From positions 1 through 64,000 of the forward strand of contig JAQXDL010000041.1 of the NCBI GenBank assembly GCA_029251375.1: a stretch of DNA of 64,000 bases, in the 5' to 3' direction. The translations under genes were made by a program, and so were the position numbers. This stretch comes from Pseudomonadales bacterium. GTDB lineage: Bacteria > Pseudomonadota > Gammaproteobacteria > Pseudomonadales > Azotimanducaceae. This document shows positions 1-64,000 of the stretch, piece after piece (position 1 is the stretch's first letter; each line of letters opens with the position of its first letter). The notes beneath the pieces were generated by a model. The model did no database searches. It worked only from the letters and a program-made list of their open reading frames with translations, and was not told where the DNA came from.

Positions 1-79
1 ACTGATTTTAACCTAAAGGCATCGCGCCCGGTCGCAGCAATGTGCCGAGCTCGCAATAGACTTGTTTATCTTAGCCAAG

Positions 80-1084
80 TTATTTATCGGTCATCGCCGA
101 CAGAAGCTGCGATTCAAACGCGGCAGCACGGAAATTTTCAGCTGCAATCACTTCTATACGATTATCATCTAGCGGACGCAGGGGAATTTCTTCAAGGCTG
201 TCGCCCGAATAATTAAAACCTATATCACCCGCGTCGGTTCGCAACAGTGCCTTAATTCTTTCCGCCTGAACCGAATGTATTAACTCTGACACCGCTAACC
301 GATCAAAGACGAAAGACTGCTCAAAGATCCAACCATGAGAGACAAAACCTTCTCCCTTGTTGCTAAGTCTGATAAACCCTTCCGGTGGGAACACAAGTTC
401 AGTGGGTTCGGGCTCGACCGCGGTTGGTGCTTTAACCTCGACCCCACCCTTATTCGCCCATGATCTGCCTTCTCTGGCCAACCAGTCGGGTGATAACACG
501 CCATGTGAAACTTCAATCAGTTCGCGCTGCTGCAGCCAATCTTTTTCTTCAAGGTAATCTCTAAGGTTGCTGAGCTCGTCCGGGCCATACAGATCGGTCT
601 TACTCGCCACAACCACATCGGCAATCTCGAGTTGTTCATTAAACGTTGCATGACTGGTATATCTGTCATCCGCTATTTTGCGCGCATCAACCAAGGTTAG
701 GGTTGCCTGTAAGTTCAGTAATTCGCGGTTGTGCTCGGCCGAAAGAGTATTTGCGACTTCAAAGGGATGCCCTAGGCCCGTTGGTTCAATGATAAGACGA
801 TCTGGTTTCGCCCGCGCGAGCAGCATGCTTAAGGCCATCTGCATCGGTAAACCTGCAGCACAACACATACACCCACCGGGTACCTCACGAATAAAGACGT
901 TACTATCGTTGTTTGACCCCAACAGCCCGCCATCGATACCGACTTCGCCAAATTCATTAACAAGCACCGCCCAGCGTTCGTTCGATGGTTTTTGCTTCAG
1001 TAATTCAAGTATTGCCGTGGATTTACCCGAACCCAGGAAGCCAGTGATGATATTGGTGCCGATGTTACTGATATATTTCGTCAT
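80..1084 (-). CDS. CobW/COG0523-family GTPase, probable zinc metallochaperone
   Basis: A 334-residue cytoplasmic G3E-family P-loop GTPase. Visible motifs are the Walker A GFLGSGKST (residues 15-23), the EPTGLGHP segment, the SKTDL base-recognition motif and the metal-binding GGCMCC (Cys72, Cys74, Cys75) that marks COG0523 proteins. A CobW C-terminal domain follows. Such proteins use GTP hydrolysis to hand metal, often zinc under starvation, to client enzymes. It lies 12 bases after the MerC-like gene and downstream of Zur on the same strand, so a zinc role (YciC/ZigA type) is the best inference. Cobalamin synthesis (CobW proper) is less likely because no cobalamin genes are nearby. Confidence 0.9.
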   Translation of the reverse strand: MTKYISNIGTNIITGFLGSGKSTAILELLKQKPSNERWAVLVNEFGEVGIDGGLLGSNNDSNVFIREVPGGCMCCAAGLPMQMALSMLLARAKPDRLIIEPTGLGHPFEVANTLSAEHNRELLNLQATLTLVDARKIADDRYTSHATFNEQLEIADVVVASKTDLYGPDELSNLRDYLEEKDWLQQRELIEVSHGVLSPDWLAREGRSWANKGGVEVKAPTAVEPEPTELVFPPEGFIRLSNKGEGFVSHGWIFEQSFVFDRLAVSELIHSVQAERIKALLRTDAGDIGFNYSGDSLEEIPLRPLDDNRIEVIAAENFRAAAFESQLLSAMTDK

Positions 1085-1096
1085 GATCGAAGCTAA

Positions 1097-1513
1097 TCAG
1101 CCCTCACAGTCAATCGCGCGACAACGCCGGAAATTTTTTAGATGACTGATTGCGACGAGTATTGCGCCCGCCAACACCAATGACCGCTCCAATTGTTCGC
1201 CTAAGAGATCGTGACCGAGAAATGCCGTTAACGATAACAGCGATAACCCCGCCAAACCCCAGGCCAATACCTGCCAATGTCGGTGACGCCTGCAACCCAT
1301 CGTTAACGCGAACAGACTCGTTGGCAAAACTAGGACAATCAACCATTGATGAAAACTCTCATCGCCAACAGATAGTAGTGCCAGCGACGGAATCATTGCG
1401 AGTGCAATAGGTAACGTCAGGCAATGGATCGCACAAATAGCCGATAACCCAATCGATGCTTTATCTAACAACGGGGTAATACCGCTGATCGCTTTGAAGT
1501 TATTGTTACTCAC
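1097..1513 (-). CDS. MerC-like small integral membrane protein
   Basis: About 138 residues with four predicted membrane segments. The N-terminal helix carries the CAIHC-type cysteine pair (AICAIHCLTLP) typical of the MerC family, which moves mercury or other thiophilic metals. I place the start at a GTG (1511-1513) that overlaps the zur stop codon; an ATG at 1556-1558 would give 153 residues and a 53-base overlap. Zur-linked MerC homologues are common in marine gammaproteobacteria, and no other mer gene is present, so zinc handling is more likely than mercury resistance. That is inference from context. Confidence 0.75.
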   Translation of the reverse strand: MSNNNFKAISGITPLLDKASIGLSAICAIHCLTLPIALAMIPSLALLSVGDESFHQWLIVLVLPTSLFALTMGCRRHRHWQVLAWGLAGLSLLSLTAFLGHDLLGEQLERSLVLAGAILVAISHLKNFRRCRAIDCEG

Positions 1514-1973
1514 CACAATCCCCACAAAAACAATCAAACTCGATTTGCTGACTAGCAAGCTGAAAACCTGCGGCTTGAACTGACTTGTTGAGGGTTGTCA
1601 TCAAACTACGCTTGATGCTGATCTCTCGAACCAGATAACAGCGTTTACAAATAACAAATTGCGATAACTCATGTTCATGATCACAAGCAATATGTGAGCA
1701 GGCGACATATTTCTTGGCCAGATCAAGACGATGTACAAGGTTTTCACCCTCAAGAAACTCGAGAATGCGATAAACAGACATAGCAGGAAGCTGGAAACCA
1801 AGTTCGTCTCGGCAATAGTCAGTCAGTTCATAGGCAGATAAAGCTTTTTGAGAATCCAGCAGCCCCATTAGCACTTGCCGTCGTTTTGCCGTTAGGCGAG
1901 TACCTCTGCTTTCGCAAAGCGATTCAGCATGACTCAGAGCACTTTTTGTTGTTTGCGCTTTGTGTGCGATCAT
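1506..1973 (-). CDS. zur: Fur-family transcriptional regulator, probable zinc sensor Zur
   Basis: A 155-residue Fur-family protein. The N-terminal winged helix (RLTAKRRQVLMGLL onward, residues ~25-95) binds DNA and the C-terminal dimerisation half binds zinc. The His/Cys-rich stretch CSHIACDHEHELSQF, the ICKRC pair and the terminal CFCGDC form regulatory and structural zinc sites. The CxxC pairs and the neighbourhood (CobW, MerC, DUF1826, TonB receptor) favour Zur over Fur. It is the first gene of a minus-strand operon zur-merC-cobW. A palindrome matching Zur operators lies about 26-45 bases upstream of its start, suggesting autoregulation. Confidence 0.88.
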   Translation of the reverse strand: MIAHKAQTTKSALSHAESLCESRGTRLTAKRRQVLMGLLDSQKALSAYELTDYCRDELGFQLPAMSVYRILEFLEGENLVHRLDLAKKYVACSHIACDHEHELSQFVICKRCYLVREISIKRSLMTTLNKSVQAAGFQLASQQIEFDCFCGDCGE

Positions 1974-1998
1974 TTTCCAGCAGCCATCTCAATTTAAT

Positions 1999-2018
1999 AA
2001 TGTTATATCGTAACAAAA
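1999..2018. promoter_or_regulatory. Candidate Zur box upstream of zur
   Basis: The sequence contains TGTTATATCGTAACA, an inverted repeat GTTAT-N3-GTAAC that differs by one base from the gammaproteobacterial Zur pattern GTTATN3ATAAC. It lies just upstream of zur and in front of the zinc-limitation genes. Not tested by a matrix search. Confidence 0.65.
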
Positions 2019-2476
2019 TGAAACGCTCCGATGCACGTAAAATTCGAAAAACTATGAAACAATGTGTAAAAACAGCCACCCTATCAAAGCAGATAAGTGC
2101 CAAAAAACTGTAGCTATCGCATGCAGAAGAGACTGACGATATAGCCGTGTTTTGTTATGGATAGATAAACGGCATTGGCATCACAGCAACGTAATTTAAC
2201 AGCGAGAGGAGACTAAACCTGTTGTGATTAAGTCAAATCTAACCAAGCCTAACTATTAACAAAAATTGCCCGGCTAAAGTTAACCGCACAAAGCGCCACT
2301 ATTTGCGAGAAAAAAACCGCTTGTTAATCGCGCGCACATTTAAAATATTAAAAGGATTACTTAAACCCGACACCAAAACTCGGCTCCCTAACGCGACAGC
2401 TTAACTGAACAACTCAAGTCAATGACTTAAGCCAAAGGCTCAAATTAAAAAGTGCTTCTAAAGTCTTGCCATAATG

Positions 2477-2492
2477 ATATGTTATAACATAT
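2477..2492. promoter_or_regulatory. Perfect 16-bp palindrome upstream of Fe-ADH operon
   Basis: ATATGTTATAACATAT is a perfect inverted repeat ending 65 bases before the ADH start codon. It keeps the TGTTA/TAACA arms of a Zur operator but has no central spacer, so it is either a variant Zur site or an operator for another regulator. Confidence 0.5.
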
Positions 2493-2557
2493 AGTCGCGC
2501 CCCATCAATCTACGACACTCATCAAACGGTTACTAAGTTCGAGGTTAGCACACGCAT

Positions 2558-3697
2558 ATGGCATCACTCACGTTTATCAACAATACCCTTTTTGATCACG
2601 GCGCCAGCGCGCAATTAGGCGCTGTACTTGCCACGCACAAGGTGAAGCGGCCTTTATTATGCACTGACAAAGGCTTAGTTGAGCTTGGAATGGTGCGGCG
2701 TCTTGCGGCAAACCTTAGTAACGATGTTTCTCTGTCGATTTTTGATGGAACGCCAGAGAACCCCACACAGTTAGCCGTTGAGGAGGCCGTGGCACTTTAC
2801 AAAGCGCTAGGCTGTGATGGCGTCGTTGCATTAGGTGGTGGCTCGTCAATGGATCTTGCTAAGGCGGTTGCGCTCGCGGTCACTCATGAGGGTGATCTAA
2901 TTGACTACACGGCAGGCTTAGGCGGTGCTCAAAAAATCGGCCAGGTTGCGCCTCTAGTCGCGATCCCAACGACAGCCGGGACCGGCAGCGAAGTCTCTAA
3001 CGGTGCCGTTATCATCATGAAAAATGGCGAAAAATTGATTCTGGCAAGCAAACATCTGGTACCCCTGACAGCTATTTGCGACCCGGAACTGACCCTAGGG
3101 CTACCTTCATTTTTGACTGCCGCAACCGGCATGGATGCTGTCACACATTGTATTGAAGCGCTTCTTTCGCCGGTCATCAATCCTCCCGCAGAAGCCGTCG
3201 CCTGTGATGGTATTGAACGTGCGGTTAAAAGCGGCAGTTTGCTTAGAGCTTTTAAAGATGGTGGCGACATTGATGCTCGCTGGGAAATGATGATGGCAGC
3301 GACAGAAGGCGCAATGGCTTTTACCAAGGGACTTGGTGCGGTTCACTCAATGAGTCATGCCTGTGGCGCAGATCAGGAACTTCGATTACACCACGGCACA
3401 TTGAACGCAGTGATTCTACCGACTATTTTGGATTTCAATCGAGACCATGTTGGCAGCAAATTTGAACGTCTCAATAAGGCGATGGGTCTGGGCACTGATG
3501 ATGATCCGGCCGAATACATTCGTCGCCTCAACGCTGATCTTGGCCTGCCGGAAAATTTAAGCGAAATGGGCGTGCAAGCGAGCAACATCCCCACTCTCGC
3601 GAATCACGCGGCGAAGGATGTTTGCACATTTACCAACCCACGTCCTTGCAGCGCAGCAGACTATGAGGCGCTGTACCGCGTCGAGATAGAAAAATGA
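2558..3697 (+). CDS. Iron-containing alcohol dehydrogenase (group III)
   Basis: A 379-residue NAD(P)-dependent dehydrogenase of the Fe-ADH family. The N-terminal dinucleotide domain has GGGSSMD (cofactor binding) and PTTAGTGSEV. The C-terminal all-helical domain carries the metal ligands in DAVTHCIEA and GAVHSMSHACG. It catalyses alcohol/aldehyde or hydroxyacid/semialdehyde interconversion; the substrate cannot be told. It heads a plus-strand operon facing zur. Use of an iron-dependent ADH under zinc shortage would spare zinc, which fits the placement but is inference. Confidence 0.9.
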   Translation: MASLTFINNTLFDHGASAQLGAVLATHKVKRPLLCTDKGLVELGMVRRLAANLSNDVSLSIFDGTPENPTQLAVEEAVALYKALGCDGVVALGGGSSMDLAKAVALAVTHEGDLIDYTAGLGGAQKIGQVAPLVAIPTTAGTGSEVSNGAVIIMKNGEKLILASKHLVPLTAICDPELTLGLPSFLTAATGMDAVTHCIEALLSPVINPPAEAVACDGIERAVKSGSLLRAFKDGGDIDARWEMMMAATEGAMAFTKGLGAVHSMSHACGADQELRLHHGTLNAVILPTILDFNRDHVGSKFERLNKAMGLGTDDDPAEYIRRLNADLGLPENLSEMGVQASNIPTLANHAAKDVCTFTNPRPCSAADYEALYRVEIEK

Positions 3698-3978
3698 GCC
3701 ACAACACTGACAATAAACAGCGCATCTCTCAGCAGACGGCGGAAGCGGCGATTGCGGGTGTAGATGCTAAAGACTTGGCCCGTGCGCGGGCGGCCGTCAA
3801 CCAAGGTGTTGAGTCTGCTCAGAAGCAATGGATTCCGACCCACCTGGTTGTTTGTGCGTTAGCGCTCGAACTGCAGAACCAAATTTCGGACAGTGAACCC
3901 TCTGCCGAACTGTCAACCTATCTGCATCGACTGGCGGATTTTGTCAGCGCCGATGCGCCGCAAACGGGTCGACACTAA
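3694..3978 (+). CDS. Small hypothetical protein in Fe-ADH operon
   Basis: A 94-residue soluble, Ala/Gln-rich, probably helical protein with no recognised domain, signal peptide or membrane segment. Its ATG overlaps the ADH stop codon (ATGA), so the two are translationally coupled and probably functionally linked. Not recognised. Confidence 0.65.
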   Translation: MSHNTDNKQRISQQTAEAAIAGVDAKDLARARAAVNQGVESAQKQWIPTHLVVCALALELQNQISDSEPSAELSTYLHRLADFVSADAPQTGRH

Positions 3979-4078
3979 TGGTCAATTCAAACGCTCGACG
4001 CCTTTTGTGGTCGATCGCGGTTACAAGTACGGCTAGTTAAGCCCTTTTCGATTTAGCGAAAAAACCAAAAGAACATCT

Positions 4079-4717
4079 ATGCGACAGACAATCAGTAACA
4101 AAATTAGCGATCTATCTGACATTTATGCACCTGACGTAGAACTGGTCAGTGTTGCACGCCCGGACAAGCAAAAAATTGGGATGCTCGGTCAGCGCGTGCT
4201 AGATACAGGTTGCCATGTAGAAGTGCGATGGCAGCAAAGCGAATCCGCGTCCGAAACACAATTAGCAACACTGGCGCCCGCGTTAGGCGACGACCTAATT
4301 AATGCCATCGACAACGAAATTCTACTGGCCTGCGAAACACTCGAACTACTGCTTGGCTGCAGTCACGTTGGTATTCGTCTCGCAACGCTACGCACGCCCA
4401 TGTGTCCAAGATTCCATGTCGATCAGGTGCCTTGTCGAATGCTGACGACCCTGTGTGGTTTAGGCACGCAATGGATCGCTGGCAACGACGTCGATTGGGA
4501 TTTATTCGCCACCCGTGACGACAAAGCGCCGCCTGTATGCAATGGATCAGCCGTCAGTATCTTGCCCAGTGGACATTGGTCTTTGTTGAAGGGCGGTACC
4601 TGGGATGAACACTATCCGGGCGTCGTGCATCGCTCACCGCATCAAACCAAGCCCCGACTTTTTTTGTCTATCGATCCAATATTTACAGATTCAACGAACA
4701 AGCAATCCCAACACTAG
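4079..4717 (+). CDS. DUF1826 family protein
   Basis: A 212-residue cytoplasmic protein matching DUF1826, a family often found in Zur regulons. Conserved features are CPRFHVDQVPCR, the GLGTQW segment and the late HYPGVVHRSP motif, giving several Cys/His residues that could bind metal or iron. The fold resembles a 2OG-oxygenase-like barrel, but no activity is established. It lies about 100 bases after the small protein and 10 bases before the TerB-like gene. Confidence 0.8.
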   Translation: MRQTISNKISDLSDIYAPDVELVSVARPDKQKIGMLGQRVLDTGCHVEVRWQQSESASETQLATLAPALGDDLINAIDNEILLACETLELLLGCSHVGIRLATLRTPMCPRFHVDQVPCRMLTTLCGLGTQWIAGNDVDWDLFATRDDKAPPVCNGSAVSILPSGHWSLLKGGTWDEHYPGVVHRSPHQTKPRLFLSIDPIFTDSTNKQSQH

Positions 4718-4727
4718 AGAACCCAGC

Positions 4728-5168
4728 ATGTCGACACTTCGCCTAGACAATATTCTGAACATATTTAGTGGTGCTGAATTATCAGCGCCTGAACTCGAGC
4801 AACTGCGCAACGACATCATGTTTGTGACACTCTCGCGCGCGACGTCAGCCGACACAAATATTCAAAACCGAGAAGTTGAGCGCGTCATCGCCGTGCTCAA
4901 AACCCACACGGGTAACGACTATTCAGCCGCTGACATTCGTGTGGCGGCACAATCAGCGATATTCGAAACTGTGTCGCTGCAACGCTACTTAAATGGGTCA
5001 GCGAAAAAAATTGCATGGCAAGATCGCCTCATCATTGTTCACGCATTGATTGATGTTATTCGGTCTGATGGCCGCACTAGCGATATGGAAATCACTTTTT
5101 TTAATGATGTTGTGGCCGCATTAAAGTTGACGCCCTCGCAACTGCTCGGGCTTGAAGCGGAGAGTTGA
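4728..5168 (+). CDS. TerB-like protein
   Basis: A 146-residue all-helical protein. The central to C-terminal part has the TerB/DjlA-type repeat pattern with an acidic DG...E motif (IRSDGRTSDMEITFF). TerB-like proteins are linked to metal or tellurite stress and membrane-associated processes. The start is the ATG at 4728, just after DUF1826; an upstream in-frame ATG would run into that gene. The role here is unknown beyond membership of the operon. Confidence 0.7.
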   Translation: MSTLRLDNILNIFSGAELSAPELEQLRNDIMFVTLSRATSADTNIQNREVERVIAVLKTHTGNDYSAADIRVAAQSAIFETVSLQRYLNGSAKKIAWQDRLIIVHALIDVIRSDGRTSDMEITFFNDVVAALKLTPSQLLGLEAES

Positions 5169-5346
5169 AAAGCCGCTTCTCTGTTAACACTCTCAAACTA
5201 AAATGAAACCGTCGTCAACACGGACCAAGGGCGTGACGACCAATGATCATTGAATAATGCATATAACAAATGTCCGATATAACCAACCTGATATCTGCGC
5301 GGCTTTGCCAGCGATACAGCAATTGACAAAGCCTTTGAGTCGCTGG

Positions 5347-5625
5347 ATGAAAATCGTTTTTTTAAAACAACCACTCGTGCTCGTTTTCAGCTTAATGTTA
5401 AGTCTGTCGAGCTTTGTGGTCGCCGAACATGTCCATCTGTCGACTGCAGAAGAAGTCGACTGCGAGCTTTGCACTCACGCGGGTAGCGATGCAGCACTGC
5501 ATGTTGCTCAATCCCATCAGCCGCAAACAGTGACGCAAGACCTGCAGGCCCTCTCGGTCTGCCACGCCATTTACGCGCAACTTATTCATAAACACCCCCG
5601 CGGGCCACCGCTCTTTAGCGCGTAA
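5347..5625 (+). CDS. Small secreted His/Cys-containing protein (DUF2946-like)
   Basis: About 92 residues from ATG 5347. An N-terminal hydrophobic signal segment (LVLVFSLMLSLSSFVVA) is followed by a short mature part with AEHVHL, the DCELC pair and scattered histidines. Small periplasmic proteins with this layout (DUF2946-like) often precede metal-linked TonB receptors, as here, where the receptor gene follows 158 bases later. A periplasmic metal-binding helper is plausible but unproven. An in-frame ATG at 5257 would add 30 residues before the signal segment and is less likely. Confidence 0.6.
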   Translation: MKIVFLKQPLVLVFSLMLSLSSFVVAEHVHLSTAEEVDCELCTHAGSDAALHVAQSHQPQTVTQDLQALSVCHAIYAQLIHKHPRGPPLFSA

Positions 5626-5783
5626 AAATCAGTTCGCATTCTATATTTATTCTATTTGCATTCTGATGGCGAAAGAAAAGCGGTCATCTTTTTATCCTTA
5701 CTCTATAACCCATCGCAGTATCCGTTGCCGCGTCGCTCTTTCTTACGTTGACAGATGTCTTACCCGTTTTAGCAGGAGAAACC

Positions 5784-8012
5784 ATGAAGTCTCTACCATC
5801 CCTATTTTTATCCATCAGTGCCGTCTATGCCGGCGCCGTGTTCGGTTCTGAAGATCAAGAAACGAGCCACGGCATTCACACATACGAAGAAGAAATTGTC
5901 GTCAGCGCACCGTTTCAAAGAAACGAGGCCAAGACAGCTTTACCTATCAATGTGCTAACACAGGAAGCACTACAACGAGAAGTTGAAGATGAGTTAGGCG
6001 CCACATTAAAAAACCAGATAGGTATACATAACACAAGCTATGGTCCCGGTGTGGGCCAAGCAGTGATACGCGGTCAGTCTGGCACACGCGTGCAGGTACT
6101 GCAGAACAGTGTAAGCAACGTTGACGTTGCCGCGGTAAGCCCTGACCATACCAATGGTGTTGAAGCGGCACTCGCTTCACGTATTGAAGTGATTAGAGGC
6201 CCTGCCACTTTGTTGTACGGTAACGGCGCCGTCGGTGGCATCGTCAATGTGATTGACGACCGCATCTTAGAAGCGAGTTTAGATAAGCCCGAGTTCACGA
6301 TCGAGCAAAGCCGCAATTCGGTCAATGAGGGTGATAAGACCGTGGCAAAGTTCAACGGCACTTTTGGTGTTGTAAACCTACACCTTGATGCGTTTACGCG
6401 AGACAACAACGATGTCGATATCAAAGGCTTCGCTATTGATGAAACGGCACTGGAACGCTTGGAAGAATCACACGAGGGCGAGGCGCATGAAGATGAAGCG
6501 CATGAGGATGACGAGCACGCCGGGCACGAAGAAGAGGAAATAACCAATACGAAGGGTTATATCTCGAATTCAGACGCGAAATCCGATGGCTACACAGTCG
6601 GCACCTCAGTTTCTAACGAAAAAGGCTTTATCGGGGTTTCAGTTGCAAGCTTGGAGAGTAATTATGGATTGCCTGGCGGTACGCATAGCCACCATCACGA
6701 AGAAGAGCATGGCGACGAACACGAGACCGCACATAGTGATGAGCATGACGATGAGCATAGCGATGACGAAGGTGAGGAGGAAGGTGAGGAGTTTGTCAGA
6801 ATAGACATGGAGCAAACACGCTACGATCTAAAAGGTGAATATCGCTTTGATCAAGGTTTTTTTGAGCGTATTCAAGCAAGCCTGAACTACACAGACTACG
6901 AACACTCAGAGCTTGAGATTGAAGCCGATGGGACAGCTTTTGTCGGTTCGGTTTACAGTAACGAAGGCTATGAAGGTCGCTTTACCGCAACCCACAATCC
7001 GATCGGACAGCTAAAGGGTGTTTGGGGCTTGCAGCTATCGGATACAGAATTTAGTGCTTTAGGCGAGGAAGCCTTTATTCCCAAGACCGAGAGCACAGGC
7101 TTTGCTTTATTTGCCGTTGAGCGTCTTGAAACCGAGCGTGTTAGTTGGGAGTTTGGCTACCGCTATGGCTACAATGAAACTGACCCGGGCGAAGGTTGCG
7201 ACCGAGACGAAAGTACCCACAGTTTATCTGCCAGCATGCTTTATGATCTAAATGCCAGCAGCAATATTCTGATTGCACTTTCCAGTTCAGAGCGGGCGCC
7301 AACTCTGGAAGAGCGTTATTCGAATGTTCAAACAGGGAGTTGTACTTCACCCTCTGACCCTGAAGACCTTGTCGCTCATGTCGCAACCGGACGACTGGAA
7401 ATAGGCGACGCAAATCTCGACAAAGAACAAGCAACCAATATCGAAGTCGGCTTTCGCCAGCATAGTGGAAAACTGACAGGCGAGATTAGCGTTTACTATA
7501 ATCAAATCGACGATTACATTTTTCTTGAAGATACCGGCGAGTTCGAAGAACAGATTGTTTCATCCTACATTGCCGAAGACGCAACCTTTTACGGTGCAGA
7601 AGGCCAACTGGCTTATACAGCCTGGCAAAGTGAATACGGTGAACTAGATTTGACCTTGCAGGGTGACATGGTGAAGGCAAGTTTTGATCGCGGCGGTGAT
7701 GTGCCAAGAATACCAGCGGCGCGCTTTGGCTTCGGTGCAGCATGGCATGCAAATGCGTTTTCCATCAAATTCAATGTAACGGAAGTGTTCGATCAAAAAG
7801 ATACTGCAGATGAAGAATTCGAAACCAGAGGCTATACAGATGTCGCGCTATATGCTGACTATCACCTAGATCTGATTGGAGGCGAACTGTTGTTTTATGC
7901 CAAGGGCACCAATCTATTAGACGAAGAAATGAGAAACCACACGTCCTTCTTGAAAAACTTTGCGCCTGAACCCGGCCGCGGCATCCGAATAGGCATTCGC
8001 TACACCTACTAA
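5784..8012 (+). CDS. TonB-dependent outer-membrane receptor, probable zinc receptor (ZnuD-like)
   Basis: About 742 residues. The start ATG 5784 follows AGGAGAAACC and gives a signal peptide ending near VFGSED. The plug domain carries the TonB-box-like EEIVVSAP, VIRGQSG and IEVIRGPATLLYGNGAVGG. A C-terminal 22-strand barrel ends in aromatic YTY. Two loops (near residues 225-255 and 305-340) are extremely rich in His, Asp and Glu, as in ZnuD-type zinc receptors, where such loops collect zinc outside the cell. Its place beside zur, CobW and DUF1826 supports zinc uptake. A weak half-site TATAACAA (5262-5269) lies upstream. Confidence 0.88.
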   Translation: MKSLPSLFLSISAVYAGAVFGSEDQETSHGIHTYEEEIVVSAPFQRNEAKTALPINVLTQEALQREVEDELGATLKNQIGIHNTSYGPGVGQAVIRGQSGTRVQVLQNSVSNVDVAAVSPDHTNGVEAALASRIEVIRGPATLLYGNGAVGGIVNVIDDRILEASLDKPEFTIEQSRNSVNEGDKTVAKFNGTFGVVNLHLDAFTRDNNDVDIKGFAIDETALERLEESHEGEAHEDEAHEDDEHAGHEEEEITNTKGYISNSDAKSDGYTVGTSVSNEKGFIGVSVASLESNYGLPGGTHSHHHEEEHGDEHETAHSDEHDDEHSDDEGEEEGEEFVRIDMEQTRYDLKGEYRFDQGFFERIQASLNYTDYEHSELEIEADGTAFVGSVYSNEGYEGRFTATHNPIGQLKGVWGLQLSDTEFSALGEEAFIPKTESTGFALFAVERLETERVSWEFGYRYGYNETDPGEGCDRDESTHSLSASMLYDLNASSNILIALSSSERAPTLEERYSNVQTGSCTSPSDPEDLVAHVATGRLEIGDANLDKEQATNIEVGFRQHSGKLTGEISVYYNQIDDYIFLEDTGEFEEQIVSSYIAEDATFYGAEGQLAYTAWQSEYGELDLTLQGDMVKASFDRGGDVPRIPAARFGFGAAWHANAFSIKFNVTEVFDQKDTADEEFETRGYTDVALYADYHLDLIGGELLFYAKGTNLLDEEMRNHTSFLKNFAPEPGRGIRIGIRYTY

Positions 8013-8368
8013 GTTGTTTTTATAAGAAAAGGGCATTCACATGGCCCTTACATCGCGGCTTGAATTGATTCGGTTAATAAACCGGGTCATTTCAACCGTT
8101 GTGTATTCCCCCCTCCCTAAAAAATTGACCTGTTGATTATGACAGGTTGTTGCTTGTAGGCACCCGACTGCTGCTTGACCAATCCTCTTATTTAGCAATC
8201 AAATCTTTCCGCCAAGTGTTTCAATCGCCACTATCAATCACATCCACAAAAACTAGTCTTAAAAAGCAACCACCCGATATAATGACCTTCGCCACTGGCT
8301 ATATAGGTCTTGGCGACAGATAAACACGGACGCCGCTGCACCTCTTTTAGAAACTTTGGAGACATACA
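8013..8368. other. Intergenic region after TonB receptor
   Basis: A 356-base gap with no supported gene. A small hairpin AAGGGC/GCCCTT (8029-8034 with 8044-8049) follows the receptor stop but lacks a T-run on the plus strand. A good GGAG lies just before the TTG start of the next gene. Confidence 0.5.
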
Positions 8369-9010
8369 TTGGACTTGTTTGACGACCTACTGCCGGATAC
8401 CGAACCCGAGGTCAAGGAACTTCTGACAGGACCTTCAGGACAGGGTTGCATGGCTACGTTGCACCGAAAGGCTTTCTCTCGCGAAGCCAGTCGGCGGCTG
8501 TTTCTTGCGCTACATGAAGAAGTCGAATGGCAGCGGCGCGACGTCATCGTCTACGGTAAAAAACACCTTCAACCTCGACTGGTCGCCTGGTTCGGTGATG
8601 CCGGCAAACCTTACACCTATGCTGGATTAACACTTGAGCCCAGCACCTGGACCGACCCAATCCTAGAGATCAAAGCTGTTTGTGAAGAACTAGCCGGCAC
8701 CAAGTTCAACAGCGTGCTGCTAAACCTCTACCGCGACGGCAACGACACCGTAGGCTGGCACAGTGACGATGAGCCCGTGCTAGGGCGCAAACCCACCATC
8801 GTTTCCGTGAGCCTGGGTGCAACACGGCGATTCGACCTGAGACACAAGCAAACCAAAGAGACAGTTAAAGTTGCGCTTGGCTCGGGGTCTGCACTCGTCA
8901 TGGCGGGCAAAACACAAGCCGCGTGGAGTCATCAAGTGCCTAGAACCAAGAAGGTGATGGAGCCCCGTATTAATCTCACGTTCCGAAATGTTTACCCTGC
9001 GGAATTCTGA
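8369..9010 (+). CDS. AlkB-like 2-oxoglutarate/Fe(II) DNA-repair dioxygenase
   Basis: A 213-residue enzyme of the AlkB family (ALKBH2/3-like), which removes alkyl lesions from DNA bases by oxidative demethylation. Metal ligands are the HSD of WHSDDE and the His of WSHQVPR; the 2OG-binding arginines lie in RINLTFR. PRLVAWFGD and YTYAGL are typical substrate-lid segments. I accept the TTG start at 8369 because TTGGAG lies 7-12 bases before it and no nearer in-frame ATG keeps the N-terminus. It stands alone. Confidence 0.88.
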   Translation: MDLFDDLLPDTEPEVKELLTGPSGQGCMATLHRKAFSREASRRLFLALHEEVEWQRRDVIVYGKKHLQPRLVAWFGDAGKPYTYAGLTLEPSTWTDPILEIKAVCEELAGTKFNSVLLNLYRDGNDTVGWHSDDEPVLGRKPTIVSVSLGATRRFDLRHKQTKETVKVALGSGSALVMAGKTQAAWSHQVPRTKKVMEPRINLTFRNVYPAEF

Positions 9011-9323
9011 ACATCGTTTATAGCCAACCACCTATTTGCTGGTAGCTGAGCTATACCTTCAAGCGACTTTTTATGTCAGTTGAATCTTAACCGGTCGTAT
9101 TGACTTTTTTAAATGTATTGCGACTTGATAGGAGCCTTAAATGTTCTTGCTAGAGTAGATACTAGGAATAATAGATAGCATTAACGCTACTCTAACTCTT
9201 TACTCTGCCCGCTATTCTTTTGGGTTATCGGACCCCTGCGCCGTCGCCACCTAAACAAATCGATTTTAACAAGTGACCCATGTAGTCTCTATGTTGACTA
9301 AACCTGTTGAGCCTTAATGTATT
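9011..9323. other. Intergenic region with no recognised element
   Basis: A 313-base gap between AlkB and the membrane-anchored hypothetical gene. No gene, clear terminator or RNA element was seen. Confidence 0.4.
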
Positions 9324-9818
9324 ATGAAAAAAATACTGCCCTCCCTCAAAGGCTTCGTAGAGATCGTTGCGATGATCTCGGTGCTTGCGTCGCTGGCGAT
9401 CGTCATACTTGAGTTATCCGCAAACGAGAAAGCGACGCGATCAGCCACCGCCAGCGATGTCGCGCTGTCACTCAGTGACTGGTACACCAATGTCGGTTTA
9501 GCGCGGGTCGGCGGCACGCTATTCAGACGCGCCATGAAAGATCCTACGACTTTATCGGAAGATGAGCAGGCTGATTTTATCTTCCTGCTACACGGCGGCA
9601 TCCTGTTGTATCAGAATGCTTTTGTGTTGGGACAAGAAGGTACATTGGACAATTCGCTGCAAACGGTCACGCTGGGCACACTTTCAGCCATCGTTAACCA
9701 GCCGGGTTTTCAATTCTACTGGGGGCAACGAAAGACAGCCTTTACCAACGCTTTCCAAAATTACGTGGAACAACTCGAAGCAAAAGACGAATCGGCCTTG
9801 TCGGAGGTGTATGACTAG
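9324..9818 (+). CDS. Membrane-anchored hypothetical protein
   Basis: A 164-residue protein with one N-terminal membrane helix (VEIVAMISVLASLAIVILEL) followed by a helical soluble part. It looks like the proteobacterial family of single-anchor proteins seen in marine genomes whose function is unknown. ATG start with a weak ribosome site. The gene ends just before a tandem repeat. Confidence 0.6.
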   Translation: MKKILPSLKGFVEIVAMISVLASLAIVILELSANEKATRSATASDVALSLSDWYTNVGLARVGGTLFRRAMKDPTTLSEDEQADFIFLLHGGILLYQNAFVLGQEGTLDNSLQTVTLGTLSAIVNQPGFQFYWGQRKTAFTNAFQNYVEQLEAKDESALSEVYD

Positions 9819-9820
9819 CG

Positions 9821-9864
9821 CTGCGACAGCACTGCGACAGAACTGCGACAGAACTGCAGCAGCA
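9821..9864. repeat. Four tandem 11-bp repeats
   Basis: Units CTGCGACAGCA, CTGCGACAGAA, CTGCGACAGAA and CTGCAGCAGCA follow directly after the stop codon of the preceding gene. The period is one helical turn. Confidence 0.85.
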
Positions 9865-9954
9865 TTGCAGGTCAGACGCTGGCGAACCGTTTTTATTAAT
9901 GCCTTAGACCATTTGTTAGCACACTCAATAACGCAAATATCACAATGGAAAATC

Positions 9955-10404
9955 ATGAGTAAAGAACCAAGCGCTAACAACCCACCGCTGCCGCCACGAT
10001 GGCTGTTAAGACTGTTTACCAAAATTAATGTGGTGGTCTACAAGTTGAGCGGAGGCCGCTTGATGAACAAGCTGTCAGGCATGCCGATTCTGTTGGTTGA
10101 GATGAAAGGCGCCAAGTCTGGCAAGCAGCGCACGATACCACTGATGTATGTGCCTTATGAGGACGGTTTTATACTGGTTGCATCGCAGGGCGGCGCGCCA
10201 AAAAATCCGGTCTGGTACAACAACCTTGTCGCCTACCCAGATGTGTGCATTACCTTTGTCGGACAAACTAAAGCTATGACCGTCAGACGCGTGTCGGATG
10301 AGGAAAAAGCACAGCTGTGGCCCGTTTGTTGTGAATACTATCCGCCCTATCAAGACTACCAAACACGAACCGATCGAAACATTCCGGTATTTGTTTGTGA
10401 ATAA
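9955..10404 (+). CDS. Nitroreductase/deazaflavin (DDN, F420-type) family protein
   Basis: About 149 residues from ATG 9955. It matches the DDN/F420-dependent reductase family: GAKSGKQRTIPLMYV, FILVASQGGAPKNPVWYNNL and the terminal RTDRNIPVFV are its signatures. Members bind F420 or flavin/heme in a split beta-barrel. The family is best known in actinobacteria and is less usual in gammaproteobacteria; no F420 synthesis gene is visible here. An upstream extension to 9562 would overlap the preceding gene and is rejected. Confidence 0.8.
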   Translation: MSKEPSANNPPLPPRWLLRLFTKINVVVYKLSGGRLMNKLSGMPILLVEMKGAKSGKQRTIPLMYVPYEDGFILVASQGGAPKNPVWYNNLVAYPDVCITFVGQTKAMTVRRVSDEEKAQLWPVCCEYYPPYQDYQTRTDRNIPVFVCE

Positions 10405-10619
10405 CATAAAGGTTAGAACTAAATGTCACAACGCGCTGACACGCTGTCCTGTCCATTTAAGAGATCTCTCGCTGTAAACAAAAAAGAACCCCGCGGACAC
10501 CGAAACCTCGTTAACGTTCTTCCACACCAGCATGTTTAACTTCAACGCGAGTCACTTTAAAGAATCGCAAAACATTTGCCCAGCTACCCACTTGAACGAA
10601 GATGCGGATTGTCGACCGC

Positions 10620-11048
10620 TTATTTCTGTGTGTCTAAACTTTTTTCAAGGAAACTATTTAGCCCCTGTTCATCAACGCCAAGCCAATCTGCAGCCTGCGT
10701 GAGCGAACAGGTCTTCATTTGAAAAGGGAGAGGCGAAAACCGCCTTAATCGCTCACTTCTTTGATTGTGAATTTCATTAATAGGGTTGCCAGTTTGAAAG
10801 AGAAGAACATGCCTCGCTTTCAGGAAGGGCTTAAGATGTTTTTTCGATTGAAGAACGAAAGCCCTATCTGTATCGGCTAATGTCATTGATGTAACACGAC
10901 GCAAATCCCATAAAAGGATATGCATATCTGTATAACGAGCATCGGCGAGTATTTCTTTCCCTGCAACGATCGCTTCTGCTCCAATGAATGGACCAGAATG
11001 AATGGCGACAGCTAAATTGAGTTTATCGGAGAAGAAAATTCTGTACAA
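10620..11048 (-). CDS. STAS/SpoIIAA-like small protein, paralogue 6 of 6
   Basis: A 142-residue protein with the same layout as the five tandem paralogues at 12442-15094, but separated from them by a response-regulator gene. Diagnostic segments are FFSDKLNLAV, FIGAEAI, the LRRVTSMTLADTDRAF core and NPINEIH, then AADWLGVDEQ near the end. The start is TTG with AAGGA seven bases before it. A 17-base palindrome (11091-11107) precedes it and may control it separately. Confidence 0.7.
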   Translation of the reverse strand: MYRIFFSDKLNLAVAIHSGPFIGAEAIVAGKEILADARYTDMHILLWDLRRVTSMTLADTDRAFVLQSKKHLKPFLKARHVLLFQTGNPINEIHNQRSERLRRFSPLPFQMKTCSLTQAADWLGVDEQGLNSFLEKSLDTQK

Positions 11049-11090
11049 AATCTATTCCTTTAACCATTTTTCGTCCTAGAAGCGTGTGAC

Positions 11091-11107
11091 TAAGTATTTA
11101 ATACTTA
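11091..11107. promoter_or_regulatory. 17-bp inverted repeat upstream of STAS-like paralogue 6
   Basis: TAAGTATT-T-AATACTTA is a perfect palindrome in the 126-base gap between the response-regulator gene and the STAS-like gene. It has no T-run, so an operator is more likely than a terminator. Confidence 0.45.
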
Positions 11108-11174
11108 CCTCGGAGCACTTCTTTTACATCGCCGTGTACAGGCCATGTAGACTTATGTTTTATACATCGGGTAA

Positions 11175-12263
11175 TTAGATGTAACTATATGAATGAGGAT
11201 CGTCATTGTCATCGACACCATCAATTTCGAACTCCGCAATTGAAGAGGCTTCAAACACCTCTTCAAAAAGATCTTTACCGTATCGCGATGCATGACTTTG
11301 CATTACTTCTTTTGCATCTCTAGGAGTCATTCCATGCTCACTCGTGAGGACACTGAAGTCATGAGCCAGAGTCACTAGGGCATAGCCCACTTCGACTCTA
11401 TCCTCGTATTCGAGGTGAATGCTTTCGTCAACGGGTTTAAATGTTGATGCTCTGCCAATTATTTCAGCCGCAAAATCGAAACCAATTTCATCAAGTATCC
11501 CCTCTGCTTTTTCGATCATAGAAAGGTCATCACAGTAAGGCTCGCTGAAAGACAATTTTCCGTTAGAGTCAATCCGCAGAACTGTGCTGTAATTGAACAC
11601 CATGTGCACAAATACCGCTGCGATCTCAAGTTGCTTTCCGTTTTCTGGCTGGAAGTACAACTTCGGCATTAACCGCTTAATGACATTGCTCGTTCTCTCT
11701 GCTGAAACTCTCTGTTCAATAGATTGAATAGTAATTTCCTGAACAAGCGAGATAAGACCGTTGTGAGCATGATCGATGACTTCGTGAAGTTGTCCTATTG
11801 AACTTGCCATCATTTTAATATGTGAAGCTCTGCTTGCTTGAATTTCTTTTTGTCTTCTGGAATCTCTGCTAGTTTGCTCTTTTTTCTTTAACGCATCGTA
11901 AACAACGAGCTTGACATCTTTATGACTGCAGGGCTTTACAAGGTATCTAAAGACATGTCCTTTATTTATTGCCTCTAGGGAATTCGTAAAATCTAGGTTC
12001 CCTGACATGACTACGCGCATCATGTCGGGAAATTTGGCCTTTATTTCTCTACAGAGATCAATCCCATTCATTACTGGCATACTGATATCAGTTACTATCA
12101 CATCATATTGACAACGATCCAGCTCGGTAAGCGCAGCAAAAGAAGACCTACAAAAGGTAGAATCATATTCTGTGTCAGAAAACCATCTTTCAAGCAATCG
12201 CAGCCACCTCTCGTCATCATCAACAAAAAGCACTCGACCAACTGGTGAATTGGAACTACTCAT
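11175..12263 (-). CDS. Response regulator with receiver domain and degenerate HD-GYP-like helical domain
   Basis: A 362-residue protein. The N-terminal receiver (residues ~8-125) has the acidic pair DDDE, phospho-acceptor Asp59 (VTDISMP) and Lys110 (VKP). A helical linker rich in Arg/Lys follows, then an all-helical domain whose last part (MTPRDAKEVMQSHASRYG) resembles the tail of HD-GYP domains. The HD and GYP catalytic motifs are absent, so c-di-GMP hydrolysis is unlikely and a binding or partner-switch output is more plausible. The gene lies between STAS-like paralogues 5 and 6 and has its own copy of the island motif at 12341-12356. Confidence 0.75.
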   Translation of the reverse strand: MSSSNSPVGRVLFVDDDERWLRLLERWFSDTEYDSTFCRSSFAALTELDRCQYDVIVTDISMPVMNGIDLCREIKAKFPDMMRVVMSGNLDFTNSLEAINKGHVFRYLVKPCSHKDVKLVVYDALKKKEQTSRDSRRQKEIQASRASHIKMMASSIGQLHEVIDHAHNGLISLVQEITIQSIEQRVSAERTSNVIKRLMPKLYFQPENGKQLEIAAVFVHMVFNYSTVLRIDSNGKLSFSEPYCDDLSMIEKAEGILDEIGFDFAAEIIGRASTFKPVDESIHLEYEDRVEVGYALVTLAHDFSVLTSEHGMTPRDAKEVMQSHASRYGKDLFEEVFEASSIAEFEIDGVDDNDDPHSYSYI

Positions 12264-12340
12264 TTAGCGCACCAAATTAGGGAATAAGTGAAAGTGTACG
12301 TTAAATTCGTGAAGGCTTTAGTAATCGTAGGTGAGTCTTT

Positions 12341-12356
12341 GTTACGTTTTGTAAAC
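12341..12356 (-). promoter_or_regulatory. Island operator motif, copy A (upstream of RR 11175-12263)
   Basis: On the minus strand this reads GTTTACAAAACGTAAC, one mismatch from the shared 14-mer TTACAAANNGTTAC. It lies about 80 bases before the response-regulator start. Confidence 0.5.
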
Positions 12357-12441
12357 TTAAGTATCAAAACAGCTTTTTTGAATTGCGAGAAATGACCCCC
12401 TCGACTACTTAGCTAAACGAAGACGACCGATTGCTGGCCAA

Positions 12442-12870
12442 TTATTCCTGAGTATCAAAATTTTGTTGAATGAAAATGCTTAGATCTCGTTCATCAAGAC
12501 CAAGCCAACCTGCAGCCACTTTAAGGGAAGTAGTGAGAAGGTGATTAGGGTGGGGAGTTTCTTGCCGGATGAGCAACCTTCTAGCGTCATGAATTTTATT
12601 AATAGGATTATCGGCCCTTCTAAGAAGCGCAATCTTTAAACCCTCAAGAGGTTCTAATTTTTTCGCGGCTTGTTGAGCGAAAGCCCGATCTGTATCGTAC
12701 AAGGTCATTGATGTAACTAGACGCATATCCTGTAATACGACATGTTTTTTCGTAAAACGCGCATCGGCGATAAAATCTTTGGCCGCAGAGATGGCTTCTG
12801 CGCCAACATATGAACCAAAATGTTTGATGACGACCAGCTTCAATTTGTCGGAATGTAGAATCTTGTACAA
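12442..12870 (-). CDS. STAS/SpoIIAA-like small protein, paralogue 5 of 6
   Basis: A 142-residue soluble protein. The predicted order is strand, helix (AISAAKDFIADARF), strand (HVVLQDMRLVT), helix after LYDTDRAF, then strands and a C-terminal helix (AAGWLGLDERDL). This alternating pattern with an Asp-x-Arg after the central strand suggests a STAS or SpoIIAA-like fold; family membership is inferred by eye. STAS domains usually act in phosphorylation-dependent partner switching with kinases and regulators. The start is TTG with AGGGG upstream. It is the last gene of five consecutive paralogues downstream of the kinase and OmpR-type regulator. Confidence 0.7.
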   Translation of the reverse strand: MYKILHSDKLKLVVIKHFGSYVGAEAISAAKDFIADARFTKKHVVLQDMRLVTSMTLYDTDRAFAQQAAKKLEPLEGLKIALLRRADNPINKIHDARRLLIRQETPHPNHLLTTSLKVAAGWLGLDERDLSIFIQQNFDTQE

Positions 12871-13010
12871 CGTTTAACCCCTATATCCATCGACTATTTG
12901 CCCCATCCGCAGGCGTACCTCTAACACAAATAGTTTTCTAAATCGCGAACCATTTGCCAGGCTAAACACTTGAGCGAAGCTCCAAGATGGAGCTGAATTG
13001 TTCCTGAGCA

Positions 13011-13427
13011 CTACAAATTTTGCCAAATGAAACTAGCTATATCTTTTTCATCAAGGCCTAGCCACCCTGCAGCCTCCGAGAGCGAAAGAGTCCGCAGTTG
13101 ATTAGGGTTAGGCTCATACTTAGTTAATCGCGCCAACCTTTCGTTGTGAATATCATTGATGGGGTTGCCAATTTCGAAGAGCTGCGCCGACCTTAGGGAT
13201 AGAAAGGCCCTAAGATCTTCGTGCGCTTGTCGCCCAAAAGCCCAATCTGTATCGTACAGTGACATTGACGTGACGGAACGCATATCCTCTAACACGACAT
13301 GTTTTTTGGTAAAACGAGCATCGGCGAGAAGTTCCTTGCATGCCGTGATCGCTTCAGCCCCAACAAACGCATCAAAATGATAGATGACGACCAAGTTCAA
13401 TCTATCGGAGAAAAAAATTCTAAACAA
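13011..13427 (-). CDS. STAS/SpoIIAA-like small protein, paralogue 4 of 6
   Basis: A 138-residue member of the array, four residues shorter at the C-terminus (ends FIWQNL). It keeps FFSDRLNLVV, FVGAEAI, LADARFTKKHVVL and AAGWLGLDEKD, but the nearly invariant DTDRAF is DTDWAF here, replacing the arginine. The start is TTG with GGGAGAGG before it. It is closest in sequence to paralogue 5, sharing an identical run around residues 39-46, which suggests a recent duplication. Confidence 0.7.
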   Translation of the reverse strand: MFRIFFSDRLNLVVIYHFDAFVGAEAITACKELLADARFTKKHVVLEDMRSVTSMSLYDTDWAFGRQAHEDLRAFLSLRSAQLFEIGNPINDIHNERLARLTKYEPNPNQLRTLSLSEAAGWLGLDEKDIASFIWQNL

Positions 13428-13515
13428 CGCCCTCTCCCAAAAGTCGTTTGATTACCACCGTAACATGTCCAACATTAAATCAAATAGTTGTCTAAATCGC
13501 GAAACATTTTCCCAG

Positions 13516-13944
13516 CTATTCACTTGGGTCGAAATTTTGCTCAATAAAAGTATTTAGATCCTGCTCATCCACACCAAGCCACTCTGCAGCGTCTGAGAAC
13601 GAAGAGGTGTGCAGTCGATTAGGTAGGGCGGCAGCTTTCGAAAATCTCGCTCTTCTTTCGTCGTGAATTTGATTAACAGGATTGCCAGCTTCGTAGAGAA
13701 GAGCGATCTTTGAATCCATGAAGCGCTTAGTGACTTTGCTTGATTGAAGAACGAAAGCCCTGTCTGTATCGTGCAACGTTGCTGATGTAACGCGACGCAG
13801 ATCCTGCAAGACCTTTTGTTTTACTGTAAAACGACTATCGGCGAGCACCACCTTAGCGGCCGCGACGGTTTCTGCCCCAACAAAATCACCAAAATGAATG
13901 GTGAGCACCATATTCATACTGCTTGAAAATAAAATCTTAAACAC
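13516..13944 (-). CDS. STAS/SpoIIAA-like small protein, paralogue 3 of 6
   Basis: A 142-residue array member beginning at GTG with a good AAGGAG five to six bases upstream. It is more diverged at the N-terminus (FSSSMNMVLTIHFGDF) and around GAETVAAAKVVLADSRF, but keeps RRVTSATLHDTDRAF, NPVNQIHDERR and AAEWLGVDEQDL. The gap to paralogue 4 is only 88 bases. Confidence 0.7.
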   Translation of the reverse strand: MFKILFSSSMNMVLTIHFGDFVGAETVAAAKVVLADSRFTVKQKVLQDLRRVTSATLHDTDRAFVLQSSKVTKRFMDSKIALLYEAGNPVNQIHDERRARFSKAAALPNRLHTSSFSDAAEWLGVDEQDLNTFIEQNFDPSE

Positions 13945-14073
13945 ATTTGCTCCTTAACGACGCTGACTAATCTTAACTACGCATGTTTAACTTCAAGGCC
14001 ACTCGTTCGCCAAATTGCAAAGAACGATTCGAGCGAGAGCTTGATTAAACAAAGCAGCAGGACTTCCGGCCGA

Positions 14074-14637
14074 TCAGTTTTGTGTGTTCACATTCGGGGA
14101 TTGAGTACTGAAATTTTGTTCAATGAAAAAACTTAAATCCTGCTGATTAACGCCAAGCCACTCTGCAGCCTCAACAAACGAAGTACTTTCGAGGTAACCA
14201 GGTTGAGCCGTCTCCTTTTGAATTAGCGCCCTTCTTTTTTTGTGAATTTTATTAACGGGATTATCAGGATCGTAAAGCAGCACAATCCTCGAATCGATGA
14301 GAGGCTCGTATACCTCTTTGCTCGCTTGATGGGCAAAAGCCCGATCCGTATCGTATAGCGTCATTGACGTAATACGACGCATATCCCATAAAAGGTTATG
14401 TGTTTTTGTAAAACGAGCATCCGCGAGTAGTTCCTTGCCTGCCGTGATGGCTTCTGCGCCAACAAATGAACCGAAATGAATGGTGACGGCCAAATTCAAT
14501 CTGTCGGAAAAAAAATTTTGTACAAAGCCCCCCTTACTGTCGTCGACTTTCTCTAACCTCAATGTGCTTAACATCAACGTGTGTAACCTCACGGCGCATA
14601 GTTTGCTAAACCCCGAAACATTTGCCCAACTACTCAC
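14074..14637 (-). CDS. STAS/SpoIIAA-like small protein, paralogue 2 of 6, frameshifted at its start
   Basis: The conserved domain begins at about 14510 (FFSDRLNLAV) and is intact to AAEWLGVNQQDL. The start homologous to the other copies would be the TTG at 14523-14525, preceded by AAGGGG, but that frame meets a TGA after nine codons because a run of eight A/T bases (14508-14515) is one base short. The open frame instead runs back to ATG 14637 through sequence that matches the spacers between other copies and is probably not coding. The gene is therefore inactivated, expressed by slippage on the homopolymer, or affected by a sequencing error. Confidence 0.6.
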   Translation of the reverse strand: MSSWANVSGFSKLCAVRLHTLMLSTLRLEKVDDSKGGFVQNFFSDRLNLAVTIHFGSFVGAEAITAGKELLADARFTKTHNLLWDMRRITSMTLYDTDRAFAHQASKEVYEPLIDSRIVLLYDPDNPVNKIHKKRRALIQKETAQPGYLESTSFVEAAEWLGVNQQDLSFFIEQNFSTQSPNVNTQN

Positions 14638-14665
14638 TTGCCCAAAGGTGCCGATTGTCGATCAG

Positions 14666-15094
14666 TTATTCCTGTGAGTCGAAATTACGTTCAATGAATA
14701 AGCCTAAATCCTGCTCATCAACACCCAAAAACTCCGCAGCCTTCGAAAGCTTATAACACTGAAAATGATTGGACTGTGGTGGACCTTTTTCGAATCTGTT
14801 TCTTCTTTCGTCATGAATTCCATTAACCGGGTTGTCAGGGTCGTAGAGCATCGCAATCTTCGTCTTAAAAAACGGCATAAAATATTTGCGGGTTTGCTCA
14901 ACAAAAGCCCGATCTGTATCGTTTAAATTAACTGTTTTAACACGACGCAGATCCTGCAAAACTCCGTAACCTTTGTTGTAACGACTATCGGCAAGTAACT
15001 CCTGAGCTACAGAGACAGTTTCTTTACTGCTAAATGCACCAAAATGGATGACCACAGCCAGATTCAGGTCACCAGATATTAAAAGCTTATACAA
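14666..15094 (-). CDS. STAS/SpoIIAA-like small protein, paralogue 1 of 6
   Basis: The first and most diverged copy, 142 residues, starting at TTG 30 bases after the OmpR-type regulator gene and so probably in its operon. The core reads RRVKTVNLNDTDRAF in place of VTSMTL, and GAEAI is replaced by SSKETV, while NPVNGIHDERR and AAEFLGVDEQDL remain. The divergence of this copy suggests either the founder of the array or a different partner specificity. Confidence 0.7.
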   Translation of the reverse strand: MYKLLISGDLNLAVVIHFGAFSSKETVSVAQELLADSRYNKGYGVLQDLRRVKTVNLNDTDRAFVEQTRKYFMPFFKTKIAMLYDPDNPVNGIHDERRNRFEKGPPQSNHFQCYKLSKAAEFLGVDEQDLGLFIERNFDSQE

Positions 15095-15124
15095 TGTTCA
15101 TACCAATATGAATGTTAATTGCTG

Positions 15125-15841
15125 CTACTCTTGGCGGTTTAACTTCAACGCAAAAAGATAGCCAGCACCACGTACTGTTTTAATAATCTCAGGATCATCG
15201 GGATTAGTTCCCAGTTTTTTCCTAATCCTTCCAATAAGAACATCAACGCTGCGATCCGATGGAAACCAATCTCGGCCAACCAGCAGGTCCATTATCTTAT
15301 CTCTGGATAACACCTTGTTCTTCGCTTCAATCAATACGACTAGCAGGGCGAATTCTCTACTCGTGAGATCTACAGGAACATCCGCCTTCAGCAAGACATG
15401 CCTATCGAAGTGGATCGTAAAGTCATTGAAAGTGAGCGACGCCGATTTCTGCTCAAGCGGATTCAGTTGCTGCCTCCTAAGAACGCTACGAATGCGAGCA
15501 AGGACCTCTCTCTCTTCAAAGGGTTTTGGAATATAGTCGTCCGCACCGAGTTCAAGCCCGATAATTCGGTCAATCGTCTCACCTGAGCCCGTAATGACGA
15601 CAATACCCAATTGGGGGTACTCACTTCGGACTTCGCGAACAAGATCTAAACCATTGACATCAGGTAGCTTCAAATCAACAAGGACGCAATTTGGTTTTCT
15701 TAGCTCGAGCTCATCTCGAAACTGAACACCGCTGTGACAGACGAACACTTCGTAGCTTTCTTTTGTCAGGTATCTTTCTAAAAGCCTACATATTCGAGGG
15801 TCATCCTCAACGATTAATATACGCTCGCTGTTACTGATCAT
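15125..15841 (-). CDS. OmpR/PhoB-family response regulator
   Basis: A 238-residue two-domain regulator. The receiver has VEDDP, phospho-acceptor Asp56 (VLVDLKLP), Thr/Ser at VVITGSG and Lys106 (PKPFEE). The C-terminal winged helix (residues ~135-235) has LTSREFALLVVLIE and the recognition segment SVDVLIGRIRKKLG, ending in the usual TVRGAGYLF. It starts two bases after the hybrid kinase stop, so it is its probable cognate regulator. It is the only DNA-binding regulator in the island and the best candidate to bind the shared motif. Confidence 0.9.
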   Translation of the reverse strand: MISNSERILIVEDDPRICRLLERYLTKESYEVFVCHSGVQFRDELELRKPNCVLVDLKLPDVNGLDLVREVRSEYPQLGIVVITGSGETIDRIIGLELGADDYIPKPFEEREVLARIRSVLRRQQLNPLEQKSASLTFNDFTIHFDRHVLLKADVPVDLTSREFALLVVLIEAKNKVLSRDKIMDLLVGRDWFPSDRSVDVLIGRIRKKLGTNPDDPEIIKTVRGAGYLFALKLNRQE

Positions 15842-15843
15842 GA

Positions 15844-18800
15844 CTATTTGATGTCCTTTTTGGGAACTGAGGATTCTATCAAGATCTCTAGCGCAATTCC
15901 CAATTCTGTCTTCGTATAAGGTTTTTTTAACAAAGGCATAACTGGCGTTTGACTCTCAAGTTGCACAAGGTCCGCATAACCGGTCGTAAGTTGGATACCA
16001 ATATTTGGGAAATTCGCCAAAACGTACTCTTGTAGGTCGAGGCCAGACCGTCCACCGGGCATCACAATGTCACTAAAAATTAGATCGATCTTCGCATCAG
16101 AGTTTAAGACTTCGATCGCCTCTGTTACATTATCCGCCGTCATAAAATCATAGCCTAACGCTCGAGCACAACGTTGAGCGAATTTTTGTACTCTAGCCTC
16201 GTCCTCCACGATTAAAATCGTTTTGTTTTGTTGAGCACCGGGTTGTTCGCTATGTTCCTCGTGGTTATCAGGTATTCCACTGTCTATTTGCGGCAGGTAC
16301 ATCGTGATGGTAGTCCCTTGCCCTACAACACTCACGATTTCGACTTCGCCTTCTGATTGCCCAACGAACCCTTGCACCATACTCAAACCAAGACCTGAAC
16401 CTTTACCCGTTTCTTTTGTTGTAAAAAATGGTTCAAAAACCCGCTGCAATGTTTCCTCATCTATGCCGGAACCTGAGTCTGTCACAGATATTGAAACAAA
16501 TTTGTCCTTTCTGGTGGGCTCACTAGGGACCGGGCGCAAACCATGAGAAATCAGAATTTTAATAATACCCTGATTATTCATTGCATCTCTTGAATTAATG
16601 CATAGATTCAAAAGTGAACTTTCAAGTTGTACCGGGTCAACCATAGCGATCGGCTTTACCGAGTCGATGCAACATTCGAGTTCAATATTTTCACCAATGG
16701 CTCGACCAGCTAATCGAACCGTATCCTGCACTAGTTCGTTAACATTGACCGCGATAGGCTGCAGATTTTGTCTTCGCGCAAAAGCAAGCAATTGTGTTGT
16801 TAGACGAGATCCGTCGGTGGCAGCAGAAAGCGCATCATCTAAGATCTCTCGTTGATCAGTAGACATACCCGCAAAATCTTCACGGAGCAACGCGAGATTA
16901 CCCTTGATAATGGTAAGAAGATTGTTGAAGTCGTGCGCGACACCACCTGTCAATTCGCCAACAACTTCAGTTCTCTGAACTCTTTGTACAGTTAATTGCT
17001 GCTCTCTTAGTACAGTAATATCTTGGCCAACACCGATGACGCCAGTGATCGAACCGTCTACGCTTCTGCGAGTTGTTGCATTGAGCAGGACTTCAACGCG
17101 ACGCCCACCTTTAGTATACAAAGGAAATTCAAAATTGGATGACTCTTTACCTGCCAAAGCTTCGTCAAAGACGTGCTTTACGGACGTTTTGTATTCTTGA
17201 GCAATTATTTCCTCAACTAGATTTTTGCCAAGCACCTCGGATTTCGTAAAGTCGGTGATGGTTTCCGCCATCTGATTCCATTCGTTCACCATCCCTTGTG
17301 CGTCAATACCGAAAATGGGCGCATTGGCTGTCTCAACAAACTGCCGCAATTCCAACGCCGTTTGCTCTGATTGCGCCTGGGCGGTTTTCGCCAAAGTAAT
17401 ATCTTGGCCGACACCAATGACGCCAATGATCGAACCGTCTGCGCTTCTGCGAGTTGTTGCATTGAGCAGGACTTCAACGCGACGCCCACCTTTGGTATAC
17501 AAAGGAAATTCAAAGTTAGTTGCTTCGGTACCTCGCAGCGCACGGTCAAAGACCTGCTTTACCGACTCTTTGTACTCTTCGGTAATGAATCCCTCGACAA
17601 GGTTTTTGCCAAGCACCTCGGATTTCATAAAGCCGGTGATGCTTTCCGCCATCTGATTCCATTCGTTCACCATCCCTTCTGCGTCAATACCGAAAATGGG
17701 CGCATTGGCTGTCTCAACAAACTGCCGCAATTCTATTGCCGTTTGCTCTGATTGCGCTTGGGCGGTTTTCTCCAAAGTAATATCTTGGCCAACACCGATG
17801 ACGCCAACCGTTTCACCACTTGCGTTTCTGCGGGTTGTTGCAATAAGCAGAACTTCAACACGGTCATTAGCTTTAGTGTACAAAGGAAACTCTAAATTGG
17901 CGGACTCTTTACCTGCCAAAGCATCGTCAAGGACCTGCTTTACCGACTCTTTGTACTCTTCGGTAATGAATTCCTCGACAAGGTTTTTGCCAAGCACCTC
18001 GGATTTCGTAAAGCCGGAGATAGTTTCCACCATCTGATTCCATTTGTTCACCATCCCTTGTGCGTCAATACCGAAAATGGGCACATTGGCTGTCTCAACA
18101 AACTGCCGCAATTCCAATGCCGTTTCCGCTGACCGTGCCCTGACATCATCAACTTCATTATAAACAAGTCTACTACCGGCCACGACGCCACTGACATTTT
18201 GATATGTAGTCGCCTGGACCAGGAAATGTAGCTTTTCTCCACTGCCAGATATCATTGTTCGTTTAACCTCTCTGCGACTGTCCGCAACAGTAGAAAAAGA
18301 TTCGTAGTCTGCGATCATTTCCGACCTGGAAGTTTCATCGTAGAGGCGAGAAAGCCTTGTGTTGAGAAGATCAGCTCTGGCGTAACCCATTAATTCACAA
18401 AAATCATCACTGACGTTGACTAGAATAGATTTGTTATCGATGAATAACGTCTCTAAATACAAAACCGGGGCTGTTTTGGTCAACTCTTTATATTGATACT
18501 CTGCTTCTGCTAGATTTGCAGATGTAACAAATGATCCGACAAGAATACTGGCGCTGACTACCTTACTTTCGAGCGCCTTAATGATCTCTTCGTCATAGCC
18601 ACTTACACGATTCGCCAAACAAATGATTCCAACCATTTTTCCTGCAAAATACATCGGGACGCCCATGCAACTCGTGAGTGGCGCATAACCTTCTGGAAAC
18701 CTAGTTGAGTGCTCGTTCGCGGATGGATTGTTTGATGTGACCACTTTCCTTGTATTGATCACGCATGCCACTAGAGAATCACTATCTCCGTGAACTTCAT

Positions 18801-19071
18801 TCTGCGCCTGTTCCAAATCAGTATCGGTGGAAGCTAATGTAGAGGCACGACACCCCCCCCCAAATTGATGCTCGACCTTTACAATAAAGCCAAACTGACT
18901 GCCAGATACTTCAACGAGCGCACCCAGCATTTCCCTGCATCGTTGTAAGAAAAGATTAGGATCGTAAGAATTTGAGGCGAGTTGCGTTAGGATTCCCGCT
19001 GCGCTTGCATCAATCGGGCGAATCGCACCACTATTTGATTCCAAATCGCTCTTGTACTTGTTCATAACCAA
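15844..19071 (-). CDS. Hybrid sensor histidine kinase: GAF, four PAS, HisKA, HATPase, receiver
   Basis: A 1075-residue cytoplasmic kinase without membrane segments. Order: GAF (~35-185), a diverged PAS (~200-310), three near-identical PAS units of exactly 127 residues (starting 320, 447 and 574), HisKA with phospho-acceptor His713 (GGVAHDFNNLL), HATPase with GKGSGLGLSMVQGF, and a C-terminal receiver from ~950 with Asp1001. Each PAS repeat has ELRQFVETAN, GKNLVE and IGVGQDIT. It probably senses an internal small-molecule or redox cue and passes phosphate to its own receiver and to the adjacent OmpR-type regulator. Which regulators in the island it feeds is unknown. Confidence 0.9.
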   Translation of the reverse strand: MVMNKYKSDLESNSGAIRPIDASAAGILTQLASNSYDPNLFLQRCREMLGALVEVSGSQFGFIVKVEHQFGGGCRASTLASTDTDLEQAQNEVHGDSDSLVACVINTRKVVTSNNPSANEHSTRFPEGYAPLTSCMGVPMYFAGKMVGIICLANRVSGYDEEIIKALESKVVSASILVGSFVTSANLAEAEYQYKELTKTAPVLYLETLFIDNKSILVNVSDDFCELMGYARADLLNTRLSRLYDETSRSEMIADYESFSTVADSRREVKRTMISGSGEKLHFLVQATTYQNVSGVVAGSRLVYNEVDDVRARSAETALELRQFVETANVPIFGIDAQGMVNKWNQMVETISGFTKSEVLGKNLVEEFITEEYKESVKQVLDDALAGKESANLEFPLYTKANDRVEVLLIATTRRNASGETVGVIGVGQDITLEKTAQAQSEQTAIELRQFVETANAPIFGIDAEGMVNEWNQMAESITGFMKSEVLGKNLVEGFITEEYKESVKQVFDRALRGTEATNFEFPLYTKGGRRVEVLLNATTRRSADGSIIGVIGVGQDITLAKTAQAQSEQTALELRQFVETANAPIFGIDAQGMVNEWNQMAETITDFTKSEVLGKNLVEEIIAQEYKTSVKHVFDEALAGKESSNFEFPLYTKGGRRVEVLLNATTRRSVDGSITGVIGVGQDITVLREQQLTVQRVQRTEVVGELTGGVAHDFNNLLTIIKGNLALLREDFAGMSTDQREILDDALSAATDGSRLTTQLLAFARRQNLQPIAVNVNELVQDTVRLAGRAIGENIELECCIDSVKPIAMVDPVQLESSLLNLCINSRDAMNNQGIIKILISHGLRPVPSEPTRKDKFVSISVTDSGSGIDEETLQRVFEPFFTTKETGKGSGLGLSMVQGFVGQSEGEVEIVSVVGQGTTITMYLPQIDSGIPDNHEEHSEQPGAQQNKTILIVEDEARVQKFAQRCARALGYDFMTADNVTEAIEVLNSDAKIDLIFSDIVMPGGRSGLDLQEYVLANFPNIGIQLTTGYADLVQLESQTPVMPLLKKPYTKTELGIALEILIESSVPKKDIK
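17002..18114 (-). repeat. Three tandem 381-bp coding repeats (PAS domains)
   Basis: A block of about 381 bases (127 codons) occurs three times inside the kinase gene; the marker TCTCAACAAA recurs at 17331, 17712 and 18093 on the plus strand. The copies are highly similar at DNA level, pointing to recent internal duplication or gene conversion. Confidence 0.88.
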
Positions 19072-19195
19072 ATTTTACCTTAGAAAATTAACATAGTTAC
19101 CCGCAAAACTTTATGTACCTACCCATTGATTTCCAATCGGTTCGCGTAGCTTAGTGGATATACTTTAACCACACTGTGACCTTTTGTCGATTTAC

Positions 19196-19210
19196 GTAAC
19201 GTTTTGTAAC
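19196..19210 (-). promoter_or_regulatory. Island operator motif, copy B (upstream of kinase operon)
   Basis: The minus strand reads GTTACAAAACGTTAC, an exact match to TTACAAANNGTTAC. It lies about 125 bases before the kinase start. The plus strand shows GTAAC twice at a ten-base period, as expected for an OmpR-type direct repeat. Confidence 0.55.
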
Positions 19211-19363
19211 ATCGACCCGTTTACATAAGCTAAACATGAGCGCAGCGCTAACTAGGATAGACAAAAAGACACCTAGATAAGCAAAAGTACTGACAAATCA
19301 TGCACCACGGCAAAAGTACTAACCAACTGACGCATCACAGTAAAAAACAATGAAACAGGCGTA

Positions 19364-19378
19364 TTTACAAATTGTTAC
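19364..19378 (+). promoter_or_regulatory. Island operator motif, copy C (upstream of RR 19436)
   Basis: TTTACAAATTGTTAC matches the 14-mer exactly. There are exactly 57 bases between it and the ATG at 19436, the same spacing as copy D. Confidence 0.55.
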
Positions 19379-19435
19379 CGAGCATTCTCAATACAGTGTC
19401 ACTGGCAATGCATGATGCCCTCCCTCAACGTGTTT

Positions 19436-19945
19436 ATGGAAACTCAATTGAATGACCTTGTAGAACCAGCACATTTATCGGACTGTATGGCAAAACCTTG
19501 CATATTGTTCGTCGATGATGATCAACGAGTTTTAGATTTACTGAGTCAAATATTCAAGGACACTGACTACAGGACAATGGCTTGCAACTCAGCCGAGCTA
19601 GCACTGGGGTATTTAAGAAAAAATGATATCGATATTGTTTTTTCTGATGTTCAAATGACAAGCGTGACTGGCACCGATCTGCTTGAGCAAGTAAAAAAGA
19701 CAAACCCCGAAATAATTCGTATCGCAATGTCTGGCGCCTTTAAACAAAGAAACACTATTCAACTGATTAACAGAGGTTATACCTGCTCTTATGTGATCAA
19801 ACCACTTTACTCACCTAAAGAGCAGACGCTTGCCATTTATAACAAGCTCTATGAAATAGATGGTAAGAAAAAAGAGGTCGACAAACTAAAAGCTAGCTTA
19901 GCTATAGGAGTAATCTTGACTGAATCAGTTCTAACCTATCAGTAA
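19436..19945 (+). CDS. Single-receiver response regulator, C-terminally truncated paralogue
   Basis: About 169 residues: a receiver with FVDDDQ, phospho-acceptor Asp71 (VFSDVQM) and the VIKP lysine, followed by a short linker that ends abruptly. It is a close paralogue of the next gene (METQLN start, KKTNPEIIRIAMSGAF shared) but lacks that gene's ~150-residue helical output domain. The start at 19436 is chosen because it aligns with the paralogue and gives the same motif spacing; ATG 19412 is also open. It may act as a phosphate sink or be a decaying duplicate. Confidence 0.75.
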   Translation: METQLNDLVEPAHLSDCMAKPCILFVDDDQRVLDLLSQIFKDTDYRTMACNSAELALGYLRKNDIDIVFSDVQMTSVTGTDLLEQVKKTNPEIIRIAMSGAFKQRNTIQLINRGYTCSYVIKPLYSPKEQTLAIYNKLYEIDGKKKEVDKLKASLAIGVILTESVLTYQ

Positions 19946-20293
19946 ACTACTTCTGCATTTTACTCATCAACTATTACCCATTTTTTTAGGATGACACAAA
20001 GCTAACGACTGACTATTTGGTCATTTGGCTGACTGACCCTTTAATCGATCAAGAATCCACCTTAAGACATTAGAAACCGCAGTGATTGACCCGCTTACTG
20101 CACGGACAAGCCATAGATTAGCAACCCTCGATAAGCACAAACATTAACCTGCAGACGCCCCACAGCAAATCAGCAAGCGAAAAAGCAATACTACTCGCGA
20201 AGCCTCAAACATTTACACGTGATTACAAATAGTTACAACGTAGTATCAATTCAGTTTCACTATGAGCGCATGATGTAATCACACAAAATGTAA
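19946..20293. other. Intergenic region between duplicated response regulators
   Basis: A 348-base gap. I see no remnant of the missing output domain by eye, only the promoter-proximal motif copy D near its end. Confidence 0.45.
20222..20236 (+). promoter_or_regulatory. Island operator motif, copy D (upstream of RR 20294)
   Basis: ATTACAAATAGTTAC matches TTACAAANNGTTAC exactly, 57 bases before the start codon. Confidence 0.55.
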
Positions 20294-21265
20294 ATGGAAA
20301 CTCAATTGAATAGCCTTGTAGAGCCAACACAAATTTCCAGTTCAAAGCCTAAAATTAAACCTTGCATATTGTTTGTCGATGACGATCAGCTAATTTTGGA
20401 TTTACTGAGCCGAATATTCAAGGATACTAACTACAAAACGATAGCTTGTAACTCAGCTGAGATAGCGTTGGGACACTTAGAAAAATACGATATTGATGTA
20501 ATTGTTTCTGATGTAAGAATGCCTGGCATGAGTGGCACCGACTTGTTTGACCAAGTAAAAAAAACAAACCCCGAAATAATTCGAATTGCGATGTCTGGCG
20601 CCTTCGACCAGCACAACACAATTGAACTTATCAACAAAGGTGATATCTGCTCCTATGTGATTAAGCCATTCTCCTCTCCTAAAGACCTTAAACTTGTTAT
20701 CTACAATAAGCTTTATGAAAGAGATCGCAAGAGAGAAGAAGTGGACAGACTAAAAGCAAGGCAGCGCAATGCAGCAGTGCGGGCAAAACAATGCGGTAAA
20801 TCGTTGCATGAAGTAAAGACCTTCGCTGATGATATTCGATCAGGCGTGGTGCATTTACTGACCGCTCTCACTTATCCCGAGAACCTTTCTATTGAACTCG
20901 ACCTGCCGATTTTATTGTGTGAGAACCTATCCAAAAAAATGGAAATAGGCACTGCCGATTGCTTACAGTTAGAAGTAGCAACAGTATTGAAAAAAATTGA
21001 TTCCGATATCGCAGATAAGCTGGCTTTTAGTACTGAAAAATATCACTTTTTAACAAATGCACTTAACTTATCTCGCTCAGTTGGTTCATCAAAATCTGGC
21101 GATAAACTGCCCGCCATATTTAGCTTGGTTCAAGCGGTTACAAAGCTAATCCAAGATGAAAACCTAACATGGCAAAAAATGCTCGAGGAAATGAACCGTC
21201 AAGTTGCACATTTTGATTCTGAGGTTCTGTTCGCACTTAACGATATCGACAACCCTTTGAAATAA
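20294..21265 (+). CDS. Response regulator with receiver and helical output domain (degenerate HD-GYP-like)
   Basis: A 323-residue protein. The receiver (residues ~22-140) has FVDDDQ, phospho-acceptor Asp73 (VSDVRMPGMSG) and Lys124 (VIKPF). A basic helical linker (RDRKREEVDRLKARQR) precedes an all-helical domain of about 150 residues ending in a segment similar to the tail of HD-GYP proteins (MLEEMNRQVAHFDSEVL). No HD or GYP motif is present. The domain plan equals that of the 11175-12263 regulator, so the island has two full-length regulators of this type plus a truncated one. Confidence 0.75.
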   Translation: METQLNSLVEPTQISSSKPKIKPCILFVDDDQLILDLLSRIFKDTNYKTIACNSAEIALGHLEKYDIDVIVSDVRMPGMSGTDLFDQVKKTNPEIIRIAMSGAFDQHNTIELINKGDICSYVIKPFSSPKDLKLVIYNKLYERDRKREEVDRLKARQRNAAVRAKQCGKSLHEVKTFADDIRSGVVHLLTALTYPENLSIELDLPILLCENLSKKMEIGTADCLQLEVATVLKKIDSDIADKLAFSTEKYHFLTNALNLSRSVGSSKSGDKLPAIFSLVQAVTKLIQDENLTWQKMLEEMNRQVAHFDSEVLFALNDIDNPLK

Positions 21266-21405
21266 ATCAACGGCGTGCAAGCATCATAGTACCCTGCCAA
21301 CTCAGCGAGCGGCGCACGCTATACCTGCACCTTGCTAACAGTTTTTCTGGGTAAGTTATCGCATTAATTTTTACTGAATTATTTATGATTTTCCGTTTCA
21401 GAAAC

Positions 21406-21460
21406 TGTTTAGTACCTGTTTAGTACCTTTTCAGTAAAAGTTTAGTACATATTTAGTACC
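21406..21460. repeat. Five tandem 11-bp iteron-like repeats
   Basis: Consecutive units TGTTTAGTACC, TGTTTAGTACC, TTTTCAGTAAA, AGTTTAGTACA and TATTTAGTACC. The 11-base period places each copy on the same face of the helix, as for iterons or regulator arrays. They run straight into the inverted repeat at 21458-21474. Confidence 0.8.
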
Positions 21461-21474
21461 TGTACAGAACAGGT
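21458..21474. repeat. Inverted repeat ACCTGT-N5-ACAGGT
   Basis: A perfect six-base inverted repeat with a five-base centre at the end of the iteron-like array. It could be an operator or a hairpin. Confidence 0.6.
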
Positions 21475-21690
21475 GCCGTTCCTTTTAAGTAATGGAAAGT
21501 GGCCTTTCATTATCACTTGAGAAGACTCAGGGAAATACGTATTCAGTAAGGCGCTTTCTATGCCAGCAGAGTCTCTCCATCTGCGAGACCGGAGCAATAG
21601 GATCAAAATAATAGCTTTATCGCGTAGCAACTTCCCAATGTTGTTAGGTAGTAACAAGAGGCCGGACTTATAAACATTAACTCGCAAATA

Positions 21691-21711
21691 CCCCAATTAC
21701 ATCCATTGGGG
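21691..21711. terminator. Hairpin downstream of DUF3127 gene
   Basis: CCCCAAT/ATTGGGG with a seven-base loop, 32 bases after the minus-strand stop codon. The T-run is weak on the minus strand and GGTTTT follows on the plus strand, so termination is only possible, not certain. Confidence 0.4.
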
Positions 21712-21742
21712 GGTTTTACGGGAACAGAGGCTAATCAACCTG

Positions 21743-22135
21743 CTAAAACGGAATATCATCCGCAGGGATATCTTTCTCATCCCACTCAGGCGCACCGCTA
21801 TCCTGGTTCATCGCGTCCGGGCTCGAGTTCGCAATTGCGCCTTCTATTCGCCAAACCTGCAGGCTGTTGAAGCATTTTTCGACATTGTCTTTAGAAGTCC
21901 AGAGTCGTCCGGATAAGTTGCAGTGCGCCACAATCTCTGACCCGGCTGCCATACCATCGATCAGTGAACATTTATCTTTGATCAACTCTAAAGCGATGTA
22001 GTTTGGATAAGTTGGATTTTCGCCTTCGCCGGTGAGTTTGACGACAAATTCACGCTTAGTGAAACCATTTGCGCCGTATTCGGTGGTTTCGCCCATAGAA
22101 TGTATGGCGCCTTGAATTTCATAACTTTTTGACAT
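21743..22135 (-). CDS. DUF3127 single-stranded-DNA-binding-like protein
   Basis: About 130 residues from the ATG at 22135 (MSKSYEIQG). It shows the DUF3127 pattern: the KREFVVKL strand, the segment ALELIKDKCSLID, the LSGRLW strand and LQVWRIE. The acidic tail ends in DDIPF, like the protein-interaction tip of SSB. An OB-fold single-stranded DNA-binding or SSB-mimic role is inferred. The upstream ATG at 22180 would add 15 residues without family support. Confidence 0.75.
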   Translation of the reverse strand: MSKSYEIQGAIHSMGETTEYGANGFTKREFVVKLTGEGENPTYPNYIALELIKDKCSLIDGMAAGSEIVAHCNLSGRLWTSKDNVEKCFNSLQVWRIEGAIANSSPDAMNQDSGAPEWDEKDIPADDIPF

Positions 22136-22482
22136 GCTGAGTCTCGATAACTGGTTAAGTGGTTTTGATTGTTTGAGCAAAGAAATTGCCGATAAGCCGA
22201 CATTTTTGCGTGGCCTGTTCGTCCACCTGCTAATTTAATTATAACAGTACTTAGGTGATAGCTCGCCCTAATGCCCGGTTTTTATACATTCATTCGCAAA
22301 ATATTTAGGCTGTTGTTCACAGTCGCTGGCTGCTGCGATGACTCGGGGCACAGACTATGTGCTCTGACACGAACTGCATCTTGTTGTAATTTAGGCAGTC
22401 ATTTCTATCGCGCTCGGCAGAATGTCGATATCATTTAATTCGACCAAACGCTGCGGCTTGAGCGCTAACCCTGGAGGCGAAC

Positions 22483-23745
22483 ATGAAAAAAAATTTAGTC
22501 GCCGAAATTTCATGACTTCAATAGTATCGAGTGGCGCGGCTTTGACTCTGCCGGGCCTCGCAACTGCCAATTCATCCGAGCCCGTTAATAACCATCGTAG
22601 TAGCGTGAAGACGCCAAAGCCGTCAGATGAATTTCTTGATTACGATGCTCTCGGACTAGCAGAGCTGATCAAGAGTAAGCAGGTGACGCCTGCTGAATTA
22701 ACGGAAGTGGTAATTCGCAGGATAGAAGCTCTGAACCCCACCATCAACTGCATTGCGACACAAACCTTCGAACGCGCTAGAACCAATGCAAAAACAATTT
22801 CACCATCAACAACGTTCGCGGTGTTCCAAGCCTAGTCAAAGACATGATCGACGTCGCGGGCATTAGACGAACGGATGGATCAAGGCTGCTCGCTACCAAC
22901 ATTCCAAAAAATCAGTTGAATACATCAAGGCCTTTGAGGCATCTGACCTGAACATTGTTGGCATGACAGCCGTACCAGAGTTCGCTAGCGGCTTGAAAAG
23001 CGAACTGCATGGTCAAACCCATAACCCCTGGAACTTAGACTATTCATGTATCGCTTCAAGTTCGGGTGCAGCAGCCGCAGTGGCAGCAGGTTATGTGCCC
23101 CTGGCACACGGCACAGACGGCGGTGGCTCAAATCGATTACCGAGCCACGCTTGCGGTCTTTTTGGTTTTAAACCGAGTCGGCTTCGCATGCTTTCAGGCG
23201 AGTCGGATGGCGGCCACGATAAGTTTAAGACCAACAATGCGATAAGCCGCACGGTAACGGACAGCGCTGCGCTGTTCGATGCGACAGAGGTTAAATCAAA
23301 TCAAGTTTACACTCACATCGGCTTTGTATCGGGTCCGACGAAGCGCAGATTGCGAATTGCCTATGCGCCCGATGGCGTGGGTGGCTTTCCAGTTGCAACC
23401 AGCATCAAAGACGAACAGGATAACATCGCAAGGTTATTGACAGAGCTTGGACACACCGTTGAGGAAGTGAAACACCCGCATTAGGTGTCATTAAACCCGG
23501 GGATGATTGGAATGATAAGGGTCACCTGTTCGAGAGCATCCTGAGTATAACGGCGGCGACGAATGCCGTTGGTGATTGCGCCATATCGGTACCGCTTTCC
23601 ACATCGAAGGCTACCGGGTTGGCTCAATGTTTCAAGCGAAGGCTGGCAATGACCAGCTGCTCTATGAATTGGCCTATGAACTTGAACAAAGCAGACCCTG
23701 GAAAGACAAGTGGGCGCCTCACTCCGCCAAGTTCATACAAACTTA
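22483..23745 (+). pseudogene. Decayed amidase-signature enzyme (Tat-exported amidase)
   Basis: Remains of an amidase-signature hydrolase. The natural start is the ATG at 22483, five bases after GGAGG, but an A8 run (22486-22493) puts it out of frame with the Tat signal FSRRNFMTS that follows. Later pieces in different frames encode VPSLVKDMIDVAG (catalytic Lys), TNIP, ASSSGAAAA and HGTDGGGS (Ser region), and a C-terminal end QSRPWKDKWAPH stopping at 23745. There is a TAG at 22833 and further frame changes, and the total is about 150 codons shorter than a full amidase. No function expected. Confidence 0.85.
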
Positions 23746-23764
23746 AATATATACATAAAAGAAA

Positions 23765-25570
23765 ATGATACTTTCAGCGTCATCAAAAATGGAAATGAAT
23801 GCTATGCGAACCGGCAAGGTAAAGACCACACTCAATCTTTTTATTAGCTTCTTTATTAGCTTCTTTGTTAGCCTCTGCGCCCTACTAGGCCCAGCAATGG
23901 CTTTTGCAGCGGACAGCGCTTCGACCAGCAAACTATCTGATCAGCACATGGCTAATAGCCCAGAGGCACTCATCAAAGCGCTTGCCGACATCTCGTTTCT
24001 AACACCTGAGGAGACACAAGCAAAACTCGAAATTGAGTTTGGCGACATGCTGCAGCCACTAAACCTTATACAGGCGCCGCAAATTCTTGACCCCGCTTGA
24101 ACCCACGCGCCGATATTGCCGCCAGCGACATCAGCGATGTATTTAGATCATTTAACTGGCATTTCAATCAAATCAAAAAATGACGGCAATCTGATATGGG
24201 GCCGGGTTCAAGGCACAAAGTACGAACGTGAAGCGTCGCACTATGTCGAAGGTAAACTTAAAGAATTGGGCTTCACCGATGTGCGCAAGGACAAGGTGCC
24301 GGCCCGTCGACCACTGTGGTACTTAGAACACTTTGAGGCCACGGTCATCGCGGCACCAGGGTTTAAGGCAAAACAAACTTATCATTTCAACAATGCGCTA
24401 ACGGCCTATCAATCTGCGACTACGCCAAAAGGCGGTATAGCATCAGAAGTAATATTTGTTGGGGAGGGCACACCGGCTGAGTTAAGCGGCCGAGATCTTA
24501 GCGGCAAAATTGTGCTATTGCGCACACGGGGTTTACCTGGCGGTCTATTCCACAGTGCGCGCACGGCCTACTCAAGGCTCGCTGTTGGTAACTATGGCAA
24601 GCCCGCTGGCGTCATTGTTTGGTCTGACATCGCCAATGCATCAGTTGTAGCTGGGCGTGTTGGCGCCATTGGAGGCGGCGAAAATCTTGGTTTAGCCTTC
24701 CCCTGGACAGTGATCAACAATCAAGATGGCTCCTATCTACGTAAACTGCTCGATCGCGCCACAACAGATGAGCCTGTCCGCATGCGCCTTGATGTCCAAG
24801 GTGAGGAGCAAGGGCCGGATATACGTTACTCCTACAATGTCTAGGGTGTTTTACCCGGTCAGTCTGGCAAATACATTCTGCATATTACGCACATCGATGG
24901 TTTTCTTTACGCCGAACATTGCAATGGCGGCAGCGTTGCCATGCAGATGCCAATGGCCAAGCACTACGCGACGCAATCGGATGAATCAAGACGGCATGGG
25001 CTGATCTTTTTATTCGTTGGCGATCATGAAAACCCAGGCGTTGGCGCAACGGATAAATTTATTGAGGCGAACCGAAAGCTTATGGAGGAAGATTTGCTCG
25101 CGGTGATAAGGTCAGAAAAGCCCGCTATGGTGCAGGAGCTTGACGAGGGTTGGGTTTCCGGGATTTCGTCAAACGTTATGACGCCGCAGATGTTGATGGT
25201 GACAAATCGCAGCCCACTACTCATTGATATTTTTCGCGAAGCCGCCACAACCTATAATATCGCTTCAATGGACTATGTGTTTGCAGACCCCGCTAGTGAC
25301 GAGACAAACTTTCACCCACCCTACTTCGATGCAGGCGTGATCACAGCCGGTTGGGCAACGGCAACGCGTTACTATCACACAACCGCCGACTATGAGAATA
25401 AGCTGATCAGACCCGAGATTCTTGAGCAACAGGGTCGAGCTTAAGCGTTCGTGATTGATGAACTAATGAAGTATGACAAGGCTGATCTTGAGCGAGGTGG
25501 CACACCCTACACGGCAGAAAAATCGGCGTATCAGTCGGATATTCTGAAATTGCTGTTTGGTAATTACTAG
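23765..25570 (+). pseudogene. Decayed M28-family metallopeptidase with PA domain
   Basis: One continuous reading frame of 602 codons interrupted by three in-frame stops: TGA 24098-24100, TAG 24840-24842 and TAA 25442-25444. The pieces fit together as a secreted M28 peptidase: signal peptide (ends AMAFAADS), a PA domain (LSGRDLSGKIVLLRTRGLPG), the metal-binding HIDG segment and a C-terminal part ending KLLFGNY. The usual DNGGS metal ligand is CNGGS here, so the active site is also damaged. It lies directly behind the broken amidase, suggesting loss of selection on a shared catabolic unit. Confidence 0.85.
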
Positions 25571-25680
25571 GCAATTTCGTCATCGCGCAAGGTTGATGAT
25601 TTGATAATGAGGCACCCTTCTGAATGCGCAAGGGTGCCGTTTAAAGATCTTATGAACCCGCGCAGCGCAGTGTTTCAAGT

Positions 25681-26919
25681 TTAGCGGTTCTTCACGCCGC
25701 CAATGCCAACGGGCGCGCTTCTGCCACCGGCCCTTGCTTTACCCACCACATCTCGCAGCGTGAACGCGGCATTCAATTCTTCTGCCGTCGATTGCGGTCC
25801 TAGTTCGCCTACGCGTAAATATTCACCGCCGTCCGCGGCCAATCGAAAATCGACCAGCGCACCCGGCAACTCTTCAACCTGACCTGTTGCACCGAAACCA
25901 TGACCTTCGTTGGTTTGGGCGCCATTTGTGGCTTGATAACCCATACGATGTAGCAGTTTCGCGCTGGCTCTCTTCAGCACTTCTGGCTTGACCGACAACA
26001 TCCAATTCTCTTGCTGTCTTAAAACCGGCCTTACCATGCCGTTTAGCATAACGATGCGGGGTGATTTTGTATGATTGATGCCTGTGCCGTGTAACACACG
26101 ACCGTCGGTAATAACCATGGTGCCCGCTTTGGCATCGATATTGATTGCTGGCGGCAATTTGCCAACCGGTGTTTTATTTCTGACGGCCTCGGTCAGCACG
26201 AGATGGCTACCCGGGATCACCAGCGTGCCGCCGTTGGTTTCATCAACATCTGTGATGGGGGTAAGTATGTTAATCGACATGGGGCTAAGTGAGTCCAGCG
26301 CGTTATTTTGATCTTGATGCAGTGCTTGCGGTACCCCACCTTCTAATGACACCGCGGCAATTAAGGATGTGCTAATCCAACCTGGGCCCAATGCTTCGGT
26401 GATGAGCTGCTCCATTAATGCACCACCTTGAACGACGTCAGGGCGCAGTTCTATTAAGCCTTCAAAACATTCGCCTTTGTTTACGCAACAGTTAATGTTT
26501 TGACCACTGGGGGTTCTTTGCGCGATGCCTGCCATGCGCTCGCCTTCGGCTTGTTGGAGCACGCGCTGCCGAATCAGCGCGACTTGTTCGGCACTTACCG
26601 CATCTTCAACTTTACAGTAACCCCACTGCAACATGTCTTTACGCAGTTGCTCGATGTCCTTGCTCGCTTGCGGCAAGTCTTTGTCTTGCCAGTAAGGATG
26701 CTTTGACCCCGTTGTGGTGTCGTAATAGGACCCGGCCTTGAACTCCCAGTTACCCCAATCGCTGCTGCGCTTGGGTGGCACAAAGTAAATTTCAGGATTG
26801 TTTTCCAATACCGACTTCATCGGGTCTTGGCTGGTCAGTTCGGCATGATACATTTGCGCCTCGGCTGATGATTTGGACGCAATGTAGGCAGGGTCAAATT
26901 CGTTGGGCACTGAACTCAT
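25681..26919 (-). CDS. Phytanoyl-CoA dioxygenase (PhyH) family protein
   Basis: A 412-residue non-heme iron 2-oxoglutarate oxygenase. The iron-binding motif is HQD in ALHQDQN and the distal His is in GRVLHGTGINH; TLVIPGSH and the following Arg (SPRIVML) fit 2OG binding. It probably hydroxylates a small molecule; the substrate is unknown. It stands alone, next to the two decayed genes. It is one of three PhyH proteins in the window, but this one and those at 41381 and 45866 share little beyond the core motifs. Confidence 0.85.
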   Translation of the reverse strand: MSSVPNEFDPAYIASKSSAEAQMYHAELTSQDPMKSVLENNPEIYFVPPKRSSDWGNWEFKAGSYYDTTTGSKHPYWQDKDLPQASKDIEQLRKDMLQWGYCKVEDAVSAEQVALIRQRVLQQAEGERMAGIAQRTPSGQNINCCVNKGECFEGLIELRPDVVQGGALMEQLITEALGPGWISTSLIAAVSLEGGVPQALHQDQNNALDSLSPMSINILTPITDVDETNGGTLVIPGSHLVLTEAVRNKTPVGKLPPAINIDAKAGTMVITDGRVLHGTGINHTKSPRIVMLNGMVRPVLRQQENWMLSVKPEVLKRASAKLLHRMGYQATNGAQTNEGHGFGATGQVEELPGALVDFRLAADGGEYLRVGELGPQSTAEELNAAFTLRDVVGKARAGGRSAPVGIGGVKNR

Positions 26920-27256
26920 GATATGAAAATCTCCTTAACAGCAATTTTTCGCTAAGCGTTTGCGAACGCCTCGTATTCTACTGACATTGCGACGACAGAG
27001 TCTAATGTCGGTACAACCCGATAATTGATGACTCTACCGATCTAAGATCACTGTCACCTAGATCAACACTAACCCGCTAGAAGTGCGCAGTGCGAGGCAA
27101 TAAACTGGCTTGCAAAACAAAGGAGTGACCGTGACAACACACATCGCCTCGAAAGCGAAAATTTTGCTGGGCCAATAACCTGACAAACAAACGCATTATC
27201 CAAGCAGACACAGGCTATATAAACTATGACGACGAGCCGATGGCAATACCAACACG
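26920..27256. other. Intergenic region with no recognised element
   Basis: A 337-base gap upstream of the PhyH gene. No gene, repeat or terminator was recognised. Confidence 0.4.
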
Positions 27257-27652
27257 ATGTTTCGTGTTGGCGTGACCCACACGACCAACCCACACAGCGT
27301 GCATCTGCAATCTAAGAAACGCTATCTCGCAACAACGGATGACCGGGTTGATACAGACATTGTCGGGGTGAGTGTCGGCGCAGCTCATATGATGCTGGAC
27401 GATAACTGGGACTGGGACTGCGGACCGGGATCGGACTGGCGTCTGAGTTTTTATTTTAATAAGCGACTATCGCCTTGCCTACGCTATACGCATGCACAAC
27501 TTGCCAACAAACTGACTGGCAAACCTGAGACTTACGAAATCTACAGGGTTGACAGGCAGTACTACGCTAGTACCGAAGGCCATCTTCGCCCGCTTGTTAC
27601 TGACGAGGTTGGCGAGCAACTACTAGATGACGATAGAGATTGGAGGGCCTGA
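27257..27652 (+). CDS. Hypothetical protein, possible outer-membrane beta-barrel fragment
   Basis: A 131-residue open frame with alternating polar/aromatic stretches (SDWRLSFYFNKRLSP) reminiscent of small outer-membrane barrels such as lipid A deacylases. No signal peptide is visible, so it may be a 5'-truncated remnant. Not recognised with confidence. Confidence 0.35.
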   Translation: MFRVGVTHTTNPHSVHLQSKKRYLATTDDRVDTDIVGVSVGAAHMMLDDNWDWDCGPGSDWRLSFYFNKRLSPCLRYTHAQLANKLTGKPETYEIYRVDRQYYASTEGHLRPLVTDEVGEQLLDDDRDWRA

Positions 27653-27872
27653 TCTGGCATGCGGGCTTAGGTCTAAACCATCAGTTTACGCCTAAGTGAG
27701 CCATGCAAGCTGACCACATCGCCTTCTGAAGACCAAGCAAACACACTACCGACGGGTTGGGTAACGTGGGTTTCTCTACCGGCTCGGTGGGAGTGAGAAC
27801 CTACCACAAAACTAAGCTCGATATACCGCTATTAGCGCGGCGCTATTTATCTAGCGCCACATCATCAGATCA

Positions 27873-28193
27873 CTAGGCCGTTGGTACCCAACCAGCGCAC
27901 CAGCCTTTACCAGCCACCAATTGATTCTGAAACAGAACACAGCCGCCACGCGCGCTATTGCCAGCATCCACTGTGTAAAACCGACAATTGTCACAGACCT
28001 GATCAGCTCCTGCAGTACCCATCTTGTCTGTTCGTTGGGCATCTGTGGCATTCTCTACATATTTTAACGCGACAGCGGAGGCGTTTGATAAATCAACATT
28101 GGTTGCCGCGAATACTGTTGTCGGTATTAAATTTGCGACAGGGATCAGCGCTAACATTGAGGCCGAGGATAATAATTTTCTTCTTGAGACCAC
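27873..28193 (-). CDS. High-potential iron-sulfur protein (HiPIP)
   Basis: A 106-residue periplasmic electron carrier. A Tat signal (SRRKLLSSASMLAL) precedes a mature domain with four cluster cysteines in CDNCRFY, GGCVLFQ and GWCAGW, the canonical HiPIP spacing for one 4Fe-4S cluster. HiPIPs shuttle electrons between the cytochrome bc1 complex and terminal acceptors in some proteobacteria. The gene is alone here, with no obvious partner. Confidence 0.92.
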   Translation of the reverse strand: MVSRRKLLSSASMLALIPVANLIPTTVFAATNVDLSNASAVALKYVENATDAQRTDKMGTAGADQVCDNCRFYTVDAGNSARGGCVLFQNQLVAGKGWCAGWVPTA

Positions 28194-28459
28194 GATTCAT
28201 CTCCTAATTGGATGACTTGTTGGATGATTTGTTAAGTGACTAATTAAACCTTTACTGAAGTGTCTAAAACGATGACTAGTTGTACGTTAGTCAAACGATT
28301 GATGGATCAACTTTTGTTGAATTCGGTGCCTTCATCCGTCAATCATTTCAAAATGGGGGCCTAGCTTGGGCTCTATCGTTCCCAAGCGTCGTTGTTTACA
28401 CCGATCATTAGGCTCGTCTTAGCCTAGCAGGGCGACCAGCGGACCTGAAGCAACAAGCA

Positions 28460-28750
28460 TTAATGCATCTCTGCATCAGCAGACATGGTGTGGGCTATTT
28501 CAATCCAGTAGTCCAGCAGATCATTTATCTGGCTTTGGGTAGACTCGCTATAGTAGAAGCCAAGAAATGCGCAGCGCGACAATTCGATAATCGCCGCCAA
28601 CATCTGCGCCTCGCTGGCTTTGTCTTCGACGATGCTCAACACCCCCGAGAAATATTCATGCTCCGCGTCAGCACCTTCTTTGGAAAACGCCTGAAGAAGC
28701 GCTTGAATAGGCTTTACAAAGTGCATTTCTACCGTTTCTTCAAAAGTCAT
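28460..28750 (-). CDS. Hypothetical protein coupled to SOUL gene
   Basis: A 96-residue acidic, helical, cytoplasmic protein with no recognised domain. Its ATG overlaps the SOUL stop codon (ATGA), so translation is coupled. Not recognised. Confidence 0.6.
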   Translation of the reverse strand: MTFEETVEMHFVKPIQALLQAFSKEGADAEHEYFSGVLSIVEDKASEAQMLAAIIELSRCAFLGFYYSESTQSQINDLLDYWIEIAHTMSADAEMH

Positions 28751-29307
28751 CGTGGCTCTACCGGAATCAATATTTCATTTGTTCTTAGAAAAGACGGCAT
28801 TAGGGGTGAATTGTATCTGGCCCAGGTTGGCTCGCCGCTTATTTGCCACGCAGCATTTTGTTCTAGCTGCGCCATCAACTGATCTCTGTGTTTCAAATAG
28901 CTGTCTTGCTTCCAACCGCCTTTATAACGCAACACGGCAAACACACCGCCAGCTGCCTCGAAAATATTGACAGCGTCGTCTAACGGCACGGGCAAATCGT
29001 CTAGGTTATGTTCAGCCGGCATGTAAAATCTAACGAAGTAACCGTCTTCAGTAGCCTGCTGGGTAACCGGCGCCGTCATGGCTATCTTCTCCTCTGCATC
29101 ATTTTTGCCAAATATGTACCCGGCGAGTCGCCTGAAGGCGTTGTTACCGACATCTTTGAATTCACCTTGCACCAGCGTCTCAGCCACCACATGTGGCGGA
29201 TATTGACGTATCTCAAGCGCGCCGTCGTCAGCTATCACCCTGAAGCTCGCTTCTTCAATCGCCATGGCGTTACCCGCGACTAACAATAAAATCAAAATCT
29301 TAATCAT
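28747..29307 (-). CDS. SOUL-family heme-binding protein
   Basis: About 186 residues from ATG 29307, with a signal peptide (MIKILILLLVAGNAMA). The SOUL pattern is clear: ALEIRQYPPHVVAET, FRRLAGYIFG, KIAMTAPVTQ and FVRFYMPAE. Bacterial SOUL proteins are exported and thought to bind heme or tetrapyrroles; the exact role is not established. It is the first gene of a two-gene unit with the 96-residue protein. Confidence 0.85.
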   Translation of the reverse strand: MIKILILLLVAGNAMAIEEASFRVIADDGALEIRQYPPHVVAETLVQGEFKDVGNNAFRRLAGYIFGKNDAEEKIAMTAPVTQQATEDGYFVRFYMPAEHNLDDLPVPLDDAVNIFEAAGGVFAVLRYKGGWKQDSYLKHRDQLMAQLEQNAAWQISGEPTWARYNSPLMPSFLRTNEILIPVEPR

Positions 29308-29590
29308 ACCGTGGTTACGCACCTACTCGCGCGCCGGATCAATACAAGCCTCGATCGCTGTTGCTGCGGCACGAGAGTCGCTATGACTGAGATTCAAACC
29401 CGCCGCAACATGGCGCTTCCAGAATAACTTCTATAATGAAAATGTCTGCATACTACTTTTTAGCATAAACATTTTTCACCATTGCAATTTGCAAACATAA
29501 AAGTCACGACACGGCTATTTGACGAGGAAAAGGAAGGTTCCCTCTTTGGCATGGCTCTTGCTTAACCGGAGGTCTATATCATTTTATACG

Positions 29591-32047
29591 GTGAAACTTT
29601 TGACCACCTTCAATTTTTCCTTAGATTCGTCAGATACTAGCCTCGCTAAACACCAGGCCATTTTAATCGTCGCACCATTTTGCCTTACGATTTTTGCCAG
29701 CGCATATTTGCTCTTTCAGGTACAGCCCGTGATCGGTAAATTCATTCTGCCCTGGTTCGGATCGACGCCGGGTGTTTGGGCAACGTGCTTACTATTCTTT
29801 CAGTTGCTCCTGATTGTCGGCTACGGCTACGCGCACATGGCAGCAAAATGGCTTAAACCAATACAACAGGCCGGACTTCACGTTACGTTGCTTATTATCG
29901 CTGCACTCATGCTTCCAATTGCCCCTGATCCTATGTGGAAGCCCGTCAACGCCGATGCACCCGTTTTAGGTATATTGAGCGTGCTTGCCATGTCGGTCGG
30001 CGCGCCGTACCTCATACTTTCCTCAACTGGTCCACTAATCCAGAGTTGGTACGCGCAAAAACTACCCGAGTACTCACCCTATCGTCTTTACGCTCTATCC
30101 AACATTGGCTCCCTACTTGGGTTGCTCTCTTATCCACTTTATTTCGAGCGCACGCTCACATTAGATGACCAATCTCTGTGGTGGTCGCTGGGATACATCT
30201 TGTTTATCTTGCCTAGCATTGCCTGCGCTTGGCTCGTTTCGCGCACAGCTAATACTCAGCCCACATCCGTCGCGCCTGTTAAGCAGAACGCCGAATCCAT
30301 CTCTACAACTGCCATTTCGCTATGGGTACTTTTGTCTGCGTGCGGCTCAGCGTTATTACTTGCGACAACTACTCAAATGACGATGAATATCGCCATTGAT
30401 CCCTTTTTGTGGGTATTACCACTCGCCATTTACCTGGTCACCTTTATCCTGTGCTTTGATAGCGATCGTTGGTATGTGCGAGAGATTTACTGGGCACTAT
30501 TGCCCATTGCATTGGTGAATGTTGTGCGAGTGCTATACCTCGGACTCGAACTGAACTTCGCTGACCAAATTTTCGGCTACTCATTTGTGCTCTTTGTCGC
30601 TTGCATGTGCCTGCATGGAGAATTATCACGGATGCGACCAGAGACAAACCATTTGACGCTGTTTTACCTGATGGTGTCGATTGGTGGCGCTATTGGCGGA
30701 ATATTTGTCGCTGTCGTTGCACCGTTCGCATTCGATGCGTTGTACGAGTACCCGTTATTACTCGTCACCTGCTTTATGATCGTCGGCGCTATTGCTCTAA
30801 ACCTAACGCTTCGCGGACATGCTCAAAACCTCATGGGTAAGGGTAGCGAATGGCGCACCGCCAGTGGCGTTGTCGGTTTACTCGCAGTTGCTGTCGGCTG
30901 CATTGCTACATTCACGCCCTCTACTTGGGACATTGCTAGCCGCAGTAGCGATACACGCGAACTGTTTTCGCAATGGCACCAATATTCGCTTGCTGCCTTG
31001 GCTGTCACGCTCGCCGCGCTGACAATGGGTGCTGATTTGATGCGACGCTACCGGCAACAGCCCGTCGCGCTTTGGCTCGCACAAAGCTTTGCGCCCTTTG
31101 CAGTGCTTGTTCTCGTTACCACAGCAAGCCTTGTGTTAACCCAAAGCCTAGCTTGGGTAACAATAGAAGATGAAAGGAGACAAATCCTTAAAGACAGAAA
31201 TTTTTATGGCACTCTTTCCATTCGCGAATATGACTTAGGCACACCGAAACATCATCTTGGTCTGAGGCATGGAAACATTTTGCACGGCGAACAACTAACG
31301 GCCAACCCGAATTGGCCCACAAGCTATTTCGCACCTGCCACAGGTATTGGCATCGCGACCAGAATCCAAAAGCAATTACTCGCCGAACAAAGAAGCTTTA
31401 AGGCAGGCGTAATCGGCTTAGGCGTTGGCACGCTTGCTGTTTATAGCAACGCTAAAATACAGCCAGAGCAGTTTCCCGAAAATTATGCACAACCACATCA
31501 GCCAACCTATGCAGACATATTTCGGTTCTATGAGCTAAATCCAATGGTCAATGATTGGGCTGAAACCAGGTTCAGTTATTTGCAAGACGCGCGCGACAGA
31601 GGTGCAGACATCTCTGTTGCTGAAGGGGATGCAAGAATTGTTCTTGAGCACGAGCTTACAACTGACAACGCCCAACAGTTTGACTTACTTGCGGTCGATG
31701 CATTCAGCGGTGATGCGATTCCTGTTCACCTAATTACAAAAGAAGCGATTGAACTTTATTGGCAACACCTAAACAGCGACGGTGTGCTGGCATTACACAT
31801 TTCAAATCGCGTCGTTGATTTGTCGCCGGTTGTAACCCGGATCGCTGAAGCGCTCGGCTATAAGGTTCTTTTGATAAAGAACAACGCGAACGACCTGAGA
31901 CATACTAACCGCGCCACTTGGATGCTGATGACAAACAATCCCGCGTTCCTTCGTCAAGTTGTCTCCTTGAACAAACACACCTATTTGCCGGATGCAGGTC
32001 CCTTGTGGACAGATGACTTTAGCAGCGTCTACGAGGTTTTAGAGTGA
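29591..32047 (+). CDS. Membrane protein fused to spermidine-synthase-like domain
   Basis: About 818 residues. The N-terminal two-thirds has some 14 hydrophobic helices, and the C-terminal third is a spermidine-synthase-like Rossmann domain with GLGVGTLA, EGDAR and DAFSGDAIPVHL. Such fusions are known as membrane SpeE-like proteins; polyamine synthesis is not demonstrated for them. The start is uncertain: TTG 29519 lacks a ribosome site, while GTG 29591 follows GGAGG by 18 bases. It overlaps the next gene by four bases. Confidence 0.75.
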   Translation: MKLLTTFNFSLDSSDTSLAKHQAILIVAPFCLTIFASAYLLFQVQPVIGKFILPWFGSTPGVWATCLLFFQLLLIVGYGYAHMAAKWLKPIQQAGLHVTLLIIAALMLPIAPDPMWKPVNADAPVLGILSVLAMSVGAPYLILSSTGPLIQSWYAQKLPEYSPYRLYALSNIGSLLGLLSYPLYFERTLTLDDQSLWWSLGYILFILPSIACAWLVSRTANTQPTSVAPVKQNAESISTTAISLWVLLSACGSALLLATTTQMTMNIAIDPFLWVLPLAIYLVTFILCFDSDRWYVREIYWALLPIALVNVVRVLYLGLELNFADQIFGYSFVLFVACMCLHGELSRMRPETNHLTLFYLMVSIGGAIGGIFVAVVAPFAFDALYEYPLLLVTCFMIVGAIALNLTLRGHAQNLMGKGSEWRTASGVVGLLAVAVGCIATFTPSTWDIASRSSDTRELFSQWHQYSLAALAVTLAALTMGADLMRRYRQQPVALWLAQSFAPFAVLVLVTTASLVLTQSLAWVTIEDERRQILKDRNFYGTLSIREYDLGTPKHHLGLRHGNILHGEQLTANPNWPTSYFAPATGIGIATRIQKQLLAEQRSFKAGVIGLGVGTLAVYSNAKIQPEQFPENYAQPHQPTYADIFRFYELNPMVNDWAETRFSYLQDARDRGADISVAEGDARIVLEHELTTDNAQQFDLLAVDAFSGDAIPVHLITKEAIELYWQHLNSDGVLALHISNRVVDLSPVVTRIAEALGYKVLLIKNNANDLRHTNRATWMLMTNNPAFLRQVVSLNKHTYLPDAGPLWTDDFSSVYEVLE

Positions 32048-32700
32048 AGGAGTTTGAACACCAAAATGTTGCCTACAATTTTCCGCTAGAGGGCTATTGC
32101 CAGTCTTTGCTGGCTATAGTCGCTATTTTGATCGTGGCACATATCAGTCTAAATTATTTAGACATCAGACATGACAACATCCATTGGTTAATTATTGAGT
32201 TGTTTCATCTCGATGAAGAAAATAACATCCCTACATGGTTTTCATCCTTCATGCTGGCAAATAACGCAGCGTTACTGGCTGTTATCGCGATCAAAGCGAC
32301 GGCACATCGACTACATTGGCACTTGCTGGCGATCGGCTTCCTAATACTTTCTATTGATGAGGTTGCCGGCATCCACGAATCTTTTAACACGGTTTCGGAG
32401 ATGAACTGGACCCTGGTTGGCGCAGTACTGGTCGCTGATTTGTTTGTCATATACATACCGTTTCTTAGGTCGCTGCAGCCCCGTATTATGTTTGGCTACG
32501 TGCTATCTGGGTTCATTTTTGTTTCTGGCGCATTGATTATTGAGTTTTTTAGCCGAAATATTGACTCCGACTCGTTGACCTACGTCTTTGCGACATCGGC
32601 AGAGGAAGGCATGGAAATGCTAGGATCGTTACTATTCCTGTTCTTTAACTTCACGCACCTGAAACAGTCGCAGCGCTCTTTTGTCATCGACGTAGGTTAA
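32044..32700 (+). CDS. Hypothetical multi-pass membrane protein
   Basis: A 218-residue protein with about six membrane helices, starting at GTG and overlapping the preceding stop. Conserved-looking polar clusters within or beside helices are LFHLDEENN, LSIDEVAGIHE and EEGMEM, which could coordinate a metal. The family is seen in many environmental bacteria but has no known function. Coupling to the SpeE-like fusion suggests joint action. Confidence 0.65.
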   Translation: MKEFEHQNVAYNFPLEGYCQSLLAIVAILIVAHISLNYLDIRHDNIHWLIIELFHLDEENNIPTWFSSFMLANNAALLAVIAIKATAHRLHWHLLAIGFLILSIDEVAGIHESFNTVSEMNWTLVGAVLVADLFVIYIPFLRSLQPRIMFGYVLSGFIFVSGALIIEFFSRNIDSDSLTYVFATSAEEGMEMLGSLLFLFFNFTHLKQSQRSFVIDVG

Positions 32701-33239
32701 CAGCGAACAGGCCCATCAAAACCTTCGTGATTCACCAATATTTACTAACTAATAATTTCCACTATTGCTTTGGGTCGAAGAAGTAATTTAGGCCGGCCTG
32801 CGCACCCTCCCTCCAACGACCCAACTCGGTTCGATACTTGCAAGGTTTAATCTTAGTCTAATCATTTATAACACTTGGGCATAGATTCTAAATTTAAACT
32901 TTAAGTAGCCACATAGTCTTTAATTCTTTTAACTTTCCAATCATTTAAAAATATATCTAACAATGCCGCTCCGCTGAATTTTTGTAATCAAACTATCGCG
33001 TTCCAGTAAAAGCCAATTGTGATTTTTTCTTAACTCGATCAGCGTTCTACTTTTCAACAAATTACTAACAACCTTACTATGAATTATATTTGAAACAAAA
33101 ATACAAGTGTCTTAAATATTTGCAGTACGCTACATTTTTTCGCGTTACGCAATCAACGCTGCAATATGAACAGTCCTCGTTGAGCATCAAACAAACAAAA
33201 AAAACAAAAAAAGAACATACGAAGCAGGTGCTTAGACAA

Positions 33240-33259
33240 GTTTGTAAGGGTTTGTAAGG
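33240..33259 (+). repeat. Tandem 10-bp direct repeat before sigma-54 promoter
   Basis: GTTTGTAAGG occurs twice without a gap, ending 11 bases before the -24 element. It may be a binding site. Confidence 0.6.
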
Positions 33260-33270
33260 AAAGTTCGATT

Positions 33271-33286
33271 TGGCACTTGTATTGCT
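33271..33286 (+). promoter_or_regulatory. Sigma-54 (RpoN) promoter, -24/-12
   Basis: TGGCAC-N5-TTGCT fits the -24 TGGCAC and -12 TTGCW consensus with correct spacing. Transcription would begin near 33297, about 24 bases before the ATG of the Ser/Lys-repeat protein. Sigma-54 control with PrsK/PrsR is known for PEP-CTERM systems, which supports the call. Confidence 0.75.
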
Positions 33287-33320
33287 TTACTACCCATACT
33301 ATTTTTAACAGGACTCGCAA

Positions 33321-34220
33321 ATGAAACCTTCAGCAATAATTACTTTCGTCGTTGCTTCGCTTTTTATCTTTGGCGGTGTCGAAGCACTGGCTGATGGAAA
33401 AAGTTCAAAAAGCTCGAAAAGTTCAAAAAGTTCAAAAAGTTCAAAAAGTTCAAAAAGTTCAAAAAGTTCAAAAAGTTCAAAAAGTTCAAAAAGCAGCAAA
33501 ACTTCTAGCAAGGACAATGACGATGACGACGTGGTTGATCCGCCAGTCTATACCGTGCCTCAAGTCCTAAACGACGTAATAAGTAATGGCGCTGGAACCA
33601 TGGACTTGCTTGAATTCGTTAACGCTGAGACCTTGCAAACCTACATTAGTGAAAGCAGCTCCGTATTCCTAGGAGCTGACATAGTAGAGGCTACTGACGG
33701 AATTGAAACAAATACCTCAGCCGGTGTCGCCATCAAGGATGCTGTGCTTGAGATTGTTACCAGCGATGGTGCATTTTCGTTTTCAGACATTCTGACCAAT
33801 ACTAGCGCCAATCTTGCCAGCAGCACGGGCACTGCTGCATACAACACTTTGTTCGGTACAGCGACTCGTTCCGAAATTCTTACCCAGGAAACCTCTGACT
33901 TCTCAGACCTTGATGATGTGCTGCAGTTTGAAAACGTATCGTTCACCGGCGATCTTATCTCCGCAAGTGTCAATCTAAATTTTGTTGATACAACGGGAAC
34001 TGGCGTCAATGAACAGTTCTTCAACTTCAGCGGTGACTATGAGCAATTCGCAGTCATCACGGAGAGTCAGGCAAATGCAATTGATCAGAAAAGTTACACA
34101 GCCCCTGAAGGCGTCTCATTTTCTGCGTCTTCACCACCGGGGTCACCTGAGCCTTGGTGGGCACTTGTGCTACTTGTACCAGCAATCCAACTCTATAAAA
34201 GTCGCGCTGTTAAAAAATGA
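33321..34220 (+). CDS. Ser/Lys-repeat exported protein with PEP-CTERM-like sorting signal
   Basis: A 299-residue protein. The signal peptide (residues 1-~25, ends EALADG) is followed by a Ser-Ser-Lys repeat (~27-65), an acidic patch (DNDDDDVVD) and a Ser/Thr-rich body. The C-terminus has SPEPWW, a hydrophobic helix (ALVLLVPAIQL) and a basic end (YKSRAVKK), the tripartite pattern of exosortase substrates. The motif reads PEP followed by aromatics rather than the commonest form. It is the first gene of the exosortase operon, overlapped by the next gene, and is likely the dedicated substrate, processed at the inner membrane and released or surface-attached. Confidence 0.85.
   Translation: MKPSAIITFVVASLFIFGGVEALADGKSSKSSKSSKSSKSSKSSKSSKSSKSSKSSKSSKTSSKDNDDDDVVDPPVYTVPQVLNDVISNGAGTMDLLEFVNAETLQTYISESSSVFLGADIVEATDGIETNTSAGVAIKDAVLEIVTSDGAFSFSDILTNTSANLASSTGTAAYNTLFGTATRSEILTQETSDFSDLDDVLQFENVSFTGDLISASVNLNFVDTTGTGVNEQFFNFSGDYEQFAVITESQANAIDQKSYTAPEGVSFSASSPPGSPEPWWALVLLVPAIQLYKSRAVKK
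33397..33495 (+). repeat. Tandem 9-bp coding repeat (Ser-Ser-Lys)
   Basis: About eleven copies of a nine-base unit of the form AAAAGTTCA, nearly identical except for the second copy (AAAAGCTCG). The period is a multiple of three, so copy-number change would alter the length of the protein but keep its frame. Confidence 0.92.
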
Positions 34221-35221
34221 GTGGCATGGCAAAGTTAATATTGATCTCACTGTCGGCGACCTTGATATCCGCTTTTAGTTTTTGGCATTTTTCATCGCAG
34301 CAAGACGCTGTGGTGGCGGAGGTTAAAGCCGTTCAGGTAACCCTGACCAAAGAAGCGCTTAACAGCTCAACTTGGAATGAGATTCCTGCCTTTTTTGAAC
34401 TTGCTGAAGCATCTGCTTCAGCAAGGGATGCTGCTATCAGTTTAATCGATAGCAGCAACCCCGCTTCAGTCTACCTTAAGGGCTTGCTACATTTATCCAA
34501 TCAAGATATCCCAACGGCTACAGATACCTTCAACAAAATAGCCTTGTCGGATTTACCGGCCAGCCGCATCTACCTTCCTTTTCGTCTAACAGAAGCACAG
34601 GGGAAAGTATCAAACAGATACGCGACACCATTGCGGAACGCAGCGCTAGACGGATTCTTGCCACCAATTCAAACAGCCAGAGTCGGCGCCAAAATCGGTG
34701 ATCTATCCTTAGCGTTAAATGAGTATCTAAAGAGCGACCCAGCCACCTGGTCAACGTACGACTTGAAGACATTCGAGTTAATGCTGCTACATGATGGCCT
34801 AAAAAGAGAAGCAAGGGCCATTTTTACGGCCGCGGTAAATGGCACGAGGCTGAGGAACGACATTAAACAATCGCTCGACAACCTGCTAGACGAAAGAAAC
34901 GCAGGCGAAATGCAGATGACAGCGCTAATGCAGTCGCTTGAAGACAATACTGAGGCTCAAAACAGTATTGCTTCAGCCTTAAGCACCGTTTATACAGCAC
35001 GAAGTCAGTTCGTCCAAAAAGAGTATTTTGACCTTGTGTATTCTTATGAGGACAAAGACACTCTGTCTGTCACGGACGAAGCAAATCTTTTGTTGTTCCT
35101 ATCTTCGGTCGCAATCAAAAACAGAAATGAGACCAATCGTTGGGGTCATGAGCTAAAGCGACGCTTTCAGGATAAGGAGGTGAAAACGTGGATCAACCAC
35201 ATGATGAACCAGTCCCTTTAG
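34217..35221 (+). CDS. Membrane-anchored helical (TPR-like) protein of exosortase locus
   Basis: A 334-residue protein with one N-terminal helix (LILISLSATLISAFSFW) and a mostly helical periplasmic part with repeat-like segments (residues ~45-130), suggesting a TPR-like scaffold. Its ATG overlaps the preceding stop (ATGA) and the exosortase gene begins inside its 3' end. No known name; a helper in substrate handling or assembly is inferred from position. Confidence 0.65.
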   Translation: MSGMAKLILISLSATLISAFSFWHFSSQQDAVVAEVKAVQVTLTKEALNSSTWNEIPAFFELAEASASARDAAISLIDSSNPASVYLKGLLHLSNQDIPTATDTFNKIALSDLPASRIYLPFRLTEAQGKVSNRYATPLRNAALDGFLPPIQTARVGAKIGDLSLALNEYLKSDPATWSTYDLKTFELMLLHDGLKREARAIFTAAVNGTRLRNDIKQSLDNLLDERNAGEMQMTALMQSLEDNTEAQNSIASALSTVYTARSQFVQKEYFDLVYSYEDKDTLSVTDEANLLLFLSSVAIKNRNETNRWGHELKRRFQDKEVKTWINHMMNQSL

Positions 35222-36633
35222 TAAAAAACATTGTTGCCCTCTGCCTTGTCTTAGTACTCGCCGAAACCTTTGATGAAACTGGTTTTGTCAGTGACCTATC
35301 GAGGCAGGGTCTTGTTGGCTTTGCTAATCTGATAGGACTAGCCTCTTTGGATAGGGGTTATGAGATTGTAATGGGCTCGTTGGTCGTGCCATGGACTGAC
35401 GATTGCTCCGGTATCAATTCACTTATCTTACTTGGGGCTTTAAGCCTCTGGATTAATCGCAACAACCCTTTTTCGATTTTTGCTGTCACAAGATTACTAC
35501 TCGTATTACCCCTAGCGGTGCTCGTTAATATTCTGAGAGTAGCGAGTATTGCAGCCTACCGCTATGTCTATTACCCAGAGTGGGAGACACCGCAGTTACA
35601 TTACTTTATTGGGTTTTTCTGGCTATTACCGTGCCTGCCTTTACTGGTTAAAGATTTCAATCAAAAGCCTCTGGGCTTCTGGGTTAATACGCTCTATCTG
35701 TCGACATTGTTGTCGCTACTTGCGCCGCTAATGGCCAATCCAGGCGGCATCATCGTAGTCATCTGTGCATTATTAATCATGTTTCAAAACGGCTACCAGC
35801 CACTGCAAGGTACCAGACGTCTACTGGTTGTTCCGTGGATCATTGCCGGCATTGCGATTGCAGTATCAGTGAGTGAAAGCTTGTGGATTCCCTGGCTATT
35901 GCTTGCACCGAGCTTTGTCAATATCAATCAATTCAAAACGTTTTCTGCATACCCCGTTTTGGCGGGTACTGTGACACTTATCACCTTGAATTCAGATGCT
36001 CAAATTGTCGTCTGTGGTTTTATAGCGGTCCACCTCATTGTTCTGTTTTTGAAAAACAATCAACCATCAACACCGATAGACCCTGAGCCAAACATCCCTC
36101 GAGGTTTGGCCGCTGGCATAACGTTACTTTTAGCTTTTCCATTTGTTCTTCCCTCGTTGGTTGAGCGTGATCACAAATTTACGCCACCGCCTATGGGTGT
36201 ACTAGCAAAAAAAGTTGAGTTCAACAGTTATGAAATCAAAGTACCGGGTCAAGCGGCTGACATCGCTTCATTTTGGTATGGACCCTTCGGCGATGGCAGA
36301 CACCATTCACTGATTTCCTGCATGGAGTTTAGAGGCGTCACGTTAACGCGACATGAAGAACACGAATCGGTTTATACAGGTGACGACAAGTGGATGGTGG
36401 AGTATTTTATCTATGAGGGCGAGTTGATCGACAACTACTACTCCTACTTACTTGCCAGCGTATTTTCTTTCGGTGACCCGGGTGTTCACTTGATACTGGA
36501 AGTACCGGAGGATGAAATGACGCCGGCATATTTTCAGCAGGAGTCAATCGCGTTGGCACAACAGGTCGCTCTTTTACACGAACAACGAGAAGCGAGGCTT
36601 AACCGCACTGAAACCCTTGTTGTGAGCAAGTAG
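35188..36633 (+). CDS. Exosortase with C-terminal extension
   Basis: A 481-residue polytopic membrane protein of the exosortase/archaeosortase family. The catalytic triad is visible: Cys73 in DDCSGINSL, Arg117 in VNILRVAS and His138 in QLHYFIGFFW. These enzymes cut PEP-CTERM tails, probably transferring the protein to another acceptor. After the core (~1-160) come further helices, then a soluble part (~330-480) that looks like the EpsI-type (DUF3485) extension of some exosortases, though I cannot prove it. The GTG start has a full AAGGAGGTGA ribosome site four bases upstream, allowing efficient start inside the preceding gene. Confidence 0.85.
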   Translation: MDQPHDEPVPLVKNIVALCLVLVLAETFDETGFVSDLSRQGLVGFANLIGLASLDRGYEIVMGSLVVPWTDDCSGINSLILLGALSLWINRNNPFSIFAVTRLLLVLPLAVLVNILRVASIAAYRYVYYPEWETPQLHYFIGFFWLLPCLPLLVKDFNQKPLGFWVNTLYLSTLLSLLAPLMANPGGIIVVICALLIMFQNGYQPLQGTRRLLVVPWIIAGIAIAVSVSESLWIPWLLLAPSFVNINQFKTFSAYPVLAGTVTLITLNSDAQIVVCGFIAVHLIVLFLKNNQPSTPIDPEPNIPRGLAAGITLLLAFPFVLPSLVERDHKFTPPPMGVLAKKVEFNSYEIKVPGQAADIASFWYGPFGDGRHHSLISCMEFRGVTLTRHEEHESVYTGDDKWMVEYFIYEGELIDNYYSYLLASVFSFGDPGVHLILEVPEDEMTPAYFQQESIALAQQVALLHEQREARLNRTETLVVSK

Positions 36634-36801
36634 AGGCATCAATCGACACGTTGGCAGTAATGTTAGTGTTGCTTTAAGAGAACAAAATCAGACTAGAGCC
36701 AACGTCCTGTTCCTACTGGGCCTTACAACAAGGTCAATCAAATACGGCGCTCTAATCAACTTAGTGCCCGTATTTGCATGATTTACCTGCCCCGTATTTT
36801 T

Positions 36802-39018
36802 TTAAGCTAAACGCAACGGCAGCGATCTCAATCGTTGCCCAGTTGCCTTAAACACAGCACTGGCTACCGCAGGTGCAATAGGTGGTAAGCCCGGCTCTCC
36901 AACGCCTGTTGGTGAGGTACCGCTGTCAACAATAATAACCTCGACCGCAGGTGCTTCTTGCATCCTTAAAATAGGATAGTCGTGGAAGTTGCTTTGCTTA
37001 AATGCACCCGCCTGCAGATCCAAATCACCGTGCAGTGTCGCGGTTAATCCATACATAACCGCACCTTCCATTTGAGCGCGAACGACGCTTGGATTAACAG
37101 CGATGCCACAATCAACAACACAGGTGACCTTGTGAACCTTGATCACGTTGTCTTTTACTGACACTTCGGCAATCTCTGCTACATCAGTCATGAACGAGTT
37201 GTGCGAGGCAAATCCAAGATAACGACCTTCGGCTGGCTGCATCTTCTGCATATGCTGTTGAGCAACTCGGATAACATTATTCAAGCGAGGATTGTTCACC
37301 GTGTTGTTAAGACGAAATTCAACTGGGTCGATGTTGGCTTTTTCCGCCAACTCATCAACAATGCCTTCCTTCGCGAAAGACGTGTAGGAGTGACCCACCG
37401 ATCGCCAGAACGTTAAGGGTACATCGTGTTCCACCGTGACGTGGTTTACGATCTTGTTAGGCGCGTCATAGTCTTCGGAGATTCCTTCGATACTTGAATG
37501 ATCAACCATCCAACCAGAAAAGACATCACGCGTTAAGCCGACGATAAAATCGACCGAGCTATCCCCTAAGCCAGGAAAAAACGCAGGAATCATATTTTCG
37601 AGCGTCTTCGGCGTAATGTTGCCACCAACCCGTTTGGCTTGCCAGGCAGTTAGTTTGCCATCCGAGCCAACACCGGCTTTCATCTTCATGAGAGAGGCAG
37701 GCCGATAAATACCATTTTTTATATCGTCTTCGCGAGACCAAAGTAAGTGGATAGGCTTGTCTGTCGCGACAGCAACTTCTGTCGCTTCAACGATATGGGT
37801 CAAGGTACCGCGTCGACCAAATGCACCACCCATATAAGTATTATGTGCTCGCACTTTCTCGGCTGGAATACCGGAGAAACGTGCCACCAAACCCTGCATA
37901 CCACCAACACCCTGCACGCCGGACCACACATCTGCCTCGCCATTTTCAATGCGAACAACCGCGTCCATAGGTTCGAGTGGCGCGTGAGCAAGATACGGCG
38001 CCCAGTATTGCGCCTCGACAACATGTTCTGCCGCGGCAAGACCCGCTTCAACATCGCCTTCGTCTGTACCTGTCACACCCTCTTCATTTTGCATTGCCTG
38101 CGCATAATCGTCTTGCACGGTTTTGGTATCGACTTTAGACAGGGCAACCTCTTCCCAGGTCGGTGAGAGCTTCGCGGCGGCGGTTTTTGCCTGCCAATAT
38201 TTCTCAGCAACCACCGCCACACCACTGGAGATTTCAATCACGTCCGTCACGCCAGGCATCGCCTGCGCAGCTGACTTATCAACAGATTTTAGCTTAGCGC
38301 CGGCAACCGGTGACCTTACGACAACGGCATGGTGCATATTGGGGATATCAATATCGATGGCAAATTCGGCCGTGCCGGTTGATTTTGCGATCGCATCTAT
38401 ACGGGAGAATTCTCTACCGATATAACGGAAATCCGCGTCGGCTTTCATCGGCGCTTCTTCAGGGGATTCAAGCTGTGCAGCAACACTAACAAACTGACCG
38501 TAAGGATATTGCTTACCGGCAACGATGATAAATCCATCTGCGGTTGTAATATCGTCTATCGCAACGCCAAGCTCTTGAGCCGCGGCGCTAACCAGCACCG
38601 ATCGTGTGTTAGCACCCACCTGTCGTAACTGCAAATAGTGCGCTCTGAGCGAACTACTGCCGCCCGTACCCTGCAAGCCCATTGCTGGGTTGTTGTAGTC
38701 GGCGTGAACACCGGCAAATTTGACATCCATTTGCTGTGGATGCACATCAAGCTCTTCGCCAATGAGTGTCGCAAGACCGGTTGTAACGCCCTGACCCATT
38801 TCATCGCGCGGGCAATAGAAACAAACCTTGTTATCCGGTGTGATTTGTAGGAACGCGTTGGGTATAAAACCGTTTGCTGATAAATCGATAGGCAGTTCAC
38901 TTGGCGCGCAACCTGCCAATGAAAAACCAACCACTAAACCACCACCAACAATGCCGGTTGTTTTAAGAAACCTTCTTCGAGACATATTTATGCTGTTAGT
39001 CGAACTGTTAGAACTCAT
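36802..39018 (-). CDS. Molybdopterin-binding subunit of xanthine-oxidase-family dehydrogenase (IorB-like)
   Basis: A 738-residue large subunit of a molybdenum hydroxylase, of the isoquinoline-1-oxidoreductase/aldehyde-dehydrogenase type. A Tat signal ([10 protein letters not shown]) is followed by a lipobox-like LAGC. Cofactor and active-site segments include [19 protein letters not shown] and the terminal GVGEPGLPP, with the catalytic Glu. It overlaps the 2Fe-2S subunit by four bases, so the pair is an operon. No FAD subunit is present, as in IorAB-type enzymes; electrons probably go to a cytochrome. Substrate unknown. Confidence 0.9.
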
Positions 39019-39503
39019 GCCTTCACCTCATCTATGGCGTTATACGCAAGCTTCTGCGCCGACACGTTCAATATGGCATCCTTGATTCGAACATAGCAGC
39101 CACAACGGCAAATATTACCTGACATGGCAGCATCTACTTCATCGGCCGTAGGATTGGGATTACTTTCAAGCAATGCGGCTGCGGACATTATCTGTCCAGA
39201 TTGGCAGTAACCACACTGTGGCACGCTTAGGGCAACCCACTCTTGCTGCAGAGGATGCATGTTTTCGGGCGTACCTAGGCCTTCAATCGTTGTGACATTG
39301 CGTCCGGCAACAGCACTAATGGGAAGTACACAGGTTCGGTTAGCTTCACCATCAACATGCATGGTGCATGCACCACACAAACCCGCGCCACAACCAAACT
39401 TTGAGCCTTTGAGTTTAAAGGTATCGCGAATCACCCACAGCAAAGGTGTGCTGGGGTCATCGTCGGTCGTAACAGTTTCGCCGTTAAGCCTAAATTCGAT
39501 CAT
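39015..39503 (-). CDS. 2Fe-2S subunit of molybdenum hydroxylase (IorA-like)
   Basis: A 162-residue small subunit. The N-terminal ferredoxin-like domain has GCGAGLCGACT and a later Cys; the C-terminal four-helix domain has QCGYCQSGQI and ICRCGCYVR. Together they bind two 2Fe-2S clusters that pass electrons from the molybdenum centre of its partner. It is first in the operon, about 57 bases after the TetR gene. Confidence 0.92.
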   Translation of the reverse strand: MIEFRLNGETVTTDDDPSTPLLWVIRDTFKLKGSKFGCGAGLCGACTMHVDGEANRTCVLPISAVAGRNVTTIEGLGTPENMHPLQQEWVALSVPQCGYCQSGQIMSAAALLESNPNPTADEVDAAMSGNICRCGCYVRIKDAILNVSAQKLAYNAIDEVKA

Positions 39504-39560
39504 TAGATTTCAATCTCCAGTGGTTATGTCGACTTTTTACTCTTCCGTGCTTGTTTTGAA

Positions 39561-40232
39561 TTACTTTTTTTGACTACTTTTTTGCTCACTACGAATACCA
39601 GTAATAATACGACAGCCGTTAGTGACGAAAATTTGGTGTGAAGAAAATTCGCTCATGAGTCGTTGCACATCTTCGGGTAGTTCTGAAGCTCTAAAACGCG
39701 GCCCAAGATCGCCTTGCACAGTACCGAGAAATAACGCACCGAGTGACCTTACGGCATCAAAAGATTGTGAAACTGTGAGCTCTCGCCGCTGCGTCAGACT
39801 TTGAGCAACATTCGATAACAATTCAGAAATGTCGCGCTTTGCATCAACATATACTTCAAGTGAAACATTGTGCTCAATAACACTATCTAATCGAGACATC
39901 AGCCTAACGAGAGCGTTATCTGATGCAGTCGTTTGATAAAAGTGTTCGACAAAAGCAGTATCTGAAATCCATAAGGGTGATGTTTGAATAAACTTTGTCG
40001 ACCAGCCATGCAGTTTGGCCAAACACAGCGCTAGTAAAATCTCTTCTCGAGAACTGAAGTAGAGATAAAGCGTGCCCTTAGAAACCCCCACGAGCTTACT
40101 AACCACGGCCATGGAGAACTTTTCAAAGCCAACTTCAACAAAGTGAACCTGCGCAGCGTCGAGGATAGAGTCGCGGCGATGCTGCTTTTGCTCTTCTGTT
40201 CGAGCGCGCTGGTTGAATGCAGATGCGTTCAT
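39561..40232 (-). CDS. TetR-family transcriptional regulator
   Basis: A 223-residue regulator. The N-terminal HTH (residues ~20-65) contains FSMAVVSKLVGVSKGTLYLY; the C-terminal ligand domain is unlike any I recognise. It precedes the molybdenum hydroxylase genes on the same strand and probably regulates them. Confidence 0.85.
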   Translation of the reverse strand: MNASAFNQRARTEEQKQHRRDSILDAAQVHFVEVGFEKFSMAVVSKLVGVSKGTLYLYFSSREEILLALCLAKLHGWSTKFIQTSPLWISDTAFVEHFYQTTASDNALVRLMSRLDSVIEHNVSLEVYVDAKRDISELLSNVAQSLTQRRELTVSQSFDAVRSLGALFLGTVQGDLGPRFRASELPEDVQRLMSEFSSHQIFVTNGCRIITGIRSEQKSSQKK

Positions 40233-40427
40233 TAAGGAATCATAACGTTAGTAGAATACCGGGCGCCCGCAGTATAACTAACTACCAGTAAGATACAATG
40301 TATCACCCTCAAATCGCAGCAATTAGCTAGCCCGAAGACATCCTTTTGGATTAGCATGCCTAATTAAAGCTCCCAATTAAACGACGAATAACATCAGAGC
40401 AGAACAAAACGAAAAGAAGAAAACATT

Positions 40428-41291
40428 ATGCAGCCAGCACCGAAAGAATACATACGACACACCCGCGAAAGTTACGAAAAGCTTGGTTTTGAAGCTTACC
40501 AATGGTTTCAAGCCGATAGTGAACCCGCCTTTGCGCCTCTGAAAAAACCACTATCCGAATCGCGATTAGGTATGATCTCGACCGCCGGTACCTATGTGCC
40601 AGGCCAGGTCGCTTACCACTACAAAGACGACACCAGCATCCGCAGTATTCACCGCGATACGCCAACTGAAGATCTGCGTTTCTCCCACATCATGCAAAAT
40701 TATCTTGAAGAGGCAAGACAGGACCCTTGCACGGTTTTTCCTAATGAGGCTCTTACAGCGCTGACAGCTGATGGCACCATCGGTGAACTGGCTCAGAACT
40801 ACTTTTCTTGCATGGGCGGCATCTACTCAAAAAACAGAGTTTTAACAGAGCTCATTCCCGCTCTAGAAGCGGCCGTCAAAAAAGAGCAGCTCGATCTTCT
40901 ATTACTCGTACCCTTGTGACCTGTCTGCCATCAAACCGTGAGTTTGATCGCCCGACACTTTGAATCAATTGGACTGCCAACACTTATACTCGGCAGCGCG
41001 CTGGACATACTTACCGCAGGCAGACCGCCAAGGGCGATGTTCGTCAACTACCCGCTTGGCTTTGAGTCCGGCCGCTTCGGGGATAAAACAGACCAGTTTG
41101 CAGTGGTTCGACAGGCACTCGGTGGATTTGAATCTATTACGACACCAACAATAGAATCGATGGATTTCGAATGGCAAGCGGGCTGGGACATCGTCAATGA
41201 GCGAGAGAAAAACACCTTGGACAGCCGCAGCCAGAGAACCACTGAGCCGCAATACCAAACAGAAGCGGATCGGCGCGCCGCAGAAAACTAA
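40428..41291 (+). CDS. Selenoprotein: GrdB-like reductase family protein with in-frame TGA (Sec)
   Basis: One 287-residue gene interrupted by TGA at 40917-40919. The frame continues unchanged on both sides, and the residues around it read LVPL-U-PVCHQTVS, matching the CPVC redox motif of proteobacterial glycine/sarcosine/betaine reductase B-like proteins, where the first Cys is replaced by Sec164. The following Cys is 167. Upstream RFSHIMQN and downstream NYPLGFESGR are family features. A 7-base-pair hairpin starts 10 bases after TGA, fitting a bacterial SECIS. It likely acts as a selenium redox enzyme on an unknown substrate. Reading it as two separate genes is rejected because both halves are required. 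Confidence 0.88.
40930..40948 (+). promoter_or_regulatory. SECIS element of the GrdB-like selenoprotein
   Basis: ATCAAAC-CGTGA-GTTTGAT is a perfect seven-pair stem with a five-base loop. The loop begins 17 bases after the TGA and has G as its second base, within the accepted rules for bacterial SECIS elements (16-37 bases; G in the first two loop positions). It would recruit SelB. Confidence 0.8.
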
Positions 41292-41380
41292 AAGCACGGC
41301 ACTACGCTAGCTATACAACAGGTTTTAGGCAGCCGCATTTATTGCTCTGAACGCCCACGACATTTTTAGAGATTGCCAAT

Positions 41381-42238
41381 ATGACAAGCATTCTAACGCG
41401 CGAGCAGATTGACCATTATCAAACCCAAGGCTATCTGGTGCTTGAAAACTGGCTGTCAGACGCCTGGGTCGATCGATTAAGTACGGTAACGCAAAGCTTC
41501 GTTGATTTGAGTCGCAATGTTTCGGAATCCAACGGGCAGTTTGATGTAGAACCGGATCATAGTTTCGACGCACCAAGACTACGCCGCTTAAACAGCCCGG
41601 TAGACCAACACCCCACCTATTGGGATTTTGCTTCATGCTCAGAGATTGTCGATTTGGCAGAGGCTATTCTTGGCCCCGACATCAAATTTCATCACGGCAA
41701 ACTGAACTTCAAATACCCACAGGGCGGAGAAGAAGTTAAGTGGCACCAGGATATTCAGTTCTGGCCGCACACTAACTACGACCTGATCACTATTGGCGTG
41801 TATCTGGAAGATGTCGAGGCAGGCCAAGGTGAAATGGGGTTTATCCCTAAGAGCCATTCAAATGACCTATTTGATCAATACGATGAAACGGGCGAGCGCT
41901 GGTTGGGCTATATCAAAGATCAAGACCTTGGGAGTGTCGACACTAAAAATGCGGTATTCCCAACTGGCAGAGCGGGCACGATCACTATTCACAACTGTCG
42001 CATGATTCACGGCTCTCTTCCCAACCACTCTACAAAGTGGCGACCATTGTTATTGCAAACCTATACAGCTGCTGATGCGTTTGCCTACACGGATCTTGTG
42101 CGCAAATCGCCCCATGGTGAGGAACTGATACGCGGCAACACTGCTAAATGGGCTAGGCATGATCCTAGACCTTGTCAGGTGCCGCCAACCAAGGTTGGTA
42201 CGATTTTTCAGGCACAGCAAAATGAGTCAAAGATGTGA
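41381..42238 (+). CDS. Phytanoyl-CoA dioxygenase (PhyH) family protein
   Basis: A 285-residue 2OG/Fe(II) oxygenase, compact in length. Iron ligands are HQD in KWHQDIQFW and the His in MIHGSLPNH; the Arg in KWRPLLLQ fits 2OG binding. It follows the selenoprotein gene by 89 bases on the same strand and may share its transcript. Substrate unknown. Confidence 0.88.
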   Translation: MTSILTREQIDHYQTQGYLVLENWLSDAWVDRLSTVTQSFVDLSRNVSESNGQFDVEPDHSFDAPRLRRLNSPVDQHPTYWDFASCSEIVDLAEAILGPDIKFHHGKLNFKYPQGGEEVKWHQDIQFWPHTNYDLITIGVYLEDVEAGQGEMGFIPKSHSNDLFDQYDETGERWLGYIKDQDLGSVDTKNAVFPTGRAGTITIHNCRMIHGSLPNHSTKWRPLLLQTYTAADAFAYTDLVRKSPHGEELIRGNTAKWARHDPRPCQVPPTKVGTIFQAQQNESKM

Positions 42239-42274
42239 TGCGTTCTGAATGCCTTATCGGATGAGCCGTTTATA

Positions 42275-42367
42275 AAACTTTATTTAGAAAGCTCTATTCG
42301 AGAAGCTTTATTTGAAAAGCTTTATTTGAAAAACTTTATTTGAAAAGCTTTATTTGAAAAGCTTTGG
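42275..42367. repeat. Six tandem 14-bp repeats
   Basis: Consensus AAGCTTTATTTGAA with diverged first copies, between the convergent PhyH and MddA-like genes. The stop codon of the MddA-like gene lies inside the array. Confidence 0.88.
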
Positions 42368-43111
42368 CAAAAACATACCCGCCTCGCGGCGGTATTGCTG
42401 GTAGGGCTGACCGATTTCCTCGATCAAATCTTTCTCTTCAAACCAAAGGCCAATAAAGATATACACGGTAAATCCAATCGACAGTATTAGATGTGTCGCC
42501 GTCATTGTTGGGATGAACCACACGCCGATCAGCACGCCCGTCTGAATCGGATGGCGAGAAAATTTGTACATACCTCGTTTGACAAAATTCAAGGCGGGTC
42601 GAGGCTGGTTCTGAAAATGCAGATACACTTGCCGCAAGCCAAACAAGTCAAAGTGATTGATCGCAAACGTTGCCGCTAGGGTATAAAACCAGCCAAAGCC
42701 AAACAGGACCCACAAAGAAGTCACCAACGCCGGCGCTTGTGCTGACCAGATAACACCCGGCACCTGCTGCCATAGGCCGACCATTAAGATTGACGTAACG
42801 CCGGCGACCAATACATAAGTAGGTCTCTCTGCGGGTTCAGGTATGAAACGTGTTAACACGGCCTTGAATGAATCCCGCGCCATGACCGAATGCACCAAAC
42901 CCCATAGGGCGACTAGCATAACGTTCACAACGATTGGCGCGCCAAGATTAAGCAACGCCGGATGCCACGTGGGCATTAAACCACTGGCCAAGGCGACGAT
43001 TGCAACCAAACCGACAACCCCAATGATATAACTTATGACGCCATAAATTAGGACGATAAAACGTCCGATCGCTGAAGCACTTTTGTCCGGTTGTTCTACC
43101 ACTTCGCTCAT
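42350..43111 (-). CDS. mddA: Methanethiol S-methyltransferase-like membrane protein (MddA/NnrU family)
   Basis: About 253 residues with six to seven membrane helices. Segments typical of MddA-type NnrU/isoprenylcysteine-methyltransferase-like proteins are AERPTYVL, INHFDLFGLRQV, FSRHPIQTG and FEEKDLIEEIG. MddA methylates methanethiol with SAM to give dimethyl sulfide. The start ATG 43111 is preferred over ATG 43132 (seven extra residues). Other NnrU members have different roles, so the substrate is not certain. Confidence 0.7.
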   Translation of the reverse strand: MSEVVEQPDKSASAIGRFIVLIYGVISYIIGVVGLVAIVALASGLMPTWHPALLNLGAPIVVNVMLVALWGLVHSVMARDSFKAVLTRFIPEPAERPTYVLVAGVTSILMVGLWQQVPGVIWSAQAPALVTSLWVLFGFGWFYTLAATFAINHFDLFGLRQVYLHFQNQPRPALNFVKRGMYKFSRHPIQTGVLIGVWFIPTMTATHLILSIGFTVYIFIGLWFEEKDLIEEIGQPYQQYRREAGMFLPKLFK

Positions 43112-43372
43112 ATCAGTTTCCCGGATTCGCATTTTGGTAGAGACATCCTAGCGCCAAATTGACAATTAACCTAGGCGCCACCAGGCCGTATGTGTCACCA
43201 ACCACAGCAATAAGTGTAGCGGATAATCGACACAAATAGGCTAAGGTTAGCTTCATTACTTTGCCTGTAGCCAGGCTTCAGCTAATGTAAGTACACTGAT
43301 CCAACAAACAAGATCAGAAGAACCACAAAGAGAACAACAAAAAGAATAATAATAAAAAAGGAGATTGGCGGT

Positions 43373-44020
43373 ATGGATATTTACGAGGCGATGAGCACCT
43401 TACGGGCCGTCAGACGTTTAAAACCCGATCCCATTGACGAAGACATCGTTGAGCGAATATTTACCGCGGCAACTTGGGCACCGACTGGCGGCAATATGCA
43501 GCCTTGGCGAATGATAAAGGTGACAGATCCAGCCAAAAAACAGGCGCTAGAGGATTTATACCGGCCGCATTGGGAATCCTATATTCCAGGCTACGAAAAA
43601 AAGATGGAATCCATGCCCGCCTCTGTTCAATCATCCTCTCGACGTGCACTCGAAGCCGGCACCTATTTAGCCCGCCATCTGCATGAAGTCCCGGTCATCG
43701 CCGTGTTCTGTTACAACCCAAGCATCATGACCATTACCGACGCGGACCAACCAAGACCTAGCGTAGTTGGCGGTGGCTCTGTCTATCCGGCAGTACAGAA
43801 TTTTCTATTGGCTTGTCGAAATGAAGGCTTAGGTTGCGTGCTAACAACCCTGCTTTGTATTGAAGAGCCTAGCGTGAAGAAGATTCTTGAAATGCCTGAG
43901 GACTGGTTTACCTGCGCACATGTGCCGGTAGGATATCCGGTGCTGGGAGGGCACGGTTCAATCAACCGAAAACCGCTTACTACCATGATGAGCGAGAACA
44001 CCTGGGGTAACCTTGCTTAA
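43373..44020 (+). CDS. Nitroreductase family protein
   Basis: A 215-residue FMN-dependent oxidoreductase of the nitroreductase superfamily. Typical segments are MSTLRAVRRLKPD, TWAPTGGNMQPWR (flavin binding) and NEGLGCVLTTL. The electron donor is usually NAD(P)H; the substrate is unknown. A strong AAAGGAGAT lies before the ATG. It stands alone and divergent from the MddA-like gene. Confidence 0.88.
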   Translation: MDIYEAMSTLRAVRRLKPDPIDEDIVERIFTAATWAPTGGNMQPWRMIKVTDPAKKQALEDLYRPHWESYIPGYEKKMESMPASVQSSSRRALEAGTYLARHLHEVPVIAVFCYNPSIMTITDADQPRPSVVGGGSVYPAVQNFLLACRNEGLGCVLTTLLCIEEPSVKKILEMPEDWFTCAHVPVGYPVLGGHGSINRKPLTTMMSENTWGNLA

Positions 44021-44024
44021 AAAG

Positions 44025-44102
44025 CTTAGTTAACAGTCTTATCTAACAATCTTATCTAACAACCTTAGTTAACAACCTTACCTAACAGCCTTAGCTAAGC
44101 AC
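44025..44102. repeat. Six tandem 13-bp repeats
   Basis: Consensus CTTAGTTAACAAC, in the convergent gap after the nitroreductase stop codon. Confidence 0.88.
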
Positions 44103-44157
44103 GTTTTTTAGAAACGACTTAGCTGAGGCGCCACTAATACTTCGATTGGGATTCCAA

Positions 44158-44180
44158 TTGGGGCTTGGGCTTGGGCTTGG
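44158..44180. repeat. Short hexamer repeat (TTGGGC)
   Basis: Three to four hexamers of TTGGGC type, followed by a pyrimidine-rich run up to the stop codon of the next gene at 44203. Confidence 0.7.
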
Positions 44181-44202
44181 CTTTACCTTTACCTTTTACT
44201 TT

Positions 44203-45345
44203 TTACTTAGGCACAACCCTTATTACCTTACCGCTATCACTGTCGGTTAGGATGTATAGATAGCCATCGGGTCCAACGCGTACGTCACGAATACGCGCGG
44301 CAATTTCAGTGAACACAGACGTTTCTGACACAACCTTACCGGCCTGCATTTTAATCTGCCGAACGTCTTGGTCAACTAAGGCGCCGATGAATAAATCACC
44401 CTGCCACTGCGGAAAAGCAGCACCCTCGTATATGGCCAAACCTGACGGTGCAATGCTTGGTACCCAATAGGTTAATGGCTCTTCAACACCCGGCGCTGAT
44501 CGTAAGGGTGATACATAAGCACCTGAATAGTTAACACCTTTGGTCACCGCAGACCAACCGTAGTTGCGCGCGGGCAATACCAGGTTCAATTCATCGCCGC
44601 CTTTCGGGCCGTGTTCATGCATGTAGATCATGTCGGTTTTGCTGTCGAGCACCAAACCTTGCGGGCTGCGATGGCCGTAAGACCAAACCTTAGGGTCGCC
44701 ATTAGCGCCATCGGCATAGGGGTTATCTTTGGGAACCGTGCCGTCACTATTGATTCGAATGATTTTGCCTAACTGATTAAATTTATCTTGCGCCGCCTCA
44801 CGATACTCAAAGCCATCACCGGTGGTCATCATCAAGGTGCCGTCCTTAAGAAAGATCATCTTGCCGCCGTAATGAACCGCCGTGTCCTTCAATGGTGCGA
44901 CGGTATATATCGTCTGCAGATTTTCAACCGTGTCGTCGTTAAGCGTGCCTTTAACAATACGCGTGCCATTTGCTTCAGGTGTGCCGTGAGCAAAAGATAG
45001 ATAAACGGTTTGATTGGACTCGAAATTGGGATCTAGCATGATGTCGAAATAACCACCTTGGCCTGCGACGTAACTGCTTGGCAACCCTGACAAGGGTTCA
45101 CCGACGTCGCCAGCTGCGCTTATGCGCCGCACTTCGCCGACCCTTAGTGCAACCAAATAGTCGCCGTTTGGCAAGAAAGCGATCGACCAAGGAAAGTCTA
45201 AGCCTTCAGCAACGGTCTGAAGCTCATAGTCCACCGCGGACGATGTTAAAGTCTGGGCCGAGGAACCCTCAGCGGCATTCACCGCGCGTATTGATGTGGC
45301 AACCATCGCAAAGATTGTCACGGTGACAAATAGTAGAACGCGCAT
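44203..45345 (-). CDS. PQQ-dependent sugar dehydrogenase-like protein
   Basis: A 380-residue exported six-bladed beta-propeller of the soluble aldose dehydrogenase type (Asd/YliI). The signal peptide ends near VNAAEG. Family segments are LDFPWSIAFLPNGDYLV, GKIIRINSDGTVP, YGHRSPQGLVLD and HEHGPKGGDELN; the catalytic His falls in AVHYGGK. It oxidises a sugar or similar compound in the periplasm using PQQ, if bound. No PQQ synthesis gene is present here. Confidence 0.88.
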   Translation of the reverse strand: MRVLLFVTVTIFAMVATSIRAVNAAEGSSAQTLTSSAVDYELQTVAEGLDFPWSIAFLPNGDYLVALRVGEVRRISAAGDVGEPLSGLPSSYVAGQGGYFDIMLDPNFESNQTVYLSFAHGTPEANGTRIVKGTLNDDTVENLQTIYTVAPLKDTAVHYGGKMIFLKDGTLMMTTGDGFEYREAAQDKFNQLGKIIRINSDGTVPKDNPYADGANGDPKVWSYGHRSPQGLVLDSKTDMIYMHEHGPKGGDELNLVLPARNYGWSAVTKGVNYSGAYVSPLRSAPGVEEPLTYWVPSIAPSGLAIYEGAAFPQWQGDLFIGALVDQDVRQIKMQAGKVVSETSVFTEIAARIRDVRVGPDGYLYILTDSDSGKVIRVVPK

Positions 45346-45411
45346 AACCCTTTCCCTTCAACTTAATTCAGGTCATCATAGCAAACACAGATGAAAATGC
45401 GGGTCTTTTAA

Positions 45412-45864
45412 ATGCTCAACACAATCATGCGAACTTTAGGTAGCTTTCTAGCCGCCGTCATTGCTACCTACGTTTTGGGCGCAATATTTATCAGCCAGGG
45501 CAACATCGCTAACATCATCGCCATGGACTTTGAGGTCACCATGGCCCAACGATTCGAGGCGGCTATTCACGATGTGACCCATATGACCGACATCTACTTA
45601 CCCGTCATCGCCGTGAGCTTCCTCATTGCCATGCCCGTTGCCACATTGATCATTAAATATGTGCCGCATCTACGCATGATTGGCTACGTGCTGGCAGGCG
45701 CCGTAGGATTATTCGCCCTTCATCTCATCATGAAAATGGTGCTAGGGCTTTCAGGCATCGCGCCAACCCGCAGCGCGATGGGGTTAATTGCGCAGGCATT
45801 GGCCGGTGGAGTGGGCGGTTATCTGTTCCATTTACTGTCCATGAAGCGAACCACTGAAGGCTAG
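45412..45864 (+). CDS. Hypothetical integral membrane protein
   Basis: A 150-residue protein with four predicted membrane helices (LGSFLAAVIATYVLGAIF; LPVIAVSFLIAMPVATLII and two further). No known family recognised. Convergent with the PhyH gene at 45866, leaving a single base between their stops. Confidence 0.65.
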   Translation: MLNTIMRTLGSFLAAVIATYVLGAIFISQGNIANIIAMDFEVTMAQRFEAAIHDVTHMTDIYLPVIAVSFLIAMPVATLIIKYVPHLRMIGYVLAGAVGLFALHLIMKMVLGLSGIAPTRSAMGLIAQALAGGVGGYLFHLLSMKRTTEG

Positions 45865-45865
45865 T

Positions 45866-47158
45866 TTAGATCGACAGGTCCTTCAAATTATAATCGCGGA
45901 TGATTGTCTGCCAGTTTTTATCATTGAAGCGAAATTCATCCTCACGTCCATGTAGCGGTTTGTAATCGTAGCGGTTTTCGGTGGGATAACACTGAGCACG
46001 CGCATCGCTTGCAACGCTAATCACCTTCGAACGGTCTTCAATTCGCTGTTCGTCGTAAACCTCAGATTCGGTTTGGCTTAACGCTCCGGTCGCACCCAGC
46101 ACAGAGCTATAGCGATGAAAACCGAAGGTCAACGAGATGCGTTGATCTGGCGAGGTGTTAGCGAAAGAACAATGTAATGCCTGCCTATTAACGATCGTCA
46201 CATCACCCGGCTGACAAAAAAGCGGCACTGCATCTGGTAGTTGCTCAGAACCCGCATTGTCCGCAACCAATTTTTTGATATCAATCTTGCCAAGCTTGTG
46301 ACTACCCGGCATAACCCAAAGACAGCTTCTTGCTGACGTCTCATATAATTGAACCTGAAAGTTAAAACCGTGAATACCCTGATCCCAATTCGGTGAGTCC
46401 CAATGGGTCACTCCATCTTGATGCCAAGATACCGAACCACCAACACCGGGCTGCTTCACAAAGATGGCATCGTTGTAAGGAACAAAGTCATCACCGTTGA
46501 TCGAGGCCGCAATCGATAAGAGTTTTGGATGGCCATAGAGACGTAATCCAGCCTCCATAATCTGGCACATACCACCCATGATAAACACAACCTTGTCCGG
46601 CGCTTCAGATTCTGGTCTCGGCTGATTCATTTGGGTTTGGTGACGACCGTTTAACTTGTCGGTGCCGCCCCAGGGGTCTGTCAAAGGACGAATAAGGGAA
46701 TAAACTGGCCTGGCGAATTCCTGCCCAAAAGCTGGCCTACCAAGATGATCGACCGTCGCGCCATTATCAACCGGCGCTCTGTCGAGTAGATCGGCCATAG
46801 CCGATTGCAATAATTGAATCTCAGCTTGAGCAACAAGACCTTCAAACACGTAAAAGCCTGTTTGCCAGTACGCCTCCAAAATCTCGTCAACCAGCTTACC
46901 GTCTGCCTTAAATCTTGCGGGACCACGATTACCTAATGCTAACGCGCGCGCTTTACCGGCTTCGACATAATCGGTAAGGCTCGCGGCGTGATCGCTTGCC
47001 ACTTGCATACGGGGTGTATCTTCTACGGACATTGTCATTCCATTTCTCAGTGATTCAACCTTTTTTGTATCTTCTGCTTTCAGACCTAAGATTTCAATTC
47101 CAACGTTTGAATGAACTGTTTCAATGAGCGGTTTCAGTGAAGAAGACGCATCCCACAC
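45866..47158 (-). CDS. Phytanoyl-CoA dioxygenase (PhyH) family protein
   Basis: A 430-residue 2OG/Fe(II) oxygenase with HQD in SWHQDGVTHWD, PGSHKLG and the distal His in ALHCSFANTS, followed by Arg (DQRISLTF). The first ~40 residues before MTMSVED are not part of the PhyH domain, and ATG 47032 or 47038 may be the true start. It probably hydroxylates a small metabolite. Confidence 0.85.
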   Translation of the reverse strand: MWDASSSLKPLIETVHSNVGIEILGLKAEDTKKVESLRNGMTMSVEDTPRMQVASDHAASLTDYVEAGKARALALGNRGPARFKADGKLVDEILEAYWQTGFYVFEGLVAQAEIQLLQSAMADLLDRAPVDNGATVDHLGRPAFGQEFARPVYSLIRPLTDPWGGTDKLNGRHQTQMNQPRPESEAPDKVVFIMGGMCQIMEAGLRLYGHPKLLSIAASINGDDFVPYNDAIFVKQPGVGGSVSWHQDGVTHWDSPNWDQGIHGFNFQVQLYETSARSCLWVMPGSHKLGKIDIKKLVADNAGSEQLPDAVPLFCQPGDVTIVNRQALHCSFANTSPDQRISLTFGFHRYSSVLGATGALSQTESEVYDEQRIEDRSKVISVASDARAQCYPTENRYDYKPLHGREDEFRFNDKNWQTIIRDYNLKDLSI

Positions 47159-47263
47159 ATGTTAATCACTATTTCTCACAATCAAGTGAGCGATTTGCAC
47201 TACTGAAGCCACTTAACGACTAATAGAGTCAAATCTCAACAACAATAGTTCGGGAGATCTAAC

Positions 47264-47470
47264 ATGAGAGAACTTACTATTGATGAGATTCAACAGGTCA
47301 ACGGCGGCTTTGGCCCAGCAGTTTATGGCGCGATTGTTTTAGCCGGTAGGGTTGCTGCGAGTCCTACAGCACGAGCTGCAGGACTCGGCGCGCTGGGCGG
47401 TTTCGCCGAAGGGTTTGGCGGACAAGTAGCAGGTGCAATTTCTTCTAAAATCAAGGATATGCTGAAATAG
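47264..47470 (+). CDS. Microcin-like peptide precursor with double-glycine leader
   Basis: A 68-residue precursor with a good GGGAG seven bases before the ATG. The first 15 residues, MRELTIDEIQQVNGG, are a textbook double-glycine leader of the class II microcin type (ColV- or MccL-like). The 53-residue core is Gly/Ala-rich with GxxxG-like spacing (GLGALGGFAEGFGG) and a basic amphipathic end (SSKIKDMLK), suited to membrane insertion. Export would need a peptidase-containing ABC transporter, which is not in the window. The following membrane protein is a candidate immunity gene. Target unknown. Confidence 0.75.
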   Translation: MRELTIDEIQQVNGGFGPAVYGAIVLAGRVAASPTARAAGLGALGGFAEGFGGQVAGAISSKIKDMLK

Positions 47471-47522
47471 AAGTAAGGTTCGCTACTCAGCTAACCAGCC
47501 GGGTAGTGACTTGGAGTATTCC

Positions 47523-48029
47523 ATGAAAAGTCTCAGTTACTTTTTTACTTTGTCGACCACAATGTTGCTGCTTTATTATCTTGATGCAGCCACTACACAT
47601 TACATAATTGAAAATGCTGTCGGTAGAGAAATAAATTGGACAGTTGATACATCCACTTTTCTCACCATCCTTCTTTCTCCAGGTCCGGCCTTGGTTCTTT
47701 CTATATCCCTATGGGGGATGATTGCTGCTGAGTACAACCCACGCAAAACGCCAAACAGGGTTCACTACAATGGCTGGTGGCGCTTTCTCTTTTCCACACC
47801 CTATCTCTATGTAACCATAAAAATCTTTATCGTCGGAAACAATACTTCTATCGCACTTGGCAACGGGAGCTTCATCGCGTGGTTAGAGATTTTTGTCGGC
47901 GACTACATGTTTTTAGGCGTGTGCTTACTATTTTCAGCCTGGTCGATGATCGCCCTTCCTTTCATTGAACGGCACCTCAAACGCCGTTACCCGCTCCCAA
48001 GTGATCCCACGTCAAACAATAATGATTGA
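47523..48029 (+). CDS. Small membrane protein, possible microcin immunity
   Basis: About 168 residues from ATG 47523, six bases after TTGGAG; TTG 47511 is a weaker start. Four predicted helices, the first at LSYFFTLSTTMLLLYYL, and a charged C-terminal tail. No family recognised. Its position 52 bases behind the microcin-like gene on the same strand fits an immunity role, as in class II microcin pairs. Confidence 0.6.
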   Translation: MKSLSYFFTLSTTMLLLYYLDAATTHYIIENAVGREINWTVDTSTFLTILLSPGPALVLSISLWGMIAAEYNPRKTPNRVHYNGWWRFLFSTPYLYVTIKIFIVGNNTSIALGNGSFIAWLEIFVGDYMFLGVCLLFSAWSMIALPFIERHLKRRYPLPSDPTSNNND

Positions 48030-48109
48030 ATGAGTGCGCAGGTATCGCAGTAAGGCATGAATTACTTCAAGAAGTTTAAGTGCACATCGTATGTGCTAAA
48101 AAAAAACGA

Positions 48110-48850
48110 CTATTCGCCCTTAAACTGCGGCGTTCGCTTTTCCTTAAACGCTGCTCGACCTTCCGCGCCATCTGCACTGTTACTCACACCTAACAATTGA
48201 TCGCGGGCGAGTGCGGCTATTTCAGCCGGTCCTTTGGGCACTGTATCAGATACAAAACTCTTAATGGTCTCAACGACTAACGGCGCACTCACAGCAAAAA
48301 TATCAGCGTACGCTTGCGCTGCGGCGAGCTGTTCGCCCAACGGCACAACTTTGTTAACCATGCCAACTTCATAGGCTCTTTGCGCTGATAGGTCCTGTCC
48401 CAGAAGCATAAACTCCATCGCGATTTTATGCGGTATCTTCGCCGCACAACCCGCGATCAAGCCTCCGGTAAAGCCCACCTGCGCCTCTGGATATTTGAAA
48501 ATTGTGTTGTCTGCGGCAATCACCAAATCACACATTTGCACTAAAATATAGGCACCACCCACACAGTAACCTTGTACGCAGGCAATGATCGGTTTGTTAG
48601 TCACAACACCGACGCCGGGCACACCCTGCCACATTTCTTTTGGCGGACTTTTGATGTCAGCACCAACAGAAAAAGCACGATCACCCTCAGCGCAGAGAAT
48701 TGCGCTGCGCGCATCACTCGCATCAAACGCTTGCAAGGCGCGACGCAAACCCTGAATTGTTTCTTCATCCAGGGCATTGAGCTTTTCAGATCGATTGAGC
48801 CGAATAATCGCGGTGCTATTTTGTTCTGTGTATGTCACGACATCGGTCAT
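48110..48850 (-). CDS. Enoyl-CoA hydratase/isomerase family protein
   Basis: About 246 residues from ATG 48850 (MTDVVTYTEQ). Crotonase-fold signatures are RLNRSEKLNALD, AFSVGADIK (first oxyanion-hole strand) and CVQGYCVGGAYILVQMCDL (second). It catalyses hydration or isomerisation of an acyl-CoA. It follows the selenoprotein gene by four bases, so they form an operon. Confidence 0.88.
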   Translation of the reverse strand: MTDVVTYTEQNSTAIIRLNRSEKLNALDEETIQGLRRALQAFDASDARSAILCAEGDRAFSVGADIKSPPKEMWQGVPGVGVVTNKPIIACVQGYCVGGAYILVQMCDLVIAADNTIFKYPEAQVGFTGGLIAGCAAKIPHKIAMEFMLLGQDLSAQRAYEVGMVNKVVPLGEQLAAAQAYADIFAVSAPLVVETIKSFVSDTVPKGPAEIAALARDQLLGVSNSADGAEGRAAFKEKRTPQFKGE

Positions 48851-48854
48851 TTTA

Positions 48855-49973
48855 CTACCCCTTAAAACCCTCGTTATAATTCTCCGCCCCTTCACGTTTG
48901 ATGTCCGCTAACCAATCACCCTCATAGGGCCAGTCCTCTGGATTTTCAGGGTTAGGTCCTTGCCAAAAGCGGCTAATGGGCCCATCACCTAACTTCTCCA
49001 ATGACCAGGCTTGCCGGCGGAAAGTCCAACTATCTGGCACCAACTCGTGGGCTAATCGAAAGTGCTTAATGGCTAGTGCATGATTGCCATCCATCTCCAA
49101 CTGCGTGGCCAATTCAAAATGCGCATGACCAAGCGCTGTATCTTCGTTTCTGGGTCGTGATCGCTGTACCACCTTGTCTTCATCCATAGCGTATTCACTT
49201 GCACTACCCTTGGCGACCCAATCACGCAAAGCGGCATGATAGTCGACAGAGCTATTTGGAATCTTCACCGCCTCACCCATCATCTCAACCAATCTTGGTG
49301 GCATTTCCGCCGGCAGATCGATGTTCGGTCCGGTATCTTCGGACGCGTCTTTAGGGGGTGCGGGCGCTGCTTCAGCGGGACGCACGATATTGCCCTGTTC
49401 ATCAATCCAGATACTACTGGGTATGTTGACCACACCGAAGAGGTCCGCCATAACATGATGTTGGTCAATCAATGAAGGATGTTGCGGTTGCGCCGCTTCA
49501 ATAAAATTACGACAACCATCGGCGCCCAATGTATCTAGACCAACAGTAACCAGTTCAAAACCTTGTGTGTGTAGTTCTTGTCTGAGTGCTTGCCACACGG
49601 GCAAGTCGCCAGAGCATCCTCAGTAGGGTGCCCAGGCATAAACGAGTACTTTTTTGCCCTTCAAACTGGACAACTTGAATTCGTTGCCGTCGACATCGGG
49701 TAGCGTTAGTTCAGGCGCTTTGGCTGAACTTAATGCACGTCCACCAATTGAATCTGGACCCATCGCCCAAAGCTGCGCCTGGGGCTCATGCGCCAACGGC
49801 AGGTTCATGGCGCTCGCCACTTCAGATACATTGAGCCTGCCAGAGTCAGCATCAATACTTGTTTCAGGCAGCGGAATACAGATATCGCCCTTACATGCAC
49901 CTTCAGGTTTGATTGCCCAACCTGTGCCTAATTCGAAATCAGTTTTAGAAACTGAGAGAGACTTTAATAACAT
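48855..49973 (-). CDS. Selenoprotein: thioredoxin-like domain with U-G-C motif, TGA-coded Sec, and C-terminal repeat region
   Basis: One 372-residue gene with an in-frame TGA at 49620-49622. The surrounding residues read AWAPY-U-GCSGDLPVW, matching the WAxxCGC active site of a family of TlpA/redoxin-like proteins; Sec118 replaces the first Cys and Cys120 is the partner. Upstream LTLPDVDGNEFKLSSLKGK is the thioredoxin-fold entry. The C-terminal half includes a TPR-like stretch (HAHFELATQLEMDGNHALAI). A SECIS hairpin follows at the right distance. No signal peptide is seen. It likely acts as a thiol-disulfide or peroxide reductase. The alternative of two broken genes is less likely because both sides fit exactly. 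Confidence 0.88.
49589..49605 (-). promoter_or_regulatory. SECIS element of the thioredoxin-like selenoprotein
   Basis: On the minus strand CTTGCC-CGTGT-GGCAAG forms a perfect six-pair stem with a five-base loop, starting 20 bases after the TGA at the loop. The loop CGTGT is nearly identical to the CGTGA loop of the GrdB-like gene, as expected for recognition by the same SelB. Confidence 0.78.
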
Positions 49974-50272
49974 TATTGATTCATCCGTTTTTATCAGAGT
50001 GAACTTTATGGAGAATGATCATGCTAGCGGAATCTCAATGCAATACCAATGGACATATGAGCACCGTTGGTAAACGGTATTCATGCAGGTTCAGTAGAAA
50101 TCGATCAGGCGTAAACGGGTCAGGGAGGGTGTCGATCTCGCCATCAGATTTGAAGCATCGAGTGGCTGAAATTCGGCAAGACACCGAGCGATGTCTACAC
50201 TAATTTCATCAGAACGACATTAATCAGCGCGGTCGTTATCTCAACGTGACGAAAACATACCGTCCACCGCAA

Positions 50273-52033
50273 CTAACTTTTTCTGCCGGGCCAAGGGCTA
50301 GCAGGTTTTGACTCGGCACCTTTTGATTCACTGGCTTTTGTTGAAGTCGCTTTCGTTGAAGTCGCTTTCGATGACGTAGCTTTCGCCGAAGACGCTTTTG
50401 ACTTATACGCACTTGAGCTTGATGCCGTTTTTGTTTTTGGATAACGCTTGTTCGCATCACTACTACTATCTGACGCACTTTTCTTTAGAGGCTCACCGCC
50501 TACTTTCATTTTCTTAGCGCTACCGTAAGCATGGGGGCTGGCTTTTTTCTCTTCCGGCGCGGTCAACGATTTGTTTTTTCGCGCCTGATGTTTTTTAACA
50601 GGAGGCTTAGCCTTTGCAGATTTTAAATTTTTACCAGCCTTTTTTCTTTTTGGACCCGCGGCTTTGCCAGATTTTTTAAGCTTCTTTGGCCCCTTGTACT
50701 TGGCCTTAAGACTGCCAACTTCTCTGTGTTCGAATCGGATCTTCAGATAACGCTCGATGCTCGAATTCTTATTCCATTCCAAGTCAGACACTAACGTAAT
50801 TGCCTTACCCTCTTTACCGGCCCTGCCAGTTCTACCAACACGATGCACATGATCATCACCGGAATGGGCGACCGTAAAATTGATCACGAGATCAACGTCA
50901 GTGACATCCAAGCCTCGAGCCGCCACATCGGTGGCCACCAGTATTTGCAATTTATCATCGCGAAAGCGGTTCAGTACTTGTTTACGGTCACTTTGAGGAA
51001 TCTCACCATGAATATAGCCAACTTTTATATCCATTTGAGCCAAACGCTGGCCAACCTGTTCACATTGATTGCGCGTTCGACAAAAAACAAAAACTTTCTT
51101 GGCATCCTCTTCTTTTACCAACGCCGCAACGAGTTTTTCTTTGTGCTGATCATCGTCAGCCAAGACCATTTCTTGCACGATATTACTGTGGCCCTCTTTG
51201 TAAGAGTCGACTTCAATTGAAACAGGATCATTAAGAAGCTCAAGTACGCGACCAATACCCTTGTGCTTTAGCGTGGCTGAAAACAACAAACTCTGCCGAT
51301 CCTCTGGGCATCGACTAGCAATGAGGGTCATATCTTCAGAGAAGCCCATATCCAACATGCGATCAGCCTCATCTAAGACGAGGAATTCAAGGTCTCTAAA
51401 ATCTGTTGAGCCCTTTTCAATGTGATCGACCAGTCGACCTGGCGTGGCAATCACTACCTCAGGGTTTTTTCTCAGCGTCGCGACCTGATACTTAAATGCC
51501 TCACCACCGATAATCAGACCACAGCGAATCTGGCAAAATCGCGCCAGCTTTTCGAACATTTTCTGTGTTTGCAGGGCCAGCTCTCGGGTTGGCAGCAAAA
51601 TCAGTCCACGGGTACCCGAGCCCGGCGCGTCTTCAGTGAGCATTTTATTGAGCATAGGTAATAAAAACGCCGCGGTCTTACCACTACCGGTTTTCGCTGA
51701 AACCATGATATCTCTGCCGGACAAAGCAATCGGGATGGCTGCGCTCTGCACTTCGGTGGCTGTTTCAAACTGCATCTTCTCCAGCGCCTTGTAGAGCTGT
51801 TTATGCAGAGCAAAACCCGCAAAGGACTCGATCGTTTGCGTAAACTCGGAATCCGCTGCTAGCGCATGCTTTAAAGAGCCTTCTACGAGAGAATCGCCTT
51901 CCAAAGAGTCAGGCTCTAATGCGTCCGCTGATAATAGCTCTGCCGCCAATGTGTCTGCTGACTCGGCTACAACATCGACTTTTTCAGGTGAGTTGGATTT
52001 TTCTGTGGGTTTTTCTACAGGTGTATCGGCCAA
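50273..52033 (-). CDS. DEAD-box ATP-dependent RNA helicase
   Basis: A 586-residue helicase. An acidic N-terminal extension (~1-65) precedes a standard core: Q-motif region, AKTGSGKT (I), TPGR (Ib), DEADRMLDMGF (II), SATL (III) and HRVGRTGRAG (VI). The C-terminal ~150 residues are Lys/Ser/Ala-rich and repetitive (KATSTKATSTKA-like), likely an RNA-binding disordered tail. It acts in ribosome assembly or mRNA decay, as RhlE/SrmB types do; the exact type cannot be set. Confidence 0.92.
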   Translation of the reverse strand: MADTPVEKPTEKSNSPEKVDVVAESADTLAAELLSADALEPDSLEGDSLVEGSLKHALAADSEFTQTIESFAGFALHKQLYKALEKMQFETATEVQSAAIPIALSGRDIMVSAKTGSGKTAAFLLPMLNKMLTEDAPGSGTRGLILLPTRELALQTQKMFEKLARFCQIRCGLIIGGEAFKYQVATLRKNPEVVIATPGRLVDHIEKGSTDFRDLEFLVLDEADRMLDMGFSEDMTLIASRCPEDRQSLLFSATLKHKGIGRVLELLNDPVSIEVDSYKEGHSNIVQEMVLADDDQHKEKLVAALVKEEDAKKVFVFCRTRNQCEQVGQRLAQMDIKVGYIHGEIPQSDRKQVLNRFRDDKLQILVATDVAARGLDVTDVDLVINFTVAHSGDDHVHRVGRTGRAGKEGKAITLVSDLEWNKNSSIERYLKIRFEHREVGSLKAKYKGPKKLKKSGKAAGPKRKKAGKNLKSAKAKPPVKKHQARKNKSLTAPEEKKASPHAYGSAKKMKVGGEPLKKSASDSSSDANKRYPKTKTASSSSAYKSKASSAKATSSKATSTKATSTKASESKGAESKPASPWPGRKS

Positions 52034-52777
52034 AAGGAACCAATCCTAGATGATAAGTTGACGGCATCTTACAGTAATAAGCTGTTATCTAAGGGAAAAT
52101 TTGAATATCTATGTTAACGGTCGAAGATCATAAGGTACGGCTACCGCTCTCTTGACTAAAAACGCACCAAAGGCGATGCAGTCGGACAAATCAAATGAAT
52201 CGCACTATGGATTTTTATCGTTATTTTAGGAGTTTATCGGTCACAAGTTGCCAGACGTAAACGCCTTTTTTAATAACCATACGCGATTATAAATAGGGCG
52301 ATTAGACCCAAAAGCCATGTGGCGATGTTATTTAGGCGTTGGCTCTTTAAAAGTCTGTGACCATCGCTAGTCCATACTTCAATCGTTTAAGCACATCAGG
52401 CATTGTAATCTAGGCCTATTAAAGTAAGCGAGCACTTACATACGTGGCGTCTGCGGTGCGGGCCCGATCTGGAGATCGCTATACAGCGCGCTTTACGTAC
52501 TGTTTGCTGGCTCAAGCTTTTCGAACTGCAGAGTTCTAGCCTTCTAATAGCAATCTTCTTTGCACTGTTTTTTCGATCCTGCATAGAGTTTTAAAATAAG
52601 TGTCAGGCCTGGCGACAGAACGGCCTTCAACACGCCAGCACCCTATCTGGCCGACCTCAAACAAACCTAAGAACTGAAAAACGGACCTGTTTCACAACTT
52701 CAAAAAAGTACACTATGCAAAGCGCGCGTTTGTGCTTACAGTAGCGGGAAAACAACCCCGACGAATTGGACTCTTCT
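52034..52777. other. Long intergenic region between helicase and DUF2780 gene
   Basis: A 744-base gap between divergent genes with no supported coding frame. Part is likely the helicase 5' leader, which is often long in cold-shock helicases, but no specific element was recognised. Confidence 0.45.
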
Positions 52778-53383
52778 ATGAATAAATACCTCATTCTCTT
52801 TTCAATTTTATTTCTTGTCAGCCCTGCTGCAAAGGCCGAAGAAAGCTGGTTTGACAGCGCGCTATCGTTGTTTGGTTTCGGCGAAGAGGAATCTGCACCC
52901 GCAGCGCCGGAGGAACCTGCAGCGGCGAAACAGACCATGGACGCCGTGAAAGAAGCACTACCGACAAGCATGCCGAAAATGACCGACCTGACCAGCATGA
53001 TCACTGAACAACTTGGTGTTTCCAAGCAAACGGCACAAGGCGGACTGGGCACACTGATGGGACTGGCTAAGACGAGCCTTGCTAGCACAGACTTCGACAC
53101 GCTCAAGGGCTACGTCCCCGAAATGGATACATTACTCAAAGCCGCACCGGCTATTTCGGAGAATGCCAAAGGTCTTACTTCATTGATGGGTAATGCGGGC
53201 AAATATGCGAACGCACTGCAGGGCGCAACGGAAGCCTATTCTCAATTTCAATCTTTAGGCATCAGTACAGAGCAAATTCCTCAATATATCGACGTCACAA
53301 GCGAGTTTCTGAATAGCAAAGGCGGTAAAGATGCCGCGGATCTGTTCGAGGACAGCGTCAAATCAGTCTTGAGCGCAGAGTAG
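52778..53383 (+). CDS. DUF2780 (VcgC/VcgE) family exported protein
   Basis: About 201 residues from ATG 52778; an upstream TTG would add four residues. A signal peptide (ends AAKAEE) and an Ala/Pro/Glu-rich linker precede a helical domain with the DUF2780 pattern: MITEQLGVSKQTAQGGLGTL, ISENAKGLTSLMG, and SLGISTEQIPQYI near the end. Periplasmic or outer-surface; function unknown. Confidence 0.85.
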   Translation: MNKYLILFSILFLVSPAAKAEESWFDSALSLFGFGEEESAPAAPEEPAAAKQTMDAVKEALPTSMPKMTDLTSMITEQLGVSKQTAQGGLGTLMGLAKTSLASTDFDTLKGYVPEMDTLLKAAPAISENAKGLTSLMGNAGKYANALQGATEAYSQFQSLGISTEQIPQYIDVTSEFLNSKGGKDAADLFEDSVKSVLSAE

Positions 53384-53409
53384 TCATTTGACTGAGTTTA
53401 CACATTGGC

Positions 53410-53428
53410 TTGCCGCTCTACGCGGCAA
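53410..53428 (+). terminator. Hairpin after DUF2780 gene
   Basis: TTGCCGC-TCTAC-GCGGCAA, a perfect seven-pair stem followed by CCTTT. It lies between the DUF2780 stop and the DUF1289 start. A terminator or attenuator is likely, though the T-run is short. Confidence 0.55.
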
Positions 53429-53476
53429 CCTTTGCTCCGCATTTTGCGGGCAGCAACACTAAAAAAAGACAGAGAT

Positions 53477-53692
53477 ATGATTCAAGAACAACAAGCCCCT
53501 AGCGTAGAAACGCCTTGCGTACGGATTTGCAAAATCGAAAATGACGTTTGTATTGGCTGCCACCGAACCTTGGACGAAATCGGCGCGTGGATGAACGCAA
53601 ACTCAGAGGAAAAGCTTGCGATTCTAGCGGCGGCCGCGCAGCGTCACGAGAGTATGGCGATTGATGACCAAGACCTTAGCCTTGAGTTCTAA
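53477..53692 (+). CDS. DUF1289 family protein
   Basis: A 71-residue protein from ATG 53477. It shows the DUF1289 pattern PCVRICKIENDVCIGCHRT, with four cysteines likely binding an Fe-S cluster or zinc, then the usual EIGAW segment. Function unknown. Confidence 0.88.
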   Translation: MIQEQQAPSVETPCVRICKIENDVCIGCHRTLDEIGAWMNANSEEKLAILAAAAQRHESMAIDDQDLSLEF

Positions 53693-53798
53693 ATCCTAAC
53701 CACTAGTTCTAAACACTAAGCTCTAAACACAACCGACTGACTCCACTGAAAGCTTCACGATGCTCAATTTTTCCCGATCGACAACATAGACAAGATTG

Positions 53799-55535
53799 TT
53801 AAGGAACAGCGGTGACAACCCCTTCGCGGCGCTTATCAGCGGCACCTTCTAAACCATCAGAACGCACAACGATGACGTGTAAACCTGAGTTCTCGCCATC
53901 ACGCTCTTGAACAATGTAACCACGGGACTTCAAATCATTCGCTAAAACTTCACCCGCGGATTCGTGCACATCAACTCTCACTTTTTCACCGCGGGCGATG
54001 ATATTGGTAAAATCAACCGCAGCCTGTGCATCAAGTTGCCAGTCGAGCACGCCGATGATTGTTTTCGCCACGTAGGCTGGAATCGAGTTACCGCCAGGCG
54101 AGCCTGTCACCATAAACAAATCTCCCGCTTCATCGAACACCATTGTCGGTGACATTGATGAACGTGGTCGCCGTTGGGGCGCAATGGCATTCGCCAGACG
54201 TCCACCATCCTCGGGGACCGCCCGGGCAAAGTCCGTCATCTCGTTGTTCAACAAGAAACCGTGAACCCAGCGGGACGAACCAAAAGGCGCCTCGATGGTC
54301 GCGGTCATTGCGACAGCGTTACCTTCACCGTCGATAATAGACAGATGCGTTGTGCCTGATGCTTCCTGCGTTAAATCGCTGGACCACAAGCTCGCCAAAC
54401 TATCGCCTCGCAGCACCAGACCTGGATCGCCCGGAGTCGGTATGTCAGCGGGCGCGATACGTTGCTTTGCTCGATGCTTAAGATAAATCGGATTAATTAG
54501 ATCATCCAGTGGCACATCGACTTCATCGGGATCTCCAAAATAGTGATCTCTATCGGCGTAAGCCAATCGTTGCGCATCAACAAATGCCGCCACCTTATCT
54601 GATTGCGACTTAGCATCTTTTGACAGGTGATCGTAAAGGTTCGCCACCATAATCTGCGCCCCACCGGATGAAGGTGGTGACGTTGTGCAGATGTCCATGC
54701 GCCTAAAATCCCCACAAATGACATCTCTGTCTATCACCTTGTAGGACGCCATGTCACTCGTGGTTAACGTTCCGCCATTGGGCTCTGCCTGAGCGGCACT
54801 GGCGATCGCCTGCGCGATCTCACCCGAATAAAAGGCGTCGGGGCCTTCCAATGCGATCCGTTTCAAGGTCCGGGCATAATTTTCATTGATCAGCCGATCC
54901 CCTGCCTGCAGGGCTTTTCCAGCAGGATAAAAATACGCAGCCGAGCCTGCATTGGTCGCCAAATTGGAAATCTGCGCCATTCTTGGCAGATAATTCGCTA
55001 GCCGTGGTGATACTTCAAAGCCGTCGGACGCCAACGCAATCGCAGGTTCAAAGAGATCCTTCCAAGGTAGCTTGCCATGCATGTCGTGAGCATGTTTATA
55101 GAGCGCAACAACACCCGGTACGCCAACAGCTTTACCGCTTTGCCAGGCTTCCATAAAACCCATGACACCATCGTCTTTCATAAACATGTCGACAGTTGCC
55201 CCCTTTGGCGACATCTCTCTGCCATCATGGAACATCAACCTCTGATTATCTCTGTTGTAAACCAACATGAAAGCACCGCCACCCAACCCTGAGCTTTGGG
55301 GTTCAACAAGGCCGAGCACCGCATGCGCGGCGATAGCAGCATCGACCGCATGACCGCCTTTTTTCAACATCGTCACCGCGGCTTGCGTCGCATGGGGATT
55401 AGCAATGCTTGCCATCGCTCCCTTATTCCATGGCGATACTGGGGTGAGCTCTAACTTTGCGGCACCTGTCTTTTTGTCAATTTCGGTTGTACAACCGGCA
55501 ACAAGCAAAAAGCCGAGTAATATCATCCATCTCAT
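53799..55535 (-). CDS. ggt: Gamma-glutamyltransferase lipoprotein (Ggt)
   Basis: About 578 residues. The start ATG 55535 gives a lipoprotein signal with lipobox LVAGC; ATG 55571 would precede it by 12 residues. It has DAAIAAHAVLGLVEPQSSG, GREMSPKGA and the nucleophile Thr in ASGTTHLSI, where autocleavage gives the large and small subunits. PGGNSIPAYV near the end is conserved. It degrades glutathione or transfers gamma-glutamyl groups in the periplasm. Confidence 0.9.
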   Translation of the reverse strand: MRWMILLGFLLVAGCTTEIDKKTGAAKLELTPVSPWNKGAMASIANPHATQAAVTMLKKGGHAVDAAIAAHAVLGLVEPQSSGLGGGAFMLVYNRDNQRLMFHDGREMSPKGATVDMFMKDDGVMGFMEAWQSGKAVGVPGVVALYKHAHDMHGKLPWKDLFEPAIALASDGFEVSPRLANYLPRMAQISNLATNAGSAAYFYPAGKALQAGDRLINENYARTLKRIALEGPDAFYSGEIAQAIASAAQAEPNGGTLTTSDMASYKVIDRDVICGDFRRMDICTTSPPSSGGAQIMVANLYDHLSKDAKSQSDKVAAFVDAQRLAYADRDHYFGDPDEVDVPLDDLINPIYLKHRAKQRIAPADIPTPGDPGLVLRGDSLASLWSSDLTQEASGTTHLSIIDGEGNAVAMTATIEAPFGSSRWVHGFLLNNEMTDFARAVPEDGGRLANAIAPQRRPRSSMSPTMVFDEAGDLFMVTGSPGGNSIPAYVAKTIIGVLDWQLDAQAAVDFTNIIARGEKVRVDVHESAGEVLANDLKSRGYIVQERDGENSGLHVIVVRSDGLEGAADKRREGVVTAVP

Positions 55536-55593
55536 GTATCTAAGCCTTAAATTGGGTGCAAACATAAACAATGCTTTCGTTTGCGTGCATCTT

Positions 55594-55624
55594 ATCCAAA
55601 AAAAACCCGCTTAATGCGGGTTTT
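55594..55624 (-). terminator. Rho-independent terminator downstream of P450
   Basis: On the minus strand, AAAACCCGC-N5-GCGGGTTTT forms a perfect stem followed by a run of Ts, 18 bases after the P450 stop codon. Confidence 0.88.
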
Positions 55625-55641
55625 ATGAAATTACGCTTTTG

Positions 55642-57009
55642 TTACTTAAAAACCTTTACAGGCAACTCTTTAATACCGTGAATGAAACTTGAAGCGAGAT
55701 AGGTCGGCTCACCGACCACTTCTACTTTTGAGAATCGATTCATGATCTCTTCCCACAATACGCGTAGCTGCATCTCCGCCAAGCGATTGCCAACACATCG
55801 GTGTACACCATAGCCAAAGGCAGTGTGCTGGCGAGGGTTGGTTCGATCGATAATAAATTCATTCGCCTTATCAATCGCCGATTCGTCTCTGTTACCGGAT
55901 ATGTACCACATGGCGAGACGATCGCCCTTTTTAATCTGTTTGCCGCCAAGCTCAGTATCCTGCAAAGCCGTCCGCGCCATATGCGCAACCGGTGATTGCC
56001 AACGAATCATTTCTGGCACCATCTTGGGAATCAACGTGGGATCCTGCAACAGTTTCTCATACTCCGCCGGATTTTGGTTCAGCGCCAGTACGCCGCCACT
56101 GATTGAGTTTCGAGTCGTGTCATTACCGCCAACAATCAATAGCATCACATTGCCCAACAGCTCTTGCGGCGTCATGTCATTAGTCGATTCATCATGGGCC
56201 AACATTGAGATCAAATTGAATTCAGCTTCTGTTTCTTTGCGACTGTCGTACAAACCTTGAAAGTAAGCCAGGCATTCAAATAGTATCTTGAAGCCCTCTT
56301 CGGGGTTTTCAAACTGTTCAGGATCAGACAATGCTTGGATCGTGTCGGACCAATAGATGAGTTTCATTCGATCTTCTTGAGGGATATCAAACAAGGTCGC
56401 AAGCATTTGCGCAGTCAGTTCAACCGAGACCTCTCGCACCCAGTTGAACTCTTCGCCGATCGGCAAACCATCAAGGATAACGCTTGCTCGTTCACGTATC
56501 AGCGGCTCAAGGTCTGCTAAATTTTTCGGTGTAAACATGGGCGCAACAACTTTTCTTTGTGCGTCATGTTTAGGTGGGTCTTCCTGTATGAACATCGGCA
56601 ACGTGAATTGTTCGTCTTGGCCTGGTGCACCACCCAAAGCGATACCGCCAAGCTTGCCGTCGGAAGAGAAAAGCTCGTGGTGTCGATCAACAAACATAAT
56701 GTCTTCGTAACGTGTCACCGACCAATAGGGACCAAACATACTTTCTTCATGAAAATGCACAGGATCCTCGGCGCGGAGCCGCTCAAAATGCTTCCACAAC
56801 GTGTTGCCTGCAAACAAACCTGGATGGGAAGGATCAAGTCGGTCCAGATCAATCGCATAAGCATCATAGTTTGGGTCAATCTCGAAAGCTTTTGCGACCT
56901 CCCTGTTTGACACGGTCAAATCGCCGGTGCGCATCCTGGCGAGTAAGGCTTGTCTCTCTGCATTGTTTTCGCTGATATATTGTTCGCTCACATTATCTCC
57001 AATTGACAA
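55642..57009 (-). CDS. Cytochrome P450, CYP153-like alkane/fatty-acid hydroxylase
   Basis: A 455-residue P450. It has the I-helix LIVGGNDTTRNSISGGVLAL, EMIRWQSPVAHM, and the heme loop FGYGVHRCVGN with Cys405. The phrase GGNDTTRNS and FGPYWSVTRYEDI match CYP153-type terminal hydroxylases of medium-chain alkanes and fatty acids. No ferredoxin or ferredoxin reductase gene is adjacent, so redox partners are elsewhere. It ends in a strong terminator. Confidence 0.85.
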   Translation of the reverse strand: MSIGDNVSEQYISENNAERQALLARMRTGDLTVSNREVAKAFEIDPNYDAYAIDLDRLDPSHPGLFAGNTLWKHFERLRAEDPVHFHEESMFGPYWSVTRYEDIMFVDRHHELFSSDGKLGGIALGGAPGQDEQFTLPMFIQEDPPKHDAQRKVVAPMFTPKNLADLEPLIRERASVILDGLPIGEEFNWVREVSVELTAQMLATLFDIPQEDRMKLIYWSDTIQALSDPEQFENPEEGFKILFECLAYFQGLYDSRKETEAEFNLISMLAHDESTNDMTPQELLGNVMLLIVGGNDTTRNSISGGVLALNQNPAEYEKLLQDPTLIPKMVPEMIRWQSPVAHMARTALQDTELGGKQIKKGDRLAMWYISGNRDESAIDKANEFIIDRTNPRQHTAFGYGVHRCVGNRLAEMQLRVLWEEIMNRFSKVEVVGEPTYLASSFIHGIKELPVKVFK

Positions 57010-57140
57010 TCAGTCCGTTAGATAAAAGAAACACCACGCAAATAGCCTAGTCTGCTAGACCCCACAAAAGCAAACTGCATACTTTTGTGTGCCCAACTGT
57101 AGCGATAGCATGACGATTCGTTACGAAAATTTAGTCTGAG

Positions 57141-58019
57141 CTAGGCACCAGGGCCCTGTGACATTGGTAGTTTTTCATCCGCAACCCATTCACTCATTGA
57201 CCCATCATAAACAGCGATATCTTCATGTCCGATCAACTTGAGCGCCAGAGCGTCAATCGTCGCCGAAATACCGCCGCCGCAATAGGCAATCACTTTAGGT
57301 TTTTGGAGGACGCCCTGCCGCGAAAATACTTCGGTGAGTTGTTCAGCATTCCGAAAACAACCATCTTGTAACACTTCATCGTAAAAAATATTTTGACTAC
57401 CGGTTATATGCCCTTTGCGACCGTAACTCATCTTTGCATAGCCACTATAGACATCGGGTGCAAGCGCATTGATGGTGCAAATATCACCATCATCGATGGC
57501 CGCCAGCACCTGTGATTTGTCAGCCCACACACTGTTGTTCAAATCGACAGTAAAATCACCTTGCTCTACCTCATTGTTGTCCGTCGCAACGGCGCGGTTC
57601 TCGCTCAGCCATTTCGCTATGCCACCATCAAGTACTGAAACATTTTTGTGGCCGCAAGAATGGAGCATCCACCAGGCCCGGGTCGCCCACATCATATGAC
57701 CGCTGCTGTAGATGACGATTTCACTATCGTCATTGATACCCAACTGGCGATAGCTTTGCTGAAGCTGATCAGCTGTAGGCATAGTGAAGCCGAAGCCGCT
57801 GGTGGTATCCGCTAAATCAACCATCAAATCCATAAAGTTAGCTGTTGGGATATGCCCCTTGTGGTAGTCCGCCAGCCCGGAAATTGCCTTGTAGCCTTTG
57901 TCCGCCGGCACAAGGCTGACGGTTGCATCAAAAATGAGTAAGCCTTGATCATTGGTCGCGATTTTTGCCGCTAGGGCATCGGTTGAAATTAAGTATTCAG
58001 GATGGGCATATGTCTTCAC
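57141..58019 (-). CDS. Two-domain sulfurtransferase (rhodanese/mercaptopyruvate type)
   Basis: A 292-residue tandem-rhodanese protein. The catalytic Cys247 lies in AYCGGGISAT in the second domain; the first domain has YSSGHMMWATR with no Cys and is structural. It moves sulfur from thiosulfate or 3-mercaptopyruvate to an acceptor. SseA-like in length; the loop CGGGIS does not settle which donor is used. Confidence 0.9.
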   Translation of the reverse strand: MKTYAHPEYLISTDALAAKIATNDQGLLIFDATVSLVPADKGYKAISGLADYHKGHIPTANFMDLMVDLADTTSGFGFTMPTADQLQQSYRQLGINDDSEIVIYSSGHMMWATRAWWMLHSCGHKNVSVLDGGIAKWLSENRAVATDNNEVEQGDFTVDLNNSVWADKSQVLAAIDDGDICTINALAPDVYSGYAKMSYGRKGHITGSQNIFYDEVLQDGCFRNAEQLTEVFSRQGVLQKPKVIAYCGGGISATIDALALKLIGHEDIAVYDGSMSEWVADEKLPMSQGPGA

Positions 58020-58358
58020 GATTCACCTCTTTATCGTCGATTATTGTTTATCTGGCTGGATTGCTCGCCATCGCGCTTTAGTCTCGTCTACTTTGTTATG
58101 CCTCTGTAGCCTCTTTAGCCTCTGTAGCATCTATATGCCAACACTTCTGTTGCAAGCCTTAGCATCATAACCACATAAGCCATGTTGATAATGCATCAAC
58201 GGCGCATTCATGAGTCCTATCGGTTACACTGGCGCCGCTCAAAAAGCTGAGCAATGTTTCCGATCTGAACTCTGGCCGAGAGACTAATATAACCCAAACG
58301 GGTTAGATCAGATTGAACATTTCACTGAACCTATCACCTAACGTGCCTAAGAAAAACT
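58020..58358. other. Divergent intergenic region with short repeat
   Basis: A 339-base gap between sulfurtransferase and MFS genes. It holds three near-copies of CCTCTGTAG (58101-58127). No gene recognised. Confidence 0.5.
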
Positions 58359-59558
58359 GTGCAGGACTTTTCCTTAAAATACGCTAAGCGAACCCTTTTA
58401 GCCTCTCTCGTGATTGTTGGTATGGGTTTTTCTGTTTTGTTCCCAATTCTGTCACCAATGGGCAGAGAGATGGGCCTGACAGAATTTCAAATCACCAGCA
58501 TTATCGCGGCATCCTCGCTCATGGTATTTATATCAGCACCTATTTGGGGAAGAATGAGCGACGTTTGGGGACGCAAGCGGGTCATGTTGATTGGCCTATT
58601 TGGCTTCACCATCGGCACAGTCATTTTTAATACTGTACTGACCGCTGGTCTCAATGGCTGGCTTATAGGTATGCCTCTGTACCTGACGCTGATCGCCGCA
58701 CGACTACTTCATGCTGGCATGATGTCAGCCACCATGCCGGCATCAACTGCTTATATGGCCGATATCACAGATCTGAGCAATCGAACCAAAGGCATGGGCG
58801 CCACCGGCGCGGCGAATAATCTTGGCTCAATCATCGGGCCTGCCATGGCGGGCTTGGCCGTGATCAGTTTATTGACCCCGCTTTGGATGATGGCGGTACT
58901 GGCATTTCTAAACGGCTTGTTTATTCTGAGATTTCTGCCTGAACCACCCAAGCAACTGGTGGCAAGAAAACCACCACGCATGCGATATACCGATCCTAGA
59001 ATTCTGCCGTTTATCGTCGTTGGTGTTTTGATGTTTATGGGTTTTGCATTGGTTCAGCAAACCATGGGTTTTAGGTTTCAGGACGCACTCGGCTTATCCG
59101 CCGGGGAAACGGCGCGAAGCTTTGGCTTTGCCATGATGTTATCAGCCGGCTGCTCTCTGGTGGCGCAGGGCGTTATAGTGCAGCGTTTAGAACTTGCACC
59201 GTTCACCCTATTGAAATTAGCCATTCCGCTGCTCATCGTTGCTTTCACATTGATGGCATTGTACGAAACCCTTTTGATGTTAACCGTCGCCATGATGATC
59301 CTTGGTTTCGGCATGGGATTAGCGGGACCCGGCTTCATGGCCGGTGCTTCGCTGGCGGTGTCTTCAGAGGAACAGGGTGCAGTGGCGGGCGTAGCGGGGT
59401 CTTGTGGACCACTTGGCTTTACCATCGGCCCCTTGATTGGCGGCTTCATGTATCAGATTGATCCAGTCATGCCCTATTACTTCGCCGCGGGTGTGTACTG
59501 CATACTGTTGGTTTTCATGCAGTGGATTGGCAAGAAAGTCACTGTCCACGAGGAGTAA
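58359..59558 (+). CDS. MFS transporter, DHA1 (TetA-like) family
   Basis: A 399-residue, 12-helix major facilitator. The loop 2-3 motif is GRMSDVWGRKRVM (motif A) and GPLGFTIGPLIGG is near the end. It resembles drug/proton antiporters; the substrate is unknown. The start is GTG 58359 with a weak ribosome site; other starts downstream would remove the first helix. Confidence 0.82.
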   Translation: MQDFSLKYAKRTLLASLVIVGMGFSVLFPILSPMGREMGLTEFQITSIIAASSLMVFISAPIWGRMSDVWGRKRVMLIGLFGFTIGTVIFNTVLTAGLNGWLIGMPLYLTLIAARLLHAGMMSATMPASTAYMADITDLSNRTKGMGATGAANNLGSIIGPAMAGLAVISLLTPLWMMAVLAFLNGLFILRFLPEPPKQLVARKPPRMRYTDPRILPFIVVGVLMFMGFALVQQTMGFRFQDALGLSAGETARSFGFAMMLSAGCSLVAQGVIVQRLELAPFTLLKLAIPLLIVAFTLMALYETLLMLTVAMMILGFGMGLAGPGFMAGASLAVSSEEQGAVAGVAGSCGPLGFTIGPLIGGFMYQIDPVMPYYFAAGVYCILLVFMQWIGKKVTVHEE

Positions 59559-59723
59559 CAGACTGTCTTAGCCAATCAACGATTGTGCGCTTTGCAAAAC
59601 CAACCTCGTCATTTCGCGACACTTCGATACTATACGGCATTACTAATCGGTGCCTTTACACCGCACAACAATATATCTATCTAGCGGGTCAGAACAACGA
59701 GGTTAGGTCGACCCTGTATCAGA

Positions 59724-61112
59724 TCACGCGTCGCCCTTAATCTGCATTGAAGTCATACTTTCTTCAACCTCTTCTCGCAGACTGCCATTCAAACGATAAT
59801 ACGATTTGTAAACCCAGACACTAATCGCAATAAAGATAATCGGCGAGCCGATCATCAGTGCTCTGAGTCCAAAAATAGTCTCGTCGCTCTGTTCCACATT
59901 CGGCACATAGCCAATCAAGGTTAAGCCCATGCCAATAAAGAAACCTGCGAAGGCGCCGGCAAATTTCACCAACATTGTCTGCACAGAGAAGATAATACTC
60001 TCGCTTCGTTGCCCTGAACGATAATGACCATAATCGACCACGTCAGCTAACATAACGGTACCTAGACCATTACCAATACCTGTACCAAACCTAAGGGCTG
60101 CACCCGCTAGACCCGCAAGCCAAACACTTTCCGGTGAAAATATCCCGGTCACGAACAGAATCAAGCAAGCCAATGCTGGGAAAAAAGCCGCAACATACCA
60201 CATCAAATGGCGTGGTAAATATCGGCATAACCAGGGGAAAATTAATACACCGGCTATTTCTGCAGCACCTGAAACCGCGGCGAATATTGGGAAAAGGTCG
60301 CCTCTGCCAATCGCGTAGGTGAAATAATAGATGGCAAAACCACCAACCAAATGTGCAGCCATACTAAATGTCAGAATACTGCCAATAAGCGCCTTCAACT
60401 GATCGTTGGAAAAAATAATATTCTTCACATCAACTATGGAAAATTTTTCCATCTGATTACCGAGTACAACTTTTTCTTTTACTTTGAAGAAAGTAATAAA
60501 GCCACTAAGCACAAAACTAATAACAACTAGTACAGACAGTAAAAAGAAACCTAGGCCTTGATCGCCATCACCTAACTCAGCAACCAGATACAAGCCCGTG
60601 CCACCCATGATCAGACCAGCGATGCTTGCGAAAGTCCTTGGCCAGACAACAAGTTTCTCTCGCTCAACCCGGCGAGCAGAAAGCGCTGGAATCATCGACC
60701 AAAAAGGGATGTCCATAATGGTATAAGTCACGCCCCAAAGAATGTAGGTCAAGGCGGCGTAAACATACAATGTCGTGCCCGTAAACGAGTGGGTGTAGAA
60801 AACCGCAAGCAGTGTGAACGAGTTGACGATCGTGCCAATCAGAATCCAAGGGCGAAATTTGCCGAACCGTGAACGGGTGTTATCGACGATCATGCCCATA
60901 ATCGGATCGGTGAAAGCGTCAATGACTCTTGCTACTAGGAATAAGGTACCAACAAATGCTGCAGAAATACCTGCAACGTCTGTGTAATAAAACATCAAGA
61001 AAGTTGCGGTAATCGAATACGCAAAATCTTTACCCAAGGCCCCCAAACCGTAGGAAACTTTGGTACCTAATGAGATTTTGTCTTCCGCTACCTGCTCGGA
61101 CATTGCTGTCAC
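59724..61112 (-). CDS. GPH-family sugar:cation symporter
   Basis: A 462-residue, 12-helix carrier of the glycoside-pentoside-hexuronide family (MelB-like). Family motifs are DPIMGMIVDNTRSRFGKFR (cation/sugar region) and GNGLGTVMLADVVDYGHYR. It probably imports a beta-galactoside for the LacZ encoded 83 bases upstream on the same strand. ATG 61103 is another possible start. Confidence 0.85.
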   Translation of the reverse strand: MTAMSEQVAEDKISLGTKVSYGLGALGKDFAYSITATFLMFYYTDVAGISAAFVGTLFLVARVIDAFTDPIMGMIVDNTRSRFGKFRPWILIGTIVNSFTLLAVFYTHSFTGTTLYVYAALTYILWGVTYTIMDIPFWSMIPALSARRVEREKLVVWPRTFASIAGLIMGGTGLYLVAELGDGDQGLGFFLLSVLVVISFVLSGFITFFKVKEKVVLGNQMEKFSIVDVKNIIFSNDQLKALIGSILTFSMAAHLVGGFAIYYFTYAIGRGDLFPIFAAVSGAAEIAGVLIFPWLCRYLPRHLMWYVAAFFPALACLILFVTGIFSPESVWLAGLAGAALRFGTGIGNGLGTVMLADVVDYGHYRSGQRSESIIFSVQTMLVKFAGAFAGFFIGMGLTLIGYVPNVEQSDETIFGLRALMIGSPIIFIAISVWVYKSYYRLNGSLREEVEESMTSMQIKGDA

Positions 61113-61195
61113 TCCGTGTCATCGTTGTTATTGTTGCTATTATTGTTAATTGTTAGATCGCAACCTAGAGCAAACACCCTAAGGTTGGTTTAGGT

Positions 61196-64000
<2,805 letters not shown>

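Follow-up and report, generated by a model that had tools for sequence, protein, structure and literature searches.

Selenoproteins with a UGC motif have been catalogued under several names. The 2008 GOS selenoproteome lists a 'Prx-like (UGC-containing)' family with the domain pfam00578 (PMC2398784), a later catalogue has 'UGC-containing Prx-like protein' (PMC9312934), and a further one has 'UGC-containing TlpA disulfide reductase family protein' (PMC13188914). The proteins so named, like the one described here, combine a pfam00578 or cd02966 domain with the UGC motif, and they originate from both marine and nonmarine samples; most of the selenoproteins listed in PMC9312934 are described there as bioinformatic predictions whose functions are not clear. 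In NCBIfam, the curated family NF041054 (WAxxUGC_long) bears the name 'ResA-like WAxxUGC motif-containing protein'. The catalogued UGC-containing Prx-like/TlpA family is probably the same as NF041054 or overlaps with it, judging by motif and domain rather than by aligned sequences. The term 'WAxxUGC' was not found in the literature searched, nor was 'ResA-like' together with selenoprotein and selenocysteine, and the main text of PMC5029168, which a 2026 review cites for the UGC family, contains none of the four terms on the family that we sought; additional literature searches yielded no more about it.

The stretch of DNA analysed here, further referred to as the window, comprises 64,000 nucleotides (positions 1-64,000 of contig JAQXDL010000041.1, assembly GCA_029251375.1) from a Pseudomonadales bacterium of the Azotimanducaceae. 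Its minus strand carries a gene that we consider almost certainly a complete member of the curated family NF041054 and a selenoprotein. As this family is already curated and a UGC family is present in the catalogues, the gene does not represent a new selenoprotein family, and the novelty is low: it is an additional member of a known family, correctly picked out of raw sequence. It provides a clean, well-supported example of a selenoprotein gene split by ordinary ORF calling, and its practical value is that of correct annotation.

A gene split at an in-frame TGA

ORF calling yields two minus-strand ORFs in the same frame, 49973-49620 (117 aa, ending at the TGA) and 49604-48855 (249 aa, starting at a later TTG); a preliminary description of the locus had predicted such a split by gene callers. 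When the TGA is translated as U, both ORFs become one protein of 372 aa, with no second stop before the terminal one (Table 1). Residue 118 lies in the context YAWAPYUGCSGDLPVWQ, and the preliminary description had correctly located the TGA at the first Cys of a redox motif; its coordinates are confirmed as well. It had also pointed to family-like sequence on both sides of the TGA, and indeed the matches to Pfam AhpC-TSA (54.7 bits, residues 85-197), Pfam Redoxin (50.4 bits, residues 84-198) and NF041054 (482.8 bits with the cut-off of 300; residues 1-368, profile positions 1-350 of 354) all span it. The WAxxUGC motif of NF041054 is present, its U being supplied by the in-frame TGA (49622-49620).

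We estimate the probability that the UGA at residue 118 is read as selenocysteine at about 0.97. This reading, already proposed in the preliminary description, is supported by the conserved TGA, the sel genes of the genome, a covarying hairpin and the match to NF041054.

Table 1. Positions of the gene, its predicted elements and the adjacent gene in the window
Feature	Position	Strand	Description or basis
UGC-motif selenoprotein gene (predicted)	48855..49973	-	372 residues and stop; single in-frame TGA taken as selenocysteine
N-terminal module, residues 1-80	49734..49973	-	C27 and C32 (C-x4-C); without a strongly hydrophobic stretch
ResA/TlpA-like thioredoxin-fold domain, approximately residues 80-200	49374..49736	-	Invariant N183-I184-P185; Pfam, PDB sequence and fold comparison
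TGA codon, residue 118, predicted selenocysteine of WAPYUGC	49620..49622	-	Translation and homologue comparison
TGC codon of residue 120, the presumed resolving Cys of U-G-C	49614..49616	-	Invariant in 16/16
Candidate SECIS hairpin	49589..49605	-	Stem of 6 bp, CUUGCC/GGCAAG; loop of 5 nt, CGUGU; UGA-loop spacing 20 nt
Weak TPR-like stretch, residues 284-314	49032..49124	-	TPR_2 17.1 bits, Pfam cut-off 27
Enoyl-CoA hydratase/isomerase gene	48110..48850	-	ATG 4 bases past the selenoprotein stop

Protein architecture and possible redox role

The selenoprotein was modelled with AlphaFold on the basis of its alignment to 15 of the 21 relatives described below (mean pLDDT 75.3, pTM 0.64). The model consists of an N-terminal module, the thioredoxin domain and, at lower confidence, a helical C-terminal part. 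Positions invariant in all 16 aligned proteins include W114, residue 118, G119, C120, C27, C32 and N183-I184-P185, the latter presumably being the cis-Pro loop of the fold.

The N-terminal module is the least understood part of the protein. In the model, C27 and C32 lie on two adjacent strands, E25-28 and E31-33, which are predicted to form a hairpin, and the pattern G-x-C-x4-C is found upstream of the motif in 50 of the 52 distinct sequences; as the two misses, L008 and L009, differ only at a residue before C-x4-C, the Cys pair itself is present in 52/52, in Sec and Cys forms alike. Folded alone, the module reaches a mean pLDDT of 85.3. A search of PDB with it gave no matches at E <= 0.001, and the fold comparison gave a single chain with Z >= 2 (Z 2.8, 3.9 A, 51 residues), although the absence of a confident PDB match does not show that the fold is new. 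The highest mean hydropathy of a 19-residue segment starting within residues 1-40 is 0.33 (Kyte-Doolittle), which speaks against an anchor. Since no strongly hydrophobic N-terminus is seen, we tentatively place the protein, unlike ResA and TlpA, in the cytosol.

At the other end of the protein, 14 of the 16 family members match TPR_2 with E no higher than 0.01, and the C-terminal region contains no DNA tandem repeat. The preliminary description had suggested a C-terminal repeat region that makes the domain layout unusual. The repeats are reduced to one sub-threshold TPR-like hairpin; within the layout, the N-terminal 80 residues are the more unusual part.

The protein probably performs a thiol/selenol oxidoreductase cycle with U118 and C120. 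In such a cycle, the selenol(ate) of Sec118 would attack a disulfide or peroxide substrate, Cys120 would resolve the product to a Se-S bond (the U-G-C selenenylsulfide), and this bond would be reduced again by the N-terminal Cys pair or by an external reductant, e.g. thioredoxin. A redox part for C27 and C32 is possible but doubtful; alternatively, they could be structural. It is rather unlikely, though conceivable, that the C-x4-C module serves as an internal redox partner and returns the selenenylsulfide to its reduced form; if true, the protein would be a self-contained electron relay whose partner domain has a fold not yet solved.

Alternatively, the protein, while still being a selenoprotein, could be a peroxiredoxin-like peroxidase rather than a disulfide oxidoreductase. 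AhpC-TSA is its top Pfam match, peroxiredoxins appear in the fold comparison at Z of about 15, and the older catalogue name in the 2008 study is likewise that of a Prx-like protein. Peroxiredoxins have the signature P-x3-[ST]-x2-C at the peroxidatic residue. This signature is absent from all 52 distinct sequences (0/52), and structures of the ResA, TlpA and DsbE type come first both by sequence and by fold; hence we regard the peroxidase function as unlikely and retain the oxidoreductase cycle as the preferred one.

Decoding of the UGA

The two ORFs given by standard calling would also be obtained if the TGA were a true stop, be it in a pseudogene, by a sequencing error or between two separate genes. 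We rejected this reading, which is very improbable, as relatives have TGA at the same codon in both the GTDB and the 150-genome sets, and the protein is conserved on both sides of it (16-way alignment, mean column identity 70%). In the GTDB genome contigs there are 21 related loci, of which 20 cover the motif (L022 is a C-terminal fragment), and TGA occupies the same codon in 20/20. By their titles, L015 and L019 belong to Acidimicrobiales, one locus is assigned to Proteobacteria only, and the others are from Gammaproteobacteria or subgroups; the closest relative, L002, titled as OM182 clade, has 97% identity over the best segment.

In 150 genomes of Azotimanducaceae we found 41 matches above the NF041054 cut-off, located in 40 genomes, so that 40 of the 150 sampled genomes retain the gene. 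Of the 41 matches, 40 contain a single TGA without any further stop, and one match has no stop at all. The motif could be read in all 41 and has U in 40 and C in one, i.e. either Sec or Cys at the same position throughout; for matches below the cut-off, it was read in the retrieved loci only. As the two sets share some records, their TGA counts are not independent. The stop-free match, L073 (WASWCGC, 306 bits to NF041054), is the Cys homologue whose absence the preliminary description had named as possible counter-evidence.

When 114 genomes of the class were searched with the Cys form at E 1e-30, there were matches in two, G240 and the genome of the window itself, and a second Cys form was not found; the N-terminal 82 residues used as a query at E 0.001 matched the same two of 229 genomes. 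The homologue in G240 again has U, in GSYUGC. Thus, the gene appears to be rare outside Azotimanducaceae in the samples searched.

The preliminary description had noted a hairpin just after the TGA, within 49589-49622, and a six-pair hairpin is indeed found there, at 49605-49589. According to PMC13188914, bacterial SECIS elements have a loop of 3-9 nt, an upper stem of 4-16 bp, a G among the first two nucleotides of the loop, a spacing of 16-37 nt between the UGA and the loop, and an energy of at most -7.5 kcal/mol. Checked singly, the hairpin passes every one of these published constraints (loop 5 nt, stem 6 bp, 20 nt), and the folded stretch of 24 nt has -8.0 kcal/mol.

We compared the hairpin in 41 distinct WAPY/WSPY sequences, which are left of the 52 distinct sequences once the Cys form and the 10 WSSW/WASW forms are set aside. 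All six pairs are standard and the loop is CGUGU in all of them (n = 41), and seven sequences read later, four of them new to the 41, also keep the six pairs and the loop. At one pair we observed C-G in 34 sequences, T-A in 7 and crossed combinations in none (Fisher p 4e-8, without correction for kinship): Leu is encoded by TTG with an A-ending codon opposite in the 7 and by CTG with a G-ending codon in the 34, and the encoded residue changes on neither side of the stem. At the outermost pair, 34 sequences have C-G, 4 have T-G and 3 have T-A (n = 41), and two further pairs vary one-sidedly through Gln/Arg and Pro/Ser exchanges, with a G-T pair retained. The codon choice is also restricted: the Val that follows the motif has the codon GTG in 41/41, with 14/32, 1/24, 2/36 and 6/39 in the other four Val columns of the stretch, and Pro is CCC in 30/30, with 27/41 and 10/27 in two other Pro columns.

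In the remaining forms, the Cys homologue L073 has one pair broken and the loop CACCU; the seven WSSW paralogues have the loop CGUGU and pair at the four inner positions; and the three WASW forms (L077, L083 and L084) have all six pairs with the loops AGUUU or AGGUU. The WASWUGC forms make a third subgroup, with another SECIS loop on the same six-pair stem. L076 (YASWUGC) and L099 (GSYUGC), which were missed by the motif pattern and are in neither the 52 nor the 41, both have U, all six hairpin pairs and C-x4-C.

Folding energy alone is no evidence for the hairpin. A stretch of 56 nt has a folding z of -0.68, its minimum-energy structure being a different one, and the short hairpin has a mean z of -1.3, with 16% of synonymous variants folding at least as well; no Rfam family reached its gathering score in the window. 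An unremarkable energy would suit a true stop, but the covariation at synonymous sites argues against it. If the UGA is indeed read as selenocysteine, SelB and tRNA-Sec would decode it with the aid of this hairpin, whose loop starts 20 nt downstream.

The preliminary description had proposed a search for selA, selB, selC and selD, and all of them are present in the window's genome (99.61% complete, 51 contigs): SelA (523.6 bits, C24:18301-19407), SelB adjacent to it (420.1 bits, C24:19452-21332), SelD (273.7 bits) and tRNA-Sec (60.1 bits, C12:1838-1927), the latter called by ARAGORN as tRNA-SeC with the anticodon TCA. That the UGA is read as another residue, by reassignment or by plain read-through (e.g. 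as Trp or Cys), is the least probable alternative, with nothing besides the open frame in its favour, while the genome has SelA, SelB, SelD and the TCA-anticodon tRNA-Sec, the UGA is at the position of the redox Cys, where the stop-free above-cut-off homologue has Cys, and the gene contains no further in-frame TGA.

The co-occurrence with SelA is uninformative, because SelA is above the cut-off in 131 of the 150 Azotimanducaceae genomes. Against the selenocysteine reading speak some of the 40 genomes that carry the TGA form: four (G041, G048, G061 and G087) have no SelA match, and four (G018, G027, G066 and G136) have SelA fragments or weak matches only. In six of these eight SelA-poor genomes that were examined, SelB is above the cut-off in none (0/6) and tRNA-Sec in two (2/6). 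These are presumably gaps in draft genomes, and G087 perhaps lacks the selAB stretch; as selA adjoins selB in the window's genome, a single missing stretch would presumably take out both. In G087 (L074 and L086; 8 contigs, 93% complete), the TGA form is accompanied by a sub-threshold tRNA hit of 45.8 bits that ARAGORN calls tRNA-SeC, without a SelA match and without an above-cut-off SelB.

A separate observation concerns the SelD match of the window's genome (L039, G000:C49:2697-3575, outside the window), whose open frame runs to 731 aa as compared to 311 positions of the model; the overlong frame suggests a fused domain.

Paralogues, genomic context and comparison with known systems

Two WSSWUGC paralogues with one TGA each are found in the window's genome outside the window, at C39:103893-104822 (locus L071, G000:C39:101893-107000) and C22:18204-18818 (locus L072, G000:C22:16500-21000). 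With approximately 235 bits to NF041054, both stay short of the 300 bits required, and none of the further NCBIfam models listed for them at E 1e-5 attains its own cut-off. Judging by these scores, the WSSWUGC paralogues may need a family model of their own.

The genomic context yields no clue to the function or the substrate. Co-transcription of the selenoprotein gene with the adjacent enoyl-CoA hydratase gene is possible (the Pfam query for the latter began one codon ahead of its ATG). We compared 20 loci, the window and L002-L020, some of which have short flanks, and no family of neighbouring genes recurs widely among them; enoyl-CoA hydratase is nearby in 4/20, in one case upstream and in another in a near-identical relative. 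Other genes of the window include a PhyH-type dioxygenase (45866-47158, minus strand), a cytochrome P450 (55642-56991, minus strand) and a 68-aa ORF (47264-47470, plus strand) starting MRELTIDEIQQVNGG, a possible leader peptide of the double-glycine kind found in bacteriocin-type precursors.

The biological value of the gene lies in the presumed U-G-C chemistry, the N-terminal Cys-pair module and the diverged paralogues under the NF041054 cut-off. Compared with NF041054, the protein is a full-length match with an identical motif, and there is no difference on anything the model tests. It shares AhpC-TSA with the peroxiredoxins of the AhpC/TSA type and differs from them in the missing signature. 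Among structures, the thioredoxin domain is closest in fold to 3gl3_B (best Z 18.6, 2.4 A, 140 aligned, 23% identity), with ResA 2f9s_A at Z 18.0 (2.7 A, 137 aligned, 23% identity), and TlpA 1jfu_A is the best PDB sequence match (48.2 bits). The HMMER alignment to TlpA places U118 opposite the first Cys of CxxC and Cys120 opposite the second. Where ResA, TlpA and DsbE have CxxC, the selenoprotein has U-G-C, one residue shorter, and in comparison with them it adds the N-terminal C-x4-C module and the C-terminal helical part, whereas an exported N-terminus is not seen.
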